Part shown: one piece after another, positions 1-64,000 of the stretch
Layout of the letters: every line of letters begins with the position of its first letter
How positions within the stretch are numbered: position 1 is the stretch's first letter
Source of the DNA: Candidatus Stoquefichus sp. SB1
GTDB taxonomy: Bacteria > Bacillota_I > Bacilli_A > Erysipelotrichales > Coprobacillaceae
Assembly: GCF_001244545.1 (NCBI RefSeq)
Contig: NZ_LN852694.1
Coordinates: forward strand, 378,172-442,171
Reading direction: 5' to 3'
Length of the DNA stretch: 64,000 bases
Notes under the pieces: model-generated
The model's database searches: none
Told to the model about the DNA's origin: nothing
What the model saw: only the letters and a program-made list of their open reading frames with translations
Position numbers and translations under genes: made by a program

Positions 1-993
1 TTCATCAGCTGGTGCTGTGTAAAGACCATCAGGCCAATAACCTTGATCAAGTACACCATTCATAAAAATTGGCTGATGATTCAAACAAACTCTCGGAATA
101 TTATTTTGATCCTTTTCAATTGTATATATACGCATTGCAAAATAACATTCAACTTCATCATGCTCTGTTTTTATCTGCAAAGAATAAAGGTAGGGATGAT
201 CAGGACTCCATGATTGTTTATTTTCTATTGGTAATATATAACAATCATGAGGCTCTATGAAAGATACAGGATTTTGATGAGAGACTATCATTTGAATATT
301 TGAAGGTGCAATATCACTCCATATTATGGAAACCTTAATTTGATCATGATCATAATCAGGAATAATTTTTACGTCCTGAATATAATTTTGTGGAACCCAT
401 TCTAACCAGACACTTTGCCATATACCACTTTGTGCAGTATAATACATTCCACCACGGTTTAAACGTTGTTTTCCTTTGCTGTGATATGATGTATCAGATA
501 AATCTTGAACACAGACTGTTAAAAGATTATCTTTTTCTTTTAAGGCATCAGTAATATCAATCGTAAAAGGCAAATATCCTCCAACATGATGTTCTATTAA
601 TAATTGATTAATATAAACATCAGCAATCTGATCAACTGCTCCAAAATGTAATAAACAACGTTTATTGCAAGAAGGTGATACGTTAAGTGATGTCTGATAC
701 CAAAGGTATTCATCAGGCTGTAATTGCCTTTGTACTTGTGATAGCTGACTCTCAGGTGAAAAAGGAACAAGAATTTTTCCTTCAAAAGCATCAGGAAAAG
801 CAGTTGTTTTGCTAAAGCAATAATCCCATAAACCATTTAACATTTGATAATTGTCTCTTTTCATTTGTGGTCTTGGATATTCTTGTAATATATGCTTTTT
901 ATCAAGCGATTTTCCCCATCTTGTCCAAAGAGAAATTAAATTTTCTTTTTCCTGAAATAATCGAACTGTTTTGATAGCATTTAATAATTGCAT
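1..993 (-). CDS. Glycoside hydrolase family 2 protein, 5' part only (331 codons, cut by window edge)
   Basis: An open frame runs leftward from an ATG at 993 to the window edge with no stop, 331 codons. It follows an AAAGGTGA ribosome site a few bases upstream. The protein begins with a sugar-binding, jelly-roll-like N-terminal region (residues 40-190, with LNGLWDY, VPFSPESQLS and a GGMYYTAQSGIWQSVWLE stretch) and an immunoglobulin-like domain (about 190-300), and ends in LNHQPIFMNGVLDQGYWPDG, the entry to the TIM barrel. These are the hallmarks of the beta-galactosidase/beta-glucuronidase group. The catalytic glutamates lie outside the window, so substrate cannot be assigned. No signal peptide is visible, so it is probably cytoplasmic. 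Confidence 0.85.
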   Translation of the reverse strand, partial: MQLLNAIKTVRLFQEKENLISLWTRWGKSLDKKHILQEYPRPQMKRDNYQMLNGLWDYCFSKTTAFPDAFEGKILVPFSPESQLSQVQRQLQPDEYLWYQTSLNVSPSCNKRCLLHFGAVDQIADVYINQLLIEHHVGGYLPFTIDITDALKEKDNLLTVCVQDLSDTSYHSKGKQRLNRGGMYYTAQSGIWQSVWLEWVPQNYIQDVKIIPDYDHDQIKVSIIWSDIAPSNIQMIVSHQNPVSFIEPHDCYILPIENKQSWSPDHPYLYSLQIKTEHDEVECYFAMRIYTIEKDQNNIPRVCLNHQPIFMNGVLDQGYWPDGLYTAPADE

Positions 994-1019
994 AATCGTC
1001 ACCTTTGCTTTCTACTTTC

Positions 1020-1048
1020 ATTATACAATGTGTCATAGATAAAGTTAA
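1020..1048 (-). promoter_or_regulatory. Promoter of the GH2 gene
   Basis: On the minus strand TTAACT (1048-1043), a 17-base spacer and a perfect TATAAT (1025-1020) stand just upstream of the GH2 start at 993. Confidence 0.55.
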
Positions 1049-1230
1049 TGTTTAATCATTTTAAAAATCTTTTTTTATTAAAAAATGAAAAAATTTTCTA
1101 AAATAGAAAACAAAAAAAGAAATATTTAAAGAAAATAAAAAATGTTGATAAATTCAGTGAAAAAAATCACAAACCTTGTTAAAGATAGCAAAAATGTGTG
1201 AAAAAATACGTATAATCACGTGAAAATATC

Positions 1231-1259
1231 TTGCTATATAAACGCTTTCAAGATATAAT
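1231..1259 (+). promoter_or_regulatory. Promoter of the FMN-binding-like lipoprotein gene, with a possible cre site in the spacer
   Basis: TTGCTA (1231-1236), 17 bases, TATAAT (1254-1259). The spacer segment 1237-1250 read on the minus strand is TGAAAGCGTTTATA, one mismatch from the CcpA cre consensus TGWNANCGNTNWCA. A CcpA dimer there would block the promoter, suggesting catabolite repression. The promoter is seen; the cre role is inferred. Confidence 0.6.
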
Positions 1260-1298
1260 GTAGGTAGTTCAAAAAAGATATATGGGAAGGAGAATTTT

Positions 1299-2237
1299 AT
1301 GAACAAATTAGTAAAAGTATTAGCTGCATCTGCATTAGTTGCAACTGTTCTAGTTGGATGTGGTAAAAAAGATGACACTGCTGGAGGAAGCACTGCTGCT
1401 AAATATGCAAAAGTTGGTTTAGGGATTGTAAGTAGTTTAAATGATGAAGGTCAAGTTAACACAACTATGGTTGCATTAGGATTAGATAGTGCTGGAAAAA
1501 TCAACTATATTGATGTTGATGTTGCACAATCTACACCTGGTGGTGAAGGTGAATTAGACAAAACGAAAAAAGAACGTGGTGCTGACTATAAAATGAAAGA
1601 TGCATCTCCAATCAAAAAAGAATGGGATGAACAAGCCAAAGCTTTTGAAGAATGGGCTAAAGGAAAAACTCCTGATGAAGTTGCAAAAGTAGATACTATG
1701 GATTTCCATGGCGGAAAAGCTGCTAAAGAAGGAACTGACTTAGCTGCTGGATGTACAATCACAATTGATGATTTCTTAGCTGCTGTTGCTAAAGCAAATA
1801 CAAATGCTAAAGAAGTTAATGCTGCAAAAGTTGGTATCGGTGATGTAATGTCAAATGATGCTGAAAAGAAACAATTGAATACAACTGTAGCTTTAGTTGC
1901 TACTGATGATGCTGGTAAAATCGTATATAGTAATTTAGATGTTGCTCAAATCTACAAAAAAGATGACGGAACAGTGGTTACTGATACAAAAGCTGAATTA
2001 AAAGATAAATATGCTATGAAAGAAGCTTCTCCAATCAAAAAAGAATGGAACGAACAAGCTGTTGCATTTGAAAACTTTGCTAAAGATAAAACTTTAGATG
2101 AAGTTGCAAAAGTAGATACTATGGATTATCATGGTGGAAAAGCTGCTAAAGAAGGAACTGATTTAGCTGCTGGATGTACAATCACAATTGATGATTTCTT
2201 AGCTGCTTATGCTGAAGCTGGAGCTAACTTACAATAA
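1299..2237 (+). CDS. Lipoprotein with two tandem FMN-binding-like domains (PplA-like)
   Basis: The 312-residue product has a lipoprotein signal with lipobox LVGC (Cys21), so it should be anchored outside the membrane. It consists of two copies of a domain of about 130 residues (36-165 and 177-306). Both end with an identical DLAAGCTIT segment, which fits the D-x-x-[S/T]-G-[A]-T flavinylation motif recognised by ApbE enzymes, with Thr153 and Thr294 as presumptive FMN acceptors. The next gene encodes an extracytoplasmic ApbE-like enzyme. Listeria PplA, a flavin-based electron transfer lipoprotein modified by FmnB, is the closest model known to me. The start is fixed by GGGAAGGAG at 1284-1292. 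Two-site flavinylation is inference: the motif differs from consensus at two positions (Ala for Ser/Thr, Cys for Ala). Confidence 0.75.
   Translation: MNKLVKVLAASALVATVLVGCGKKDDTAGGSTAAKYAKVGLGIVSSLNDEGQVNTTMVALGLDSAGKINYIDVDVAQSTPGGEGELDKTKKERGADYKMKDASPIKKEWDEQAKAFEEWAKGKTPDEVAKVDTMDFHGGKAAKEGTDLAAGCTITIDDFLAAVAKANTNAKEVNAAKVGIGDVMSNDAEKKQLNTTVALVATDDAGKIVYSNLDVAQIYKKDDGTVVTDTKAELKDKYAMKEASPIKKEWNEQAVAFENFAKDKTLDEVAKVDTMDYHGGKAAKEGTDLAAGCTITIDDFLAAYAEAGANLQ
1404..2216 (+). repeat. Tandem intragenic duplication (141-codon period)
   Basis: The two halves of the lipoprotein gene repeat with a period of 423 bases. The 3' third of each unit is almost identical at DNA level (for example 1731-1783 against 2154-2206 differ by one base), while the first parts have diverged. 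This suggests duplication followed by gene conversion or strong selection on the flavin-site segment. Confidence 0.85.
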
Positions 2238-2246
2238 AAAATATGG

Positions 2247-2280
2247 AAAAACTGCGAAAATATATCGCAGTTTTTTTTAT
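2247..2280 (+). terminator. Rho-independent terminator after the lipoprotein gene
   Basis: A 10-bp stem (AAAAACTGCG at 2247-2256 with CGCAGTTTTT at 2266-2275) followed by a run of Ts starts nine bases after the stop codon. Confidence 0.85.
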
Positions 2281-2284
2281 TTAT

Positions 2285-2293
2285 TGGTATAAT
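2285..2293 (+). promoter_or_regulatory. Extended -10 promoter of the apbE-like gene
   Basis: TGGTATAAT lies directly after the lipoprotein terminator, with no convincing -35. A transcript would start near 2300, only two to five bases before the start codon, so the message may be leaderless. Confidence 0.55.
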
Positions 2294-2304
2294 AAAAAAC
2301 GGTG

Positions 2305-3438
2305 ATGAAATTGAAGAAAAATATATGTGTTTTATTAGTCGTGATGATAGTGATTTTAAGTGGTTGTCAGAAAAAAGAAAATTATGAATATATGACAAAG
2401 AGGTTTACTGGACCTTTTGATACAATTACAACGTATATGTCATATGTTTTAAGTGAAGATGATTTTAATAAGCAGTGTGAGTTGATTGAAAAAGATCTTA
2501 ACTATTATGATCATTTGTTTGATAAATACAATTCTTATGAAGATCTTAATAATATTAGAACAATCAATGAGTTTGCTGGGAAGAAAGCTATTAAAGTTGA
2601 TCAACCTTTAATTGATTTGTTAGAAATCAGTATAGAGAGAAATCGTACAATCTCTAATAAAGTGAATATTGCTTTTGGAAGCGTTATTGATATATGGCAT
2701 CAGTATCGAGAAAAGGCAGAAAGCCATGATGGTGTTGGAGAAGTTCCTACAAAAGCTGAATTAGAGAAAGCCAATAAGCATACGAGTATAGAGAGCATTA
2801 AGATTGATAAAAAAAATCAAACGGTGTATATTGATGATGCTAATGTTTCTCTTGATGTAGGAGCAACTGCGAAAGGATATGCAATTGAATTGATTAAACA
2901 GGATTTGATTGAAATGGGTGTTGATAATTTCCTTTTAAGTGGTGGTGGTAATGTTGCGAGTCATGGTGAAAGAAAAATATTAAAAGAGGGAGAATTTTAT
3001 CTTGATGAGTGTCAAAAACAGTTTTGTGTAGGAATTGAATCTCCTAAGGATGGTAATTTTAGTCATAAAGCTGATGATGAAGATATTGATAATGAAGCTG
3101 TTTTGGTTGTTCAGGGTGAATCGATTGTCACAAGTGGTGATTATCAGAGATTTTATAAGGATATTCATGGTGTGAAGTATCATCATTTAATTGATCCAGA
3201 TACACTTTATCCAGCAGTTCATTTTAGAAGTGTAAGTATTATCACTGAGGATAGTGGATTGGCTGATTTTCTAAGTTCTGCAGTTTTCTTAATGGAATAT
3301 GAAGATGGTTTAAAATTAGTGAACTCATTGGATGGCGTGGAAGCTATTTGGTTATTGGATGATGGGAAAATAAGATTATCTAGTGGTCTTAAAGACAATG
3401 ATAAACTTTATGTGATTGATAAAGACAGATTGAAATAG
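2305..3438 (+). CDS. apbE: ApbE-family FAD:protein FMN transferase, lipoprotein form (FmnB-like)
   Basis: Transfers FMN from FAD onto a threonine of target proteins. The N-terminus is a lipoprotein signal with lipobox LSGC, which places it outside the membrane like Listeria FmnB. ApbE motifs are all present: DVGATAKGYA, LLSGGGNVASHGE, VTSGDYQRFY and HHLIDPDTLYPA near the C-terminus. Length (377 residues) is normal for the family. It follows the duplicated FMN-binding-like lipoprotein, its obvious substrate. GTG at 2302 and ATG at 2305 are both possible starts; neither has a clear Shine-Dalgarno sequence, and the promoter sits only nine to twelve bases upstream. I chose the ATG. Function is well supported; the pairing with the upstream lipoprotein is inference from context. 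Confidence 0.9.
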   Translation: MKLKKNICVLLVVMIVILSGCQKKENYEYMTKRFTGPFDTITTYMSYVLSEDDFNKQCELIEKDLNYYDHLFDKYNSYEDLNNIRTINEFAGKKAIKVDQPLIDLLEISIERNRTISNKVNIAFGSVIDIWHQYREKAESHDGVGEVPTKAELEKANKHTSIESIKIDKKNQTVYIDDANVSLDVGATAKGYAIELIKQDLIEMGVDNFLLSGGGNVASHGERKILKEGEFYLDECQKQFCVGIESPKDGNFSHKADDEDIDNEAVLVVQGESIVTSGDYQRFYKDIHGVKYHHLIDPDTLYPAVHFRSVSIITEDSGLADFLSSAVFLMEYEDGLKLVNSLDGVEAIWLLDDGKIRLSSGLKDNDKLYVIDKDRLK

Positions 3439-3449
3439 GAGGATGAGGA

Positions 3450-3692
3450 ATGTATAGTTATAAAACAAAAGGGACATGTGCTTCACGTATTGATTTTGAA
3501 ATTGATGATCAAAGAAAAGTAAGAAGTGTTAAATTTATTGGTGGATGTTCAGGCAATACTCAAGGTGTTGCTAAATTAGTTGAAGGTATGGATTTGGATG
3601 AAGTGGTTGCAAGATTAGAAGGAATTCGTTGTGGAATGAAGCCGACGTCTTGTCCTGATCAATTAGCAAAGGCATTAAAGGAATGTGAGTAA
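3450..3692 (+). CDS. TSCPD-domain small cysteine protein (TIGR03905-like)
   Basis: 80-residue cytoplasmic protein with four conserved cysteines (Cys10, 33, 61, 68) and the motif KPTSCPDQL that names the TSCPD domain. Close relatives are stand-alone proteins of unknown function; the same domain occurs at the end of some ribonucleotide reductases, where it is thought to bind metal. The gene starts 12 bases after the ApbE stop, with GGAGGATGAGG as ribosome site, so it is probably co-transcribed with it. Whether it has any part in flavin or redox chemistry is unknown. Confidence 0.85.
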   Translation: MYSYKTKGTCASRIDFEIDDQRKVRSVKFIGGCSGNTQGVAKLVEGMDLDEVVARLEGIRCGMKPTSCPDQLAKALKECE

Positions 3693-3710
3693 AATACTCA
3701 CTTTTTCTTT
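3685..3710 (+). terminator. Terminator overlapping the stop codon of the TSCPD gene
   Basis: GTGAGTA (3685-3691) pairs with TACTCAC (3695-3701), loop of three, followed by TTTTTCTTTT. The stem starts inside the last codons of the gene. Confidence 0.8.
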
Positions 3711-3779
3711 TGGGTGATAAACTTTTTGTAATATTGTCTATTTTTGTATTTTCATCATATCATAGAATAGGTGAAGAAT

Positions 3780-4088
3780 ATGATGATACAAAGAATAAAG
3801 AAAATGCAGTTATTATGTGCATTATGTATGATTTTACAATTGGTTTGTTATAAATGGATAATCCCTTTTCATTTGATAGCGGTATTGATAAGTATTGTCA
3901 TTATATTAAATCAGCGATGGTTTAAAGTGATTCAATTACAATATCATTTTTATTTGATTGGTTTATACTTATATAGGTTATGGATTATGAGTATAGAGGT
4001 TGTTTATTTGATGCAGTTGATTTATGTTGTGTTATGCCTTTATATTGCGATTATGCTTATTTTGTTTTCTTTTCATTGTATATTGTAA
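3780..4088 (+). CDS. Hypothetical small membrane protein
   Basis: About 102 residues, strongly hydrophobic, with three to four likely membrane segments (LLCALCMILQLVCYKWIIPF, LIAVLISIVIIL, a segment near YFYLIGLYLY and a C-terminal IYVVLCLYIAIMLILF). A GTG at 3771 also opens the frame, but AGGTGAAG at 3769-3776 is correctly spaced for the ATGs at 3780 or 3783. It stands alone between a terminator and the dnaE promoter. I recognise no family, and a hydrophobic AT-rich frame of this size could be spurious. Confidence 0.45.
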   Translation: MMIQRIKKMQLLCALCMILQLVCYKWIIPFHLIAVLISIVIILNQRWFKVIQLQYHFYLIGLYLYRLWIMSIEVVYLMQLIYVVLCLYIAIMLILFSFHCIL

Positions 4089-4204
4089 TCATAACAATTA
4101 TTTCCAATGGATTTATTGATTCAATCAAGCTAAAATAAGTGATAGTTAGGTATACTAGAATCATGAATAAAATATCTTTCATAGTATCTTATAGAGTTAA
4201 ATTT

Positions 4205-4213
4205 TGGTATAAT
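4205..4213 (+). promoter_or_regulatory. Extended -10 promoter of the dnaE operon
   Basis: TGGTATAAT, 24 bases before the dnaE start, with AAAGGAGG as ribosome site in between. The -35 region is poor, as is usual for extended -10 promoters. Confidence 0.55.
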
Positions 4214-4237
4214 ATATAAAATAAAGGAGGAAATCGT

Positions 4238-7200
4238 ATGTTTGGACATTTACAGATTTATAGTTCTTATAGTTTTCAAAATAGTACTATTTTGATTAAA
4301 GATTTAATTCATGATGCCAGTGCCAAACATATGGATGCCTTAGCACTGACTGATAAAAATAATATGTTTGGTGTATTAGAATTTAGTGAAGCTTGCTTAA
4401 AAAATGACATTAAACCTATTTTTGGAATGGAAGCAAGTGTAATGATTGAAAATGAAATTTATCCATTTATTCTTTTAGCTATTGATGATATTGGATATTT
4501 TGATTTGGTCAAGGTATGCTGTGATATTAACCTGCATGAAGAAAAATGTATTTCGCTTGAGAACTTATCTTTATATAAAGATCATCTTTATATTCTTTCT
4601 GGTTGTCCTGAGGGAATTGTAGAAAGATTGATTGTGAAAGAAATGGAAGATGAAGCGGTCAAATATTTAAAAAAATTTCAGTCTCTTTTTCAGGATCATT
4701 ATTATGTTATGATTCAAAATCATCGATTAAAATTACAGCAGACATTTAATGAAAGAATGATTTCACTTGCTAAGTATGTACAAATTAAAATTGTCTGTTC
4801 AAATGAAGTCAGTTATCTTAAAAAACAGGATGCTTTAGCAGTTGATTTGATGCAGGCATCTATTCATGGTGTTACATTAGAAGCAAAATATGAACCATTA
4901 ACGCAAGAAAAGTATTTAAAAACAGAAAGTGAAATGCAAGAACTTTTTTCGCCAGAGATTATTGAAGAAACAAGACGTGTTTTGACAACTTGTCGTGCCA
5001 CAATTCCAATGCATGATAAACACTTGCCAGCTTATCCTGTACCACACAATGGAAATGCTTATGAATACCTGCGAGGTTTATGTAAAATGGGCATTCAAAA
5101 AAGATTTTCTCATCAGAATATTCCTCATCAGTATATTGAAAGGTTGAAATATGAACTGCAAGTGATTCATGAAATGGGATTTGATGATTATTTCTTGATT
5201 GTGTGGGATTATGTTCGTTTTGCTAAAGTGAATAAAATTCAAGTAGGGGCAGGAAGAGGAAGTGCTGCCGGAAGTTTGGTGGCTTATGTTTTGGGGATTA
5301 CCAATGTTGATCCACTCAAATATGATTTGCTGTTTGAACGTTTTTTAAATCCGGAACGTGTTTCTATGCCAGATATTGATGTTGATTTTCAAGACGATCG
5401 TCGTGATGAAGTTGTTCAGTATGTGGTTGAAAAATATGGACAGGAACATGTTGCACAAATTGTTACGTTTAATACATATGGACCACGTGTTGCGATTAAA
5501 GATATGGGTAAAGTCATGGGGCTTCCTTTGGCGCGTTTAGAAATTATTGCAAAAATGATACCGACGGGGCCGAAGAATAAAAAGACCATTACAACCATGT
5601 ATCAAACATCAGCACAATTTCAATCAATGATTAATCAGGAACCGATCTTAAAGAAAATTATAGGAGCAACAAGTGTTATCGAACATTTACCTCGTAATAT
5701 TTCAACACATGCAGCTGGTGTGATTTTATCAAAACAACCATTACGTGATGTGATTCCATTAGTCAAAGGACCAACATCAACATTGATGTCACAATATTCT
5801 AAGGATTATATTGAAGATGTGGGTTTATTAAAAATGGATTTTCTTGGTTTAAAGAATTTAACAATGATTGATTATATTTGTAAGGATATTCAACGTGATA
5901 CTGGTGAAACAGTTATGTTAAATCAAATACCTTTAGATGATCAGAAAACTTATGAACTGATTTCAAAAGCAGATACATTTGGTGTTTTTCAATTAGAGTC
6001 TCAAGGAATGCGTAATTTGCTTAGAAAAATGAAACCCTATTGTTTTGATGATATTGTTGCTGCTATTGCTTTATTTAGACCAGGACCAATGGAAAATATT
6101 CCACTCTATCTAAAGCGTCGTGGTCATAATGAGAAAGTGACATATCCATTAAAAGAATTAGAGCCTGTTTTAAAATCAACATATGGCATTATGATATATC
6201 AGGAACAAATTATGCAAGTTGCTCAAATGATGGCAGGCTTTTCATTAGGAAAAGCAGATATCCTGCGAAAGGCAGTATCTAAAAAAGAGACTGCACTGAT
6301 GCAATCTATGAAAGAAGAATTTTTAAATGGCTGTCTTGAAAAGGGATATCAAATAGAAAAAGCTAATGAAGTTTTTGAATTAATTGAAAAATTTGCGAAT
6401 TATGGATTTGGGAAAGCTCATAGTGTGGCTTATGGCTATGTTGCTTATCAGTTAGCTTATTTAAAAGCAAATTATCCACTTTATTTCTTTGCTTCTATTT
6501 TATCTAATGAGCTTTCAAGTGAAACAACCAAATTACATTGTATTCAAGAGTGTAAAACATATCATGTTGATATTTTACCGCCTTCTGTGAATTATTCACA
6601 GGCGCGCTTTATGGTTGAGGATGGTCATATTCGTTATTCATTATTGGCTATTAAAAATGTTGGTTATGCAGGCTATAAAGCAATTGTTGAAGAAAGAAAA
6701 AATGGATTGTTTCAAGATATCTTTGATTTTGTGATAAGAATGGATGAATCAAAAGTTTCTAAAAAAATGTTAGAATCATTAATTGATGCTGGAGCGCTTG
6801 ATGAATTTGGTATGTCACGACAAATGATTCATAAAAATTTAGATAGTATTAGAGATTATGGAAGTTTAAAGAATAGTTTGGGAATTGATGAAAAACCTGT
6901 TTTAACAGTTTATAAAGATACTCAGGAAGAAAAATTAGCAAGAGAAAAAGCTGTTTTGGGTATTTATTTATCAATGCATCCAATTGAACTAATGAAAGAG
7001 AAGTTACAAGTCGCATACGTTAATGTCTCTTCTTTATATGAATATATTGACCAGCATGTCAATATTGTTGTTCAATTACAAAGAGTGAAGAATATTACCG
7101 ATCGTAAAGGTGATGAAATGTGTTTCATCGAAGGATTTGATGAAACAGGAAGTGTAGATGGTGTTGTATTTGCATCACGATATAAAAATATAGGTATGAT

Positions 7201-7294
7201 GTTAAAGAAAGGAAACATTTGTCTTATCAATGGAAGAGTTGATATGAAAGATAAATTATCTTTCATTGTAGATAAGGCAAGAGTGATAGAATAG
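4238..7294 (+). CDS. dnaE: DNA polymerase III alpha subunit, DnaE type
   Basis: Replicative polymerase of the C family. At 1018 residues it is the short DnaE form found in Bacillota beside PolC. The N-terminal PHP domain (about 1-200) is followed by the palm with GRGSAAGSLVAYVLGIT and the catalytic aspartates in MPDIDVDFQDDRRDEV, then GVFQLESQGMR and FRPGPMENIP, tandem HhH near VSKKMLESLIDAGALDEFG and a C-terminal OB fold. In these bacteria DnaE extends the RNA primer before PolC takes over. It lies two bases before polA and heads a replication/repair operon with dnaB and dnaI. Confidence 0.97.
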   Translation: MFGHLQIYSSYSFQNSTILIKDLIHDASAKHMDALALTDKNNMFGVLEFSEACLKNDIKPIFGMEASVMIENEIYPFILLAIDDIGYFDLVKVCCDINLHEEKCISLENLSLYKDHLYILSGCPEGIVERLIVKEMEDEAVKYLKKFQSLFQDHYYVMIQNHRLKLQQTFNERMISLAKYVQIKIVCSNEVSYLKKQDALAVDLMQASIHGVTLEAKYEPLTQEKYLKTESEMQELFSPEIIEETRRVLTTCRATIPMHDKHLPAYPVPHNGNAYEYLRGLCKMGIQKRFSHQNIPHQYIERLKYELQVIHEMGFDDYFLIVWDYVRFAKVNKIQVGAGRGSAAGSLVAYVLGITNVDPLKYDLLFERFLNPERVSMPDIDVDFQDDRRDEVVQYVVEKYGQEHVAQIVTFNTYGPRVAIKDMGKVMGLPLARLEIIAKMIPTGPKNKKTITTMYQTSAQFQSMINQEPILKKIIGATSVIEHLPRNISTHAAGVILSKQPLRDVIPLVKGPTSTLMSQYSKDYIEDVGLLKMDFLGLKNLTMIDYICKDIQRDTGETVMLNQIPLDDQKTYELISKADTFGVFQLESQGMRNLLRKMKPYCFDDIVAAIALFRPGPMENIPLYLKRRGHNEKVTYPLKELEPVLKSTYGIMIYQEQIMQVAQMMAGFSLGKADILRKAVSKKETALMQSMKEEFLNGCLEKGYQIEKANEVFELIEKFANYGFGKAHSVAYGYVAYQLAYLKANYPLYFFASILSNELSSETTKLHCIQECKTYHVDILPPSVNYSQARFMVEDGHIRYSLLAIKNVGYAGYKAIVEERKNGLFQDIFDFVIRMDESKVSKKMLESLIDAGALDEFGMSRQMIHKNLDSIRDYGSLKNSLGIDEKPVLTVYKDTQEEKLAREKAVLGIYLSMHPIELMKEKLQVAYVNVSSLYEYIDQHVNIVVQLQRVKNITDRKGDEMCFIEGFDETGSVDGVVFASRYKNIGMMLKKGNICLINGRVDMKDKLSFIVDKARVIE

Positions 7295-7296
7295 AT

Positions 7297-9906
7297 ATGG
7301 AAGAATTAGTGTTAATAGATGGAAATTATTGGTTGTTTAGTTCGTATTATGCAACTGCAGCAATGGGAAATTTAATGGTGAATAAAGATGGGATTCCAAC
7401 CAATGCAGTCTTTGGATTTGCCAATCGCTTAGAAAATGTCATTAAGAAGAATCCTAAAGGGATTATGGTTGCTTTTGATGCAAAAGGAAAAACATTTAGA
7501 AGTGATTTATTAGAAGAATATAAAGGAACAAGAAAAGAAACACCTGAAGAATTAAAATGTCAGTTTGAAATTGCTAGAGAATTTTTAACTGCACATAATA
7601 TCCCATTTTGTGAACTGGAAGGATATGAGGGTGATGATATTATTGGGACATTAGCCAAAAAAGCATCCCAGCAAGGTTATCAAGTGAACATTATGACAGG
7701 TGATAAAGATATGATGCAATTGGTAGATGAACATGTTCATGTCTATAAGCGTAATACGAAAACCAAAAGTGATGATGTGATTACACCAGAAACATTTTAT
7801 GAAAAATATGAGTTACAGCCTGATCAAATGAGAGATTTGTTAGGATTAATGGGTGATAGTGCTGATAATATTCCTGGAATTCCTGGAGTAGGTGAAAAAA
7901 CAGCTTTAAAATTATTGCATGAATATCAAACAATTGAGAATTTAAAAGAACATTGTGCAGAGATTAAAGGAAAAATGGGTGAAAAGATTAGAGCGAATAT
8001 TGAACTTGGTATTCAATCTAAAGAAATTGCTACTATCTTAAGCGATATTCCATTAGATGTTACACTTGATGATTGCCATTATACTGGTTATGATTTTGAA
8101 CAGTTAAAAGAATTTTATCAAAAGTATGATATGAATTCATTACTCAAAAAGATGTCTATGGAATCAAAATCACCAAAACAAACTGAATTTCATTATGAAG
8201 TTGTCACAAAGATGCCACCAATTACTCAAGATAGTAGTTTGTTAGGGGCAATTTATGATCAGAATTATCATAAATCTATTGTTTTAGGTTATGCTTTGTA
8301 TAACAAAGATCAAGCATTTTATATTTCATTTGAAGATGCTTTAAAAGATCAGGATTTTTTAGATTATTTAAAGAATGAAAACTATAGTAAATATAGTTAT
8401 AACATAAAGGCTCAAATTTTATCAGCAAGATGGAATGGCATTGAATTAAAAGGAATGGATTTTGATTTACAATTGGCTTCATATATTTTAAATCCTAGTC
8501 TAAAAGATGAAATGAAATATATTTGTGATTATTATGATTATGAGAGTGTTCAATATGAAGAAGAAGTGTTTGGAAAACTTGCTAAAAAACATATACCTGA
8601 TACTGATGTATTGGCTAGACACACGGTTTCAAAAGCCAAAGCTATTTATGAACTCAAAGATCAAGCAATTCAAAAACTAAAAGATGAACAGCAATATGAT
8701 CTTTATCAAAATTTAGAATTGCCAGTGACTTATATATTGGCTGATATGGAATATGTAGGAGCAAAGGTAGATATACAGGTCTTAAAAGAAATGGAAGTAG
8801 ATTTTGATCAACAGATTAAACAAATTGAAGAAGATATCTATATGTTAGCAGATATGGAGTTTAATATTGCATCTCCTAAACAATTAGGAGAAGTCTTATT
8901 TGAAAGATTAGGTTTACCTAATGGCAAAAAGACAAAAACAGGTTATTCAACTTCTCAAGATATTTTAGAAAAGATTGAAGGACTTCATCCGATTGTGCCA
9001 TTAATTCAAAAATATCGTATGTTAACAAAACTTTCATCAACATATGTCAAAGGATTACAGGAACAAGTGTTTCCAGATGGGAAAATACATACCATTTATA
9101 ATCAGGCACTGACACAAACAGGGAGATTATCTTCAGTAGAACCAAACTTACAAAATATTCCAGTTCGACAAGAGGAAGGAAAATTGATTCGTAAAGCTTT
9201 TATACCAAGCCATGATTATTTGGTCACATTTGATTATTCCCAAATTGAATTGCGTATTTTGGCTCATTTAGCAGGTGTGCGTTCATTGATTGAAGCATTC
9301 AATCAAAATAAGGATATCCATACCCATACAGCTGCTTTGGTCTTTAAAGTGAAAGATGAAGAAGTGACTGCGAATATGCGTAGACAAGCGAAGGCAGTTA
9401 ATTTTGGAATCATTTATGGAATGGGAGAATTTAAGTTATCTCAACAGATCGGAGTCTCTTTAAAAGAAGCGAAAGAATTTATTCGCAGATATTTTGAAGA
9501 ATATCCAGAGATTAAAGTATATATGGATCAAATTGTTGAAGACTGCAAGAAAACAGGATATGTATCAACAGTTTTAAATCGTAAAAGATATATTCCAACC
9601 ATCAATGATAAAAACTTTATGATTCGTGAACAGGCAAGGCGTTTTGCGATGAATTCACCGATTCAAGGAAGTGGTGCTGATATTTTAAAACTTGCGATGA
9701 TTAAAGTGGATCAATTAATGAAGGATAAACATTTAAAATCTGAGATGATTTTACAAGTTCACGATGAATTGATTTTTGATGTTTATAAAGATGAATTAGA
9801 TGAAATGATGAAATTAATTAAATCAGCCATGGTTGAAGCTTTCCAAATGGATGTTCCCTTAAAAGTTGATGGTGCTTATGCATCCAATTGGTATGATTTT
9901 AAGTAG
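7297..9906 (+). CDS. polA: DNA polymerase I
   Basis: 869 residues, A-family polymerase for gap filling and Okazaki fragment processing. The N-terminal 5' nuclease domain carries EGYEGDDIIGTLA, TGDKDMMQLV and GDSADNIPGIPGVGEKTA. The polymerase motifs are FDYSQIELRILAHLAG (A), RRQAKAVNFGIIYGM (B) and QVHDELIFDV (C). The middle 3'-5' exonuclease domain lacks the DxE metal ligands (the region near residue 310 reads GAIYDQNYHKS), so proofreading is probably lost, as in Bacillus Pol I. The ATG lies two bases after dnaE, which implies translational coupling. Confidence 0.97.
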   Translation: MEELVLIDGNYWLFSSYYATAAMGNLMVNKDGIPTNAVFGFANRLENVIKKNPKGIMVAFDAKGKTFRSDLLEEYKGTRKETPEELKCQFEIAREFLTAHNIPFCELEGYEGDDIIGTLAKKASQQGYQVNIMTGDKDMMQLVDEHVHVYKRNTKTKSDDVITPETFYEKYELQPDQMRDLLGLMGDSADNIPGIPGVGEKTALKLLHEYQTIENLKEHCAEIKGKMGEKIRANIELGIQSKEIATILSDIPLDVTLDDCHYTGYDFEQLKEFYQKYDMNSLLKKMSMESKSPKQTEFHYEVVTKMPPITQDSSLLGAIYDQNYHKSIVLGYALYNKDQAFYISFEDALKDQDFLDYLKNENYSKYSYNIKAQILSARWNGIELKGMDFDLQLASYILNPSLKDEMKYICDYYDYESVQYEEEVFGKLAKKHIPDTDVLARHTVSKAKAIYELKDQAIQKLKDEQQYDLYQNLELPVTYILADMEYVGAKVDIQVLKEMEVDFDQQIKQIEEDIYMLADMEFNIASPKQLGEVLFERLGLPNGKKTKTGYSTSQDILEKIEGLHPIVPLIQKYRMLTKLSSTYVKGLQEQVFPDGKIHTIYNQALTQTGRLSSVEPNLQNIPVRQEEGKLIRKAFIPSHDYLVTFDYSQIELRILAHLAGVRSLIEAFNQNKDIHTHTAALVFKVKDEEVTANMRRQAKAVNFGIIYGMGEFKLSQQIGVSLKEAKEFIRRYFEEYPEIKVYMDQIVEDCKKTGYVSTVLNRKRYIPTINDKNFMIREQARRFAMNSPIQGSGADILKLAMIKVDQLMKDKHLKSEMILQVHDELIFDVYKDELDEMMKLIKSAMVEAFQMDVPLKVDGAYASNWYDFK

Positions 9907-9914
9907 GTGAGAAA

Positions 9915-10727
9915 ATGCCAGAATTACCAGAAGTAGAAACAGTCAGACAAACTTTACGACAATTTATCTTAAATGAAAATATTGAAGGTATTGATGTCTA
10001 TTATGATAAGATTATAAATGGTGATACACAAGAATTTATATCACGCTTAACACATCAAACATTAAGAGAGATTGATCGTGTTGGAAAATATTTGATTTTC
10101 TTATTAGATGAAGATGCATTTGTATCGCATTTAAGAATGGAAGGAAAGTATCATATTGTTGATAGCCAAACACCTGTTGATAAACACACACATGTTGTTT
10201 TCCATCTTCATGATGGACGAGATTTACGTTATATAGATACACGTAAATTTGGAAGGTTGGAACTTGTTGATCGCTATTTGTATCGTGAGCAACTGCCTCT
10301 CAATAAATTAGGGAAAGAACCATTTGATATAAGCAGTGAGGAATTATATGCTTTACTCCATAAAACATCTTTACCCATTAAGTCAGCCCTTTTAGATCAA
10401 TCCATTATGTGTGGGATTGGAAACATTTATGCCAATGAAATCTGTTTCTTAATGAAAATTGATCCACGTACAAAAGCATCACGATTATCTAAAAAAAGAG
10501 TTGATGAACTAAGACAAGTTTCTATAGATGTTTTAAAACGAGCAATTGCTCAAGGTGGAACAACAATTCATTCTTTTGATGCTAATGGTATTCATGGATT
10601 GTTTCAAGTTCAACTCAATGCTCATGGACAAAAAGTATGTCCATGTTGTCAAGGAGCCATTAAAAAAATAATGTTAAATCAAAGAGGAACATATTATTGT
10701 CCAGTTTGTCAAAAAAGGAGGTACTGA
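9915..10727 (+). CDS. mutM: Formamidopyrimidine-DNA glycosylase
   Basis: 270 residues. Removes 8-oxoguanine and formamidopyrimidines from DNA and nicks the backbone. It opens with MPELPEVETVRQ, giving the catalytic Pro2 and Glu3, has the VGKYLIF lysine near residue 57, and ends with a C-terminal zinc finger formed by Cys242, 245, 262 and 265. It sits eight bases after polA, the common Bacillota order polA-mutM-coaE. Start and length agree with the family, with GTAGGTGAG as ribosome site. Confidence 0.97.
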   Translation: MPELPEVETVRQTLRQFILNENIEGIDVYYDKIINGDTQEFISRLTHQTLREIDRVGKYLIFLLDEDAFVSHLRMEGKYHIVDSQTPVDKHTHVVFHLHDGRDLRYIDTRKFGRLELVDRYLYREQLPLNKLGKEPFDISSEELYALLHKTSLPIKSALLDQSIMCGIGNIYANEICFLMKIDPRTKASRLSKKRVDELRQVSIDVLKRAIAQGGTTIHSFDANGIHGLFQVQLNAHGQKVCPCCQGAIKKIMLNQRGTYYCPVCQKRRY

Positions 10728-10728
10728 T

Positions 10729-11682
10729 ATGATTCGTTGGGGAATTATAGGATTAGGAAATATTGCAATGAGATTTATTAATAGTTTAGCAAACAGTTCG
10801 CAAGGACATTTGTATGCTGTGGCATCACTAACACCTTCAAAGCGTGAGAGTTTTCATCAACAATATCCAGGTATTCATATGTATGATTCATATGAAAAAT
10901 TATTGGATGATGAGTGTATTGATGCTGTTTATATCGCAACGCGTCATGCTGATCATTATCAATGGGCAAAGGCAGCTTTAGAAAAACACAAAGCAGTTTT
11001 ATGTGAAAAGCCAGCGACTCTTTCCTATCAGCAAACAGCTCATTTATGCCAGTTGGCTAAGCAAAATCAGACCTTCTTTTTAGAAGCCATGAAAACAAGA
11101 TTTGTCCCTTTAGTTGCAGAAATAAAAAAGGTCATTGAGTCTGGTGAAATTGGTGATGTGTTAAGGGTGGAAACAAGTTTTTGTTATGATGTGGATTATC
11201 GTGAAGGACATTATTTATTTGACTTACAGCAAGGTGGAATATTGTATGATGTAGGTACATATAACCTTGCGACTATTCTTGACTATATTCATTCACCACT
11301 CCAATCTATTGAAACAAAATGGGAGAAAAAATTTGGTGTTGATGCTTATGACTGGGTGGAATTAACTTTTGAAAGTGGACAAACAGCATTGTTAGAAATG
11401 GCAATGGATCGTCAAAAAGATAAACAAATGACAATTTATGGAACTTTAGGAAAGATTCAGGCGACACCATTTTATCGACCAGAATCAGCAGCAATTATTG
11501 TGAATGATTCTACACGTACTATTCATAAGTCTTATATTTATGATGACTTTTTCACTGAAATAGAAGAAGTTCACGATTGTCTTAAAAATCATCTTATTGA
11601 AAGTCCAAAAATGACATTTCAAGATTCTTTAAATTGTATGGCTATTATGGAAAAAATTAAGGAGTCTATGAATCATGACTAG
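10729..11682 (+). CDS. Gfo/Idh/MocA family oxidoreductase
   Basis: 317 residues with an N-terminal Rossmann fold (WGIIGLGNIAMRF) and the family motif CEKPATLS containing the nucleotide-contacting lysine, followed by the C-terminal alpha/beta sheet domain. Members oxidise or reduce hydroxyl groups on sugars, inositols or related compounds with NAD(P); the substrate cannot be told from sequence. The ATG is one base after the mutM stop and its 3' end overlaps coaE by eight bases, so it is part of the replication operon although metabolically unrelated to it. No sugar pathway genes adjoin it. Confidence 0.88.
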   Translation: MIRWGIIGLGNIAMRFINSLANSSQGHLYAVASLTPSKRESFHQQYPGIHMYDSYEKLLDDECIDAVYIATRHADHYQWAKAALEKHKAVLCEKPATLSYQQTAHLCQLAKQNQTFFLEAMKTRFVPLVAEIKKVIESGEIGDVLRVETSFCYDVDYREGHYLFDLQQGGILYDVGTYNLATILDYIHSPLQSIETKWEKKFGVDAYDWVELTFESGQTALLEMAMDRQKDKQMTIYGTLGKIQATPFYRPESAAIIVNDSTRTIHKSYIYDDFFTEIEEVHDCLKNHLIESPKMTFQDSLNCMAIMEKIKESMNHD

Positions 11683-12271
11683 AGTTATAGGCATAACTGG
11701 TTCTATAGCCGTTGGAAAGAGTACAGTGACAAATTACTTATTAACTCATGGATATCAGGTTATTGATGCTGATCAGATTTCACATCAGGCACTTTGTCAG
11801 GGAACAAGTTGTTATGAACAGGTGATTAAGAAATTTGATTGTCTAAATGAGGATGGAACGATTAATCGTCAACAGTTAGGACATATTGTTTTTCATGATT
11901 CTCATAAGAAACAACAATTAGAAGATATTATTCATCCTTATGTTATTGAAACAATGCAAAAAGCAATTGATGAATATCAGGGAAAATTGATTTTTTTGGA
12001 TATTCCTTTACTTTATGAAGTTCATTTAGAAGCAATGTGTGATAAAGTGGTTGTGGTTTATGTTGATGAAAAGACGCAAATGGAACGTTTAATGAAAAGA
12101 AATCATATTGGTGAATCAGAAGCTTTGTTGCTTATGAATCAACAAATCTCTATTGAAAAGAAAAAAACAATGGCTGATTATATTATTGATAATCGTCTTC
12201 ATTATGAAGACTTATATCAAAACATAGAAAGTGTATTAGAGGTGTTAAAAGATGAAACTATATATGAGTGA
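11675..12271 (+). CDS. coaE: Dephospho-CoA kinase
   Basis: 198 residues, last step of coenzyme A synthesis (ATP-dependent 3'-phosphorylation of dephospho-CoA). P-loop GITGSIAVGKST at residues 6-17, followed by VIDADQISHQ with the substrate-binding aspartate, and IFLDIPLLYE. Usual family length. Overlaps the upstream oxidoreductase by eight bases and dnaB by 20 bases, so it is translated from the same operon mRNA. Confidence 0.95.
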   Translation: MTRVIGITGSIAVGKSTVTNYLLTHGYQVIDADQISHQALCQGTSCYEQVIKKFDCLNEDGTINRQQLGHIVFHDSHKKQQLEDIIHPYVIETMQKAIDEYQGKLIFLDIPLLYEVHLEAMCDKVVVVYVDEKTQMERLMKRNHIGESEALLLMNQQISIEKKKTMADYIIDNRLHYEDLYQNIESVLEVLKDETIYE

Positions 12272-13487
12272 TTTATATAGAGTTGAGCTTCATTATCCCT
12301 TAGATGATGTTCAAAACGATATTCTCTATTATTTATATCAGCCACTTGTGGGAGCACCAGCTATAAGTTTATATATGATGCTTGTGGTTGAAGGAAAAAG
12401 AATGCAAAAGATGGTGGCACCATCATCATTATCACGACTTGTTTCATTTATCTCAATGAGTCTTATAGAAATGGAAAAGAATTTTCGTTCTCTAGAGGCG
12501 ATTGGTCTTTTAAAAACATATATTAAACATGATGAACACTATACTCAATATGTATATCAATTACAATCACCACTTTCTTTAAAAGCCTTTTTTAAAAATC
12601 AGATTTTAACTTCATTATTCACTGATTCTATGTCAGAAGAAGATTTTCAAAAAACGCTTCAATATTTCAAGATTTCTTTAGAAAATCTTGAAGATTATGA
12701 AGATGTTACAGCTAAATTTCAAGATGTTTTTACAATTCGTCATTTACATCAAAAAGGACGTCTATTAAAGTATAATGAAGATTTAAAAGAAAAATCTATA
12801 CAACAAATTGAAACAACATATGATTTAGAACTTTTATATAAAAGCTTAGCAGATTATCAAATCAATCGTTCTAAATTATCAAACGATGATATTGAATATA
12901 TAGTACAATTGGCTATTGTCTATTCAGTTGATGCTTTAAGCCTGGCGGGGTTGGTTAAGGATTCTATGCAGTCAAATGGTTTTCAAAGGGATCTTTTTAA
13001 AGTCAATATCAAAAAGTATTATGAAATGGATAATCGTGATCAGTTAAAGGAAGTTTATCATAAACAGCCATTACAATATCATACAACAGGAGAACAGTCA
13101 CCACTTGTATTACATATGCAGTATTTGGATAGTTTAACACCATATGAATTGTTGAAAGATAAACAAGGTGGAAAAGAACCGGTTTTCCATGATTTAATGA
13201 TTGTTGAAATGTTGATGGTACAATTGGGATTACAGCCTTCAGTTGTTAATGTTTTAATTGAATATGTTTTAGGAAAAAATCAAAATCGTTTATCTAAACG
13301 TTATTGTGAAGCCATTGGTGCTTCATGGGCACGTAAGAATATTCATACAGCTATGGAAGCTTATCGAGAATTGATGGATAAAAGTGATGAAGAAGAAAAG
13401 GTTGAAGTGAAAGCAGTTGAAATAAAAGAAGAACAATCTGATGAATTAATGAATTTATTAAGTCAGTTGAAGGAGGGACAGTTATGA
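12252..13487 (+). CDS. dnaB: Replication initiation and membrane attachment protein DnaB
   Basis: 411 residues, related to Bacillus DnaB (not the helicase): with DnaD and DnaI it loads the replicative helicase at the origin and at stalled forks. The N-terminal winged-helix region opens with YPLDDVQNDILYYLYQPLVG, and the C-terminal DnaB/DnaD domain contains LNVLIEYVLGKN-like sequence near residue 335 and the WARKNIHTAMEA segment. The ATG at 12252 has GAGGTG upstream; the frame overlaps coaE by 20 bases and dnaI by four. Sequence identity to Bacillus proteins appears low, but order dnaB-dnaI is diagnostic. Confidence 0.88.
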   Translation: MKLYMSDLYRVELHYPLDDVQNDILYYLYQPLVGAPAISLYMMLVVEGKRMQKMVAPSSLSRLVSFISMSLIEMEKNFRSLEAIGLLKTYIKHDEHYTQYVYQLQSPLSLKAFFKNQILTSLFTDSMSEEDFQKTLQYFKISLENLEDYEDVTAKFQDVFTIRHLHQKGRLLKYNEDLKEKSIQQIETTYDLELLYKSLADYQINRSKLSNDDIEYIVQLAIVYSVDALSLAGLVKDSMQSNGFQRDLFKVNIKKYYEMDNRDQLKEVYHKQPLQYHTTGEQSPLVLHMQYLDSLTPYELLKDKQGGKEPVFHDLMIVEMLMVQLGLQPSVVNVLIEYVLGKNQNRLSKRYCEAIGASWARKNIHTAMEAYRELMDKSDEEEKVEVKAVEIKEEQSDELMNLLSQLKEGQL

Positions 13488-14392
13488 AAAGAGTAGGAGA
13501 TATGATGGGTAACTTTGATATTGGACATATGAAACAAGAAAGTGTTTATGCATTATCAAAAGAACAGGATATACAGGAGTTTCTTAAGAAAAATCATCTT
13601 GATACATCGGTGATGGATGATTATTGGGTTGAGTTTTTAGATTTTCATGATGATTATCAAACATGTTTACATTGTCGCTCTTTAGAAAACTGTCCTAAAG
13701 AAAATAAGGGGATGAAAAAGAATCTTGTTTATCGTGATGGTGAAATTCTTATTGAGTTAGAAAGTTGTTTATATGGTAAAACTTTAGAAGAGAAACGTTT
13801 ACTTTTAGAGAAATTTGTTGTGACAAATATGAATGAGCATTTATTATTAACTGATTTAACAAAATTGAAAATTGTTGAAAATGTTCAGCATTTATCACCA
13901 AATACCCAAGTGGCTTTAGCTCATATTCTTAAATATATTCAAGAACCAGCAAGTCAGGGCTTATTTTTACATGGTGAAATGGGAACAGGGAAAACAACAC
14001 TTTTAGCTGGTTTAATGAATTCATTAGCTAAAAAGGGAAAAGAGATAGGATTTATTCATTTCCCTACATATCTTATTGATTTAAAAGCAAGTTTTTCTAC
14101 AGGTGATAATGAATATGCTATGGAGAGACTAATGAAAGTGGACTATTTATTATTAGATGGCATTGGTGAAGAAAATGTAACAGCATGGTCAAGAGATGAA
14201 ATTTTATTAACGATCTTATCTTATCGTTTATTAAATCAATTACCTACATTCTTTACCAGTATGTATGGTTATAAAGATCTTAAAAAGGTCTATACTATAA
14301 AAAAAGGTGATGAAATTCGTGCAAATACAATTATTTCAAAATTGAAAGCGCTAAGCATTGAAATAATGCTTGACGGAGGCAATTTGAAGTAA
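13484..14392 (+). CDS. dnaI: Primosomal protein DnaI, helicase loader ATPase
   Basis: 302 residues. The N-terminal part carries a cysteine/histidine zinc module (CLHCRSLENCP near residue 62), as in DnaI, for helicase contact. The C-terminal AAA+ domain has Walker A GEMGTGKTTLLAGL near residue 165 and Walker B YLLLDGIGEE. It overlaps dnaB by the four bases ATGA and is preceded by AAGGAGGGA. Last gene of the replication operon; a short AT-rich gap with a promoter follows. Confidence 0.93.
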   Translation: MKRVGDMMGNFDIGHMKQESVYALSKEQDIQEFLKKNHLDTSVMDDYWVEFLDFHDDYQTCLHCRSLENCPKENKGMKKNLVYRDGEILIELESCLYGKTLEEKRLLLEKFVVTNMNEHLLLTDLTKLKIVENVQHLSPNTQVALAHILKYIQEPASQGLFLHGEMGTGKTTLLAGLMNSLAKKGKEIGFIHFPTYLIDLKASFSTGDNEYAMERLMKVDYLLLDGIGEENVTAWSRDEILLTILSYRLLNQLPTFFTSMYGYKDLKKVYTIKKGDEIRANTIISKLKALSIEIMLDGGNLK

Positions 14393-14431
14393 TAGAATGA
14401 TAACAAAAGTGTAGAATATATCAATGTTTTA

Positions 14432-14440
14432 TGATAAAAT
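14432..14440 (+). promoter_or_regulatory. Extended -10 promoter of pfkA-pyk
   Basis: TGATAAAAT, 31 bases before the pfkA start; the -35 region is weak. The ribosome site GAGAGGAGAAG lies between. Confidence 0.4.
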
Positions 14441-14471
14441 CAAATTGCTATGAAGTGAGAGGAGAAGAATT

Positions 14472-15431
14472 ATGGTGAAATGTATTGGAGTGCTAACTTC
14501 AGGTGGAGATGCTCCTGGAATGAATGCAGCGATTCGTGCTGTAACAAGAACTTGTTTAAATAAAGGAATCAAAGTTTATGGTGTAAGATTAGGCTATAAA
14601 GGATTGCATGATGGAGATTTTATGGAATTTGATAGTCATAGTACACGTAATATTATTAATATTGGTGGGACTTTCTTAAAATCAGCTCGTTTTCCAGAGT
14701 TTAAAGATCCTGCTGTGAGACTTGAAGCCATTGAACAAATGAAAAAAGTAGGAATGGAAGCTTTGGTTGTTATTGGTGGCGATGGAAGTTATAATGGTGC
14801 ATTAAAATTAACAGAAATGGGAATTAATTGTATTGGTATTCCTGGAACAATTGATAATGATATTCCTGATACAGAATTTACAATTGGATTTGATACTGCA
14901 TTAAATACAATTGTAGATGCTTTAGATAAATTAAGAGATACTTCAAGTTCTCATCAAAGATGTACAATTCTTGAAGTTATGGGAAGAAGATGTGGAGATT
15001 TAGCCGTTCATGCTGGTCTTTCTTGTGGAGCTGAAATGATTGTAACAAGTGAAAGTGGATTTAATCAAGAAGAGATTATTGAAACTTTAAAACGTTCAAA
15101 AGCTTCAGATAAAAAACATGCTTTGGTTGTTATTACTGAACATATTACAGATGTTCATGAACTTGCAAAACGTATTGAAGAAGCGACTGGATTTGAAACA
15201 CGTGCTAATGTTTTAGGACATATGCAAAGAGGTGGAAGTCCAACTGCAAGAGATCGTGTTTTAGCTACACGTATGGGTATTAAAGCTGTTGAATTGCTTG
15301 AAGAAGGAAAAGGTGGATTATGTGTCAGTGATGTAAGAGGTGAAATTGTAGGTTTACCTATTGAAGAAGTCTTAGGTCATAAACGTAAAGTCAATCAAGG
15401 TATTTACGAAGATGTATTAAAACTTCGTTAA
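14472..15431 (+). CDS. pfkA: 6-phosphofructokinase, ATP-dependent
   Basis: 319 residues, the usual bacterial PfkA length. Phosphorylates fructose 6-phosphate to fructose 1,6-bisphosphate, the committed step of glycolysis. Motifs: LTSGGDAPGMNAAIR (ATP site), IGGDGSYNGA, GIPGTIDNDIPDTEFTIGFDTA (catalytic Asp in TIDND) and LGHMQRGGSPTARDR. The glycine in GGDGS after the conserved GGD marks ATP rather than pyrophosphate use. Forms an operon with pyk 34 bases downstream, a widespread Bacillota pairing. Confidence 0.97.
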   Translation: MVKCIGVLTSGGDAPGMNAAIRAVTRTCLNKGIKVYGVRLGYKGLHDGDFMEFDSHSTRNIINIGGTFLKSARFPEFKDPAVRLEAIEQMKKVGMEALVVIGGDGSYNGALKLTEMGINCIGIPGTIDNDIPDTEFTIGFDTALNTIVDALDKLRDTSSSHQRCTILEVMGRRCGDLAVHAGLSCGAEMIVTSESGFNQEEIIETLKRSKASDKKHALVVITEHITDVHELAKRIEEATGFETRANVLGHMQRGGSPTARDRVLATRMGIKAVELLEEGKGGLCVSDVRGEIVGLPIEEVLGHKRKVNQGIYEDVLKLR

Positions 15432-15465
15432 TATAAATATGAGGGTATAGGAGATAAAGTAAAGT

Positions 15466-16890
15466 ATGAAAGAAAAAATGAAAAAGACGAAGATTGTTTG
15501 TACAATCGGACCTGCATCTGAAAGTCCAAAGATGTTAAAGAAATTAGTTTTAGCTGGAATGAACGTGATGCGTTGTAATTTTTCTCATGGTGATTATGAA
15601 GAACATGGAGCAAAAATGCAAACTATGCGTGATGTAAATGCTGAACTTGGAACTCATTGTGCAATTCTTTTAGATACGAAAGGACCTGAAATTCGTACTG
15701 GGGATTTCGAAGGTGGCGTAACTGAATTTAAAAAAGGACAAGTTTCTACAATTTGTGTAGAAGACATCGTTGGGACATCAGACCGTTTTACTATTACTTA
15801 TAAAGATTTATATAAAGATGTTAAACCTGGTGGATTTATTTTGGTTAATGATGGTCAAGTTGAATTATTAGTTGATCATGTGGAAGGAACTGATATTGTT
15901 TGTGTTTGTGCAAATGATGGTAAAGTAAAAAATAAACGTGGTATTAATGTACCAGGTATTGAATTAGGATTTGAGTTCGTATCTGAAAAAGATAGAGCTG
16001 ATATTGAATTTGGATGTAAAGAAAATGTTGATTTTATTGCAGCATCATTCGTTCGTCGTCCACAGGATGTTTTAGACATTAAGAAAATTCTTGTTGAAAA
16101 TGGAAAACCTGAAATTCAAATCATCGCTAAAATTGAAAACAGCGAAGGTGTTGAAAAAATGGATGATATTATAAAAGTTGCTGATGGAATCATGGTTGCT
16201 CGTGGAGACTTAGGTGTTGAAGTTCCTGCTGAAGATGTACCATTAATCCAAAAACAATTAATTACAAAATGTAAAGAAGCTGGAAAAGTTGTTATTACTG
16301 CAACTCAAATGTTAGAATCTATGCAAGAAAATCCTAGACCAACTCGTGCTGAAGTTAGTGACGTTGCAAATGCTATTTATGATGGTACTGATGCAATTAT
16401 GTTATCTGGTGAATCTGCACAAGGGAAATATCCTGAAGAAGCAGTTATGGTTATGAACAAGATTGCTTTAAAGACTGAATCAACTTTAGATTATGCTTCA
16501 TTACATAGAAAAGCAGTCAGAACTGCAACTGATGATGCATCAGAGGCTATTTGTATGTCAGTTGCTGAAATTGCAACAAAATTCAACGTTGCTGCAATTG
16601 TTGCTTTCACTGAATCAGGATTTACTGCTAAGAAAATGTCAAGATATAGACCAGAATGCCCAATTATTGCGGCAACACCAATTGATGATACATTAAGAAA
16701 ATTAGCATTAAACTGGGGTGTTAAAGCTGTTTCTTGTAAACAAATGGAAACAACTGAAGGTTTATTAAATTTAGCAGAAGTTATTGCTAAAGAAAATGGT
16801 ATTAATGCTGGTGAAACAATTTTAGTAACTGGAGGAACACCAGGTATTAAAGGAACAACAAGTTATTTACAATTAGTCAATGTAAAGTAG
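15466..16890 (+). CDS. pyk: Pyruvate kinase
   Basis: 474 residues. Converts phosphoenolpyruvate and ADP to pyruvate and ATP. Seen: KTKIVCTIGPASES, MRCNFSHGDYEEH, LLDTKGPEIRTG, the active-site IIAKIENSEGVE (catalytic Lys) and MVARGDLGVEVP. The extra C-terminal phosphohistidine-like domain of Bacillus Pyk is absent. A second in-frame ATG at 15478 exists, but TAGGAG at 15448-15453 favours 15466. Ends at a strong terminator. Confidence 0.97.
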   Translation: MKEKMKKTKIVCTIGPASESPKMLKKLVLAGMNVMRCNFSHGDYEEHGAKMQTMRDVNAELGTHCAILLDTKGPEIRTGDFEGGVTEFKKGQVSTICVEDIVGTSDRFTITYKDLYKDVKPGGFILVNDGQVELLVDHVEGTDIVCVCANDGKVKNKRGINVPGIELGFEFVSEKDRADIEFGCKENVDFIAASFVRRPQDVLDIKKILVENGKPEIQIIAKIENSEGVEKMDDIIKVADGIMVARGDLGVEVPAEDVPLIQKQLITKCKEAGKVVITATQMLESMQENPRPTRAEVSDVANAIYDGTDAIMLSGESAQGKYPEEAVMVMNKIALKTESTLDYASLHRKAVRTATDDASEAICMSVAEIATKFNVAAIVAFTESGFTAKKMSRYRPECPIIAATPIDDTLRKLALNWGVKAVSCKQMETTEGLLNLAEVIAKENGINAGETILVTGGTPGIKGTTSYLQLVNVK

Positions 16891-16912
16891 GATTTATTCC
16901 TACTTTTTCTTT
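16884..16912 (+). terminator. Terminator of pfkA-pyk
   Basis: AAAGTAGGA (16884-16892) pairs perfectly with TCCTACTTT (16898-16906), loop of five, followed by TTCTTT. The stem includes the pyk stop codon. Confidence 0.9.
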
Positions 16913-16924
16913 AAAAAAATATAC

Positions 16925-16936
16925 TTACATATGTAA
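16925..16936. promoter_or_regulatory. Perfect 12-bp palindrome upstream of two small membrane protein genes
   Basis: TTACATATGTAA lies about 100 bases before the small membrane protein gene at 17038. Its form is that of a dimeric repressor site, but AT-rich palindromes of this size also arise by chance. Confidence 0.3.
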
Positions 16937-17037
16937 ATATATTGATAATATGACTTTGTGAAATTAAAAACGAAAAAAATCTGATTTTTTCATAACTTTT
17001 ACACATTTTTATGGTATTCTATTTTTGAGGTGAAGTT

Positions 17038-17301
17038 ATGTTTAATCATACATCCTATAAAATTAAAATATCAGCTTATGTCTTCTTTATTGTCAATTTA
17101 TTGAGAACGTGTGTACGTGAGATAAATCGATTTATTGAACTAGGAAGTCCAAGTGATTTACTTATGGAAACAGTTTTGGGAATTATTAATAGTATCATTA
17201 TGTATTTTATTGTATCTTTATTGATCTATGCGATAAGTAAAGTTATTGAACGTTTTGAAATTTTGAATCATAAAGAAGTTGTTTCTAAATTAGAAAATTA
17301 A
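17038..17301 (+). CDS. Small two-segment membrane protein, copy 1
   Basis: 87 residues. One membrane segment near residues 9-25 (KISAYVFFIVNLLRT) and a second near 52-72 (IINSIIMYFIVSLLIYAIS), ending in a charged tail beginning KVIERFE. It shares this layout and several positions with the next gene (AYVFFIVN against AYIFLIGN; LLIYAISKVIERFE against LIIYGFAEIIEYYE), so the two are tandem paralogues. GAGGTGAAG is the ribosome site and TGGTATTCT just upstream a possible extended -10. No family recognised. Confidence 0.6.
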   Translation: MFNHTSYKIKISAYVFFIVNLLRTCVREINRFIELGSPSDLLMETVLGIINSIIMYFIVSLLIYAISKVIERFEILNHKEVVSKLEN

Positions 17302-17350
17302 AACATTTTCATTATATTTTATGTTATTGTCATATTAATGGAGGAGATAT

Positions 17351-17629
17351 ATGTTAAATAAAATATCAAAAATTTTGAAGGTATGTGCATATATTTTCTT
17401 GATTGGAAATATAGGCAGAGAGGCATATCATATTGCGATTAGTACATCTTATTTAAATACAGGCGAATTGATGGGTGTTGAATCAATGATTATGATGCTG
17501 TGGTCATGTTTTATGTCTTTTCTATTTGCACTTATTATTTATGGTTTTGCAGAAATTATAGAGTATTATGAAAATGCACGTGAGAAAAACGCAGATGACT
17601 TGACAAAATCGGATAATGATGTAAAATAA
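17351..17629 (+). CDS. Small two-segment membrane protein, copy 2
   Basis: 92 residues, paralogous to the preceding gene: an N-terminal segment (VCAYIFLIGNIG), a second segment (MLWSCFMSFLFALIIYGF) and a charged tail rich in Asp, Lys and Asn. Ribosome site GGAGGAG is seven bases before the ATG. The last 30 bases of this gene double as the promoter for the thrS T-box leader. Function unknown; the tandem arrangement suggests the two may pair in the membrane. Confidence 0.6.
   Translation: MLNKISKILKVCAYIFLIGNIGREAYHIAISTSYLNTGELMGVESMIMMLWSCFMSFLFALIIYGFAEIIEYYENAREKNADDLTKSDNDVK
17600..17627 (+). promoter_or_regulatory. Promoter of the thrS T-box transcript
   Basis: Perfect TTGACA (17600-17605), 16-base spacer, TAAAAT (17622-17627). 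It lies inside the 3' end of the upstream coding sequence; transcription should start near 17634, just where the T-box leader begins. Confidence 0.7.
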
Positions 17630-17633
17630 TGCT

Positions 17634-17845
17634 ACAAGCAATGATTTAGGATATGTTTCTATAAGCATCTTGTTAAGAGAGAAAACGGCTGGTGAAAGTT
17701 TTCCAGGATATATAGAAATACTCCCTAATAGCTACACTCGAAAGAGAATGTCGTGTTGTCGCGTTAAGACTTAGAGGTTATCGTAAGATAATGAATAAAG
17801 GTGGTACCACGAGATTTCGTCCTTTGGATGAAATCTCTTTTTTTT
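17634..17845 (+). ncRNA. T-box leader (threonine) controlling thrS
   Basis: tRNA-sensing riboswitch. Seen in order: AAGAGAGA and GGCTGGTGAAAG of Stem I; a specifier region around GCTACACTCG (17731-17740) that contains the Thr codons ACA and ACT; Stem III-like GTTATC-GTAA-GATAAT; and the T-box AAAGGTGGTACCACG at 17797-17811, which binds the uncharged tRNA 3' end in the antiterminator. A terminator follows at 17811-17845. Which exact triplet is the specifier I cannot fix without folding. The downstream gene thrS supports threonine. Confidence 0.93.
17811..17845 (+). terminator. T-box-regulated terminator
   Basis: GAGATTTCGTCC (17811-17822) pairs with GGATGAAATCTC (17826-17837), one G-U pair, loop of three, then eight Ts. 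Its 5' arm overlaps the end of the T-box sequence, so terminator and antiterminator are mutually exclusive. Confidence 0.93.
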
Positions 17846-17861
17846 ATGAAAGGAGGAAGTC

Positions 17862-18041
17862 ATGGTGTGTGAACAAATGATAAAAGAAAAACAGCATACT
17901 GATTTAAAAATTACACTGACAACACTCTTTTGTAAAACAAATAGTCATATTTATCATGATTCTTATGATTATCTCATAAAAATGAAGCAACAATGGATAA
18001 TATGGACAGGTTTTGTCACCTGTTATAAGATGAGTATATAA
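17862..18041 (+). CDS. 59-codon ORF between the T-box and thrS
   Basis: ATG at 17862 stands seven bases after a strong AAAGGAGGAAG and opens 59 codons, ending TAA at 18041. The predicted peptide is mixed and mildly basic, with two cysteines near the start (Cys3, Cys24) and one near the end, and no membrane segment or known motif. It is the first possible translation unit released by T-box read-through and ends 56 bases before thrS. It is not recognisable as the TGS domain that this ThrRS lacks, though it lies exactly where that domain would be encoded. It may be a relic or an independent small protein. Confidence 0.4.
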   Translation: MVCEQMIKEKQHTDLKITLTTLFCKTNSHIYHDSYDYLIKMKQQWIIWTGFVTCYKMSI

Positions 18042-18097
18042 CATCAAAAGAAAACCATTGAAAAATAGAAATAAAGATGAAATTGGAGGAAAGAAAG

Positions 18098-19831
18098 ATG
18101 AGAGATTTTAAAAATGAAGATGTTTTAAATACTTTGAATCATTCTTGTGCCCATGTGATGGCACAAGCAGTCAAACATTTATATCCAGAGGCTAAATTTT
18201 GGGTTGGACCTGTGGTAAGTGAAGGATTTTATTATGATATTGATTTAGGTGATCAAGTGATTACTGATGAGGATTTACCAAAGATTGAAAAAGAAATGAA
18301 AAAGATTTGTAAGGATGGTAAACGTATTGTGAGAGTTGAAATTTCTAAAGCAGAAGCTTTAGAAATGTTTCAGGATGATCCTTATAAAATTGATTTGATT
18401 GGTGGGTTAGAAGATGGTCAGATTACTTGTTATCGTCAAGGAGATTTTGTAGATTTATGTCGAGGACCACATGTTGAAACTGTAAAACAATGTAAGAATT
18501 TTAAGTTATTAAAACATTCTGGTGCTTATTGGAAAGGTGATAAGAACAACAAAGTATTACAAAGAATTTATGGTGTTTGTTTCCCAACACCAGAAGAGTT
18601 ACAGGAACATTTAGATTTCTTAGAAGAAGCAAAGAAAAGAGATCATAAAAAATTAGGAAGAGAATTAGATTTATTTATGATGAGTGAATATGCTCCTGGA
18701 ATGCCTTTTTTCTTACCACATGGAATGTTATTAAGAAATACACTAGAACAATACTGGTATGAAGAACATGCTAAAGAAGGCTATGAATTTATTAAAACAC
18801 CAATCATGATGTCTAAAGAATTATGGGAAGTTTCAGGACATTGGTATAATTATAAAGAAAATATGTATACAAGTTATGTTGATGATCGTGAATTTGCAAT
18901 TAAACCAATGAATTGTCCTGGTAGTATGTTAGTCTATAAGAACGGTTTACATTCATATAAAGACTTACCACTTCGAATGGGAGAACTTGGTCAGGTTCAT
19001 AGACATGAAGCTAGTGGAGCTTTAAATGGCTTATTTAGAGTTCGTACTTTTACTCAAGATGATGCTCATATCTTTATGACACCAGATCAGATTGAAAGTG
19101 AAGTTGTAAGATTGATTGCATTTATTGATCGTGTTTATACAAACTTGGGATTACCATATGAAATTGAATTATCTACAAGACCAGAAGAAAAATATATTGG
19201 TGAAATTGAAATATGGGATAAGAGTGAGGCTGCTTTAGCAGCTGCATGTAAGGCTGCTGGTAAGGATTACAAAATTAATCCTGGAGATGGTGCTTTCTAT
19301 GGTCCAAAATTAGATTTCCATGTGAAAGATTCTTTAGGAAGAGTTTGGCAATGTGGAACAATTCAGTTAGATATGAATTTACCTGAAAGATTTGATTTAA
19401 CTTATGTAGATCATAATGGTGAAAAAGTGAGACCGGTTATGTTACATAGAGTTATCTTTGGATCTATTGAAAGATTTATTGGTATTTTGATTGAACATTT
19501 TGCTGGAGCTTTCCCATTATGGTTAGCACCAACTCAAGTAAAAGTGATTCCAGTTAAAAATGAATATCATTTAGAGTATTCTAAGGAAGTTTATCAATTA
19601 TTAGAAGCTAAAGGAATACGTGTAGAGTTAGATGATCGTGAAGAAAAATTAGGTTATCGTATTCGTGAAGCACAGATGAAAAAGATTCCTTATCAGTTAG
19701 TATTAGGAGATAAGGAAAGAGATGAAAGAACAGTGACTTATCGTCAATACGGGGAACAAAAACAAACAACTGTTTCACTTGATGAATTTGTGGCAATGGT
19801 TTTAAAACAAATTGCAGACAAAACAAGATAA
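18098..19831 (+). CDS. thrS: Threonine--tRNA ligase lacking the N-terminal TGS domain
   Basis: 577 residues; the family is usually about 640. The protein begins directly at the editing domain (LNHSCAHVMAQAVKHLYP, HxxxH zinc-like motif) and has no TGS domain. The class II core is complete: motif 2 region RMGELGQVHRHEASGALNGLFRVR split over two conserved stretches, NCPGSM with the zinc cysteine, FYGPKLDFHV, and motif 3 MLHRVIFGSIERFIGILIEH, followed by the anticodon-binding domain from LAPTQVKVIP. GGAGGA at 18085-18090 selects the ATG at 18098 over an in-frame ATG at 18077. Regulated by the T-box upstream. Confidence 0.95.
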   Translation: MRDFKNEDVLNTLNHSCAHVMAQAVKHLYPEAKFWVGPVVSEGFYYDIDLGDQVITDEDLPKIEKEMKKICKDGKRIVRVEISKAEALEMFQDDPYKIDLIGGLEDGQITCYRQGDFVDLCRGPHVETVKQCKNFKLLKHSGAYWKGDKNNKVLQRIYGVCFPTPEELQEHLDFLEEAKKRDHKKLGRELDLFMMSEYAPGMPFFLPHGMLLRNTLEQYWYEEHAKEGYEFIKTPIMMSKELWEVSGHWYNYKENMYTSYVDDREFAIKPMNCPGSMLVYKNGLHSYKDLPLRMGELGQVHRHEASGALNGLFRVRTFTQDDAHIFMTPDQIESEVVRLIAFIDRVYTNLGLPYEIELSTRPEEKYIGEIEIWDKSEAALAAACKAAGKDYKINPGDGAFYGPKLDFHVKDSLGRVWQCGTIQLDMNLPERFDLTYVDHNGEKVRPVMLHRVIFGSIERFIGILIEHFAGAFPLWLAPTQVKVIPVKNEYHLEYSKEVYQLLEAKGIRVELDDREEKLGYRIREAQMKKIPYQLVLGDKERDERTVTYRQYGEQKQTTVSLDEFVAMVLKQIADKTR

Positions 19832-19832
19832 G

Positions 19833-19854
19833 AAAAGGTCCGTTTGGACCTTTT
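19833..19854 (+). terminator. Weak terminator after thrS
   Basis: AAAAGGTCC pairs with GGACCTTTT around a GTTT loop immediately after the stop. Only four Ts, all within the stem, so termination may be partial. Confidence 0.65.
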
Positions 19855-19873
19855 CAAATATGATGAAAAAGTA

Positions 19874-19904
19874 TTGACTATCGTGTTACCCTATAGTGTA
19901 ACAT
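19874..19904 (+). promoter_or_regulatory. Promoter with 20-bp near-perfect palindrome ahead of ABC exporter operon 1
   Basis: TTGACT (19874-19879) is followed by TGTTACCCTATAGTGTAACA at 19884-19903, a palindrome with one mismatched pair. The -10 lies inside its right arm: TGTAAC at a 17-base or TAACAT at a 19-base spacing. A 19-base spacing with internal dyad would suit a MerR-type activator of a drug exporter, but the dyad is off centre, so a repressor is equally possible. No regulator gene is adjacent. Confidence 0.55.
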
Positions 19905-19933
19905 GAGAATATGTCAAAAGAAAGGAGACCTAT

Positions 19934-21667
19934 ATGAAACTGATATTACATTATTTAAAAAGATATAAAAAGTTACTTATATTGAATATGATATCTGTTT
20001 TTGGTTTTGCTTTGGTTGAATTAGGTCTGCCAACAATTATTGCCAATATGATTGATTATGGAGTTTCAACCCAAAATCAAAACTATTTATATTCTATGTG
20101 GTTTTTTGCCATTTTTATTTCATTATTAGGTGTTGCTGGAACGATTTTATTAGGATATTGTTGTGCGAAAATATCTACATCAATTACAAAAGATATTCGT
20201 AATGATATTTTTACAAAAGTACAAACTTTTTCTCCTTATGAATTTAATCGTTTTGGCATTTCATCTTTAATTACACGTACGAATAATGATGCTTTTCAAA
20301 TCCAAATGTTTATTAATGTTATATTAAGAACAGCTTTATTAACACCTGTTATGGTCGTTATTAGCTTTGTTATGACATTAAAGACATCTTTAGAACTATC
20401 TCTCATTATTGCTGCAACATTACCAATAGTTGTTATTGGAGTCATTATTGTTGCTAAGGTTTCTGAACCAATGTCTCAAAAACAACAAACTTCATTAGAC
20501 CAATTGAATCGTATATCTCGTGAAAATTTATCTGGTTTAAAAGTGATTCGTGCCTTTGGTAATGATCAATATGAACAACAACGTTTTAATGAAACTAATG
20601 ATGTCTTTACAAAGTATACAAAAAACATATTTAAATTAATGACATTAACGCAACCCGTCTTTTATTTATTAATGAATATAGCAACTTTACTGATCTTTTT
20701 TGTTGCCAGTCAAATGATTAATACTGGTTCTTTGCAAGTTGGAAAACTTGTGGCTTTTCAGGATTATTTATTCCATGCTATGTTTTCTATGATGCTTTTT
20801 TGTAGTGTGTTTGTCATGTATCCACGTGCAGCCGTTTCAGCTAAGCGTATTCAGGAAGTTTTAACAACCAAAAGTCATATTCAGGATGTCGATTGCTTAG
20901 ATGTGCCTGAGGTGAGCCAACATTCAATCTCTTTTGAACATGTAACATTTGCTTATCCGGATAGTGAAATTCCCGTCTTAAAAGATATTTCCTTTCAGGC
21001 AAAAGAGGGAGAAACTGTTGCTTTTATAGGAAGTACAGGTTCTGGTAAAAGTACATTGATTAACTTGATTCCCCGTTTTTATGATATTACAGTTGGAAAA
21101 ATTATGATTGATGGTATGGATATTCAAGATTATTCAATGGAAGCATTAAGGAATAAAATAGGTTTTATTCCCCAAAAAGCGATGTTATTTACTGGAACAA
21201 TTGCAGATAATTTAAGATATGGGAAATCTGATGCATCATTAGATGAATTAAAACATGCAGCTACTGTTGCACAAAGTTATGATTTCATTATGGAAAAACC
21301 ACAAGGTTTTGATGAAATGATTACTGAAAGTGCAACAAACGTTTCTGGTGGACAGCGTCAGCGTTTAAGTATTGCCCGAGCAATCATTAAAAAGCCAGAA
21401 ATCTATATTTTTGATGATTCTTTTTCAGCATTAGATTTTAAAACAGATGCTGCACTGAGATTTGCCCTTAAACAAGAAACAAAACATTCAATTGTACTGA
21501 TTGTTGCTCAACGAATTTCAACAATTATGGATGCTGATCGTATTATTGTGTTAGATGAGGGGCGCATTATTGGTCAAGGAACACATCAAGAACTCTTAAA
21601 GACATGTTCAATTTATCATGAGATTGCTTTATCACAGTTAAGTGAGGAGGAATTGCGTTATGAATAA
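19934..21667 (+). CDS. Heterodimeric ABC exporter 1, subunit with degenerate catalytic site
   Basis: 577 residues: six-helix transmembrane domain (about 1-310) fused to an ATP-binding domain. Walker A GSTGSGKST and signature VSGGQRQRLS are canonical, but the Walker B is YIFDDSFSALD, with Asp in place of the catalytic Glu. The partner encoded next has the opposite pattern. This asymmetry is typical of BmrC/BmrD- and TM287/288-type exporters, which use one active ATP site. Ribosome site AAAGGAGACC. Likely exports drugs, lipids or peptides; substrate unknown. Overlaps the partner gene by eight bases. Confidence 0.92.
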   Translation: MKLILHYLKRYKKLLILNMISVFGFALVELGLPTIIANMIDYGVSTQNQNYLYSMWFFAIFISLLGVAGTILLGYCCAKISTSITKDIRNDIFTKVQTFSPYEFNRFGISSLITRTNNDAFQIQMFINVILRTALLTPVMVVISFVMTLKTSLELSLIIAATLPIVVIGVIIVAKVSEPMSQKQQTSLDQLNRISRENLSGLKVIRAFGNDQYEQQRFNETNDVFTKYTKNIFKLMTLTQPVFYLLMNIATLLIFFVASQMINTGSLQVGKLVAFQDYLFHAMFSMMLFCSVFVMYPRAAVSAKRIQEVLTTKSHIQDVDCLDVPEVSQHSISFEHVTFAYPDSEIPVLKDISFQAKEGETVAFIGSTGSGKSTLINLIPRFYDITVGKIMIDGMDIQDYSMEALRNKIGFIPQKAMLFTGTIADNLRYGKSDASLDELKHAATVAQSYDFIMEKPQGFDEMITESATNVSGGQRQRLSIARAIIKKPEIYIFDDSFSALDFKTDAALRFALKQETKHSIVLIVAQRISTIMDADRIIVLDEGRIIGQGTHQELLKTCSIYHEIALSQLSEEELRYE

Positions 21668-23453
21668 GAAATGGCAAACTTTTAAGACCTCTATTCAACA
21701 ACTCTCACCATTTATTTCACCTTACAAATGGGGCTTCTTTTTAGCTATGTTTATGGTTGTAGTGACATGTTTTGCATTGTCTGTTTCTCCTATGGTAGAA
21801 GGAATGATTACTTCTTTGCTAATGAAAAATGCGACTGATATTGCTAATCATGTCCCACAAGCTACAGTTGAATTTGATAAAGTCATTCAAATTATTGGTG
21901 TTTTGATTGGTTTGTATTTATTAAAAACCTTGTCTCAATCCATCACAACAATTACACTTACAAATTCTATTCAAAGTGCAATGCATGATTTACGTAATGC
22001 TCTTCAAGATAAAATTCGTCAATTACCTGTCAGTTATTTTGATACTCATCAATTTGGTGATATTTTAAGTCGTATTACAAATGATGTTGATACATTATCA
22101 AATGCCTTACAACAAACACTAACAGAACTTATCCGAGGTGTTTTGATGCTAACATTAGCAATTGTCATGATGTTTAATATCAACGTTGTTATGACATGTA
22201 TTGTTTTATTCATTATTCCATCAGCTTTGCTGATTACACGATTCATTGTGAAACGTTCACAACGACAATTTCAGGCTCAACAAGATGCTTTAGGTGAACT
22301 CAATGGCGCAATTACAGAAATGTATACAGGATATAATGAAATATTGTTGTTTAATAAACAACAGCAGTCAATTCATCAATTTAAAAAGATTAATGATAAT
22401 CTTTGTCATCATGCTTTTAAAGCTCAGTTCATGTCATCCATTATCTCACCTTGTATTTCTTTGGTAACCTATATTATTATAGGAACAATTGGTTTTGTAG
22501 GGAGTCTTTATGCTATTCAAGGTCAATTATTGATTGGTGAACTACAAGCTTTTGTGAGATATATTTGGCAAGTCAATGACCCTATATCTCAAGTCAGTAA
22601 TTTATCTTCGCAGATTCAGTCAGCATTTGCTGCAACCCATCGTATTTTTGAGGTTTTGAATGAAAAAGAAGAACCGCCAATAGAAAAAGTACATGAACTT
22701 GAGAGTGTGATTGGCCATGTTGAATTAGATCATGTTTGTTTTGGTTACCATGATAAAGAAGTTCTCCATGATTTAGATGTCGATATTAAAAGTGGTCAAA
22801 TGGTTGCTGTTGTAGGCCCAACAGGTTCAGGAAAAACAACATTAATTAGTTTACTGATGCGATTTTATGATCCAACTTCTGGTAGTATTCGGATAGATGG
22901 AGTAGATATTAAAGACATGCCAAGAGAGAAACTTCGTTCTATTTTTGGTATGGTTTTACAAGATACATGGTTATTTCATGGAACGATTTATGATAATATT
23001 CGTTATGGACGGATAGATGCCCGTCGTGATGAAGTGATTGAGGCTGCTAAACAAGCGAATGTTGATCACTTTATTCGAACATTGCCAGAAGGCTATGATA
23101 TGATTGTCAATGAAGAGGCAAATAATATATCGCAGGGTGAAAAACAGTTATTAACAATTGCTCGTGCAATTTTGAAAAATCCACCAATTATGATTTTAGA
23201 CGAAGCCACTTCATCGGTTGATACACGTTTAGAGCATATGTTACAGGATGCAATGCAAAAAGTGATGCAGGGACGTACAAGTTTTGTGATTGCTCATCGT
23301 TTGTCTACAATTCGTAATGCGGATTTAATTCTTGTGATTAAAGATGGTTATTTAATAGAAAAGGGAACCCACGAACAGTTAATAGCACAACAGGGATTTT
23401 ATCAAAAACTTTATAATGCACAATTTCAAGATGATGTGTTAGAAGAAAAATAA
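21660..23453 (+). CDS. Heterodimeric ABC exporter 1, subunit with canonical Walker B
   Basis: 597 residues from the ATG at 21660, which is placed eight bases after GAGGAGG; a GTG at 21642 lies upstream of that site and is rejected. Six-helix domain, Walker A GPTGSGKTT, Walker B IMILDEATSSVD with the catalytic Glu, but signature NISQGEKQ instead of LSGGQ. With the previous gene it forms one degenerate and one active ATP site. Between residues 60 and 95 there is a longer first outer loop than usual. Substrate unknown. Confidence 0.92.
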   Translation: MNKKWQTFKTSIQQLSPFISPYKWGFFLAMFMVVVTCFALSVSPMVEGMITSLLMKNATDIANHVPQATVEFDKVIQIIGVLIGLYLLKTLSQSITTITLTNSIQSAMHDLRNALQDKIRQLPVSYFDTHQFGDILSRITNDVDTLSNALQQTLTELIRGVLMLTLAIVMMFNINVVMTCIVLFIIPSALLITRFIVKRSQRQFQAQQDALGELNGAITEMYTGYNEILLFNKQQQSIHQFKKINDNLCHHAFKAQFMSSIISPCISLVTYIIIGTIGFVGSLYAIQGQLLIGELQAFVRYIWQVNDPISQVSNLSSQIQSAFAATHRIFEVLNEKEEPPIEKVHELESVIGHVELDHVCFGYHDKEVLHDLDVDIKSGQMVAVVGPTGSGKTTLISLLMRFYDPTSGSIRIDGVDIKDMPREKLRSIFGMVLQDTWLFHGTIYDNIRYGRIDARRDEVIEAAKQANVDHFIRTLPEGYDMIVNEEANNISQGEKQLLTIARAILKNPPIMILDEATSSVDTRLEHMLQDAMQKVMQGRTSFVIAHRLSTIRNADLILVIKDGYLIEKGTHEQLIAQQGFYQKLYNAQFQDDVLEEK

Positions 23454-23463
23454 AGAAGTTTGT

Positions 23464-23493
23464 AAAATTGTATAAGAAAGCCTTTACAATTTT
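23464..23493 (+). terminator. Inverted repeat after exporter 1, possible weak terminator
   Basis: AAAATTGTA (23464-23472) pairs with TACAATTTT (23485-23493), loop of 12, ten bases after the exporter stop. It lacks a proper T tract and overlaps the next promoter, so it may instead be a regulatory dyad. Confidence 0.35.
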
Positions 23494-23511
23494 GTCAAAA
23501 TATGCTATTTT
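23483..23511 (+). promoter_or_regulatory. Promoter of the PTS operon
   Basis: TTTACA (23483-23488), 17 bases, TATTTT (23506-23511) with TGC directly before it (extended -10). Transcription would start near 23518, just upstream of the RAT. Confidence 0.5.
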
Positions 23512-23526
23512 ATATCCAGTAGTTCA

Positions 23527-23555
23527 GTATTGTAATTATTAAGTTAAGCAAGACC
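23527..23555 (+). promoter_or_regulatory. RAT element 1 (LicT/BglG antiterminator target)
   Basis: The 29 bases match the ribonucleic antiterminator consensus in layout. Upper stem pairs C10-G21, T11-A20, G12-C19 of the consensus are replaced by T-A, T-A and A-T, i.e. compensated. TTG/CAA in the lower stem and the flanking A residues are kept; one pair (position 2 with 28) is lost. Its 3' end overlaps the 5' arm of the terminator at 23551. Confidence 0.75.
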
Positions 23556-23597
23556 TGATTACATAATTATTTTTAATTATGCAATCAGGTCTTTTTA
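23551..23597 (+). terminator. RAT-controlled terminator before the EIIA gene
   Basis: A 19-bp stem with one mismatch (23551-23569 with 23574-23592), loop TTTT, then five Ts. It shares AGACC with RAT 1, so binding of the antiterminator protein would prevent it forming. Confidence 0.9.
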
Positions 23598-23614
23598 CAT
23601 GAAGGAGGAAATTT

Positions 23615-24061
23615 ATGAAATTGTATAGTGTTGCAAATGGGCGTACAAAAAATATTGAAGAAGTGAGTGATGAAGCTTTTTCACAAAAAATGATGGGTGA
23701 TGGTATAGCGATTATGTCTTGTGATGGATGCGTTTATGCTCCAGCTGATGGAGAAGTGACAATGTTATTTCCAACTCATCATGCAATTGGGATAAAGACA
23801 ACTTTAGGGATTGAAATTCTTATTCATATTGGAATTGATACTGTAGAAATGAATGGGGATGGTTTTGTGGCATTTGTTAAACAAGGTGATAAAGTCAAAT
23901 GTGGTGATTTATTAATTCAATTTGATCTCAATAAGGTGATACAAGCAGGATATGAGCCGGATATTATGGTTATTTTGACAAATACATCACAATATCAGAA
24001 GATGATTAAGACAACGCAAGATGAAATCGCTGTTCATGATGTATTACTAGAAATAGAATAG
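23615..24061 (+). CDS. PTS sugar transporter EIIA, glucose family
   Basis: 148-residue soluble phosphocarrier. The phosphorylated histidine is His71 in ILIHIGIDTVEMNGDGF, with His56 (THHAIG) as its partner; CVYAPADGEV is the usual entry strand. It passes phosphate from HPr to the EIIB domain encoded at 25008. Ribosome site AAGGAGG. Placed after RAT 1 and its terminator, ahead of the regulator gene, so its expression should depend on the antiterminator it may help control. Confidence 0.93.
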   Translation: MKLYSVANGRTKNIEEVSDEAFSQKMMGDGIAIMSCDGCVYAPADGEVTMLFPTHHAIGIKTTLGIEILIHIGIDTVEMNGDGFVAFVKQGDKVKCGDLLIQFDLNKVIQAGYEPDIMVILTNTSQYQKMIKTTQDEIAVHDVLLEIE

Positions 24062-24069
24062 GTGATGAT

Positions 24070-24897
24070 ATGATAATTAAGAGGGTACTCAATAACAATG
24101 CTGTTATGAGTTTAGATAAGAACAATGAAGAAATTATTGTGAAGGGAAAAGGAATTGCTTTCCAAAAGAAAAATGGTGACAGCATTGATGAAAAGAAGAT
24201 TGATAAAATATTTGTCATTGATAATCAAGATACAAATCGACGTTATCAGGAAATTCTAGTGAATATTCCTGATGATTGTATCACCGCCTGTGAAGCGATG
24301 ATTGATGTCATTAAACAGCATGTTGATAAAGAATTAAGTGATAAGATTTATGTAACTTTAACAGATCATATTTTTAATTTATTAGAAAGAATTCAAATGG
24401 GAATTGTTTTTGACAATACATTGCTTTGGGATGTGAAAAGATTATATCGACAAGAATATCAGGCAGGATTGTTGGTTGTTGAGATGATTAGAAAAACTTT
24501 TGATGTGAAGTTAGATGATGATGAGGCCAGTTTTATTGCATTACATATTGTTAATGCACAAATTAATGCTAATTTTAGAGATGTTATTGAACTAACAGGA
24601 ATGATTGATGATATCTATGATATTGTAGAAAGTGATTTTGCTTTAACAATTGATAAAGATGGATTGGAATATACACGTTTTATTATGCATTTGAGAGTTT
24701 TCTTTGAAAGAATAATGAACAAACAACATATGAAATCAGAGAAAAGTCAAACATTATTGAATACATTAAAAAAAGAATACCCTAAACAATATCAATGTGT
24801 TATGCACATTTTAGAATATGTATCTATGAAATATGAGGAACCATTGGAAGGAGAAATCTTATATTTATTAGTTCATGTTATTAAATTAACAGATTAA
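24070..24897 (+). CDS. licT: BglG/LicT family transcriptional antiterminator
   Basis: 275 residues. Residues 1-56 form the RNA-binding CAT domain (MIIKRVLNNNAVMSLD, GKGIAFQKKNGDSID), followed by two PTS regulation domains with conserved histidines (TDHIFNLLERI in PRD1, FIALHIVNAQIN and IMHLRVFFERI in PRD2). When the cognate sugar drains phosphate from the PTS, the protein dimerises and binds RAT RNA. Two RAT elements lie in this operon, before the EIIA and EIIBC genes. The gene symbol is by family resemblance, not proof of lichenan regulation. Confidence 0.9.
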   Translation: MIIKRVLNNNAVMSLDKNNEEIIVKGKGIAFQKKNGDSIDEKKIDKIFVIDNQDTNRRYQEILVNIPDDCITACEAMIDVIKQHVDKELSDKIYVTLTDHIFNLLERIQMGIVFDNTLLWDVKRLYRQEYQAGLLVVEMIRKTFDVKLDDDEASFIALHIVNAQINANFRDVIELTGMIDDIYDIVESDFALTIDKDGLEYTRFIMHLRVFFERIMNKQHMKSEKSQTLLNTLKKEYPKQYQCVMHILEYVSMKYEEPLEGEILYLLVHVIKLTD

Positions 24898-24940
24898 TAA
24901 GTATTGATGAATAGAAAGGAGGTGGGCAGTATCTTAAACT

Positions 24941-24968
24941 GGATAGTGACAGTACGGCTGGCTAGACC
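24941..24968 (+). promoter_or_regulatory. RAT element 2, before the EIIBC gene
   Basis: GGATAGTGACAG then CTGGCTAGACC fits the RAT consensus with the loop one base shorter. Pairs 10-21, 11-20 and 12-19 are C-G, A-T, G-C; lower-stem pairs 1-29, 2-28, 4-25, 5-24 (A-T, swapped against consensus) and 6-23 all hold. No terminator follows; instead its last two bases enter a hairpin that covers the ribosome site. Confidence 0.65.
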
Positions 24969-24998
24969 TTTATTTTAATAACTATATTAAAGTGGAGG
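24967..24998 (+). promoter_or_regulatory. Hairpin that sequesters the EIIBC ribosome binding site
   Basis: CCTTTATTTTAATA (24967-24980) can pair over all 14 positions, three of them G-U, with TATTAAAGTGGAGG (24985-24998), loop ACTA. The 3' arm contains the Shine-Dalgarno GTGGAGG of the ATG at 25008. There is no T tract, so this is not a terminator. The two bases at its foot also close RAT 2, making the structures compete. Confidence 0.5.
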
Positions 24999-25007
24999 AG
25001 AAAAAAG

Positions 25008-26396
25008 ATGAGTCATAAAGAATTAGCAGTAGCGATTTTGTCAAAAGTGGGTGGAGGAGAAAATATTAAATCTGTTACACACTGTATGACAAGATTAAGA
25101 TTGATTTTAAATGATATTGAAAAAGCCAATCAAGATGAATTAAAAGCAATGGATGAAGTCATGGGAGTTGTCTATAAAGGTGGGCAGTTACAATTGATTA
25201 TTGGTCCAACAGTCACAGATTTATATGATGAAGTAATGCAACTTTTACCAGTCAAACAGAGTGATATTAAGGTTGATGAAAAAGTCAGTGAACCTGTGAA
25301 AAAAGATTGGAAGTATTATATTAATGAAGTGATGGGAACATTGGCTGGTTGTATGACACCAATGATTCCAGTCTTATTGTGTATGGGGATTGCTAAAGCA
25401 ATTGTTGCAGTTTTGGGTCCACAATTATTAGGAGTTTTAACAGAAAGTGATAGTTTATATGTTTTATTTACTTTTGTAGGAGATGCGGGATTATACTTTA
25501 TTCCTATTTATGTAGGATATACAGCAGCTAAAAAATTTGGAATGAATGAATTGATGGGAATGTTTTTAGGAGCCATTCTGATTCATCCAACATTAATTCA
25601 GATGGCAACAGATGGAACAAAGTTTGATGTTTATGGAATTCCAGCATCAGTACAGAATTATACATCATCTATTATTCCAATTATATTAACAATCTGGATT
25701 GCATCTTATGTAGAACGTTTCTTTAAAAAGTATACACCAGATGTCTTAAAAGTCTTTGGTATTCCATTAGGAACATTGTTTATTATGTTACCTTTAGAAT
25801 TATGTTTATTTGGCCCATTAGGTGCTTTTTTAGGACAATATATCTGTCAGGGAATTATCGGTTTATATGATATTGCTGGACCACTTGCGGTTGGTATTGT
25901 TGGAGCCACTTTCTCATTATTAGTTTTGACAGGTATGCATAATGTTTTAATGGCATTCTTGTTTATGACTTTCCCAATGATTGGTTATGATGCTTTTATT
26001 ATGCCAGCTATTTTAGCTTGTAGCTGGGCTGGTGCAGGTGTGACACTTTGCTGTTTATGGAAATTTAAAGATAAAAAGAAAAAATCATTAACTTTTGGTT
26101 ATTTTATTACATGGTTATTTGGTGGTGTAGGGGAACCTATGTTATATGGTTTAAATATTCCTTATAAGACACCACTATATGCTGGCATTGCTTCTGGATT
26201 TATTGCTGGTGTAGTAACTGGGTTATTAGGTTTAAAAGCATATGTATGTACACCATCTAATGGTATTTATGGATTAACTGCATTTTTAGGCGGACCTAAC
26301 TCAAATTATATTATTTTAGCTATTTCACTTGTTGCAAGTGTTGTTATTGGTTTTGTTGTGATGTGGTTTATGAAATTAGATGAAAGTTTAGCGTAG
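25008..26396 (+). CDS. PTS EIIBC, beta-glucoside/sucrose-type permease
   Basis: 462 residues. The EIIB domain (1-75) carries the phosphocysteine Cys26 in VTHCMTRLRL. The EIIC domain (about 100-455) has ten or so membrane segments and the glucose-superfamily motif FGGVGEPMLYGLNIP, where the Glu contacts sugar. EIIA is encoded separately at 23615. Antiterminator type and EIIC subfamily suggest a beta-glucoside or related glycoside, but no phospho-glycosidase gene follows; a metallo-hydrolase does. Transported sugar is therefore open. Confidence 0.93.
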   Translation: MSHKELAVAILSKVGGGENIKSVTHCMTRLRLILNDIEKANQDELKAMDEVMGVVYKGGQLQLIIGPTVTDLYDEVMQLLPVKQSDIKVDEKVSEPVKKDWKYYINEVMGTLAGCMTPMIPVLLCMGIAKAIVAVLGPQLLGVLTESDSLYVLFTFVGDAGLYFIPIYVGYTAAKKFGMNELMGMFLGAILIHPTLIQMATDGTKFDVYGIPASVQNYTSSIIPIILTIWIASYVERFFKKYTPDVLKVFGIPLGTLFIMLPLELCLFGPLGAFLGQYICQGIIGLYDIAGPLAVGIVGATFSLLVLTGMHNVLMAFLFMTFPMIGYDAFIMPAILACSWAGAGVTLCCLWKFKDKKKKSLTFGYFITWLFGGVGEPMLYGLNIPYKTPLYAGIASGFIAGVVTGLLGLKAYVCTPSNGIYGLTAFLGGPNSNYIILAISLVASVVIGFVVMWFMKLDESLA

Positions 26397-26404
26397 GTGA
26401 ATTT

Positions 26405-27220
26405 ATGAAATATTTTACACATGAAAAGTTATCTGAACATTTATATCGCATTACTGATATTACGGGTGTGTGTTGTTATTTGGTTATTGGGAGTCAAAAA
26501 GCCTGCTTATTAGATACTTGTAATGGGATTGGTAATTTACGAGAATATGTTGCTCAAATAACAACTCTTCCTATATTTGTCATTTTAACTCATGGCCATC
26601 TTGATCATATGGGTGGAGCTGGTTTGTTTGAAGAGGTTTATATGAATCATGCAGATTTACCTGTTTTTCAAAAACATGGTGATATGGCTTTTCGTATTAC
26701 TGATACTAAGCAACATAGTGATGTGCCAATAGACGAGGATGATTTTGTTTTGACATATCAGGGAGATATTCAAGATATTACCAATCAGGATACTTTTGAT
26801 CTTGGTGACATCACGATTCAAATGATTCTGGTGAAAGGACATACTCTAGGTATGATGTGTCCCCTTATTTTAGAAGAGAGAACTGTGATTTTTGGAGATG
26901 CATGTGGCGTTGGCGTTTTATTGTTTGATGAATATTCATCATGTGTATCTGAATATCGAAAAAGTTTGATATATTTAAAGACTTTTGAAGATGATTATGA
27001 TTACGTTTATCGTAATCATGGGACATTTGTATCTGAAAAAGCATTATTAGATAATGTGATTGCTTGCTGTGATTTGATTTTAGCAGGGAAAGATGATCAT
27101 GTACCAACTGTTTTCCATGGCATAGAATTATTTGCCTGTCATCAATTAGATGCTTCAGGTCATAACAGAGCTGATGGGCAAGAAGGTAATATTTTATATT
27201 CAATTGATAAAGTTCAATAG
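26405..27220 (+). CDS. Metallo-beta-lactamase-fold hydrolase in a PTS operon
   Basis: 271 residues. The metal-binding motif is THGHLDHMGG (HxHxDH), followed by VKGHTLGMM with the third histidine, FGDACGVG with the bridging aspartate, and YRNHGTFV with a further histidine. It starts eight bases after the EIIBC stop and ends at a strong terminator, so it is the last gene of the sugar operon. By position it probably acts on the phosphorylated import product, as the MBL-fold lactonase UlaG does for ascorbate 6-phosphate, but this is analogy only. No signal peptide. Confidence 0.85.
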   Translation: MKYFTHEKLSEHLYRITDITGVCCYLVIGSQKACLLDTCNGIGNLREYVAQITTLPIFVILTHGHLDHMGGAGLFEEVYMNHADLPVFQKHGDMAFRITDTKQHSDVPIDEDDFVLTYQGDIQDITNQDTFDLGDITIQMILVKGHTLGMMCPLILEERTVIFGDACGVGVLLFDEYSSCVSEYRKSLIYLKTFEDDYDYVYRNHGTFVSEKALLDNVIACCDLILAGKDDHVPTVFHGIELFACHQLDASGHNRADGQEGNILYSIDKVQ

Positions 27221-27225
27221 ATAAG

Positions 27226-27258
27226 AGGGTTATGATGAATGAAGTCATAACCCTTTCT
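27226..27258 (+). terminator. Terminator of the PTS operon
   Basis: AGGGTTATGA (27226-27235) pairs perfectly with TCATAACCCT (27245-27254), followed by TTCTT. Confidence 0.85.
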
Positions 27259-27268
27259 TGATAATTCT

Positions 27269-27297
27269 TTTACTTTTATATAAAAGTTGTGTATAAT
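27269..27297 (+). promoter_or_regulatory. Promoter of the membrane protein-proBA operon
   Basis: TTTACT (27269-27274), 17 bases, perfect TATAAT (27292-27297). This -10 overlaps a GTG at 27289 that opens the frame, one reason to reject that start. Confidence 0.65.
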
Positions 27298-27321
27298 AGA
27301 AAAAACAAGAGAGGGTATATT

Positions 27322-28161
27322 ATGAGTATCAGGGGAATTAAAAACAAAGCAGATGGGATTTATATGAAATATCGGAAACAGATTATACCAGAATTCTTTT
27401 ATGTTGGCTACGTGGGGTTGCTGGCACAGTATTTAAGAAGTGGTCTGTTTTCTTTCTTTGTCTCTTTGTTTTTATGTCCTATCGCACATGGATATGTGAA
27501 ATGCGCAATGAAGTTAGTGGATGATGAACATCCATTAATTGATTATCATCAATCAATGATTGGCATTATTGAGTTTCCAAGAGTTGCTCCTGCATATTTA
27601 ATGAGAAAAGCTATTATTTTGTTTATAACTCTTCTTTGTGCTTTACCGATTTTGTTATCTGTTCATTCATTAATACCAGAGTTTTCTTTAGAATGGATAT
27701 CATCATTAGGGAATACCTTGATCCAAACAGAATTTTTTGTACCAAATTTTGAAGAAATTCATGTTTTAATGAGCAATAGTCTACTCATTTTGAATATTAT
27801 AGTATGTATCTTCGTTTATTTGTTTTTAACTGCTTTATTTACACCGGTTCCTTATGTGATGGAATTAGAAGAGTTTTCATGGAGTGAGTGTATTTCTTAT
27901 TCTATTCGTTTAATGAGGGGACATATGATTGATTTTTTGATGTTATATGTAAGTTATTTTATTAGGCATGTTATTTATTGGATGATAACAGGTTTATGTA
28001 TGTTGGTAATTGGTTCGTTAAATGAAATATTGACTTTGTTTTGTATGGTGACATCATTGTTTTTATATATTGAAATATTTAAAGGACGTTTTGAAATTGC
28101 TAAATATTTATTTTATCAGGAAATAAGAGGGGATCATGATGAGAGAAATAGAGGGAATTAA
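27322..28161 (+). CDS. Uncharacterised polytopic membrane protein upstream of proBA
   Basis: 279 residues from the ATG at 27322, which follows GAGAGGG; an upstream GTG at 27289 lies in the promoter. Five or six membrane segments are visible (around FFSFFVSLFLCPIAHGY, AIILFITLLCALPILLSV, ILNIIVCIFVYLFLTALF, MLYVSYFIRHVIYWMITG and ILTLFCMVTSLFLYIEIF). No catalytic or transport signature recognised. It overlaps proB by 26 bases, so it is co-translated with proline synthesis genes, but I see no functional link. Confidence 0.75.
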   Translation: MSIRGIKNKADGIYMKYRKQIIPEFFYVGYVGLLAQYLRSGLFSFFVSLFLCPIAHGYVKCAMKLVDDEHPLIDYHQSMIGIIEFPRVAPAYLMRKAIILFITLLCALPILLSVHSLIPEFSLEWISSLGNTLIQTEFFVPNFEEIHVLMSNSLLILNIIVCIFVYLFLTALFTPVPYVMELEEFSWSECISYSIRLMRGHMIDFLMLYVSYFIRHVIYWMITGLCMLVIGSLNEILTLFCMVTSLFLYIEIFKGRFEIAKYLFYQEIRGDHDERNRGN

Positions 28162-29272
28162 AAGGGTTATTGTTAAAGTGGGTTCATCTTCTTTATGTAA
28201 TCAAAAAGGTGAAATTGATAAAGAAAAAATTTTATATTTAATATTACAAATTTCAAAATTAATAAAAGATGGATATTCAATTGTTTTGGTATCTTCTGGT
28301 GCCATTGCCGCAGGAATGGGATCTTTGCAGTTATCAGCTAAGCCTCAGACAATTCCTGAAAAACAAGCTTTGGCTGCGATTGGACAAGCCCAATTAATGC
28401 AGATATATGAAGAAATATTCCAGCTTTTTGATTTAAAATGTGCTCAAGTTTTACTTAATCATGGTGATTTTGATGATCGCAAACGCTTAATGAATTTATC
28501 AAATACAATGCATGCTTTGATGGATTATGGCGTGATTCCAATTGTCAATGAGAATGATGCCTTGGCAGTAGAGGAAATTAAGGTTGGAGATAATGATACA
28601 TTAGCTGCTTTGTTAGTTCCTGTTGTTGATGCCGATTTACTGGTTTTGGTGAGTGATATAGATGGTCTTTATACGAGCAATCCACATCACAATCCAGATG
28701 CCAAACTCTTAAAATTTGTCAATCATGTAGATAAAAATATTGAAGACATGGCAGGAGGTTCATCATCTCAATTTGGAACAGGTGGAATGATGACAAAAAT
28801 TCGAGCTGCAAAGATTGTGAATGATTATGGAAGACATCTTGTTATTGTTAATGGCAGTAAAGAAAATAGTTTATTGCATATATTTGATGACACTCAAGAG
28901 GGTACATGGTTTAATGGGAAAAGTGGTAAGAATCTAAATGCTAAATTACATTGGATTGCTTATCGAACACATTCTAAAGGGCAATTAATGATTGATGATG
29001 GTGCTAAAAAAGCTGTTTTTGAGCGTAAAAGTTTATTACCAAGTGGTATTTGTCATGTCGATGGTCATTTTTTAATGGGGCAGGTTATTGATATTGTTGA
29101 TCAAAATAATGAAATGATTGCTAAGGGGATTAGCAATTATTCGAGTGAAGAAATTAAATTAATTATGGGGCATAATAGCAGTGATATTGAATCAATATTA
29201 AATTATAAAGATTATGATGTTGTTGTTCATGCCAATAATATGGTTATTTTAGGAGGGGAAAATAATGGATGA
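28136..29272 (+). CDS. proB: Glutamate 5-kinase
   Basis: 378 residues, first step of proline synthesis: ATP-dependent phosphorylation of glutamate. The amino acid kinase domain has VIVKVGSSSLCN, LVSSGAIAAGM, IPIVNENDALA and TGGMMTKIRAA; a C-terminal PUA domain (about 285-370) is present. ATGs at 28136 and 28139 are both possible after AAGAGGGG. Overlaps the upstream membrane gene by 26 bases and proA by eight. Confidence 0.96.
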   Translation: MMREIEGIKRVIVKVGSSSLCNQKGEIDKEKILYLILQISKLIKDGYSIVLVSSGAIAAGMGSLQLSAKPQTIPEKQALAAIGQAQLMQIYEEIFQLFDLKCAQVLLNHGDFDDRKRLMNLSNTMHALMDYGVIPIVNENDALAVEEIKVGDNDTLAALLVPVVDADLLVLVSDIDGLYTSNPHHNPDAKLLKFVNHVDKNIEDMAGGSSSQFGTGGMMTKIRAAKIVNDYGRHLVIVNGSKENSLLHIFDDTQEGTWFNGKSGKNLNAKLHWIAYRTHSKGQLMIDDGAKKAVFERKSLLPSGICHVDGHFLMGQVIDIVDQNNEMIAKGISNYSSEEIKLIMGHNSSDIESILNYKDYDVVVHANNMVILGGENNG

Positions 29273-30506
29273 GACTTTATTAAAACAATTACAATTGGCT
29301 AAAAATGCAAGTCGTGCTATGATGAATATCGGAACAAAAACAAAGAATATAGCATTAGAGAAAATATCACAAGCCTTATTGACGCATATACCTGAAATTA
29401 TTCAGGCGAATCAAAAAGATCTTACCAAAGCCAAAGAAAATCATATGAGTGATGCCATGATTGATCGTCTATTACTCAATGAAGAACGTATTTCGTCAAT
29501 AGCACAGGATGTTTTAAAATTAGTGACGTTATCAGATCCAGTTGGTGATGTTATTCGTGAAATTCATCGTCCGAATGGATTGCTCATTAAGCAGGTTCGT
29601 GTTCCTATTGGTGTTTTTGGTATTATTTACGAATCACGTCCAAATGTCACTGTAGATATTGCCTGTTTATGTATAAAATCAAGTAATGTTTGTGTTTTAA
29701 AAGGTGGAAAAGAAGCTTTTCATTCTAATCAGATTTTAACAACAATTATGCAAGACGCTGTTAAGGGGCTTTTACCAGACAATAGTATTCAGCTAGTTCA
29801 AAAAAATGAGCGCTTTATTGTGACACAACTCATAACGGCTAATGATTATGTTGATGTTGTTGTTCCAAGGGGTGGTAAAGGTTTGATTCAACATGTTGTT
29901 CAAAATGCAACTGTTCCAGTTATTGAAACCGGAGCTGGAAACTGTCATTTATATATTGATAAAGATGCTGATTTAAAAAAGGCTATTGATATTAGTGTTA
30001 ATGCCAAGATTCAAAGACCATCAGTTTGCAATGCTATAGAAACCATTCTTGTGCATAAAGATATTGCAGCAATCTATTTACCAGCGATGGTTGAAGCTTT
30101 TGATGGACGCGTTGAAATTCGTGGCGATCAAATGACTCAAAAGATAATAACTTGTCCATTAGCAACTGATGAAGATTATGCGACTGAATATGATGATTAT
30201 ATTGTTGCTATAAAAGTTGTTGATTCAATTGAAGAGGCAATTAATCATATTTATCAGTATTCAACAAAGCATTCTGAAGCGATTATTACGGAAAACCAAG
30301 ATAGTGCAAATCTATTTATGAATTCTTTAGATTCGGCATGTGTTTATCATAATGCTTCTACTCGTTTTAGCGATGGTGGAGAATTTGGATTTGGAGCAGA
30401 ACTTGGTATCAGTACTCAAAAATTACATGCCAGAGGACCATTGGCTTTAATTGAAATGACATCATTCCAATATAAGATTTATGGTCAGGGACAAACTAGG
30501 GAATAA
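29265..30506 (+). CDS. proA: Glutamate-5-semialdehyde dehydrogenase (gamma-glutamyl phosphate reductase)
   Basis: 413 residues. Reduces gamma-glutamyl phosphate with NADPH. Family segments: RVPIGVFGIIYESRPNVT, CVLKGGKEAFHSN, VVPRGGKGLI, the catalytic cysteine in RPSVCNAIETIL (near residue 255) and RFSDGGEFGFGAELGIST. Ribosome site AGGAGGGG inside the proB 3' end; eight-base overlap with proB. Ends at a bidirectional terminator. proC is not in the window. Confidence 0.96.
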   Translation: MDETLLKQLQLAKNASRAMMNIGTKTKNIALEKISQALLTHIPEIIQANQKDLTKAKENHMSDAMIDRLLLNEERISSIAQDVLKLVTLSDPVGDVIREIHRPNGLLIKQVRVPIGVFGIIYESRPNVTVDIACLCIKSSNVCVLKGGKEAFHSNQILTTIMQDAVKGLLPDNSIQLVQKNERFIVTQLITANDYVDVVVPRGGKGLIQHVVQNATVPVIETGAGNCHLYIDKDADLKKAIDISVNAKIQRPSVCNAIETILVHKDIAAIYLPAMVEAFDGRVEIRGDQMTQKIITCPLATDEDYATEYDDYIVAIKVVDSIEEAINHIYQYSTKHSEAIITENQDSANLFMNSLDSACVYHNASTRFSDGGEFGFGAELGISTQKLHARGPLALIEMTSFQYKIYGQGQTRE

Positions 30507-30532
30507 AAAAAGACTGAATTCAGTCTTTTTTT
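30505..30532. terminator. Bidirectional terminator between proA and the XRE gene
   Basis: A perfect palindrome AAAAAAGACTGAATT and its complement, flanked by A and T tracts, serves both converging genes. It overlaps the last codons of the leftward gene. Confidence 0.9.
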
Positions 30533-31164
30533 TGGCAATAATCTTCATTTTGATGAGATATATAATGGATAAATGCACATATTGCTGCAATGATATAACT
30601 TATAACAATAGGTGTCATCATTTGTGATGAATCAGTAAACTCAAAATTATAATCTCCAGCAAGAAATACAGAATTTGTTAAACTCATCACCATAAGAATC
30701 AATAAGATTTGAGAAGTGATTGATTGAACAACAAAGAAATGAGCAATTGTATTGAGTTTAACTAAGGTTGATCCATTCTTTTTATCAGTATATTGCTTTA
30801 AAAACTGATAAGAAAAACGCATGATGAAATAATAGATAATAAAACTAAAAACGACAGGAATTGATAAATTCATAAAAATATAGTAGGTTAAGATTGCTAA
30901 CAAGGCTATAATCCATGGAAAATAAGAAATAATATCAAATTTATCAAGTTCCTTGAAATCATCATGATCTTTTAAGAGGTAATCAATAGAAACATGAAAT
31001 ATTTCTGCAATTTGAGTTAAGATTTCAATATCAGGATAACTTTCATTGGTTTCCCATCTGGAGACTGTTTTGTTGGAAACATTTAATTGATCTGCTAATT
31101 CTTGTTGTGTCATGTGATACTTTTTGCGTAATTGTATACACTTTTTAGAAAATATATCGTTCAT
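30520..31164 (-). CDS. XRE-family regulator with C-terminal membrane domain
   Basis: 214 residues from the ATG at 31164, preceded by GCGAGGGCG; a start at 31209 would add 15 residues without a ribosome site. Residues 5-60 form a helix-turn-helix (MTQQELADQLNVSNKTVSRW) typical of XRE regulators, and the rest contains about four membrane segments (IIALLAILTYYIFMNL and later ones). Membrane-tethered XRE proteins of this type often control adjacent transport or stress genes, but the neighbours here are convergent proA and the divergent MarR operon. Target unknown. Confidence 0.85.
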   Translation of the reverse strand: MNDIFSKKCIQLRKKYHMTQQELADQLNVSNKTVSRWETNESYPDIEILTQIAEIFHVSIDYLLKDHDDFKELDKFDIISYFPWIIALLAILTYYIFMNLSIPVVFSFIIYYFIMRFSYQFLKQYTDKKNGSTLVKLNTIAHFFVVQSITSQILLILMVMSLTNSVFLAGDYNFEFTDSSQMMTPIVISYIIAAICAFIHYISHQNEDYCQKKD

Positions 31165-31277
31165 AATTCGCCCTCGCTTTCTATAAATATTGTAACATAG
31201 AAAATGCATAATGGACTCCCAGATTTAAAGAATAATTCTCAAATATTGAGAAAATCGTTTTCTTTTGATAATTTTGA

Positions 31278-31320
31278 TTGACAATAGTTAGTCGACTAAC
31301 TATAATAGTTAGTGCACTAA
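31278..31320 (+). promoter_or_regulatory. Consensus promoter with two MarR-type operators
   Basis: Perfect TTGACA (31278-31283), 17 bases, perfect TATAAT (31301-31306). Operator 1 is a perfect palindrome ATAGTTAGTCGACTAACTAT filling the spacer (31284-31303). Operator 2 is TTAGTGCACTAA (31309-31320) at the transcription start. The centres are 21 bp apart, two helical turns, so two dimers would sit on the same face. This is strong evidence for autorepression by the MarR protein encoded next. Confidence 0.85.
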
Positions 31321-31340
31321 GTAATGAGAGGTGAAAAAGC

Positions 31341-31772
31341 ATGAAATATGATAAATTGAGTATAATTATGGAGGAACTGAAAAAAGTTGGAAAATTACAT
31401 CATAAGTTAATGATAATGTATTGTGGCGATATGACACCTGATCAGGGAAAGCTATTATATCTCATTAGAAATGAAAAGATGAATCAAAAAGAAATTGCGA
31501 ATCATCTCCATATTACTGAGGCAACTCTTTCAGTACGCATTAAACGTTTGGTTGAATCGGGGTTGGTTGAAAGAGAAGTTGATAGAAATGATAAAAGAGT
31601 TTACTCAATTGTTTTATCGCCTAAGGGGGAAAAACTTATGGATGATATGGATAGTGCAATCCATCATTATCAGGAAATCATTTGTAAAGGTATTACAAAT
31701 GAGGATTATGAGGCTGTCTTAAATGTTATTCATAAAATTCAAAATAATATAAAGGAGGAAATTGAATGTTAA
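31341..31772 (+). CDS. MarR-family transcriptional repressor of ABC exporter 2
   Basis: 143 residues with a winged helix (MNQKEIANHLHITEATLSVRIKRLVESGLV, read in parts) and the wing DRNDKRVYSIVLSPKG. Members usually repress drug exporters and release DNA on binding small ligands. The gene is first in an operon with the two exporter subunits (it overlaps the next by seven bases), and its promoter carries two matching palindromes, so it most likely autoregulates the whole unit. Confidence 0.93.
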   Translation: MKYDKLSIIMEELKKVGKLHHKLMIMYCGDMTPDQGKLLYLIRNEKMNQKEIANHLHITEATLSVRIKRLVESGLVEREVDRNDKRVYSIVLSPKGEKLMDDMDSAIHHYQEIICKGITNEDYEAVLNVIHKIQNNIKEEIEC

Positions 31773-33988
31773 AGTTGCGTAAATTTGCTTATAAATTCTG
31801 GTTACCAATTTTACTTTGTATTGGATGTGTTTTTATACAATCTCAATCAGAACTTGCTTTGCCAGATTATATGAGTCAGATTGTTACAAATGGTATTCAG
31901 GCAGGTGGATTTGATAGTCCTGTAGCTGATGTGTTTAGTAAAGAAACATTTCAACATCTTTTGATTTTTGCTGATGATGATCAAAAGAGTGTTATTGAAT
32001 CAAGTTATTCTTTTACAAAACAAGAAGATTTAAAAAGTGACATCAAAGATGAATTTCCAAAATTAAAAGATGCTTATGTTTTAAAAGATTTATCTCGTGA
32101 TGAAACAAAACAGTTAGAAAGTTCATTGATTAAACCAATGTTGATGGTTACATCTATTGATTCAATGGATAAAAATTCCAAAGAGTATCAGGAAAAATTT
32201 GGGAACTTACCTGCAAATATGGATATTTATCAAGTTTTCTCAATGATGGATGCCAATACTAAGAAAAAGATGACACAGCAAATTGATTCACAATTAGATG
32301 CGATGGGTGAATCAACAATGTTAATTGCTGGTGGAAATGGTGTCAAAGCAGAATATAAAGCTTTAGGCGGGGATGTTGACAGCATGCAGACACAATATAT
32401 TTTAATCTCTGGATTAAAGATGTTGGGAATTGCATTGTTAGGATCTTTAGCAGCAATGTTAGCCGCTTTCTTATCTTCACGTGTAGGTGCAGGTGTGGCT
32501 AGAAATTTAAGAAAAGCAGTTTTTGAAAAAGTAGAAAGTTTTTCTAATAATGAATTTGATAAATTCTCAACTGCTTCATTAATTACTCGTACAACAAATG
32601 ATATTACTCAAGTTCAAATGTTGATGATTATGTTATTAAGAATAGTCTTATTTGCACCAATGATGGGATTAGGCGCACTTTATAAAGCAATTACTCATTC
32701 AACATCAATGACTTGGATTATTTTAATGATTTTAGTTGTGATTTCAGTTGTTATCTTTATATTGATTAAAGTTGTTATGCCTAAATTCAAGATTATCCAA
32801 TCTTTAATTGATAGATTAAATTTAACAATGCGTGAAAATTTAAGTGGTGTGTTGGTTATTCGTGCTTTTGGAAATGAAAAGCATAGTGAAGAACGTTTTG
32901 ATAAAGCCAATAATGATTTGACAAAGGTCAATTTATTTGTCAATCGTGCTATGGGTGTATTAATGCCAATTATGATGTTTATTATGAATATTGCGACTGT
33001 TTTAGTTGTATGGGTAGGCGCTCAACAATTAGATTTAGGAAATATTGCTATTGGTGATATGATGGCCTTTATTCAATATACAATGCATATTATTATGTCA
33101 TTCTTATTTATTGCCATGATCTTTATCATGATTCCTCGTGCAAGTGTTGCAGCTGGCAGAGTTTATGAAGTTTTATCAACTGATTTATCAATCAAAGATC
33201 CTGATGATGTTCAAGCATTCCAGACAAGTAAAAAAGGTCTTGTTGAATTTAAAGGTGTAACTTTTAAATATCCTGGTGCACATGAGGCTGTTTTAAGTGA
33301 TATTAACTTTACTGCTGAACCTGGAAAGACAACGGCTTTTATTGGATCGACTGGTTCTGGTAAGTCGACTTTAATTAATTTAATTCCACGTTTTTATGAT
33401 GTCAGTGAAGGTTATATTATGATTGATGGTGTTGATGTCAGAAATGTGAAGCAACATGATTTAAGAGAACGTATAGGGATTGTTCCTCAAAAAGGTGTTC
33501 TTTTCTCTGGTACAATTCGTTCTAATCTTCAATATGGAGCACATGATGCAACTGATGAAGAATTAGATGAAGTGATTCGTATTGCTCAGGCAAAAGAATT
33601 TGTTGATGATAAACCAAAAGGTTTAGATGAATCTATCTCTCAAGGGGGAACAAATGTTTCTGGTGGACAGAAACAACGTTTAGCAATTGCCAGAGCTATT
33701 GCTAAGAATCCAGAAATTTTAATTTTTGATGATAGTTTCTCAGCATTGGATTTTAAAACGGATGCTGTTTTAAGAAAAGAATTAAATAAATTAACAGAAA
33801 AAACAAAGAATACGGTTTTAATTGTTGGACAAAGAATAGCATCAATTATGGATGCTGATCAGATTATTGTTTTAGATAAAGGAAAAATAGTGGGAAAAGG
33901 TACACATAAAGAATTGATGGAAAACTGTCAGGTTTATCAGGAAATTGCCTATTCTCAACTTTCAAAGGAGGAATTAGCAAATGCCTAG
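31766..33988 (+). CDS. Heterodimeric ABC exporter 2, subunit with large outer domain and degenerate catalytic site
   Basis: 740 residues, about 160 longer than its paralogue at 19934. The extra length lies between membrane helix 1 (12-30) and helix 2 (211-235): residues 40-210 form a hydrophilic domain predicted outside the cell. ATP domain: Walker A GSTGSGKST, signature VSGGQKQRLA, and Walker B LIFDDSFSALD with Asp instead of the catalytic Glu. Pairs with the next gene. The ribosome site is AAGGAGG within marR. Substrate unknown; MarR control suggests a toxic compound. Confidence 0.92.
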   Translation: MLKLRKFAYKFWLPILLCIGCVFIQSQSELALPDYMSQIVTNGIQAGGFDSPVADVFSKETFQHLLIFADDDQKSVIESSYSFTKQEDLKSDIKDEFPKLKDAYVLKDLSRDETKQLESSLIKPMLMVTSIDSMDKNSKEYQEKFGNLPANMDIYQVFSMMDANTKKKMTQQIDSQLDAMGESTMLIAGGNGVKAEYKALGGDVDSMQTQYILISGLKMLGIALLGSLAAMLAAFLSSRVGAGVARNLRKAVFEKVESFSNNEFDKFSTASLITRTTNDITQVQMLMIMLLRIVLFAPMMGLGALYKAITHSTSMTWIILMILVVISVVIFILIKVVMPKFKIIQSLIDRLNLTMRENLSGVLVIRAFGNEKHSEERFDKANNDLTKVNLFVNRAMGVLMPIMMFIMNIATVLVVWVGAQQLDLGNIAIGDMMAFIQYTMHIIMSFLFIAMIFIMIPRASVAAGRVYEVLSTDLSIKDPDDVQAFQTSKKGLVEFKGVTFKYPGAHEAVLSDINFTAEPGKTTAFIGSTGSGKSTLINLIPRFYDVSEGYIMIDGVDVRNVKQHDLRERIGIVPQKGVLFSGTIRSNLQYGAHDATDEELDEVIRIAQAKEFVDDKPKGLDESISQGGTNVSGGQKQRLAIARAIAKNPEILIFDDSFSALDFKTDAVLRKELNKLTEKTKNTVLIVGQRIASIMDADQIIVLDKGKIVGKGTHKELMENCQVYQEIAYSQLSKEELANA

Positions 33989-35807
33989 AGGACCAATGGG
34001 GCATGGAGCCCATGCAACCGAAAAAGCTAAAGACTTCAAGGGAACTATCAAAAGATTATTTACTTATTTAAAACCTTATTATGTAAAATTATTACTTGTA
34101 TTGATTTTTGCATCAGGGTCAACTGTATTTAGTATTTTTGGACCAAAGATTTTAGCCAAAGCAACAGATAAATTAGGAGAAGGTATATTAGCGAAAGTTA
34201 ATCATACAGGTGGAATAGATTTTACAGCTATCTCACAAATTCTTATTTTCTTAGCATGTATTTATTTATTTAGTGCATTTTTGAATTTTATACAACAGTT
34301 TATCACATCAGGTATTTCGCAAAGAGTGGCTTATGATTTTAGAAAAGCGATATCGACAAAGATGGATCGTTTACCATTAAGTTATTTTGATAAACATTCA
34401 AGTGGAGATACTTTATCACGTGTAACAAATGATGTTGATTTAATTGCGCAGTCATTGAATCAAAGTATGGCACAGATTGTCACATCAGCAGTGCAAGTTA
34501 TTGGTATTTTCATTATGATGTTGACAATTAGTGTTCCCATGACATTGATGGCATTATGTGTATTGCCAGTGTCAATGTTATTGATGTCATTAATTATGAA
34601 AAGAACGCAAAAATATTTCTTTAGACAACAACAAAGTTTAGGAAATGTTAATGGTCACATTGAAGAAATGTATGGAGCTCATCAGATTGTTAAAGCTTTT
34701 AATGGAGAAGCATCTTCTGTTGAAAAATTTGAAGTTTATAATGATGAACTCTATGAATCAGCATGGAAATCTCAATTCTTTTCTGGTTTAATGCAACCAT
34801 TAACAACTTTCGTTGGAAATATTGGTTATGTTGGTGTATGTTTATTAGGTGGATTCTTAGCAACAGGTGGAACAATTTCAATTGGTGATATTCAAGCCTT
34901 CATTCAATATGTTCGTTCTTTTAATCAGCCAATTACTCAGTTTGCACAAATTATGAATCAGTTACAGTCAACTGCTGCAGCTGCTGAACGTGTCTTTGAG
35001 TTTTTAGATGAAGAAGAATTAGAAAAAGAAACACCAGTAATTACCCATGAACAAATGGAATCTATCGAAGGTGGCGTTACATTTGATAGTGTCAATTTCG
35101 GTTATAATCCTGATAAAACAATTATTCATGATTTCTCAATGCATGTTCATGCTGGTCAAACAGTAGCAATTGTTGGACCAACTGGTGCTGGAAAAACAAC
35201 AATTGTGAAACTATTGATGAGATTCTATGAACTCAATAGTGGAAGTATTATGATTGATGGACATGATATTAGAGATTATACAAGAAGTGATTTGAGAAGT
35301 TTATTTGGTATGGTTTTACAAGATACATGGTTATTTGGTGGAACAATCAGAGAAAACTTAAAATATGGTAAATTAGATGCAACTGATGAAGAAATGAAAA
35401 AAGCTTGTGAACTTGCATATGCAGACCATTTTATCAATACTTTAGAAGATGGTTATGATACAATTATTAATGAAGAATCAAGTAATATTTCTCAAGGTCA
35501 AAAACAGTTATTAACAATTGCGAGAGCTTTCTTAGCTGATCCAAAGATTTTAATTCTTGATGAAGCCACATCTTCAGTAGATACAAGAACTGAAGTTCTG
35601 ATTCAAAAAGGAATGGATAAATTAATGGAAGGACGTACAAGTTTCATTATTGCGCATCGTTTATCAACAATCAAAGATGCCAATACAATTATTGTTATGA
35701 AAGATGGCGATATTGTAGAACTTGGTAATCATGAATCATTACTTGCTAAAGGTGGATTCTATGCTGACTTGTATCAATCTCAGTTTGAATCAAGCAGTGA
35801 AGATTAA
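33981..35807 (+). CDS. Heterodimeric ABC exporter 2, subunit with canonical Walker B
   Basis: 608 residues. Six-helix domain and ATP domain with Walker A GPTGAGKTT, Walker B ILILDEATSSVD (catalytic Glu present) and altered signature NISQGQKQ. Complements the degenerate partner encoded just upstream, with which it overlaps by eight bases; ribosome site AAAGGAGGAA. N-terminal residues MPRGPMGHGAHATEKAK are a Gly/His-rich cytoplasmic lead typical of this subfamily. Ends before a bidirectional terminator. Confidence 0.92.
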   Translation: MPRGPMGHGAHATEKAKDFKGTIKRLFTYLKPYYVKLLLVLIFASGSTVFSIFGPKILAKATDKLGEGILAKVNHTGGIDFTAISQILIFLACIYLFSAFLNFIQQFITSGISQRVAYDFRKAISTKMDRLPLSYFDKHSSGDTLSRVTNDVDLIAQSLNQSMAQIVTSAVQVIGIFIMMLTISVPMTLMALCVLPVSMLLMSLIMKRTQKYFFRQQQSLGNVNGHIEEMYGAHQIVKAFNGEASSVEKFEVYNDELYESAWKSQFFSGLMQPLTTFVGNIGYVGVCLLGGFLATGGTISIGDIQAFIQYVRSFNQPITQFAQIMNQLQSTAAAAERVFEFLDEEELEKETPVITHEQMESIEGGVTFDSVNFGYNPDKTIIHDFSMHVHAGQTVAIVGPTGAGKTTIVKLLMRFYELNSGSIMIDGHDIRDYTRSDLRSLFGMVLQDTWLFGGTIRENLKYGKLDATDEEMKKACELAYADHFINTLEDGYDTIINEESSNISQGQKQLLTIARAFLADPKILILDEATSSVDTRTEVLIQKGMDKLMEGRTSFIIAHRLSTIKDANTIIVMKDGDIVELGNHESLLAKGGFYADLYQSQFESSSED

Positions 35808-35836
35808 AAAAATATCAACATGTATTTAAAAAAAGG

Positions 35837-35878
35837 TCATGGTCTATTTGGATATAACAAATAGACCATGATTTTTTC
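35837..35878. terminator. Bidirectional terminator between exporter 2 and the LysR gene
   Basis: TCATGGTCTATTT (35837-35849) pairs perfectly with AAATAGACCATGA (35859-35871), flanked by AAAAAAA on the left and TTTTTT on the right. Confidence 0.9.
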
Positions 35879-36720
35879 TACTGATTGAGGGTATAAAGGA
35901 ATCCTTTGAACTGGGCTTCTTTATCTTTTAAATAACAACAATAAAACGTAGCATGAGCTTCACTATCAGTAATAGGTATAACGACTCTATTTGGAGGAAT
36001 ACCATCATATTTCATTGTAAAATCTGAGGTGAAAGATGGTAAAGATGATAATTCAATGAGATCATAAAAAATACTTCTATCTTCTTGAATCAAAAATTTT
36101 GTGTTTGGCATTTTTTTTGGTACTTGATTCCAAAAGCCTATATTAGACATAAGTAATATTTTTTCTCCATCCATTTCTTTTAAAGAAATGGATTTTTTAT
36201 GGACTAAAGGATGTTCATATGGAAGTGAGAAATAAAGTTGTTCTTCCATAAACATTATACATTCAATATCCTCATCTTCGATTTCATAAGGCGTAACGAT
36301 AAACGTATATGTATGATCTTTGAGACCATCTATAAGGATATTTATATCTCTAATTTCACTAGATACTGTTTTATCAAGATAAAATCTTGATACCTTTTGA
36401 TTAAGATAGGTTTGTGGGGCAGGAGCGCATGTACCAATAGAGATAGTATGTTGTTTTCTATTAAATTCTTTTAGTTGAATTTTCATGTTCTTCGTATCAC
36501 TAATAATTCTTTTAAAAAGCTCAACGGCAAGTAATCCTGTTTCATTTAAACTGATTCTATTTTTTGTTCGTTCAAACAATGTTATGTCTAATGTTTCTTC
36601 TAGTTTTTGCATTGAGCGTGTTAAAACAGGCTGAGAAATATGTAATTCTTTAGCAGCTAAAGATAATGTTTTATATCTATCAAATGCAATGAGATGGATG
36701 AGTTGTTCAAATTCTATCAT
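35878..36720 (-). CDS. LysR-family transcriptional regulator
   Basis: 280 residues. N-terminal winged helix-turn-helix (YKTLSLAAKELHISQPVLTR, residues 16-35) and a C-terminal periplasmic-binding-like effector domain. It is transcribed away from the EFR1-ferredoxin gene, with 105 bases between them holding a 20-bp near-palindrome; such divergent layout is standard for LysR regulators and their targets. TGCTATAAT on the minus strand near 36750 is a likely extended -10. Effector unknown. Confidence 0.92.
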   Translation of the reverse strand: MIEFEQLIHLIAFDRYKTLSLAAKELHISQPVLTRSMQKLEETLDITLFERTKNRISLNETGLLAVELFKRIISDTKNMKIQLKEFNRKQHTISIGTCAPAPQTYLNQKVSRFYLDKTVSSEIRDINILIDGLKDHTYTFIVTPYEIEDEDIECIMFMEEQLYFSLPYEHPLVHKKSISLKEMDGEKILLMSNIGFWNQVPKKMPNTKFLIQEDRSIFYDLIELSSLPSFTSDFTMKYDGIPPNRVVIPITDSEAHATFYCCYLKDKEAQFKGFLYTLNQ

Positions 36721-36772
36721 AAATTTCTCCTTTCACTATTCTATTTCATTATAGCATATTTCTATATTCATA

Positions 36773-36802
36773 TTGTACATTTTAAAGAATATTCCTTAAA
36801 AT
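36773..36802 (+). promoter_or_regulatory. Promoter and LysR-type operator of the EFR1 operon
   Basis: TTGTAC (36773-36778), 18 bases, TAAAAT (36797-36802). TTTAAAGAATATTCCTTAAA at 36781-36800 is a 20-bp palindrome with one mismatched pair, covering the spacer and -10. Its AT-rich dyad form fits a LysR site; the position over the -10 would suit repression better than activation. Confidence 0.5.
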
Positions 36803-36825
36803 AAAGGTGAAAAGGAGGGATGACA

Positions 36826-37599
36826 ATGTTATTTTATTATACAGCAACAGGAAACTGCTTATATGTTGCAAAAATGATGGAAGAGAATCCAAAAAGTATT
36901 CCACAGGAATTAAAAAAAGCAAAGTTAGAGTATAAAGATGACATCATTGGAATTGTGGCACCTATCTATGCAGGAGAATTACCCAAAACGGTCAGAAGAT
37001 TTATTGGAAGTGCAAAGTTTGAAGCAAATTATTTTTATATGATATTGACTTATGGAAATAGGGATAGTGTTGCAGGAATATGGAGTTATAATTATTGTTA
37101 TAGTAATGGTATTGATATGAACTATATTCAAACAATAAAAATGGTAGATAATTATTTACCAGCGTTTGATATGGAAGAACAAATAGCTATGGATAAAAAA
37201 GAAGATGAACAAATCAAAATTGCTATTGAAAATATTCAAAAGAGAGTACATTTTATTCCATCACCAACAAAAGAAGGAATAGCTGCTTATAAAATGGTTT
37301 CTCAAAGATTTCATGAACATCCAGAAATGAATAATGGTGAGTCAATCATAATGAGTAATAGATGTGTAGGATGTCAAATATGCAAACAGGTTTGTCCAAT
37401 TGGTAATATTAAAGTTATAGATGGCAAAGCCAAAAGAAAAAATAAAGTTTGTGATTTTTGTTTGGCATGTGTTCATCATTGTCCATTTCAGGCAATTGAT
37501 TTAGTGACTGATAAAAATCCTAAAGCTAGATATCGTCATTTTGGTATTACATTAAAAGATATTGTCAAATCAAATGATCAAGGAGAAAAAGAGTTATGA
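36826..37599 (+). CDS. EFR1-type ferredoxin: flavodoxin-like domain plus two 4Fe-4S clusters
   Basis: 257 residues. N-terminal flavodoxin-like domain starting MLFYYTATGNCLYVAKMM (FMN loop) and containing IVAPIYAGELPKTVRRF; C-terminal bacterial ferredoxin domain with CVGCQICKQVCPIG and CDFCLACVHHCPFQAI, eight cysteines for two clusters. Members shuttle electrons in anaerobes; partner unknown. AAAGGAGG at 36811-36818 is too close to an ATG at 36820, so the ATG at 36826 (seven-base spacing) is chosen. Followed by a four-base overlap with the phosphatase gene. Confidence 0.9.
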   Translation: MLFYYTATGNCLYVAKMMEENPKSIPQELKKAKLEYKDDIIGIVAPIYAGELPKTVRRFIGSAKFEANYFYMILTYGNRDSVAGIWSYNYCYSNGIDMNYIQTIKMVDNYLPAFDMEEQIAMDKKEDEQIKIAIENIQKRVHFIPSPTKEGIAAYKMVSQRFHEHPEMNNGESIIMSNRCVGCQICKQVCPIGNIKVIDGKAKRKNKVCDFCLACVHHCPFQAIDLVTDKNPKARYRHFGITLKDIVKSNDQGEKEL

Positions 37600-38177
37600 A
37601 AAAAGTATTATATCTCATGCGCCATGGACAGACATTGTTTAATTTACAACATAAAATTCAAGGATGGTGTGATTCACCATTGACAGATTTGGGAATCAAA
37701 CAGGCCCAAGTTGCAAGTGAGTATTTTAAAACAAATCATATCATTTTTGATCATGCTTACTCATCAACTTCAGAAAGAGCATGTGATACTTTAGAGATTG
37801 TCACTGATTACCAAATGCCTTATACAAGAGTCAAAGGATTAAAAGAATGGAACTTTGGTGTATTTGAAGGTAAAGATGAATGTTTAAATCCAAAATTACC
37901 ATATGGAGATTTCTTCCAACAATTTGGTGGAGAAAGTGAAATAGAATTAAGAGAAAGAATGGTCAAGACTTTAACTGAAATTATGAATAAAGATGATCAT
38001 GAAATTGTTTTAGCTGTCTCACATGGAGCAGCCTGTGCCCAATTTTATAGAGCGTGGGAAGAGTATACAAAAATCATTAAAAAAGAAAGGTTTTATAATT
38101 GTTGTATTTTAAAGTTTGAATATATTAATGGGGTTTTTACTTTGGTTGAATTATATAACCATAATATAACTGAGTAG
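37596..38177 (+). CDS. Histidine phosphatase family protein (phosphoglycerate mutase-like)
   Basis: 193 residues. LMRHGQTLFNLQHKIQGW carries the phospho-accepting histidine (His10); the second catalytic histidine is in AVSHGAACAQ. Family members remove phosphate from sugars, nucleotides or cofactors; it lacks clear features of the glycolytic mutase, so a small-molecule phosphatase is more likely. It overlaps the EFR1 gene by the four bases ATGA, so the two are co-translated. Confidence 0.88.
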   Translation: MKKVLYLMRHGQTLFNLQHKIQGWCDSPLTDLGIKQAQVASEYFKTNHIIFDHAYSSTSERACDTLEIVTDYQMPYTRVKGLKEWNFGVFEGKDECLNPKLPYGDFFQQFGGESEIELRERMVKTLTEIMNKDDHEIVLAVSHGAACAQFYRAWEEYTKIIKKERFYNCCILKFEYINGVFTLVELYNHNITE

Positions 38178-38324
38178 AAGAATAGATATTCAAAAAAGAT
38201 AATTCATTTTAATACATATATACTATGCTTTACAAGAAATTATTGAAAAATCATATGTTGTGAACTTATCATTTAATCAATGAAGTGTATACAGTAAGTT
38301 TAGAAAAATAAGGAGGAATTGAAA

Positions 38325-39170
38325 ATGGAATATGTACAATTGAATAACAGTATAAAAATGCCTTGTGTAGGATTTGGAGTTTTTCAGATTCAAGATGAAG
38401 ATGAGTGTATAAAAGTTGTTTTGGATGCTATTGAGGCTGGATATAGACTTATAGATACAGCTCAATCTTATGGAAATGAAGAAGCAGTAGGTAAAGCCAT
38501 TGCTAAAACAACTGTTCCTAGAGCAGAACTTTTTATTACGACAAAGGTTTGGATTACAAATGCCGGATATGAAAAAGCTCGTGCTTCTATTGCGGAGTCT
38601 CTTCAAAAAATGCAATTAGATTATCTAGATTTAGTATTAATTCATCAACCACTCAATGATTATTATGGAACATATAGAGCGATGATAGATCTTTATAAAG
38701 AAGGAAAAATAAAAGCAATTGGGGTCAGCAATTTTTATCCTGATAGATTAGTTGATTTGACATTATTTAATGAAGTACCGCCAGCAATTAATCAAATTGA
38801 AGTTAATCCTTTTCATCAGCAGATTGATGCTCAAAAAGTAAATCAAAAATATCATGTACAAGTGGAAGCATGGGCACCTTTTGCTGAGGGGAAAAATAAT
38901 ATATTTACAAATCCACAATTAAAAGAAATTGGTGATAAATACAACAAGAGCATTGGGCAAGTGATATTAAGATGGTTAGTTCAAAGAGGAATTATTCCAC
39001 TCGCTAAGACAGTGAGAAAAGAGCGAATGTTAGAAAATATCAATATCTTTGATTTTGAATTATCAGCAGAGGATATGATAAAAATTGAAAGTATTGATAG
39101 AAAAGAAAGTTCGTTTTTTAATCATCAAGAGGCATCATCAGTAGAAAGATTAGCTCAATTAGTGAGATAA
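38325..39170 (+). CDS. Aldo/keto reductase
   Basis: 281 residues. NADPH-dependent carbonyl reductase of the bacterial AKR5 type: GFGVFQI, the catalytic tetrad region RLIDTAQSYGNEEAVG (Asp and Tyr), TTKVWI (Lys) and LVLIHQP (His), and the coenzyme segment IPLAKTVRKERMLEN. TTG at 38319 opens the frame, but AGGAGG at 38311-38316 correctly places the ATG at 38325. It stands 147 bases after the phosphatase gene and may have its own promoter. Substrate unknown. Confidence 0.93.
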   Translation: MEYVQLNNSIKMPCVGFGVFQIQDEDECIKVVLDAIEAGYRLIDTAQSYGNEEAVGKAIAKTTVPRAELFITTKVWITNAGYEKARASIAESLQKMQLDYLDLVLIHQPLNDYYGTYRAMIDLYKEGKIKAIGVSNFYPDRLVDLTLFNEVPPAINQIEVNPFHQQIDAQKVNQKYHVQVEAWAPFAEGKNNIFTNPQLKEIGDKYNKSIGQVILRWLVQRGIIPLAKTVRKERMLENINIFDFELSAEDMIKIESIDRKESSFFNHQEASSVERLAQLVR

Positions 39171-39306
39171 TTCATAGAATTACGATAATGAACTCTTTAA
39201 ATAATGAATTGTGAGAGACAGATTGTGTCTCTCATTTATTATTAATGATGCCATAGTTCAATTACATAGATTATTTGTAAATATTAAAATGCTTTATACG
39301 CCATCT

Positions 39307-39340
39307 ATTGTAAAGACTATAATAAAAAACACTTTACAAT
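39307..39340 (+). promoter_or_regulatory. BirA-type operator over the bioY promoter
   Basis: ATTGTAAAG (39307-39315), 16 bases, CTTTACAAT (39332-39340): perfect nine-base arms, arranged like the known Bacillota BirA sites (TTGTAAACC, 14-15 bases, GGTTTACAA). A TATAAT -10 (39318-39323) lies between the arms, so biotinoyl-AMP-bound BirA would block transcription. Confidence 0.75.
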
Positions 39341-39388
39341 TATATTTTGTTCATGTATGATTATAAGCCATAAGGAGTGTAATAAGAA

Positions 39389-39934
39389 ATGAAAATAAAA
39401 GAAATGTGTTTATGTGCATTGTTTGCTATTTTAATTGGAGTAGGAGCATTTATTAAAGTTCCAATCTCGATTGTTCCAATAACATTACAAACATTGTTTG
39501 TTATATTGGCATCGCTTATTTTAAGACAAAAAGCCGTATATAGTGTTTTGCTATATGTATGTATGGGATTAATTGGGTTACCTGTATTTACAAGTGGTGG
39601 AGGTATATCATATGTTTTGATTCCATCATTTGGTTATTTAATTGGATTTATTGTAAGTAGCTGGTTTGTAGGAAGATATCAAAATACAAATCATATGTCT
39701 CTTATTTCAAGAAGTTGTATTGGGCTAGTTATGATTTATATCATTGGAATGTTATATTTTGTATTTATTCAATACGTTTATTATGGACAAATTTTTTCAT
39801 TAAGTTGGATTTTTATGAGTTTATGTCTCGTCTATTTACCAGGAGATTTGTTGTCTGTTTTTGTAAGTGTTGTTATTTATAAAAGAATTGAATATTTAGT
39901 ACCACACTATACTATGTCATCGACACAACCATAA
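39389..39934 (+). CDS. bioY: Biotin transporter BioY (ECF substrate-binding component)
   Basis: 181 residues, six membrane segments. Family features are the N-terminal IGVGAFIKVPISIVPITLQTLF segment (read in parts), the TSGGGISYVLIPSFGYLIGF loop and YLPGDLLSVF. It captures biotin and works with a general ECF ATPase/transporter module that is encoded elsewhere. A BirA-type operator covers its promoter. It stands directly upstream of the fatty acid operon, whose AccB subunit is the main biotin-requiring protein. Ribosome site AAGGAGTG. Confidence 0.93.
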   Translation: MKIKEMCLCALFAILIGVGAFIKVPISIVPITLQTLFVILASLILRQKAVYSVLLYVCMGLIGLPVFTSGGGISYVLIPSFGYLIGFIVSSWFVGRYQNTNHMSLISRSCIGLVMIYIIGMLYFVFIQYVYYGQIFSLSWIFMSLCLVYLPGDLLSVFVSVVIYKRIEYLVPHYTMSSTQP

Positions 39935-39949
39935 AATGGTTGTGTTTTT
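39923..39949 (+). terminator. Terminator after bioY
   Basis: ACACAACCAT (39923-39932) pairs perfectly with ATGGTTGTGT (39936-39945), loop of three, then TTTTA. The stem covers the stop codon. Confidence 0.88.
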
Positions 39950-40119
39950 AAAAACTCATTTTTATCAATCATTTGAATAATGGAACCTATCTATAATGGA
40001 TATGAGCACATAAAAGATCAATTCTTTCATTATAACGTATTATGAAAAAGATATTGATATGATTATAGAATTGGTGACAATGATGCTGAATTTAATGTTT
40101 AATAGCATCTATTTTTTTG

Positions 40120-40147
40120 TTGACAAATCATATAATAAGTTTATAAT
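40120..40147 (+). promoter_or_regulatory. Distal promoter P1 of the fatty acid operon
   Basis: TTGACA (40120-40125), 16 bases, TATAAT (40142-40147). Start would be near 40154, giving a 216-base leader to acpP. The leader opens with ATAATATAGTA (40154-40164) and its perfect complement (40170-40180), either a 5' hairpin or an operator. Confidence 0.65.
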
Positions 40148-40153
40148 GAACGC

Positions 40154-40180
40154 ATAATATAGTAATCAATACTATATTAT
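40154..40180 (+). promoter_or_regulatory. 11-bp inverted repeat at the P1 start site
   Basis: ATAATATAGTA and TACTATATTAT, separated by ATCAA, are perfect complements. The site begins at the predicted first transcribed base, so it could be a repressor site or a stabilising 5' hairpin. Confidence 0.45.
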
Positions 40181-40269
40181 AAATGAAATCAAACCTGTTT
40201 TAATAACTGAATAATAGAATACTTAAAAAAATATATATAAAATTTTTTAAATAAATTTCGTAAAAAGTA

Positions 40270-40324
40270 TTTACAAATGGAAAAAACAGGTATATACTGA
40301 CATTACTTCAAAAATTTGAAGTAA
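40270..40324 (+). promoter_or_regulatory. Proximal promoter P2 and 22-bp palindromic operator of the fatty acid operon
   Basis: TTTACA (40270-40275), 17 bases, TATACT (40293-40298). TTACTTCAAA-AA-TTTGAAGTAA at 40303-40324 is a palindrome with perfect ten-base arms lying on the predicted start site. It does not match the FapR consensus, and it inverts the half-site order of streptococcal FabT sites. No regulator gene adjoins the operon. Confidence 0.65.
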
Positions 40325-40369
40325 GAAATTAAAAAGTTTTAAGTAAATAAAATATAGGAGGAAATATAT

Positions 40370-40594
40370 ATGTTTGAACAAGTAAAGGATGCATTAGTAG
40401 AATCTTTAAATATTGATGGAGAAGAAATCAAGTTAGAATCAAATCTAAAAGATGATTTAGGAATTGATTCATTAGCTGCTGTTGAATTATCTTTAGATTT
40501 AGAAACTGAATTTGATGTTGAGATTTCTGATGAAGAATTAGCTGCTTTAGTTACTGTTGCAGATATTGTTAAATTAATTGAATCTAAACAATAA
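40370..40594 (+). CDS. acpP: Acyl carrier protein 1
   Basis: 74 residues, acidic. The phosphopantetheine-bearing Ser34 lies in LGIDSLAAVELSLDLE. It carries growing acyl chains between the enzymes encoded downstream. First gene of the fatty acid operon, with a strong AGGAGG ribosome site; a palindromic hairpin right after its stop probably lets part of the transcripts end here, giving an excess of ACP over enzymes. Confidence 0.97.
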   Translation: MFEQVKDALVESLNIDGEEIKLESNLKDDLGIDSLAAVELSLDLETEFDVEISDEELAALVTVADIVKLIESKQ

Positions 40595-40622
40595 TAAGCT
40601 AAGATATCTTAGCTTATTTTTC
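40593..40622 (+). terminator. Attenuating terminator between acpP and accB
   Basis: A perfect 26-bp palindrome (40593-40618, arm AATAAGCTAAGAT) followed by a short T tract. Because eleven more genes of the pathway follow without another promoter that I can see, it is probably partial. Confidence 0.65.
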
Positions 40623-40636
40623 TAAGGAGGAAACTT

Positions 40637-41047
40637 ATGGATACTGAAAAAATTAAATCAATTATGAAAATGTTTGAAGAAAGTCAAATCTCTAAAATGG
40701 ATTTAACAGATGGGGATTTGCATATCACATTAGAAAAAGAAACAGAACCAGTTGAAGTGATCAGAAAACCTATTCTTGAAAAAGAAGTCAATGAAGTAGA
40801 AGAAAAATCAACTGGAACACCAATAAAGAGTCCTTTGGTCGGAACATATTATCAAGCAAGTGGTGTTGATCAAGAACCCTTTGTGAAAGTTGGGGATCAT
40901 GTCAATGTTGGCGATACAATTTGTATTATTGAAGCAATGAAGGTTATGAATGAAATCAAAGCAACTGCTAGTGGAAATGTATTATCAATTGAAGTGGCTG
41001 ATGGTGAAACAGTTGAATATGATCAAGTTTTAATGATGATAGGGTAG
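40637..41047 (+). CDS. accB: Biotin carboxyl carrier protein of acetyl-CoA carboxylase
   Basis: 136 residues. The biotin-accepting Lys102 is in the canonical IEAMKVMNEI, within the C-terminal biotinyl domain starting at SPLVGTYY; a Pro-poor linker (about 35-60) joins it to the N-terminal helix. The birA gene at the end of this lipid block encodes the ligase that loads it, and bioY upstream supplies the vitamin. Ribosome site AAGGAGG. Confidence 0.97.
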   Translation: MDTEKIKSIMKMFEESQISKMDLTDGDLHITLEKETEPVEVIRKPILEKEVNEVEEKSTGTPIKSPLVGTYYQASGVDQEPFVKVGDHVNVGDTICIIEAMKVMNEIKATASGNVLSIEVADGETVEYDQVLMMIG

Positions 41048-41056
41048 GGTGATATC

Positions 41057-42424
41057 ATGATTGAAAAGTTATTAATAGCAAATCGTGGTGAAATTGCAGT
41101 CAGAATTATGCGAACATGTAAAGAAATGGGAATTCAGAGTGTTGCTGTTTATTCAACGGCTGATAAATTATCATTACATGTACAATTAGCTGATGAAGCT
41201 GTATGTATAGGTGGACCCTTAGCAAATGATTCTTATTTAAATATGAATGCAATTATTCAGGCGGCTTGTAATACAGGCTGTGATGCTATTCATCCAGGAT
41301 TTGGCTTTTTAAGTGAAAATAGTCAATTTGCTAGATTGGTTATTCAATGTGGACTTATCTGGGTTGGACCATCACCTGATATTATTGATATGTTAGGAAA
41401 TAAAGCACAAGCTAGAAAATTAATGAAAGAAGCTGGTGTGCCTGTTATTCCTGGTTCTAAAGAAATTGTAGAGTCTGTAGAACATGGTCAAAATATTGCC
41501 AAGGAAATAGGATATCCTGTCATGATTAAAGCAAGTAATGGTGGTGGCGGTCGTGGTATGCGAGTGATTACTAGTGAAGAAGAATTTGAAACACAATATT
41601 TAAATGCAAAATCAGAAGCGAAAGCTTGCTTTGGTGATGATGATGTTTATTTAGAAAAGTTTATTGAAAATCCAAAACATATTGAAGTACAAGTTGTTGG
41701 AGATCAGCATGGTCATGTAATTCATTTATATGAACGTGATTGTTCGTTTCAAAGACGTCATCAAAAAATGATTGAAGAGGCACCATGTCATATTTTAAAA
41801 AAAGATGTTCGAGAAAAACTTTTTGCTGATGCATTAAAAGCATGTCGTCATGTTGGCTATGATAGTTTGGGAACAATTGAATTTTTATTGGATAAACATG
41901 GTCATTATTATTTTATGGAAATGAACACAAGAATTCAGGTTGAACATCCTATTACAGAAATGATTTGTGGAATTGATTTAGTGAAATTACAGTTAAAAAT
42001 AGCTGAAGGATTAAAATTACCTTATTGCCAATCAGATATTCATCAAAATGGATATGCCTTAGAATGTCGTATTAATGCTGAGGATATGAATAGAGATTTT
42101 GCACCAACACCTGGAAAAATAACATTTATGCATTTGCCAGGAGGAAGAGGTGTACGTGTTGATAGTGCCATGTATAGTGGCTTTGAAATATCACCTTATT
42201 ATGATTCAATGATTTTAAAATTAATTACTTTTGCGCCAACACGTTTAGAATGTATTAAAAAAATGCGTGCTGCATTAAGTGAAGTCATTATAGATGGTAT
42301 ATCTACCAATACAAAATTTCATTATTATGTTTTACATTCTAAAGAATTCATTGATGGTCAATATGATACAGGCTTCTGTGAAAGTTTCATAAAGGAGTTG
42401 AAAAATAATGGATCAATTGTTTAA
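41057..42424 (+). CDS. accC: Biotin carboxylase subunit of acetyl-CoA carboxylase
   Basis: 455 residues. Carboxylates biotin on AccB with ATP and bicarbonate. Seen: IANRGEIAVRIMRTC, HPGFGFLSEN, the ATP-grasp glycine loop KASNGGGGRGMRV, ERDCSFQRRHQKMIEEAP and the active-site EMNTRIQVEHPITE. Length and order (accB-accC-accD-accA) are typical of Bacillota. Its last 17 bases overlap accD. Confidence 0.97.
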   Translation: MIEKLLIANRGEIAVRIMRTCKEMGIQSVAVYSTADKLSLHVQLADEAVCIGGPLANDSYLNMNAIIQAACNTGCDAIHPGFGFLSENSQFARLVIQCGLIWVGPSPDIIDMLGNKAQARKLMKEAGVPVIPGSKEIVESVEHGQNIAKEIGYPVMIKASNGGGGRGMRVITSEEEFETQYLNAKSEAKACFGDDDVYLEKFIENPKHIEVQVVGDQHGHVIHLYERDCSFQRRHQKMIEEAPCHILKKDVREKLFADALKACRHVGYDSLGTIEFLLDKHGHYYFMEMNTRIQVEHPITEMICGIDLVKLQLKIAEGLKLPYCQSDIHQNGYALECRINAEDMNRDFAPTPGKITFMHLPGGRGVRVDSAMYSGFEISPYYDSMILKLITFAPTRLECIKKMRAALSEVIIDGISTNTKFHYYVLHSKEFIDGQYDTGFCESFIKELKNNGSIV

Positions 42425-43277
42425 AAAAAGAAATCAAGAATTAAAAGAGTTTTCTTCTTGGTTAAAAAGACATAAACCTAAACCTAAAAAAGAAATACCA
42501 GACAATATTTTTAAGCAATGTGATGCTTGTCATGAATCTATCCCTTATTTCTCATTTGTAGAAAATAATTATGTATGTCCAAAGTGCGGTCATCATATGA
42601 AAATCAGTGCACGTCAGAGAATAAGAAATCTAATTGATGAGGGAACTTGGCGTGAGTATTTTGAAAAGGAGACTTCAACGAATCAGGAGCATTTTCCAGA
42701 ATATGATCAAAAATTAAAAAAAGCGAAAATGACAACTGGTATGAATGAAGCGGTGATTTGTGGAATTGGAAAGATAAATCAGCAACGTGTTGTTTTATGT
42801 GTGATGGATTCTCATTTTATGATGGGAAGTATGGGAAAAGTTGTTGGTGAAAAAATATGTAAGGGTGTAGAGTTAGCTATGCGTAAAAAATTACCTTTGA
42901 TCATTAGCTGTACCAGTGGTGGAGCAAGAATGCAGGAAGGCATTGATTCTTTAATGCAAATGGCTAAAATCAGTGCAGCATTAAAAAAATTCTCTAATCA
43001 GGGAGGATTATATATCACATTATTAACCCATCCAACAACAGGTGGTGTCAGTGCGAGTTTTGCCATGTTAGGGGATATTATTATTTCTGAACCACAAGCT
43101 TTAATTGGATTTGCTGGTAAACGTGTTATACAAGATACAATTAAGCAGGAATTGCCTGTTGGATTTCAAACCGCAGAATTTTTATTAGATAAGGGTTTTA
43201 TTGATATGATTGTAGAACGTAAAGATTTGAAAAATGTTCTCTCAGACTTATTAAGTTTACATGGAGGAATATTATGA
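42408..43277 (+). CDS. accD: Acetyl-CoA carboxylase carboxyltransferase beta subunit
   Basis: 289 residues. N-terminal zinc finger from Cys38, 41, 57 and 60, then the crotonase-like carboxyltransferase fold with SCTSGGARMQEGIDSLMQM and HPTTGGVSASFAMLGDI. It transfers CO2 from biotin to acetyl-CoA together with AccA. Overlaps accC (17 bases) and accA (four bases), consistent with balanced translation. Confidence 0.97.
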   Translation: MDQLFKKRNQELKEFSSWLKRHKPKPKKEIPDNIFKQCDACHESIPYFSFVENNYVCPKCGHHMKISARQRIRNLIDEGTWREYFEKETSTNQEHFPEYDQKLKKAKMTTGMNEAVICGIGKINQQRVVLCVMDSHFMMGSMGKVVGEKICKGVELAMRKKLPLIISCTSGGARMQEGIDSLMQMAKISAALKKFSNQGGLYITLLTHPTTGGVSASFAMLGDIIISEPQALIGFAGKRVIQDTIKQELPVGFQTAEFLLDKGFIDMIVERKDLKNVLSDLLSLHGGIL

Positions 43278-44191
43278 GCCTCATAGATAATGAAAGAAAA
43301 ATAAAAGAATTACAGGCAAAACGTACTTTGTTAGAAGCTGGTGATGAATATGATCAATTATCAACAGAAATAGATGAATTAGTGAAAACTACTTATGATC
43401 ATTTAACAGCTTGGGATCGCGTTTGTCTTGCAAGACATCCGAATCGTCCAAAAGCAATTGATTTTATCAATGAATTATTTGATCATTTTTATGAATTACA
43501 TGGTGATCGCTGTTATGGTGATGATCATGCTATTATCAGTGGAATTGGTTATTTTCACGAAATGCCAGTAACCATAATAGCTCAGGCAAAAGGGAAAACT
43601 TTACAGGAAAACTTAGATCGACATTTTGGTATGTGTAATCCTGAAGGATATCGTAAAGCCTTACGACTTGCCAAACAAGCAGAAAAATTTCATCGTCCAA
43701 TTATTACTTTTGTTGATACAGCAGGGGCATATCCTGGTATTGAAGCTGAAGAACGTGGACAAGCACAAGCTATTGCTGAATGCTTATATACTTTTTCAGA
43801 TTTAAAAACACCAGTCATTTGTGTTGTTTTATCTGAAGGAGGAAGTGGCGGAGCATTAGCATTAAGTGTTGCTGATCGTATTTGTATGTTAGAAAATGCT
43901 GTTTATTCAGTTTTATCACCTGAAGGTTTTGCAAGTATTTTATGGAAAGATGATTCTCGTGTTCAAGAAGCTGCAGAAGTTATGAAATTAACATCTTATG
44001 ATCTTTATGAAAAAGGGATTGTGGATTATTTGATTAAGGAACCTACAGGTGGAATGCAAAATGATTTAAAACTTGTATTACATGATTTAGATCGTTATCT
44101 CTATGAAACACTTGAGACTCTTAAAACAACAAAAGAAAAAGATATGTTAGAAAAACGTTATGAAAAATTTCGTAAGATGGGAAGTCATTGA
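43274..44191 (+). CDS. accA: Acetyl-CoA carboxylase carboxyltransferase alpha subunit
   Basis: 305 residues. N-terminal helix (ERKIKELQAKR), LARHPNRPKAIDFI, then FVDTAGAYPGIEAEERGQA and LSEGGSGGALALSVADR, the oxyanion and biotin-binding region, and SPEGFASILWKD. Partner of AccD, with which it overlaps by ATGA. Complete family length. Confidence 0.97.
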   Translation: MSLIDNERKIKELQAKRTLLEAGDEYDQLSTEIDELVKTTYDHLTAWDRVCLARHPNRPKAIDFINELFDHFYELHGDRCYGDDHAIISGIGYFHEMPVTIIAQAKGKTLQENLDRHFGMCNPEGYRKALRLAKQAEKFHRPIITFVDTAGAYPGIEAEERGQAQAIAECLYTFSDLKTPVICVVLSEGGSGGALALSVADRICMLENAVYSVLSPEGFASILWKDDSRVQEAAEVMKLTSYDLYEKGIVDYLIKEPTGGMQNDLKLVLHDLDRYLYETLETLKTTKEKDMLEKRYEKFRKMGSH

Positions 44192-44193
44192 GG

Positions 44194-45183
44194 ATGAATA
44201 ATACAGTAAAAATTTTAGGATGTGGACTTGCCAAAGCACAACAAAAAATCACGAATTATGATTTAGAAAAACGAGTAGAAACAAGTCATGAATGGATTGT
44301 CCAAAGAACAGGTATCACATCACGCTATGTTACAATTGATGAAAATACCAGTGATCTTGCCTTAAGAGCAGCAGTGCAGGCTATTGAGAATGCTAAAATA
44401 GAAAAAACTGATATTCAGGCAATTATTGTTGCAACAATGACACCTGATTGTTTAACACCATCAACTGCTTGTATTGTTCAGGCAAAATTGGGTTTAAATG
44501 ATCTTCCTGTATTTGCTTTTGATATCAATGCAGCATGCAGTGGGTTTTTATATGCTTTTCAATTAGCAAGTGATTTATTGAATCGTTATAAAAATATATT
44601 AATTATTGGTAGTGAAACATTAAGTAAGATGATTAACTGGAATGATCGAGGAACATGTGTTCTTTTTGGGGATGGAGCAGGTGCGATGATTTTAACAGCA
44701 GGAACAAGGAATTTATATCATTATGCAAATAGTGAAGGCGATTTATTAGGGGTTTTAAAAGCTGAGGGGTTAAATTTAATAAAGGATTTACAAAATCTGG
44801 CACCAGTTGAACAATTTTTAACAATGCAGGGAAATGATGTTTTTAGATTTGCTGTTCGTGTTTTAAAAGAATCTATTGAAAATGTTTTAAATCAAGCACA
44901 TTTAACGATTGAAGATATTGACTTGATTATTCCTCATCAAGCCAACTATCGCATTATTAATCATGTTGCCAAAAGAATGAAAGTTGATCTTTCAAAGTTC
45001 TATATGAATTTACAGGAATTTGGAAATACTTCAGCAGCAAGTATTCCAATTGCTTATGCTCAAGCTTTTGAACAGGGACTTATTGATGAACAAAAACGAA
45101 TTATTTTGGTTGGCTTTGGTTCTGGTTTGACATATGGAGCAACATTGATTGATAAAAGAGGAGGAGAAGATTGTGTTAAATAA
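44194..45183 (+). CDS. fabH: Beta-ketoacyl-ACP synthase III
   Basis: About 329 residues. Starts each fatty acid chain by condensing an acyl-CoA with malonyl-ACP. Catalytic triad: Cys in INAACSGFLYAF (near 112), His in IPHQANYRI and Asn in GNTSAASIP. A TTG at 44188 overlaps the accA stop; the ATG at 44194, directly after TTGAGG, is the more likely start, probably by reinitiation. The 3' end overlaps fabK. Confidence 0.96.
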   Translation: MNNTVKILGCGLAKAQQKITNYDLEKRVETSHEWIVQRTGITSRYVTIDENTSDLALRAAVQAIENAKIEKTDIQAIIVATMTPDCLTPSTACIVQAKLGLNDLPVFAFDINAACSGFLYAFQLASDLLNRYKNILIIGSETLSKMINWNDRGTCVLFGDGAGAMILTAGTRNLYHYANSEGDLLGVLKAEGLNLIKDLQNLAPVEQFLTMQGNDVFRFAVRVLKESIENVLNQAHLTIEDIDLIIPHQANYRIINHVAKRMKVDLSKFYMNLQEFGNTSAASIPIAYAQAFEQGLIDEQKRIILVGFGSGLTYGATLIDKRGGEDCVK

Positions 45184-46114
45184 ATTATTAAATATAAAAT
45201 ATCCCATTATTCAAGGGGCAATGGCAAATATAGCAACAGCTCAGTTTGCAGCCTGTGTATCAAATTGTGGAGGACTAGGTATTATTGCAACTGGTTCAAT
45301 GAACCCTGAGCAAACACGTGAAGAAATCCAAAAATGTAAACAATTAACGAATAAGCCATTTGGTGTCAATGTTATGTTGATGAATCCATATGCCAAAGAA
45401 ATTGTGGATGTGATTTGTGAAGAAGGCGTTTTGGTTGTAACGACTGGGGCTGGGAATCCAGGTGCATATATGACTCAGTTTAAAGAGGCTGGCATTAAAG
45501 TTTTCCCTGTTGTACCAAGTGTGGGATTAGCAAAACGTATGGAAAGAGCAGGAGCCGATGCTTTGATTGTCGAAGGCGGTGAATCAGGCGGACATGTTGG
45601 TGAAATGACAACGATGGCTTTACTTCCTCAAGTTGTTGATGCAGTGAATATTCCTGTTATTGCAGCTGGTGGAATTGGAGACGGGCGTGGAATGATGGCT
45701 GCTTTTGCATTAGGTGCATGTGGTGTTCAGGTTGGAACATGTTTATTAGTTGCTGATGAATGTCCAATTCATGAGAACTACAAAGATGCAGTCATTAAAG
45801 CACGTGATACAGATACAGTTGTTACTGGAAAAAGCGTAAATACACCAGTCCGTATTTTGAAAAATCAAATGGCACGAGAATACTTAAAGTTAGAAGGACA
45901 ATTTGAAAGTCGAGAAGAACTTGAAAAATTAACACTTGGTGGTTTAAGAAAAGCTGTTCAAGATGGTGATATGAAAACGGGTTCTGTCATGATGGGACAA
46001 ATTGCTGGTATGATTCAAAAGAAACAACCAATGCAACAGATTCTTGATGATTTGATGAGTTCTTTAAAAGATGTTTATTCTCAGTTCAATCACATCATGG
46101 AGGAATTATCATGA
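45173..46114 (+). CDS. fabK: Enoyl-ACP reductase II (FMN-dependent)
   Basis: 313 residues. TIM-barrel flavoprotein that reduces trans-2-enoyl-ACP, replacing FabI. Opens LNKLLNIKYPIIQGAMANIA, then VEGGESGGHVGE (catalytic His region) and AAGGIGDGRGMMAAFALGA (phosphate site for FMN), and ends without any cysteine cluster. GAGGAGGAG at 45158-45166 selects the GTG at 45173; the frame extends further upstream from a TTG at 45149 that lies before the ribosome site. Overlaps fabH by 11 bases. Predicts low sensitivity to FabI-type inhibitors such as triclosan. Confidence 0.95.
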   Translation: MLNKLLNIKYPIIQGAMANIATAQFAACVSNCGGLGIIATGSMNPEQTREEIQKCKQLTNKPFGVNVMLMNPYAKEIVDVICEEGVLVVTTGAGNPGAYMTQFKEAGIKVFPVVPSVGLAKRMERAGADALIVEGGESGGHVGEMTTMALLPQVVDAVNIPVIAAGGIGDGRGMMAAFALGACGVQVGTCLLVADECPIHENYKDAVIKARDTDTVVTGKSVNTPVRILKNQMAREYLKLEGQFESREELEKLTLGGLRKAVQDGDMKTGSVMMGQIAGMIQKKQPMQQILDDLMSSLKDVYSQFNHIMEELS

Positions 46115-47175
46115 TTCAAATCCAAGATAAATATTTAGATATACCTTTAATTCAAGGCGGTATGGGAGTCGGTGTTTCTTTATCTTCACTTGCTGGACAT
46201 GTTGCTAAGTGTGGAGGAATGGGTGTGATCAGTGCTGCACATCCAGGGTATCAGTTTGAGGGTTTTAGAAAAAATCCTATCGCAACCAATTGTGAAGCTA
46301 TCAAATATCATATTAAAAAAGCAAAGGAAATTGCTGATGGACATGGATTAATTGGCGTTAATATTATGGTGGCTGGACAAGGCTATGAAGAAATGGTTAA
46401 GGCTTCGATAGAAGGTGGTTGTGATGCTATTATTTCAGGTGCTGGATTACCTCTTGATTTACCTAGAATAGCGAAAGGGAAAACACTTTTAGCTCCGATT
46501 GTTTCAAGTGGAAAAGCTGCCAGACTGATTGCAAAAGTATGGGATAAACGTTATCAATATACACCTGATTTTGTAGTGGTTGAAGGTAGTGAAGCTGGTG
46601 GACATTTAGGTTTTAAAAAAGAAGACTTATTGGCTGGAACTTGTCAAAAATTAGCAGATATATTAGCTGATGTCAAAAAAGAATTACAACCTTTTCAAGA
46701 AAAATTTCAAAAAACAATTCCTGTTTTTGTGGCTGGTGGAATTGATTCGGGTAAAAAAATCGCAGAGTTTATGAAATTGGGCGCAAGTGGTGTTCAAATT
46801 GCAACTCCATTTATTGCCACATATGAATGCGATGCGGCTACTGAATTTAAAGATATGGTGATTAATGCCAAAGCTGAAGATATTGAAATTGTTAAAAGTC
46901 CAACAGGATTTCCAGGACGAGCAATTGTTAATGAATTTGTGAAAAAAACAAGAGAAAGAGGAAATATTCATATGCAAAATTGTTTGCATTGTATGATTCC
47001 TTGTACGCCAGAAGATACACCTTATTGTATTAGTGAAGCATTGATTCAAAGTGTGAAAGGTAATGTCAATAATGGTCTGGTTTTTGTTGGAACACAGGCA
47101 GCTAAAATAACAGGTATGAAACATGTGGATGAATTAATTAAGGAGTATATGGAAGAAATGGAGGAAAATCAATGA
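46111..47175 (+). CDS. FabX-like flavin/iron-sulfur enzyme (FabK/nitronate monooxygenase paralogue)
   Basis: 354 residues, same FMN barrel family as FabK but distinct. It begins IPLIQGGMGVGVSLSSLAGH, has VVEGSEAGGHLGFK with His165, FVAGGIDSGKKIAEFM, KSPTGFPGRAI, and a cysteine cluster Cys291-x2-Cys294-x3-Cys298-x7-Cys306. By memory alignment these segments match H. pylori FabX, a 2-nitropropane dioxygenase-like enzyme with FMN and a 4Fe-4S cluster that introduces the double bond for unsaturated fatty acids. The operon has no fabA, fabM or fabN, and this gene sits between fabK and fabD with four-base overlaps. Databases usually label such proteins nitronate monooxygenase. FabX activity is inference. 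Confidence 0.7.
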   Translation: MIQIQDKYLDIPLIQGGMGVGVSLSSLAGHVAKCGGMGVISAAHPGYQFEGFRKNPIATNCEAIKYHIKKAKEIADGHGLIGVNIMVAGQGYEEMVKASIEGGCDAIISGAGLPLDLPRIAKGKTLLAPIVSSGKAARLIAKVWDKRYQYTPDFVVVEGSEAGGHLGFKKEDLLAGTCQKLADILADVKKELQPFQEKFQKTIPVFVAGGIDSGKKIAEFMKLGASGVQIATPFIATYECDAATEFKDMVINAKAEDIEIVKSPTGFPGRAIVNEFVKKTRERGNIHMQNCLHCMIPCTPEDTPYCISEALIQSVKGNVNNGLVFVGTQAAKITGMKHVDELIKEYMEEMEENQ

Positions 47176-48086
47176 AGATAGGATTTATTTTTGCTGGTCA
47201 AGGTGCTCAGTATGTAGGAATGGGGCAAGAGTTCTATGAAAACTTTCAAGTTGCTAAGGATGTATATGATCAAGCAGATATCGATATTGATGTGAAGAAA
47301 ATTTGTTTTGAGGGACCAGCTGATATTTTAAATGAAACAGCTTATGCACAACCATGTATTTTAACAACATCTCTTGCCATTGCAAAAGTCGTTGAAGCAC
47401 ATGGAATTAAGCCTGATTATGTGGCTGGATTGTCTTTAGGAGAATATTCTGCGTTGGCTTATGCAAATGCTTTTTCAATTCATGATGCCATTCACATTGT
47501 TCGTACGAGAGGTCAATTAATGAGTGAAGCTTTACCTGCAGGAACAACGTCAATGGCTGCTGTTCTTGCTATGGATGCTCATAAGATTCAAGAAGTCATT
47601 GAAGAGATTGCGGATGTGACAATTGCCAATTATAATTGTCCTGGACAAATTGCAATTACAGGGAAAAAAGAAGCTGTTGCTTTAGCGAGTGAAAAATTAA
47701 AAGCTGCTGGAGCAAAACGTGTGATTCCTTTAAATGTATCAGGAGCATTTCATTCACCTTTATTAGAGGAAGCATCATTAAAATTAAAAGCTGAATTAGA
47801 AAAATATTCTATTCAAAAACCTGAGTTACCAGTTGTTTATAATATATCTGGTAAAGAAGAAGATGGTGATTTGACTGATATATTAACAAAACAAATCAAA
47901 TCAAGTGTTTATTTCTATCAGTCATTACAATATATGATTGAACAAGGGGTTGATGTCTTTGTTGAAATTGGACCAGGTAAAGCATTAAGTTCGTTTGTTA
48001 AAAAAACAGATAAACCAATCCCTGTTTATAGTGTGGATAATGTTGAAAGTTTAAATAAAATGTTAGGAGCATTAAAAGATGAATAA
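47172..48086 (+). CDS. fabD: Malonyl-CoA:ACP transacylase
   Basis: 304 residues. Moves malonyl from CoA to ACP. FIFAGQGAQYVGMG at the N-terminus, nucleophile Ser88 in AGLSLGEYSAL, and the active-site His in VSGAFHSPL; ends with VDVFVEIGPGKALSSF. Start ATG overlaps the upstream stop by four bases; overlaps fabG by eight. Confidence 0.97.
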   Translation: MKIGFIFAGQGAQYVGMGQEFYENFQVAKDVYDQADIDIDVKKICFEGPADILNETAYAQPCILTTSLAIAKVVEAHGIKPDYVAGLSLGEYSALAYANAFSIHDAIHIVRTRGQLMSEALPAGTTSMAAVLAMDAHKIQEVIEEIADVTIANYNCPGQIAITGKKEAVALASEKLKAAGAKRVIPLNVSGAFHSPLLEEASLKLKAELEKYSIQKPELPVVYNISGKEEDGDLTDILTKQIKSSVYFYQSLQYMIEQGVDVFVEIGPGKALSSFVKKTDKPIPVYSVDNVESLNKMLGALKDE

Positions 48087-48813
48087 AGTTGCAGTGATTA
48101 CTGGTGCAAGTCGAGGAATTGGGAAAGCAATTGCTTTGAAATTTGCTACAGAAGGATACAATATTGTTATTAATTATCGTGGAAGTGAAGAAAAAGCCAA
48201 TCAGGTGAGATTGGAATGTATGGCATTAGGAGTTGATGCATTACTTTGTCAAGGTGATGTTTCTTGTTATGAAGATATGGAACGTTTGATGAAGACGGCT
48301 ATTGATAATTATGGTCAGATTGATGTATTAGTAAATAATTCAGGGATTACAAAGGATCAACTGTTATTAAAAATGAATTCTGATACATTTATGGATGTCA
48401 TTGATGTCAATCTGAAAGGCACTTTTCATGCGATTAAAGCAGTTACACGTATTATGATGAAACAACGTGCTGGCGTGATTATTAATATGGCAAGTGTCAT
48501 TGGTGAAATCGGCAATGCTGGGCAAGCAAATTATGCAGCGAGTAAAGCTGGGATTATTGGTTTAACAAAATCTGTTGCAAAAGAATTGGCTCCACGTCAT
48601 ATTCGTGTCAATGCAATTGCTCCTGGTTTTATTGCTACAGATATGACAGATATTTTAGATGATAAGACAAAAGAAAATATTTTACAGGCAATTCCTTTAA
48701 ATACTTTAGGAGAAGCTCAAGATGTTGCAAATATGGCTTATTTTTTAGCAAGCGATCAGGCAAAATATGTGACAGGTCAAGTCATTAATGTTGATGGCGG
48801 AATGGTCATGTAG
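48079..48813 (+). CDS. fabG: 3-oxoacyl-ACP reductase
   Basis: 244 residues, short-chain dehydrogenase. NADPH site TGASRGIGKAIA, NNSGITKD (the usual NNAG here is NNSG), catalytic Tyr and Lys in NYAASKAGI, and the C-terminal VTGQVINVDGGMVM. Reduces beta-ketoacyl-ACP. Overlaps fabD by eight bases. Confidence 0.96.
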   Translation: MNKVAVITGASRGIGKAIALKFATEGYNIVINYRGSEEKANQVRLECMALGVDALLCQGDVSCYEDMERLMKTAIDNYGQIDVLVNNSGITKDQLLLKMNSDTFMDVIDVNLKGTFHAIKAVTRIMMKQRAGVIINMASVIGEIGNAGQANYAASKAGIIGLTKSVAKELAPRHIRVNAIAPGFIATDMTDILDDKTKENILQAIPLNTLGEAQDVANMAYFLASDQAKYVTGQVINVDGGMVM

Positions 48814-48824
48814 AGGGAGGAAGA

Positions 48825-50066
48825 ATGATGAAAAAGAGAGTTGTCATTACTGGTATGGGAGCCTTGTCTCCAATTGGAAATACAGTGGAAGAAACTTGGA
48901 ATGGGATTCAGAATCAAGTTTGTGGAATTGATGAAATTACGCATTTTGATACGAGTGATTATAAAGTAAAATTAGCTGGTGAAGTCAAAGGTTTAGATAT
49001 GGAACAATATTTTACAAAACGAGAATTGAAATTCAATGATCGTTTTACCCAATTTGCAAGAATTGTTACAAAACAGGCCATTGAAGATGCTAATTTAAAT
49101 TTAGAACAAATTAATAAGGATCGTTTAGGAGTGATAATTGGTTCAGGTATTGGTGGTGTTGAATCTATTGAAAAAGCAGAACAATCTTTATTAAATCGTG
49201 GTCCATCAAAAGTTTCACCTTACTTTATACCAATGACTTTAATTAATTTAGCAGCAGGAAGTGTAGCAATTGATTTAGGCGCAAATGGACATGTCTCATC
49301 AGTTGTTACTGCTTGTGCTGCTGGAACAAATGCGATAGGGGAAGCTTTTCATAAAATTAGAGATGGCTATGAGGATATTATGGTTGCTGGAGGTAGTGAA
49401 GCCTCTATTACACCATTATCAGTTGCTGGATTTGCGGCTATGAAAGCTTTACACACTGGAACTGACAAAGATCATGCATCGATTCCTTTTGATAAAGACA
49501 GAAGTGGCTTTGTCATGGGTGAAGGAGCCGCGGTATTGGTTTTAGAAGATTTAGAACATGCATTGTCTCGTGGGGCAAAGATTTATGGTGAAATTGTTGG
49601 CTATGGAGCAACTTGCGATGCGTATCATATTACAGCTCCACTCTCTGATGGTAGTGGTGGTGGAAAAGCAATGAAAAATGCATTAGCTGATGCTCATCTT
49701 CAGCCATCAGATATTGATTATATTAACGCCCATGGAACAAGTACACCTTTAAATGATAAAACAGAGACAGCAGCTGTAAAATATGCTTTTCAACAATATG
49801 CATATCAATTAGCAATGTCTTCAACAAAATCGTATACAGGACATTTGTTAGGAGCAAGTGGGGCATTAGAATCAGTCATTTGTTTAAAAGCTCTTGAAGA
49901 GGGTTATATTCCTGCAACGATTCATTATCAAAATCAGGATGAAGAATGTGATTTAGATATTGTTGCTAATGAGAGCAGAAAAAAAGATATTCATTATGCA
50001 ATGAATAATTCTTTAGGATTTGGTGGACATAATGCTTCATTGATATTTAAGAAGTGGGAGGATTAA
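48825..50066 (+). CDS. fabF: Beta-ketoacyl-ACP synthase II
   Basis: 413 residues (or 412 from the second ATG at 48828). Elongating condensing enzyme. VVITGMGALSPIG start, nucleophile Cys in VTACAAGTNAIGEA (near 163), His in NAHGTSTPLNDKTE and His in SYTGHLLGASGALE. Ribosome site GAGGGAGGAAG. The only elongating synthase in the operon, so it must serve both saturated and any unsaturated intermediates. Confidence 0.97.
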   Translation: MMKKRVVITGMGALSPIGNTVEETWNGIQNQVCGIDEITHFDTSDYKVKLAGEVKGLDMEQYFTKRELKFNDRFTQFARIVTKQAIEDANLNLEQINKDRLGVIIGSGIGGVESIEKAEQSLLNRGPSKVSPYFIPMTLINLAAGSVAIDLGANGHVSSVVTACAAGTNAIGEAFHKIRDGYEDIMVAGGSEASITPLSVAGFAAMKALHTGTDKDHASIPFDKDRSGFVMGEGAAVLVLEDLEHALSRGAKIYGEIVGYGATCDAYHITAPLSDGSGGGKAMKNALADAHLQPSDIDYINAHGTSTPLNDKTETAAVKYAFQQYAYQLAMSSTKSYTGHLLGASGALESVICLKALEEGYIPATIHYQNQDEECDLDIVANESRKKDIHYAMNNSLGFGGHNASLIFKKWED

Positions 50067-50068
50067 TC

Positions 50069-50500
50069 ATGTTATATAATTCAAATGATATTCAAAAAAT
50101 CATTCCTCATCGTTATCCTTTCTTATTGGTTGATTGTATTGAAAGTATAAGTGAAGATGGAAAAACAATTATTGGGAGAAAATGTGTCACTGCTAATGAA
50201 ATGCAGTTCTTGGGACATTTTCCAGATAAACATGTGATGCCTGGTGTCTTAATTATTGAAGCACTTGCTCAAACAGGTTGTGTTTTACTTCTTTCTAAAG
50301 AAGAAAATAAAGGAAAGATTGGATATTTTGCTGGAATTAATAAAGCCAGATTTAAAAAGCAAGTGATTCCTGGTGATGTTTTAACCATGAAAGTGACTTT
50401 GACAAAAGAAAAAGGCGGAATTTATTTTGCCGCCATTGAAGCTAAAGTTGAAGATCAAGTTGCTGTTGTTGGTGAAATCATGTGTGCTGTTGGTGATTAG
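50069..50500 (+). CDS. fabZ: 3-hydroxyacyl-ACP dehydratase
   Basis: 143 residues, hot-dog fold. IIPHRYPFLLVD at the N-terminus, then the active-site GHFPDKHVMPGVLIIEALAQTG with His and Glu. GGGAGGA just upstream selects the ATG at 50069 over a GTG at 50054. Last gene of the fatty acid operon; its 3' end overlaps the converging birA gene by 23 bases, with no terminator between them. Being FabZ rather than FabA by its motif, it would not be expected to isomerise the double bond. Confidence 0.95.
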   Translation: MLYNSNDIQKIIPHRYPFLLVDCIESISEDGKTIIGRKCVTANEMQFLGHFPDKHVMPGVLIIEALAQTGCVLLLSKEENKGKIGYFAGINKARFKKQVIPGDVLTMKVTLTKEKGGIYFAAIEAKVEDQVAVVGEIMCAVGD

Positions 50501-51443
50501 TTTTACGAATACTGACTTCACCAGATTGTAAAATCTTTTCTTGACCATTCACCAGAATGGTTAAACTTGCATCATCATTTATAGATGAGACATAAGCAGG
50601 ATAAGATGTATTATTTTCGTAGACAGTGATATTTTGATGTAGGACATATGAATAACGACGATAATCATCTAGAAAAGATAAACTGGATAGATTTGTATAA
50701 TCATCATAGAAGAAATTTAAAAAATCTATGATGATTTTTTGTCGTTTGACTTGATTTTCACAGAAATCCTCAACACATCCTGCAATCTTTTGTAAATGAG
50801 CAGGCATTGGATAGTGATGAATATTAATACCAATACCTACCACCATTGTTTCTATCTGTGCAGTATTCATCTCTAATGTTGCTTCACAGAGGATACCTGC
50901 AACCTTTAAATCATTGATCATAATATCATTGACCCATTTGATCTGTGGTGATAATGGATAGTTTTTTTGAATCGCTTTGATTGCTGCAACAGCACAACAA
51001 GCAGTAATTTTTAAAGAATCATAAAGAGATAGATTTGGTTTGAGCATGAAAGAGAGATAAATTCCTTTTTGTTTTGGTGAATAAAAAGATCTTCCATTTC
51101 TGCCTTTCCCATTTGTTTGATAATCAGCAATAATGATATCTCCCTGTTGATAATCATGAGGTTTCATATGTTGGTTTGTAGAATCAATTTCATCAAAATA
51201 TTCAATATTTTGATAAAAAGGATGAATTTGATTTTTGATTTCATCAATAAAAATAATGTCATTATTAGATGTTAAACAATATCCTTTTTTTGTAGATGTT
51301 TGAATTTCATAGCCTTTCTCTTTTAATCTTTTCATATAAGTAGATATTGTCATACGTGAGACATGTAGTTTTTCACTGATTTCTTGTCCAGAAATATATT
51401 GATTTTGATATTCAGTTAGTATTTTTAATATTTGATTTTCCAT
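50478..51443 (-). CDS. birA: Biotin--[acetyl-CoA-carboxylase] ligase with DNA-binding domain (BirA)
   Basis: 321 residues. N-terminal winged helix (YISGQEISEKLHVSRMTIST, residues 16-35) makes it a group II BirA that both biotinylates AccB and represses biotin genes. Ligase motifs: TNGKGRNGRSFYS, IKWVNDIMINDLKVAGIL and VVGIGINIHH. The bioY promoter at 39.3 kb carries a matching BirA-type palindrome. Transcribed toward fabZ with overlapping 3' ends, so antisense interference with the end of the fatty acid operon is possible. Confidence 0.95.
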   Translation of the reverse strand: MENQILKILTEYQNQYISGQEISEKLHVSRMTISTYMKRLKEKGYEIQTSTKKGYCLTSNNDIIFIDEIKNQIHPFYQNIEYFDEIDSTNQHMKPHDYQQGDIIIADYQTNGKGRNGRSFYSPKQKGIYLSFMLKPNLSLYDSLKITACCAVAAIKAIQKNYPLSPQIKWVNDIMINDLKVAGILCEATLEMNTAQIETMVVGIGINIHHYPMPAHLQKIAGCVEDFCENQVKRQKIIIDFLNFFYDDYTNLSSLSFLDDYRRYSYVLHQNITVYENNTSYPAYVSSINDDASLTILVNGQEKILQSGEVSIRKTNHQQHT

Positions 51444-51581
51444 ATTTCTATTATAGCGAATAATTCTTTTGTTTCAAAGAACAATTATAAAAACATATTG
51501 AGTGAGAAGCGATGAAGATGTTGAAGTGGAGATACATTTGTAAATAGTGTATAATAAGTTATAGTAAAGGTGGGGTAATAT

Positions 51582-52349
51582 ATGGAATTGTGTCAGGATT
51601 CTAAGAAAGTTGCTGGGTTGTTTGAGGGTTGGCAAGAATCATTTATTTATTCTTATTTACAGGGTTGTATGGGAGAGTGTTATGTGGATCATAATGAGAA
51701 TCCAAAATCTGCACAAATTATTATTGCTGATTTTATTTTCTATGCAGGAATACCAGATGTGGAACTCATTCAAAATATTCATAGAGATTTTTGTATTGCT
51801 GTCCCACAAACTGAAGAATGGTCAAATTTAATTGAAGAAGTTTATGGAAAGCAAGCTATCCGACAAGAAAGATATGCTTTGTTAAAAGAAAAGAATATAT
51901 TTGATAAGAACTATTTGGAAGATATTGTTCAACAATTAGAGTCATCTTATCAGTTAAAGAAGATAGATGTCAATTTATATGAGCAAATACTTTCATCTTC
52001 TTATCAACCATTTCATGATTTATGTTCACAATTTGCTAGCTATGAAGATTATCTGAAACATGGTTTAGGTGTTGTTATTCTTTGTCATGGAGAAATTGTT
52101 GCTGGAGCTTCTTCATACATATATTATCAAGATGGAATTGAAATTGAAATTGACACTCATAAAGATTATCGTCATCAGGGATTGGCAACAATCTGTGGAG
52201 CAAAACTTATTTTAGAATGTTTAGATAAGAATTTATATCCAAGTTGGGATGCACACAATCAAATATCGTTAGCTCTTGCTAAAAAATTAGGTTATCATTT
52301 TGATAAAATGTATCCAGTATATGAAATTATACAATCCAAATCTGAATGA
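51582..52349 (+). CDS. GNAT family N-acetyltransferase
   Basis: 255 residues. The C-terminal half is the acetyl-CoA binding fold: GEIVAGASSYIYY, EIEIDTHKDYRHQGLATICGAKLI (the Q/R-x-x-G-x-G/A motif as RHQGLA) and WDAHNQISLALAKKLGYHF. The N-terminal half resembles the two-domain GNAT_acetyltran group rather than a simple RimI type. A TATAAT at 51550 lies upstream and AAAGGTGGGG is the ribosome site. Acetyl acceptor unknown. Confidence 0.85.
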   Translation: MELCQDSKKVAGLFEGWQESFIYSYLQGCMGECYVDHNENPKSAQIIIADFIFYAGIPDVELIQNIHRDFCIAVPQTEEWSNLIEEVYGKQAIRQERYALLKEKNIFDKNYLEDIVQQLESSYQLKKIDVNLYEQILSSSYQPFHDLCSQFASYEDYLKHGLGVVILCHGEIVAGASSYIYYQDGIEIEIDTHKDYRHQGLATICGAKLILECLDKNLYPSWDAHNQISLALAKKLGYHFDKMYPVYEIIQSKSE

Positions 52350-52411
52350 TGAATGCTTACTTTAAATGAGAATGAATATTTTCAGATGAACGAATTAATG
52401 TAAGTATTCAT
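52349..52411 (+). repeat. Imperfect inverted repeat after the GNAT gene
   Basis: ATGAATGCTTAC (52349-52360) can pair with GTAAGTATTCAT (52400-52411), one G-U pair, around a 39-base loop. No T run follows, so it is not a simple terminator; the role is unknown. Confidence 0.35.
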
Positions 52412-52463
52412 TTCAAATGATTCATACTAATAAAGATAACTATAAATAAATGTTACTGAATAT

Positions 52464-52497
52464 AAAAAGATTCCTCATTTTAGAGGAATCTTTTTAT
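52464..52497. terminator. Bidirectional terminator between the GNAT and SGNH genes
   Basis: AAAAAGATTCCTC pairs with GAGGAATCTTTTT around a short AT loop, with A and T tracts on the two sides, between converging genes. Confidence 0.88.
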
Positions 52498-52502
52498 AGA
52501 TG

Positions 52503-53567
52503 CTATGATTCTTTTTCAGATGTTAAGGCTTCATATCTTTTTTTATCTTTTAAAAAGATCTTATAATCTTTATCGAAAATCTGAATAGTCTCTTGATTTG
52601 TTTCAGGCTCTATTTTTAGAATGTTTTGTAAATATTCAGCTAAAGATTTTGATAATTTTTCAGCGCCATAAACATTTAAATGTGTTCCTTTATCCATAGT
52701 ATCTTTTTCCATATCAAATAAACTCAGCTGTTTACCTATATTGTAATCAAGGAAGTCTAAATGATGAGTTTTAGCATACTCATTTACTGCTTCATGATGT
52801 TCTAATCGCCAATTTGTTGGCTCCGGTGTTTTAAATAAAACAAGACGAATATTTCTTTCTTTACATAATTTAACAATCATATCAAGATATTTTTTCGTTT
52901 TCACACTTATATGAAAATTCTTGTCTTTTTTCTTTTTCATATATGTCATTGAACCTTTATAAGGCTGAATTTCTGTTTTCATAGCAAATCCTTTTTCAGC
53001 ATAATGTAAATTTCCAAGACCAAGTGTGAAATCCTCTTTGGTAAGTTCACTATAACGAGAATGAAATTCTAGAATTGGGAATAGAAAGTTTAATTTTTGA
53101 CTTGGTGTAAATTCAAAGACTTCATCTTGTAATGCTTCCCATTTGACTTGGTCGAGTAACATATTGTCAAAGAACTGATGCATCATAGCAATTTCACGAC
53201 CAGAATCATAGCGACAAGCATTGACTTCTAAAAAGATAACTTCTGGAGATTGATAATTAAGAGCGTGTTTTATTAAATAATATGATTGCCACATACGTTG
53301 CGAACTAGAAGACAATGTATAAGAAGGTATTTTTGCAGTATTCCAAATAATGTTAGGAGAGACACCACGGTAGACATCACTATCACCAACATTTAAAACT
53401 TTTATAGAATCTTTTTTTTCATCATAAAAGCCACGCATCATATATGTTTGCATAGAATCATTTTCTTTCCATTTAGGTATAAAGATTTTTGATAATCCAT
53501 TAATCATAATTGCTAATGCAATAATAAAGCATATAAAAGCAATAATTCCTTTCATTGTTTTTTTCAT
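52503..53567 (-). CDS. SGNH/DltD-AlgJ-like protein, membrane-anchored, partner of the MBOAT gene
   Basis: 354 residues. An N-terminal membrane anchor (IIAFICFIIALAIMINGL) leaves the rest outside. NVGDSDVYRGVSP has the GDSx nucleophile region and KGTHLNVYGAEKLSK the C-terminal histidine block of SGNH hydrolases, as in DltD and AlgJ/AlgX-like O-acyltransferase partners. It starts nine bases after the MBOAT stop, with AGGAGGAG as ribosome site. The pair probably transfers acyl groups to a cell-surface polymer. dltA and dltC are absent, so D-alanylation is unlikely; O-acetylation fits better. A paralogue lies at 59810. Confidence 0.8.
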   Translation of the reverse strand: MKKTMKGIIAFICFIIALAIMINGLSKIFIPKWKENDSMQTYMMRGFYDEKKDSIKVLNVGDSDVYRGVSPNIIWNTAKIPSYTLSSSSQRMWQSYYLIKHALNYQSPEVIFLEVNACRYDSGREIAMMHQFFDNMLLDQVKWEALQDEVFEFTPSQKLNFLFPILEFHSRYSELTKEDFTLGLGNLHYAEKGFAMKTEIQPYKGSMTYMKKKKDKNFHISVKTKKYLDMIVKLCKERNIRLVLFKTPEPTNWRLEHHEAVNEYAKTHHLDFLDYNIGKQLSLFDMEKDTMDKGTHLNVYGAEKLSKSLAEYLQNILKIEPETNQETIQIFDKDYKIFLKDKKRYEALTSEKES

Positions 53568-53576
53568 AAGCTCCTC

Positions 53577-55133
53577 CTAAAATCCACCATAAATGAAGTC
53601 GCTAGCATTGTATCCTTCTCCATACATGCCAAAGACAATAATCATAGCAATAATAAATAGTATGATTGTATAACGTAAAATAACTGGTTTGTGTTCTAAA
53701 ATTGTTTTGAGGTGATATCCTTTTTCTTGTATGAAGCTTGTTATCAATAGTATCATTGTTGTCAAAATGAGTATATAGAAATCAATATTTAAAAGTCCAT
53801 ATGACAATATATCACCAGATGGTTGATGGAATATATTGAGTATCATTTTCCATGCATCACCAAGCGTATTTGCTCTGAATATTAACATACCAATCATAAC
53901 AAGAAATGTTGTACGTAGTATTTGAAATATATTATACCATGATTTTTTATTGAATTTTTTTGTAAGGTTCATAATCCAAGGCTCAACAAATTTAGCAGCC
54001 ATCATAATGACATAGTAATATAAACCATAAAATATATATTTCCAAGTAGCACCATGCCAAAAACCATTAAAGAACCAAACAAAAAATAATGGGAATGCAG
54101 TTAAAATGAATTTTCCTAAATGACCTTTAAAATGTTTTTTTACAAATTTATTGAGATTTACACACATTTTAGAAAGTGATACAGAATAAAAAACATAGTC
54201 TTTTAACCATGAACCTAAAGTTATGTGCCATCTTCTCCAAAATTCAGCTATACTTTTTGAAAAGAAAGGACGTTGAAAATTTTGGGGCAAGTATACTCCA
54301 AATAAATATGCACTTCCACGAACAATGTCAATAGCTCCAGAAAATTCAGCATAAATTTGTAGAGTATAAAGAACAATGGCTAATATCACTGCAATGCCAC
54401 CATGATCAGTTCCAAAAATCGCATTCACAAAAACAGCGGCACGATCAGCAATGACCATTTTTTTGAAGACACCCCATAAAATGAGATAAGCAGCAAAACG
54501 TACATTTTCAAGTTGAAAACGATTTCCTCGAAAAAGCCTATCTGCAGTTTCGTCATAACGAGAAATAGGACCTTCTAACATTTGGGGGAAGAATGATAAA
54601 TACAAAGCAAGTTTACCAATGTGGCTACAAGCTGGATATTTACCACGATAGATATCAACTATATAACTAATGGCCATAAGCGTATAATAAGATATACCCA
54701 ATGGTAGAATGAATTTTTTTAAAGGTATATCAATAGGTAAATGCAATAAATCTCCTAATGCATTAAAATTACCAGCAAAGAAACTAAAATATTTCAAGAA
54801 TAACAGACTGCTGATAGTAAGAATAATTCCAGTTATCACAACATAACGTTTTTTGTTTTTTATTTTTTGTTTTTTGGCTTTTCTTAAATCTTTATCTATA
54901 TTTTTTGAAATAGATTTTATTGATAAATTTAGTCGATTGAGTATATAACCTACTACATATATAATAACAGTTGTTAGTAAAAGAAATAAAATTAATTCAT
55001 GTGATGCTATAAAATAGTATATATAGCTTGCAATTAATAAAATTATCCATCTTATTTTTTTAGGTAAAAGGTAATATAATAAAGCAGTAACGATTAAAAA
55101 TGCTATATATGCAAAGGATACAAATGATATCAT
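53577..55133 (-). CDS. MBOAT family O-acyltransferase (AlgI/DltB-like)
   Basis: 518 residues with about a dozen membrane segments, the size of AlgI. LGISYYTLMAISYIVDIYRG, FFPQMLEGPISRYDE, and EFWRRWHITLGSWLKDYVFY are diagnostic, and the catalytic His is in FNGFWHGATWKY. It passes an activated acyl group across the membrane to the SGNH protein encoded next. The start overlaps the stop of a 32-codon ORF as ATGA, and AAGGAG lies 12 bases upstream, so translation is likely coupled. Confidence 0.9.
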   Translation of the reverse strand: MISFVSFAYIAFLIVTALLYYLLPKKIRWIILLIASYIYYFIASHELILFLLLTTVIIYVVGYILNRLNLSIKSISKNIDKDLRKAKKQKIKNKKRYVVITGIILTISSLLFLKYFSFFAGNFNALGDLLHLPIDIPLKKFILPLGISYYTLMAISYIVDIYRGKYPACSHIGKLALYLSFFPQMLEGPISRYDETADRLFRGNRFQLENVRFAAYLILWGVFKKMVIADRAAVFVNAIFGTDHGGIAVILAIVLYTLQIYAEFSGAIDIVRGSAYLFGVYLPQNFQRPFFSKSIAEFWRRWHITLGSWLKDYVFYSVSLSKMCVNLNKFVKKHFKGHLGKFILTAFPLFFVWFFNGFWHGATWKYIFYGLYYYVIMMAAKFVEPWIMNLTKKFNKKSWYNIFQILRTTFLVMIGMLIFRANTLGDAWKMILNIFHQPSGDILSYGLLNIDFYILILTTMILLITSFIQEKGYHLKTILEHKPVILRYTIILFIIAMIIVFGMYGEGYNASDFIYGGF

Positions 55134-55228
55134 AATAGAATAATTCTCCTTATTGTTTTATTTTTTTCTATATATATTTCATTACTTAGATACATATATT
55201 TTTTAATTGAATATAATATTTTTTTCAT
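55130..55228 (-). CDS. 32-codon ORF translationally coupled to the MBOAT gene
   Basis: ATG at 55228 stands five bases after a perfect GGAGG (minus strand of 55234-55238) and the frame ends in TGA at 55132-55130, overlapping the MBOAT start as ATGA. The 32-residue product is basic (about nine Lys/Arg) with three tyrosines and an Ile/Leu-rich C-terminus; no clear membrane helix. In dlt operons a small protein, DltX, also precedes the acyltransferase genes, but I see no sequence similarity. It could be a functional microprotein or only a leader that sets MBOAT translation. Confidence 0.5.
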   Translation of the reverse strand: MKKILYSIKKYMYLSNEIYIEKNKTIRRIILL

Positions 55229-55383
55229 AAAATCCTCCATTGTTAAATTTAAATATATATGATTAGTAACATATAATACTTTACAAAGTCATTATTTCAT
55301 GTATAAATATACAAATAGATAAAATATATTGTTGATTATATCATTTTTCTTATACAGTATCAAAAGAATAATAAATATGTATT

Positions 55384-55397
55384 ATAATGTACATTAT
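55384..55397. promoter_or_regulatory. 14-bp perfect palindrome in the MBOAT-DMP19 intergenic region
   Basis: ATAATGTACATTAT overlaps a TATAAT at 55383-55388 on the plus strand. No good -35 is present, so this is only a candidate operator in the 250-base AT-rich spacer. Confidence 0.3.
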
Positions 55398-55480
55398 TCT
55401 TTGGAGTAGTAGGTTAAAGATAAACTATACATTTGGAATAAGAAAGTGTAAAATAGTAATAAGAAATGGGGGAAGATAAA

Positions 55481-55981
55481 ATGGCAACATATGAAGATGT
55501 GTTAGATAACGTCACATTACAAGCAAGTAAAATCATTGCACGTCAAAATACTGAAAATATTGTTACTGATTTATATAATATTATTTGCCAAAAGTGTGAG
55601 AATGGTGATTTGATTAATGAACTCAATGGTATTGAAAGAGTTTTTTATCTCTGTCAAACATTTGAATTAAATATGAATAATGGTGGTATTCATCAATACT
55701 ATGAAAATAGTGCAGGTAATTTTGCAAATGAAACAGTTGAAGCATTAGTGGAGATTAAAGCCATGAATACAGCTTTGATATTAGATAAAGCAAATAGTAT
55801 TTTTAAAGAGGGAATTGTTCCTGAGGACTGTGATGCAAGAATTGAAGAACTAGAGAGTCTTGATTATTCAGAGGTATCATGGTTTCTGGATGAACTTGAT
55901 CATCAATTTTATGAATGCGTGGATGATTTATCATCTTTGAATTTGAAATATGTTTTGACAAATAAAGAAGCATTCATGTAA
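55481..55981 (+). CDS. DMP19-like (DUF4375) protein
   Basis: 166 residues, acidic and soluble. The central FELNMNNGGIHQYYENSAGN matches the conserved NGG-x-x-Q-(Y/F) block of DMP19-type proteins, whose role is unclear (the founding member from Neisseria was described as a DNA mimic). The C-terminus has an acidic ELESLDYSEVSWFLDELD stretch. ATGs at 55466 and 55481 are in frame; GGGGGAAG lies between them and fits the second. No operon partner is evident upstream; the second ACP gene follows after 53 bases with its own promoter. Confidence 0.7.
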   Translation: MATYEDVLDNVTLQASKIIARQNTENIVTDLYNIICQKCENGDLINELNGIERVFYLCQTFELNMNNGGIHQYYENSAGNFANETVEALVEIKAMNTALILDKANSIFKEGIVPEDCDARIEELESLDYSEVSWFLDELDHQFYECVDDLSSLNLKYVLTNKEAFM

Positions 55982-55984
55982 ATG

Positions 55985-56013
55985 TTGTTATTTGTGAAAA
56001 AAATAGTTATAAT
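55985..56013 (+). promoter_or_regulatory. Promoter of the second ACP gene
   Basis: TTGTTA (55985-55990), 17 bases, perfect TATAAT (56008-56013), followed by AGAGGTGA before the ATG at 56035. Confidence 0.65.
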
Positions 56014-56034
56014 ATGGATAAGAGGTGAATAATA

Positions 56035-56256
56035 ATGGATTATTTTGACAAGATTAAAGATAGACTAAGTAGTAAATTAAAAGGAAAAGAATTAACTAAA
56101 GAATCTTCTTTTAAAGAATTAGGGATTGATTCTTTGGATTTAGTGGATTTAGTATTTGAATTAGAAGAAGAAATTGGTGTGGAATTTCAAGATGAAGAAT
56201 TACTTAAAATTTCTACTGTTCAAGATTTATTGGATTTAATAGATTCAAAAAAATAG
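56035..56256 (+). CDS. Acyl carrier protein 2
   Basis: 73 residues. The phosphopantetheine site is Ser33 in LGIDSLDLVDLVFELEEEIG, followed by VEFQDEELLKISTVQDLLD. It is a normal AcpP-type carrier, more basic at the N-terminus than ACP 1, and lacks the DSFGTVEL-type motif of DltC. It is monocistronic or weakly linked to corA beyond a terminator. A dedicated role (phospholipid acyl transfer, or a surface acylation pathway) is possible but not shown. Confidence 0.9.
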   Translation: MDYFDKIKDRLSSKLKGKELTKESSFKELGIDSLDLVDLVFELEEEIGVEFQDEELLKISTVQDLLDLIDSKK

Positions 56257-56278
56257 GGGAAATATCCTCTATTTTTGT
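56251..56278 (+). terminator. Terminator between ACP 2 and corA
   Basis: AAATAGGGGA (56251-56260) pairs with TCCTCTATTT (56265-56274), one G-U pair, loop AATA, followed by a T-rich tract. It overlaps the ACP stop codon. Confidence 0.8.
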
Positions 56279-56292
56279 TTAGGAGTGAGAAA

Positions 56293-57225
56293 ATGATTTA
56301 TCAAGTAGATGATAAAAAAATAGAAGTCAATATTGAAGATATTCAAAATAATCATATGTATATAGCCATGATGACACTAGATGAATTAAAAGAAAATTAT
56401 CATCATTTTCATATCACTAAAAGAGCTTTATTACATTGTGAAGAAACATCTTCTTTAGATCAAAATATTATTATTCCACATACTGATTATTATTATGGAT
56501 TGATTAATCTTATTAATGCTAGAGATGTCTTTATCAAAAAAGATTCTTTATCTTTTTTCATTTTTAAGAATTTATTTCTAGTTGTTGTTATTGATGATGA
56601 AGATGGACATATTAAGGAAGTTTTCCAGTCATCTAGCGATTATGTTTTAGAAAGAGGGGTTTCCATTACTCGACTTGTTTATTATTTTTTAAGTGAACTG
56701 ATTTCTAAGGATTATCAATATATTGAAGAACTTCAAGAGGAAATTGAAGAATTAGAAAGTCATGATAGTGAAGAAGAGTCACTTTATTTTACTAATAAAT
56801 TAAGACAAATGAGTAAGGAACTTTTATTATTAAGAAATTATTATGATAATCTTGTTATTATTGGTGAAGAGTTACAAATGAATCATCATCATATTTTTGA
56901 GGATGATGATATGCGTTATTTTGAGATTTTCACTAGACGTATTGAACGTTTGTCAGATAATGTTCAAATATTAAGAGAACTTTTGAATCAGGCTAGCGAG
57001 GCTCACCAGTCTAAATTAGACTATAAATTAAATAAAACAATGCAATTCTTCACCATTGTGACAACGATATTTATGCCATTAACTTTAATTGCTGGGTGGT
57101 ATGGTATGAATTTTAAAAATATGCCTGAACTGGAAAGTCAATATGGTTATCCAATTGTAATTGGTATTAGTGTATTGCTGGTGATTGGATTGGTTATTTT
57201 ATTTAAGAAAAAGAAATTCTTTTAA
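56293..57225 (+). CDS. corA: CorA family magnesium/divalent metal transporter
   Basis: 310 residues. A long cytoplasmic alpha/beta and coiled-coil region (about 1-250, with EELQEEIEELESHDSEEE and IERLSDNVQILRELL) is followed by two C-terminal membrane helices. The signature YGMNFKNMPE at the end of the first helix is the GMN selectivity motif. AGGAGTGAG selects the ATG at 56293 over an earlier in-frame start at 56275. The loop after GMN lacks the exact MPEL spacing change of cobalt transporters; magnesium is the default assignment. Confidence 0.93.
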   Translation: MIYQVDDKKIEVNIEDIQNNHMYIAMMTLDELKENYHHFHITKRALLHCEETSSLDQNIIIPHTDYYYGLINLINARDVFIKKDSLSFFIFKNLFLVVVIDDEDGHIKEVFQSSSDYVLERGVSITRLVYYFLSELISKDYQYIEELQEEIEELESHDSEEESLYFTNKLRQMSKELLLLRNYYDNLVIIGEELQMNHHHIFEDDDMRYFEIFTRRIERLSDNVQILRELLNQASEAHQSKLDYKLNKTMQFFTIVTTIFMPLTLIAGWYGMNFKNMPELESQYGYPIVIGISVLLVIGLVILFKKKKFF

Positions 57226-57280
57226 AAAGTTCAAAAATAAATAATGTATTTTATTGTATATGTAAAAATATAAAGAAAAA

Positions 57281-57318
57281 GGTGATGTTATCTAATCAGA
57301 AACATCACCATGTTTTTA
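57281..57318. terminator. Terminator after corA
   Basis: GGTGATGTT (57281-57289) pairs perfectly with AACATCACC (57301-57309), then ATGTTTTTATTTTTTT. A run of As upstream may let it serve the converging gene too. Confidence 0.85.
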
Positions 57319-57360
57319 TTTTTTTAATCTCAATTTTAAAAAGTAATGACTCATATCACA

Positions 57361-58044
57361 TTAGTTAATGACTTTATATGTGAGGCGAATATATGAATTA
57401 TCAAGAGGTTGACATTTTTCAAGGTGTAAAACACCTAATTTATCCAATTCATCTGTAGAAGTTAAGGAATATCCATCAATAAGTGTTGAAGTCTCTTTAC
57501 CACCAATAAGAATAGGAGCAACAACAATATCAACATAATCAAAAAGCTTTTCTCTAAGAAATAGTTCATTAAGAGTTCCGCCTGTTTGAATAGTTATCCG
57601 TTCACAACCATAGTCCTGTTTTAAAATAAAGAGCATTTCTTTGAGATTGAGCTTTTTTTGTTGGATAATATGTAAATTGTTTTCATTAATTTGAAATGCA
57701 GGATGTTGAGGATTGCTTGTCACAAGTACAAACTCTTTAGATAGTGCACACATATATTCTATACCATGCTTTGTTAAATGATGATTATCAATTATAACAA
57801 ATGAAACAGGCGTTTTATGAGGCAATGCTTTTTCATTAACACCAATCTTTGCTTGAACTCTTCCTGAGTTTAATGACCATAGATCAGTCGTTTGTTCTAA
57901 TTCGTAATATTGATGAAGTCCTTCTTTAACACCGATTATTCTAGGAAAATCAGAATCTACATCTAGATCATCTGAGCGACCTGTACTAATTTTCCCATCA
58001 ACTGACATGAGCATAAATAATGTTGTTATTGGTCTTTCGTTCAT
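57361..58044 (-). CDS. RibD C-terminal domain family reductase
   Basis: 227 residues from the ATG at 58044; an earlier ATG at 58062 lies upstream of the AGAGG ribosome site. FMLMSVDGKISTGRSDD is the dihydrofolate-reductase-like N-terminus of RibD-C proteins, and ITIQTGGTLNELFLREKLFDYVDIVVAPILIGGKETSTL is the NADPH and substrate region (quoted in parts). Stand-alone members reduce pyrimidine-like compounds; no other riboflavin gene is near, so a role in riboflavin synthesis is not supported. Confidence 0.87.
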   Translation of the reverse strand: MNERPITTLFMLMSVDGKISTGRSDDLDVDSDFPRIIGVKEGLHQYYELEQTTDLWSLNSGRVQAKIGVNEKALPHKTPVSFVIIDNHHLTKHGIEYMCALSKEFVLVTSNPQHPAFQINENNLHIIQQKKLNLKEMLFILKQDYGCERITIQTGGTLNELFLREKLFDYVDIVVAPILIGGKETSTLIDGYSLTSTDELDKLGVLHLEKCQPLDNSYIRLTYKVIN

Positions 58045-58082
58045 ATCTTTTTTTCCTCTCATTGACTGATTTTAGAAATTCA

Positions 58083-59672
58083 TTAACGTTTCTTCATTTT
58101 ATAAACAACTCTATTTAAGTAAGGAATGGCTTGAAGATCTTTAGGATGTTCAGCATACATGTAAAGAATAATAACAAAATAAGTAATCACACCAACAATT
58201 ACAGATATGATAAGTGGGATAAATACTTTTTTTGTAAGGGCAAATAATCCATAATAACATCCACCAGCAACAATCCCCATAATCAATGCGGCGACCAATG
58301 GAAGGACATAGGTACGTCTGATTTCTTGTCTATAGTGTGTTTTTTTACGTAATGATTTTTGGTTTAAAAAACAGACCTGTAAGCCATAAAAACAATTGGC
58401 AATAACTAAAGAATAAAGTCCAAGTGGTGTAAAAAATAATAATAAGACAGTTATAATACAATGCCATATCAAAGCGATGGCTGCATTTTTTAAAGGAGCA
58501 TTCACTTCACCAATGGCCTGAAGAATTCCATTTGTAAGTGTTGATAATCCAAAAAAGACAACACCTGGACTCCCAACAGCTAATAACATAGTTGCTAATT
58601 GAATAGTATCTTCTTGAGGAAATAAGATACCCATAATAGGGAAAGCCAAAACGGTCATTCCAACTGCTGATGGTATTAAGACCATCATTGTTACACGAAT
58701 ACCAGAACGGATATGTTCTTTGGTTTGACGATAATTCTTAATTGCCCAAGAAGAAGAAATAGCAGGGATAGATGCTGTTGACATTGCGGAAGCTAAAGCG
58801 ACTGGAACGTTTTGTAAAACAATATATTCACCAGAATATACACCAAACATTGTAATAGCTTCTTTACCAGTTCCCATAGCAAAATAGAAAATATACATAT
58901 CAATTGTTGTGACTAAATTATAGATGCATGTTGCGAAAATGATAGGTGTGACAATATTTAAAATCATTTTAAATATACTTTTATATGAATCTTCATGATT
59001 ATCTGGTTCATCTTTAACAATGAGATTATCTTTACGTCTAAAATACATCAGTCCCATATAAATTAAACCAATCAGTACTCCAGCACCAGTTCCTAAGGCA
59101 CTTCCAGCAGCCCCTACGCTTGCTAATTGACTACCACCAACACTTAAATAAGGTTGGATAAATAGATAAGCAGCACCAACTGAAACAATGGCATTGAAAA
59201 CTTGTTCAATGATTTGTGAAACGGATGTGTATAATGTTGTTTGATGTGCTTGGAAATAACCTCTAAATACACCTAGTAATCCTGAAAGGAAAATTGTTGG
59301 GCAAAGGACTCTTAAAGCAGCAACTGCATTTTCAGGTACAATAAAGGGAGCAATAAAAAATGCAACAATAGCAGCTCCTCCGCCAATTGCACATATGTAT
59401 ATAAAAGAACAGCGTAATATTTTTTGAGCATTATTATACTGATTTAAAATAAGTTTTTCAGAAATTAATTTTGATATAGCTGTAGGAATGCTATAAGATG
59501 ATATAAGTAATATAAGTGCATAGATATTATAGGCTGTTGAATAATAGCCAATTCCTTCAGTCGTGATTAATGAAGTTAAAGGACTTCGATAAAGAACACC
59601 AATGATTCTTACCAAAATCCCAGCAATCGCTAAAATAGATGCTTGTTTTACTATTGAACGAGAATGATTCAT
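58083..59672 (-). CDS. Polysaccharide/lipid II flippase of the MurJ-Wzx-SpoVB superfamily
   Basis: 529 residues with 13-14 membrane segments. Opens with SIVKQASILAIAGILVRIIG, followed by GVLYRSPLTSLITTEGIGYY and FRGYFQAHQTTLYTSVSQIIEQ, a segment arrangement typical of SpoVB/MurJ-like (PST) flippases. GTGAGG before the ATG at 59672 decides the start; a GTG at 59684 lies within that site. It flips a lipid-linked sugar across the membrane: lipid II or a surface polysaccharide unit. Neighbouring glycosyltransferase, SGNH and ABC-2 genes favour a surface polymer but do not exclude lipid II. Confidence 0.9.
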   Translation of the reverse strand: MNHSRSIVKQASILAIAGILVRIIGVLYRSPLTSLITTEGIGYYSTAYNIYALILLISSYSIPTAISKLISEKLILNQYNNAQKILRCSFIYICAIGGGAAIVAFFIAPFIVPENAVAALRVLCPTIFLSGLLGVFRGYFQAHQTTLYTSVSQIIEQVFNAIVSVGAAYLFIQPYLSVGGSQLASVGAAGSALGTGAGVLIGLIYMGLMYFRRKDNLIVKDEPDNHEDSYKSIFKMILNIVTPIIFATCIYNLVTTIDMYIFYFAMGTGKEAITMFGVYSGEYIVLQNVPVALASAMSTASIPAISSSWAIKNYRQTKEHIRSGIRVTMMVLIPSAVGMTVLAFPIMGILFPQEDTIQLATMLLAVGSPGVVFFGLSTLTNGILQAIGEVNAPLKNAAIALIWHCIITVLLLFFTPLGLYSLVIANCFYGLQVCFLNQKSLRKKTHYRQEIRRTYVLPLVAALIMGIVAGGCYYGLFALTKKVFIPLIISVIVGVITYFVIILYMYAEHPKDLQAIPYLNRVVYKMKKR

Positions 59673-59772
59673 AGGAGACCTCACTTTCTATAGTGTTTAT
59701 TATAACATTAATTTATATAAAATCAAAAATCTTTTAATTTCTACTAATTTTCATAGATTTTACACATTTTTC

Positions 59773-59781
59773 TGTTACAAT
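59773..59781 (+). promoter_or_regulatory. Extended -10 promoter of the second SGNH gene
   Basis: TGTTACAAT, 28 bases before the ATG at 59810, with GAAGAGG in between; weak -35. Confidence 0.4.
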
Positions 59782-59809
59782 ACATGGGAAATAGTGAAGA
59801 GGTATGTAT

Positions 59810-60829
59810 ATGAGTAAACGTAAATTAAAATTAAAAGTCAGTGTTAAAAAAAGATTGCTAATGATTGCAGGATGTTCATGTTTTCTGGCTGTCGCTTTTA
59901 TCATAGGTAGTATGATTTTTTCTAATGATAATAAATCAAATACAAAGCAATCAGTAGAAAATGGCAATATAGAAAATAAGGAAAATGATATAACGCCAAT
60001 TGAAAAAGAAGATGCTAATAATATTGATATTCTTGCCATTGGAAACAGTGATTTATATAGTGCTTTTAATCCTCTTCAATTATGGAATGAACAAGGATAT
60101 ACATCTTTTGTAGCCGCTGCTCCAAAACAAAATATGAAATTGTCATATTATATGTTAAAAGAAGCTTTAACAGTTCAAAAACCTAAATTATTGATTTTAG
60201 AAACAGATGCTTTTTTTGATAATCGTGAAAAGAGTGATGATGAAAGTTATAGTTATATTGCAATGAAATACAGTTATCCTTTATTTATGAAAAGTAAGCG
60301 TTGGAATGAAATTAAAAATGAATCATATACTGCTGATAAAAACTTTCAGGAACGCATGGAAATACTGAAAGGATACTACTATCAAACGACAGTAGTTGCT
60401 AATAAAAAAGGCTTTTCATATATGAGTAAAAATGATGCCAGGCAAGATTTTCCGTCATATACAAAAGAATATCTTCCAAAAATTATTGATTTAGCGAAAG
60501 AAAATCATTGTCAAATCCTTTTTATATGTTATCCTTCAGAGACATCATGGAATTATGTGAAATCGAATACGGTTAACGACTTTGCAGTTAAGAATGATAT
60601 ACCATTTTTAGATTTTAATACCCAAGAATATGAAACAGCGTTTGACTGGAATACAGATTCACGAGATGGTGGAAATCATTTGAATTATTCTGGAGCTAAA
60701 AAAATGACGAAATATATAGGGAATTATATTCAAAAACATTTTGGGTTTAAAAATCATCAACATAATAGTGATTATAATCAATGGAATATTGATTATAAGA
60801 CATTTAAAAAGAAAACTCCAAAAAAATAA
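59810..60829 (+). CDS. Second SGNH/AlgJ-like surface protein
   Basis: 339 residues. A basic N-terminus and one membrane anchor (LLMIAGCSCFLAVAFIIGSM) precede a 20-residue linker and an outer domain. IDILAIGNSDLYSAFNP (GxSD nucleophile region) and DGGNHLNYSGAKKMTKY (Asp and His) match the SGNH protein at 52503 position by position, so the two are paralogues. Unlike that gene it has no MBOAT partner beside it; it may use the MBOAT at 53577. AGAGG fits the ATG at 59810, not 59804. Confidence 0.8.
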   Translation: MSKRKLKLKVSVKKRLLMIAGCSCFLAVAFIIGSMIFSNDNKSNTKQSVENGNIENKENDITPIEKEDANNIDILAIGNSDLYSAFNPLQLWNEQGYTSFVAAAPKQNMKLSYYMLKEALTVQKPKLLILETDAFFDNREKSDDESYSYIAMKYSYPLFMKSKRWNEIKNESYTADKNFQERMEILKGYYYQTTVVANKKGFSYMSKNDARQDFPSYTKEYLPKIIDLAKENHCQILFICYPSETSWNYVKSNTVNDFAVKNDIPFLDFNTQEYETAFDWNTDSRDGGNHLNYSGAKKMTKYIGNYIQKHFGFKNHQHNSDYNQWNIDYKTFKKKTPKK

Positions 60830-60831
60830 AG

Positions 60832-60885
60832 AGGTTGCTGACACAGAATTAGTTTTTTAAACTGACTTTGTCAGACGCCTTTTTT
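60832..60885 (+). terminator. Terminator after the second SGNH gene
   Basis: Long imperfect stem: AGG and CTGACA on the left (60832-60843) with TGTCAG and CCT on the right (60869-60880), then six Ts. Confidence 0.75.
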
Positions 60886-61004
60886 GTTTAATAGAATAAT
60901 ATAAAAACAATGCTTTTAATACTGTAACTAAATTTATTTATATTTTGATAATTTTTAATAAATTTTTATTTAGTCATTTTTTTGAGGGTTTAAAAAAGAG
61001 TTAT

Positions 61005-61033
61005 TTGAATTTTAAGTAAGATTAGAGTATAAT
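61005..61033 (+). promoter_or_regulatory. Promoter of the GT2 glycosyltransferase gene
   Basis: TTGAAT (61005-61010), 17 bases, perfect TATAAT (61028-61033). A GTG at 61034 that would extend the reading frame lies at the -10 and cannot be translated from this promoter. Confidence 0.65.
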
Positions 61034-61066
61034 GTGACAAATCGTAGAAATCAGGGAGAGTTTGTT

Positions 61067-62041
61067 ATGGAGATACCTATTTTATATCTAATTATACCTT
61101 GTTACAATGAAGAAGATGTTTTACCTATAACAGCACCTTTATTTTTAAATAAAATCAATGAACTTATTGAACAAAATAAAATTCATTCTGAAAGTAAAAT
61201 TATGTTTATAAATGATGGGAGTAAGGATAAAACATGGCAGATTATTTGTGATTTGGCATCACAAAATGAGCATTATATAGGCATATGTCAAAGTAGGAAT
61301 AGAGGACATCAAAATGCTGTTTTAGCCGGTTTGATGGAGTCGAAAGATTTTTGCGATATTACAATATCAATAGACTGTGATGGACAGGATGATATTAATG
61401 CAATGAATAGGATGATAGATGAGTATTTATCAGGTGCTGAAATTGTCTATGGTGTACGCAGTAAAAGAGAAACAGATACTTTTTTTAAAAGAGCAACTGC
61501 TGAGGGGTTCTATAAGTTATTAAACTGGATGGGTGCTGAAGTTGTCTTTAATCATGCAGATTATAGATTAATTTCTTCAAAAGTCTTACAGGAGTTTAGT
61601 AATTTTAAAGAAGTGAATATTTTTTTAAGAGGAATGATTCCATTGGTAGGTTTTAAAAGTACATCTGTCTATTATGAAAGACATGAACGTATAGCAGGAG
61701 AAAGTCATTATCCATTATCTAAAATGCTTTCACTTGCATTTGATGGAATTACAAGTTTAAGTATTAAGCCTATTAGAATAATAACAATTACAGGAATCTT
61801 TATCTCACTATTTAGTTTTGCTATGATTATTTATGCCTTCATATCTTATTTCCATAGCAGTGTAACACCTGGTTGGGCGAGTACATTAATTATTGTATGT
61901 TTTATTGGTGGCATTCAATTAATTTCATTAGGTGTAATTGGCGAATATGTTGGAAAAATTTACATGGAAACAAAACAGAGGCCACGTTATATTATAAGTG
62001 ATAGAACAACAGATGAGTGTCATAAAAATAGCATCAAATAA
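61067..62041 (+). CDS. GT2 family glycosyltransferase, GtrB/DPM1-like, with two C-terminal membrane helices
   Basis: 324 residues from the ATG at 61067 after AGGGAGAG. YLIIPCYNEEDVLP and MFINDGSKDKTWQI form the nucleotide-sugar site, SIDCDGQDDINAMN the DxD metal site, and RGMIPLVGFKSTSVYYERHERIAGESHYP the acceptor region (quoted in parts). Two C-terminal helices (ITITGIFISLFSFAMIIYAF, LIIVCFIGGIQLISLG) match GtrB-type enzymes that load a sugar on undecaprenyl phosphate. Its usual partner, the GtrA flippase, follows only as a decayed gene. Confidence 0.93.
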   Translation: MEIPILYLIIPCYNEEDVLPITAPLFLNKINELIEQNKIHSESKIMFINDGSKDKTWQIICDLASQNEHYIGICQSRNRGHQNAVLAGLMESKDFCDITISIDCDGQDDINAMNRMIDEYLSGAEIVYGVRSKRETDTFFKRATAEGFYKLLNWMGAEVVFNHADYRLISSKVLQEFSNFKEVNIFLRGMIPLVGFKSTSVYYERHERIAGESHYPLSKMLSLAFDGITSLSIKPIRIITITGIFISLFSFAMIIYAFISYFHSSVTPGWASTLIIVCFIGGIQLISLGVIGEYVGKIYMETKQRPRYIISDRTTDECHKNSIK

Positions 62042-62105
62042 ATATGATAATTGGAATATTAATGAAGTATAAAGTTGTTTTTATATAATGATGAATTATT
62101 ATTAA

Positions 62106-62345
62106 TATTGGTGTATATTTATTTGTCTTGTAAATAGAAAATATGTGTTTGAAAATTATATATAGTTTAATGAAAGAAATGACATCTTTTTTGGATGTCG
62201 ATTAGCAACTGGTGTTTTGGATATAGTGATTATGTATATAAGTGTTGATATATTAGGGTTTAATGGCTTGATTATGAAATGTGTGTCTAATGTAATAGTG
62301 ATTGTTGCTAATTATGTGGCTAGTAAATTGATGATTTTTAAATAA
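62106..62345 (+). pseudogene. Decayed gtrA-like gene (polyprenyl-linked sugar flippase)
   Basis: In one frame the region encodes IFICLVNRKYVFENYI, the conserved end of the second GtrA membrane helix, then an in-frame TAG at 62163, and then FFGCRLATGVLDIVIMY, NGLIMKCVSNVIVIVANY and VASKLMIFK up to TAA at 62345, the third and fourth helices of the family. The N-terminal helix cannot be found; the same frame has TAA at 62103, and no start has a ribosome site. GtrA normally has about 120-130 residues and directly follows GtrB, exactly as here. I therefore call it a remnant, and the GT2 enzyme must use another flippase or be orphaned. Confidence 0.75.
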
Positions 62346-62390
62346 ATAACATGAAAATATATGATTTTATTTATTCTTATTATGAATATA

Positions 62391-62399
62391 TGATATAAT
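62391..62399 (+). promoter_or_regulatory. Extended -10 promoter of pyrF-pyrE
   Basis: TGATATAAT with a poor -35; the ATG overlapping its end (62398) opens the pyrF frame but is upstream of the ribosome site. Confidence 0.5.
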
Positions 62400-62427
62400 G
62401 ATGAAAAATGTATCTTGGAGGGTTACT

Positions 62428-63138
62428 ATGAGCGAAAGTCGAATTTGTATTGCTTTAGATTTTCAAACAAAGGCAGAAGTAGAAAACTTTTTGGATCAGT
62501 TTGAAAATGAGAAACTTTATGTAAAAGTTGGAATGGAACTTTTTTATGGTGAAGGAATTGAAATGATTAAGGCTATTAAAAAGAGAGGTCATCAGATTTT
62601 CTTAGATTTAAAACTACATGATATTCCTAATACTGTTAAAAGTGCTATGAAACAACTGGCTAAATTGGATGTTGATATGGTTAATGTTCATGCGTCTGGA
62701 AGTATTGCAATGATGAAAGCAGCAATTGAAGGATTAAATGAAGGTGCAGTCAATGGAAAAAGACCATTATGCATTGCTGTTACTTGCTTAACATCATTGG
62801 ATCAGGAAGTGCTAGATAACGAATTATTAATTCATGAAGCATTAGATGATGTTGTTTTAAAATGGGCTCAAAATGCAAAAGCAGCTGGATTAGATGGTGT
62901 TGTTTGTTCGCCATTAGAGTCAAAAAATATTCATGAACAGTTAGGTGATGATTTCTTAACTGTGACACCTGGTATAAGATTAGCAAGTGATAGTGTCAAT
63001 GATCAAAAACGTGTAACGACACCAGCGATGGCAAAAGAAATGACATCAAGTTATATTGTTGTTGGAAGAACAATTACAAGAGCGGAAAATCCAGTTGAGA
63101 CATATCACGAAGTTTATAGACAATTTCAAGGAGAATAA
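62428..63138 (+). CDS. pyrF: Orotidine 5'-phosphate decarboxylase
   Basis: 236 residues. Makes UMP from [19 protein letters not shown] at the start, catalytic [16 protein letters not shown] (Asp-x-Lys-x-x-Asp as DLKLHDIP), [11 protein letters not shown] and [13 protein letters not shown], the phosphate site. TTGGAGGG fixes the ATG at 62428 rather than 62398. Followed four bases later by pyrE, a common pair. The other pyr genes are outside the window; I see no PyrR-binding leader. Confidence 0.96.
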
Positions 63139-63142
63139 GAAG

Positions 63143-63775
63143 ATGGAAAGAAAAATTGCAAAAGATTTATTAGATATTGAGGCAGTATTTTTAAGACCAA
63201 ATGAGCCTTTTACTTGGGCTTCAGGTATTAAGTCACCTATTTACTGTGATAATCGTTTAACATTATCATATCCAAAAGTAAGAAAAGATATTGAGGAAGG
63301 TTTAGCTACATTAATTAAACAAAATTATCCTGAATGCGAATGCTTGATGGGAACAGCAACTGCTGGGATTGCTCATGCAGCATTAGCAGCTGATATTTTA
63401 GATTTGCCTATGGGATATGTTCGTGGTGGAGCTAAATCTCATGGTAGAAATAATCGAATTGAAGGTTTAGTAAAACCAGGAATGAAAGTTGTTGTTGTAG
63501 AAGATTTGATTTCTACAGGTGGTTCTTCTCTTGAGTGTGTCGATGCTTTAAGAGAAGCTGGATGTGAAGTTATTGGAATGGTTGCTATATTTACATATGG
63601 CTTACCTAAAGCAACTATAAATTTTGAGGCTAAAGATTGTTCTTTTTATACATTGACAAATTATGAGACACTTGTTGAAGTGGCAGTGGAGAACAATTAT
63701 ATACAAAAGGGTGATTTAGAAAAATTAAAAGCTTGGAAAAAAGATCCTAGTGATGAATCATGGATGAATAAATAG
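63143..63775 (+). CDS. pyrE: Orotate phosphoribosyltransferase
   Basis: 210 residues. Joins orotate to [24 protein letters not shown] and the PRPP motif [21 protein letters not shown], preceded by the [11 protein letters not shown] and [13 protein letters not shown] loop. AAGGAGAA within the pyrF 3' end decides the ATG at 63143; the open frame extends upstream into pyrF without significance. Ends before a terminator. Confidence 0.96.
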
Positions 63776-63801
63776 ATTGTATATAAGAAGAATGGACAAA
63801 A

Positions 63802-63842
63802 AAGGGAATTTATAAGAATTAAGTTGCAATTATTCCCTTTTT
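63802..63842 (+). terminator. Terminator after pyrE
   Basis: AAGGGAAT (63802-63809) pairs with ATTCCCTT (63832-63839), followed by TTT. The next promoter's -35 lies inside its loop. Confidence 0.75.
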
Positions 63843-63852
63843 CGTGTATAAC
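63824..63852 (+). promoter_or_regulatory. Promoter of the export permease gene at the window end
   Basis: TTGCAA (63824-63829), 17 bases, TATAAC (63847-63852). AAGGAGG follows before the ATG at 63893. Confidence 0.5.
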
Positions 63853-63892
63853 AATAGAGGCTATAGACCTGTCTATTTTAAGGAGGTTATTT

Positions 63893-64000
63893 ATGTTTAA
63901 GAGTATTAAATATGTCTTACATGAAAATTTTACAAATTTATTTAGGATTTATTCTATTTCAAAATATGAATTAATTGCAGATATGCGTGATTCAAAATTA
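63893..64000 (+). CDS. ABC-2 type polysaccharide/teichoic acid export permease, first 36 codons
   Basis: ATG at 63893 is placed seven bases after AAGGAGG and the frame runs off the window after 36 codons. The visible N-terminus, with NLFRIYSISKYELIADMRDS, is the amphipathic cytoplasmic lead typical of Wzm/TagG-type permeases, where a similar KYE-LxAxxRxS stretch precedes the first helix. No membrane segment is reached, so this is a tentative call, supported by the nearby flippase, glycosyltransferase and acyltransferase genes. Confidence 0.55.
   Translation, partial: MFKSIKYVLHENFTNLFRIYSISKYELIADMRDSKL

Follow-up and report, generated by a model that had tools for sequence, protein, structure and literature searches.

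The analysed window is a stretch of 64,000 nucleotides from a Candidatus Stoquefichus genome of 3.59 Mb. It carries an apparent PTS operon in the order RAT 1 with its terminator, EIIA, LicT, RAT 2, EIIBC and a metallo-beta-lactamase (MBL)-fold hydrolase, the latter being the final gene (Table 1). The LicT protein consists of a CAT RNA-binding domain and two PRDs and scored barely above the NCBIfam LicT cut-off (306.7 bits against 300). For EIIBC, presumed to be the gene controlled by RAT 2, the top NCBIfam model was PTS-II-ABC-beta, with a score under the cut-off of that model. Elsewhere in the window, a T-box leader was found at positions 17632-17827 (Rfam RF00230, 98.2 bits).

Table 1. Features of the licT operon, with positions counted from the first nucleotide of the window (SD, Shine-Dalgarno; L001 and L002 are orthologous loci).
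Feature	Position	Strand	Support
RAT 1, LicT-type antiterminator hairpin in the leader 5' of the EIIA gene	23527..23555	+	R1 covariance model, 36.3 bits
Intrinsic terminator, hairpin and U-run, GACCUGAU.../...AUCAGGUC	23552..23596	+	Direct sequence reading
PTS EIIA, 148 aa	23615..24061	+	Pfam PTS_EIIA_1, 1.4e-50
LicT/BglG-family antiterminator, 275 aa	24070..24897	+	CAT_RBD 2.4e-21, PRD 2.4e-32
Orphan SD-like sequence AGAAAGGAGGTG, between the licT stop codon and RAT 2	24913..24924	+	12-nt match to the complement of the 16S 3' end
RAT 2, LicT-type, between licT and the EIIBC gene, GGATAGTGACAGTACGGCTGGCTAGACC	24941..24968	+	R1 38.5 bits; eight standard pairs
5' (anti-SD) hairpin arm	24967..24980	+	Folds; invariant in L001 and L002
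3' hairpin arm, terminating in the ribosome site	24985..24998	+	Folds; nearly invariant in L001 and L002
SD GGAGG of the EIIBC gene	24994..24998	+	Direct reading; 9 nt 5' of ATG 25008
PTS EIIBC, beta-glucoside type, 462 aa	25008..26396	+	PTS_EIIC 4.9e-24, PTS_EIIB 4.6e-14
Metallo-beta-lactamase-fold hydrolase, 271 aa	26405..27220	+	Lactamase_B 5.6e-12

Assignment to the LicT-type RATs was judged by structure, by gene neighbourhood and by the overlap of the 3' end with an intrinsic terminator. RAT 2 has the conserved RAT primary sequence and the expected three short stems and two asymmetric internal loops, and all eight canonical pairs are standard, with A-U at the positions where the textbook LicT RAT has U-A. 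Its neighbours also fit, with the CAT_RBD and PRD protein directly 5' and EIIBC directly 3' of it. Overlap with a terminator was met by RAT 1, whose final four bases belong to a hairpin followed by a T-run, but not by RAT 2, and for lack of this overlap RAT 2 was classed not as an antiterminator but as a RAT whose output differs. Both RAT sequences are themselves in the seed of the R1 covariance model, which also recovered independent relatives of RAT 2.

The last two bases of RAT 2, both C's, are at the same time the first two bases of a hairpin with exactly 14 pairs and a 4-nt loop (24967-24998), and the 3' arm of this hairpin covers the whole ribosome site of EIIBC. Two different segments were folded, and the hairpin occurred in both minimum-energy structures (z = -2.0 and z = -2.9); in the second, none of 200 shuffled sequences folded as well as the native one. 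None of 100 shuffles of the spacer between RAT and SD hid the ribosome site as well as the native spacer. Apart from two terminal G-C pairs, which are its only ones, the stem is rich in A-U and G-U pairs. These two pairs are made by the C's common to RAT 2 and contribute about half of the energy, which was -11.3 kcal/mol with them and -5.4 kcal/mol without. No U-tract follows the hairpin at this locus, where the next bases are AGAAAAAAG, so it is not an intrinsic terminator and this role was rejected. A first-pass annotation of the sequence had described RAT 1 as overlapping a classic terminator, and RAT 2 as an element that keeps all its stem pairs with compensating changes, has no terminator after it and gives its last two bases to a 14-pair hairpin across the ribosome site; all of these points were borne out.

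In a translational switch, the stem that pairs with the SD should be mutually exclusive with the sensor structure and should have evolutionary support. The former was found by folding, in single-strand predictions that do not include the protein. At this locus the EIIBC SD was predicted to be unpaired with a fraction of 0.01 in free RNA and 0.43 when RAT 2 was forced, and the median SD exposure of 20 other genes in the window with a GGAGG site was 0.43. Across 47 collected elements, the median unpaired fraction was 0.014 in free RNA, 0.50 with the RAT forced and 0.43 with the spacer shuffled (Wilcoxon p = 7e-14 and 4e-11), and L057 and L069 were among the few elements without a predicted switch. 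Forcing the RAT cost 4.7 kcal/mol here, which agrees with the proposed competition in that the two structures do not coexist free of strain. The mean cost over the 47 elements was 5.5 kcal/mol against 7.8 kcal/mol for terminator-type RATs, indicating that the switch is no harder to operate than the classical one.

The competition is narrow. The upper RAT stems coexist with the hairpin, and only the lower G-G/C-C stem competes with it. At this locus, the fold predicted for the RAT-bound state retains 12 of the 14 hairpin pairs, worth -5.4 kcal/mol, so the opening would be partial and would depend on ribosomes melting the weak A-U/G-U stem. The small shared part had been named as the weak point of the proposal, and we indeed confirmed just two pairs. 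This is the rule for the class, in which RAT and hairpin have a median of 2 bases in common, compared with 4 in terminator-type RATs. As a usual rule, a stem weaker than about -6 kcal/mol does little to hinder the ribosome site within it, and by this rule the loss of the two G-C pairs would take the stem across the threshold.

Orthologous intergenic regions are present in Ca. Stoquefichus massiliensis (EIIBC 84% identical) and in a Thomasclavelia MAG (EIIBC 72% identical). RAT 2 and both hairpin arms are nearly letter-identical in these relatives while loop and flanks vary, and RAT 2 is conserved as strongly as the hairpin. RAT 1 and its terminator are likewise carried by both (orthologous loci L001 and L002). 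Since the arms are invariant across the three species, a covariation signal can come only from the wider class.

LicT loci were surveyed across 245 genomes of the order, and about 130 loci were scanned with the RAT covariance model. About 45 loci under 24 genus labels have one layout, namely a RAT with terminator, licT, a RAT with a hairpin against the ribosome site, and a beta-glucoside EII gene. The sites upstream of licT are mostly RATs with U-tailed terminators; those between licT and EII are often RATs without a U-tract and with the pattern CCUUC(A/G)...(U/C)GGAGG, in which the final CC of the RAT continues as CCUUC and pairs with GGAGG. A purely automatic split into terminator and translational types put some loci in the wrong group, and the lists were therefore checked by eye: L037, L066, L085, L093, L100 and L113 had been misplaced owing to short T-runs in loops, as had L035, L134, L152 and L104:502, which are real terminators. 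L037 is a second licT operon of the same genome, with a RAT and terminator 5' of licT and with a different RAT, GGGTGGTGACATTCAGTTGGCCAAACC, followed by CCUUCAU...AUGGAGG in the EII leader.

A covariance model of the RAT together with the anti-SD hairpin (R2) matched at least 32 of the 245 genomes and at least 18 of 73 genera in the order, at least 12 of 395 genomes of the class and at least 11 of 344 genomes of the phylum sample; these counts are lower bounds because fast filters were used. Searches with strict filters revealed the element in one further family outside the order (L176, L177, L179 and L184), and prevalence outside Erysipelotrichales is likewise a lower bound. At L184:1501-1557, a textbook-like RAT (GGATTGTTACTG...CAGGCAAGACC) and then CCUUCAUGUU...AACAAUGGAGG lie directly 5' of the EII gene, with no licT immediately upstream of that gene, and L184 is possibly a purely translational, stand-alone RAT. 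BLAST against plasmids found the element in Enterococcus faecalis CP143580 (CCUUCAAA...UUUUUGGAGG), Ligilactobacillus salivarius (CCUUCAUUU...AAAUGGAGG) and Paenibacillus sp. 37. In these records LicT is annotated ahead of a beta-glucoside EIIABC, and a RAT with terminator lies 5' of licT.

Evolutionary support for the SD-hiding stem came from the covariation of its arms. In 33 non-redundant elements, the arms of the same element paired with -8.32 kcal/mol, compared with -5.85 +/- 0.25 kcal/mol for permuted arms, and none of 20,000 permutations was as good. With the CC/SD core left out, the values were -0.98 and 0.08 +/- 0.21, again with 0 of 20,000 permutations reaching the former. When one sequence was drawn per genus label (24 labels), z was -6.8 with p <= 0.001 in each of 200 draws, and beyond the core z was -4.0 with p <= 0.012. 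Most loci have an A:U pair adjoining the SD, but four (L025, L056, L064 and L068), which belong to three genera, have G:C at this position. Absence of the anti-SD arm from related genomes would have spoken against the initial proposal; the arm is kept, and the arms co-vary across the 24 genus labels.

Based on the above, we hold it to be highly likely that RAT 2 is a translational RAT, at which the binding of LicT frees the EIIBC ribosome site. The anatomy, the exclusivity through shared bases, the conservation, the covariation of the arms, the recurrent licT-EII context and the absence of a terminator were all demonstrated computationally. The binding of LicT to RAT 2, the direction of regulation (translation on), the identity of the sugar and the effect in the cell are inferred, without any experiment. 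As long as LicT is inactive, the nascent mRNA would form the hairpin and hide the ribosome site, the upper RAT stems being formed in the free RNA with the two C's held by the SD stem. In the presence of the inducing sugar, probably a beta-glucoside, LicT dimers would bind RAT 2 as the RNA emerges, before the 3' arm is made. Closure of the lower G-G/C-C RAT stem would then deprive the hairpin of the two C's, and with them of its G-C pairs and about half of its stability, which would open the ribosome site. LicT is reported to contact the two bulges and the intervening stem (PMC7430163, citing Yang 2002), so it should need the lower stem, which defines the first bulge.

With LicT active in the presence of the sugar, the logic would equal that of the terminator, in that sugar switches the transporter on. 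At RAT 1, the same LicT is expected to prevent transcription termination 5' of EIIA-licT, and a single regulator would thus gate the operon at two levels, transcription first and translation second. The translational gate would act on the transporter itself, which detects the sugar and, by analogy, renders LicT inactive. With slightly less confidence, we consider it probable that BglG/LicT-family proteins act beyond antitermination in general: in many Bacilli, a terminator-linked RAT before their own gene would be combined with a ribosome-site-linked RAT before the transporter, the latter being a dedicated and conserved class of translational switch (Erysipelotrichales, some Enterococcus, Ligilactobacillus, Paenibacillus and others).

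Between licT and RAT 2 lies an orphan SD-like sequence, with no start codon at a usable spacing from it, which may be a ribosome standby or mRNA-stabilising site. Such sequences resemble known stabilising 30S-binding sites, and SD-like matches of at least 7 nt occur in 20 of 45 licT-RAT spacers (L217, L121, L146, L052, L060, L037 and others), where about 2 were expected. The hairpin could act on mRNA stability instead of, or besides, translation. In one such scenario, RAT 2 and the hairpin would govern how the mRNA is processed or how stable it is, with the LicT-bound RAT, the stem and the orphan SD shielding or exposing the EIIBC portion once the transcript has been cut behind licT. We regard this scenario as unlikely, even though RNase III is reported to cleave within a RAT/terminator stem of nagY in E. 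faecalis (PMC12502629). The orphan SD is missing from many loci that keep the RAT and the anti-SD hairpin, including E. faecalis, L. salivarius, L058 and L085, and is thus not required for the RAT switch. Moreover, it is the ribosome site in particular that is paired, and the additional pairs co-vary with it, while a stability stem needs no GGAGG end.

Ordinary attenuation, in which the hairpin after RAT 2 would be a weak terminator or pause site and LicT an antiterminator, is very improbable already. It has precedents in the U-tailed terminator at the RAT between bglG and bglT of Clostridium acetobutylicum (PMC12628678) and in the terminated bglP RNA mapped in Streptococcus mutans (PMC1489936), and a few of the surveyed licT-EII sites, among them L054 and L144, are of terminator type, so both outputs coexist within the group. 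However, neither this locus nor the class has a U-tract (the 8 nt that follow the SD contain 1.7 T on average, against 6.5 at terminator runs), and beyond its two G-C pairs the stem is made largely of A-U and G-U pairs. Least plausible of all is a hairpin that constitutively brakes EIIBC translation beside a RAT 2 that is a relic or a LicT-titrating decoy, which would suit the overlap of only two bases and the persistence of most of the hairpin beside the formed RAT at this locus, but RAT 2 and the anti-SD stem co-occur with common terminal C's in most of the about 45 loci, and RAT 2 is as conserved as the hairpin, whereas a relic would degenerate and nothing would require a decoy to lie next to the ribosome site.

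Translational control through RAT 2 would build on a familiar system. The anatomy of the RAT and the CAT and PRD protein family are those of the LicT/BglG/SacY RATs of B. subtilis bglP/licS, E. coli bgl, S. mutans bglP and C. acetobutylicum bglGT. In the classical elements the RAT 3' end likewise competes with a downstream hairpin, and bglGT even has the same RAT-licT-RAT-EII order; in RAT 2, by contrast, the hairpin hides a ribosome site and lacks a U-tract, and the output would be translation instead of termination. The TRAP protein of B. subtilis, a single RNA-binding protein, governs attenuation of transcription as well as access to the ribosome site within one operon. LicT would resemble it in controlling both steps of one operon, but protein and RNA are unrelated, and TRAP represses through SD sequestration while LicT would activate by relieving it. 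Riboswitches and T-boxes offer a further parallel, in which one sensor RNA can be joined either to a terminator or to a hairpin that sequesters the SD (e.g. PMC11477304). RAT 2 differs from them in its sensor, which would be a RAT bound by a protein in place of an aptamer for a ligand or tRNA.

The bglG RNA motif of Rfam (RF03530) is found upstream of bglG/licT in Bacillota (PMC11477304) and is likewise tied to these operons, but lies before bglG and not between licT and EII. No relevant match, including RF03530, was obtained for this stretch of the window among 4227 Rfam families, and an Rfam scan of ten sampled related loci gave tRNAs only. RATs not associated with terminators have been noted in E. 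coli and B. subtilis, and it was suggested that they do more than antitermination (Gordon et al. 2015, cited in PMC12502629). They are similarly free of terminators, and the citing paper describes them only as lacking these, whereas the conserved, co-varying anti-SD structure reported here provides a specific mechanism. A translational RAT had been proposed as new; none was found in the open-access literature, where terminator-free RATs are already known. Subscription papers were mostly not covered, so novelty is likely and not certain.

Since the 1980s, antitermination by BglG at RATs has served as a standard example of how a protein controls transcription termination. A widespread, co-varying form that governs access of the ribosome would demonstrate that RATs, much like riboswitch aptamers, can be combined with either output and that one regulator is able to gate two steps of one operon. 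It would also offer a concrete, testable mechanism for the terminator-free RATs known from other bacteria, and synthetic biology in Gram-positive hosts would gain a ready-made translational ON switch under protein control.

Reading frames around the element were also inspected. The upstream SDs were rejected as starts of small open reading frames, as 15 of 19 are not followed by a start codon at a distance of 4-11 nt. A leader peptide through RAT 2, NW(I/V)VTVRLARPLF-stop, is open in the three orthologues and was rejected as well, for no start codon lies at a usable distance from the upstream SD and the frame is not kept at other loci; its conserved letters are explained by the RAT. At L060 alone, inspection by eye showed a start codon after the upstream GGAGG, with a frame that runs through the RAT and ends in a TAG overlapping the EII ribosome site. 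Two loci on the minus strand, L048 and L053, have a tandem pair of RATs in the interval from licT to EII (at 2459/2562 and 2461/2609, counted on the reversed locus), with the anti-SD hairpin (UCCUC...GGAGG) on the second RAT. At L054 and L055, a RAT at about 1446, 5' of licT, has no obvious terminator and a close ribosome site, and this RAT might provide translational autocontrol of licT.
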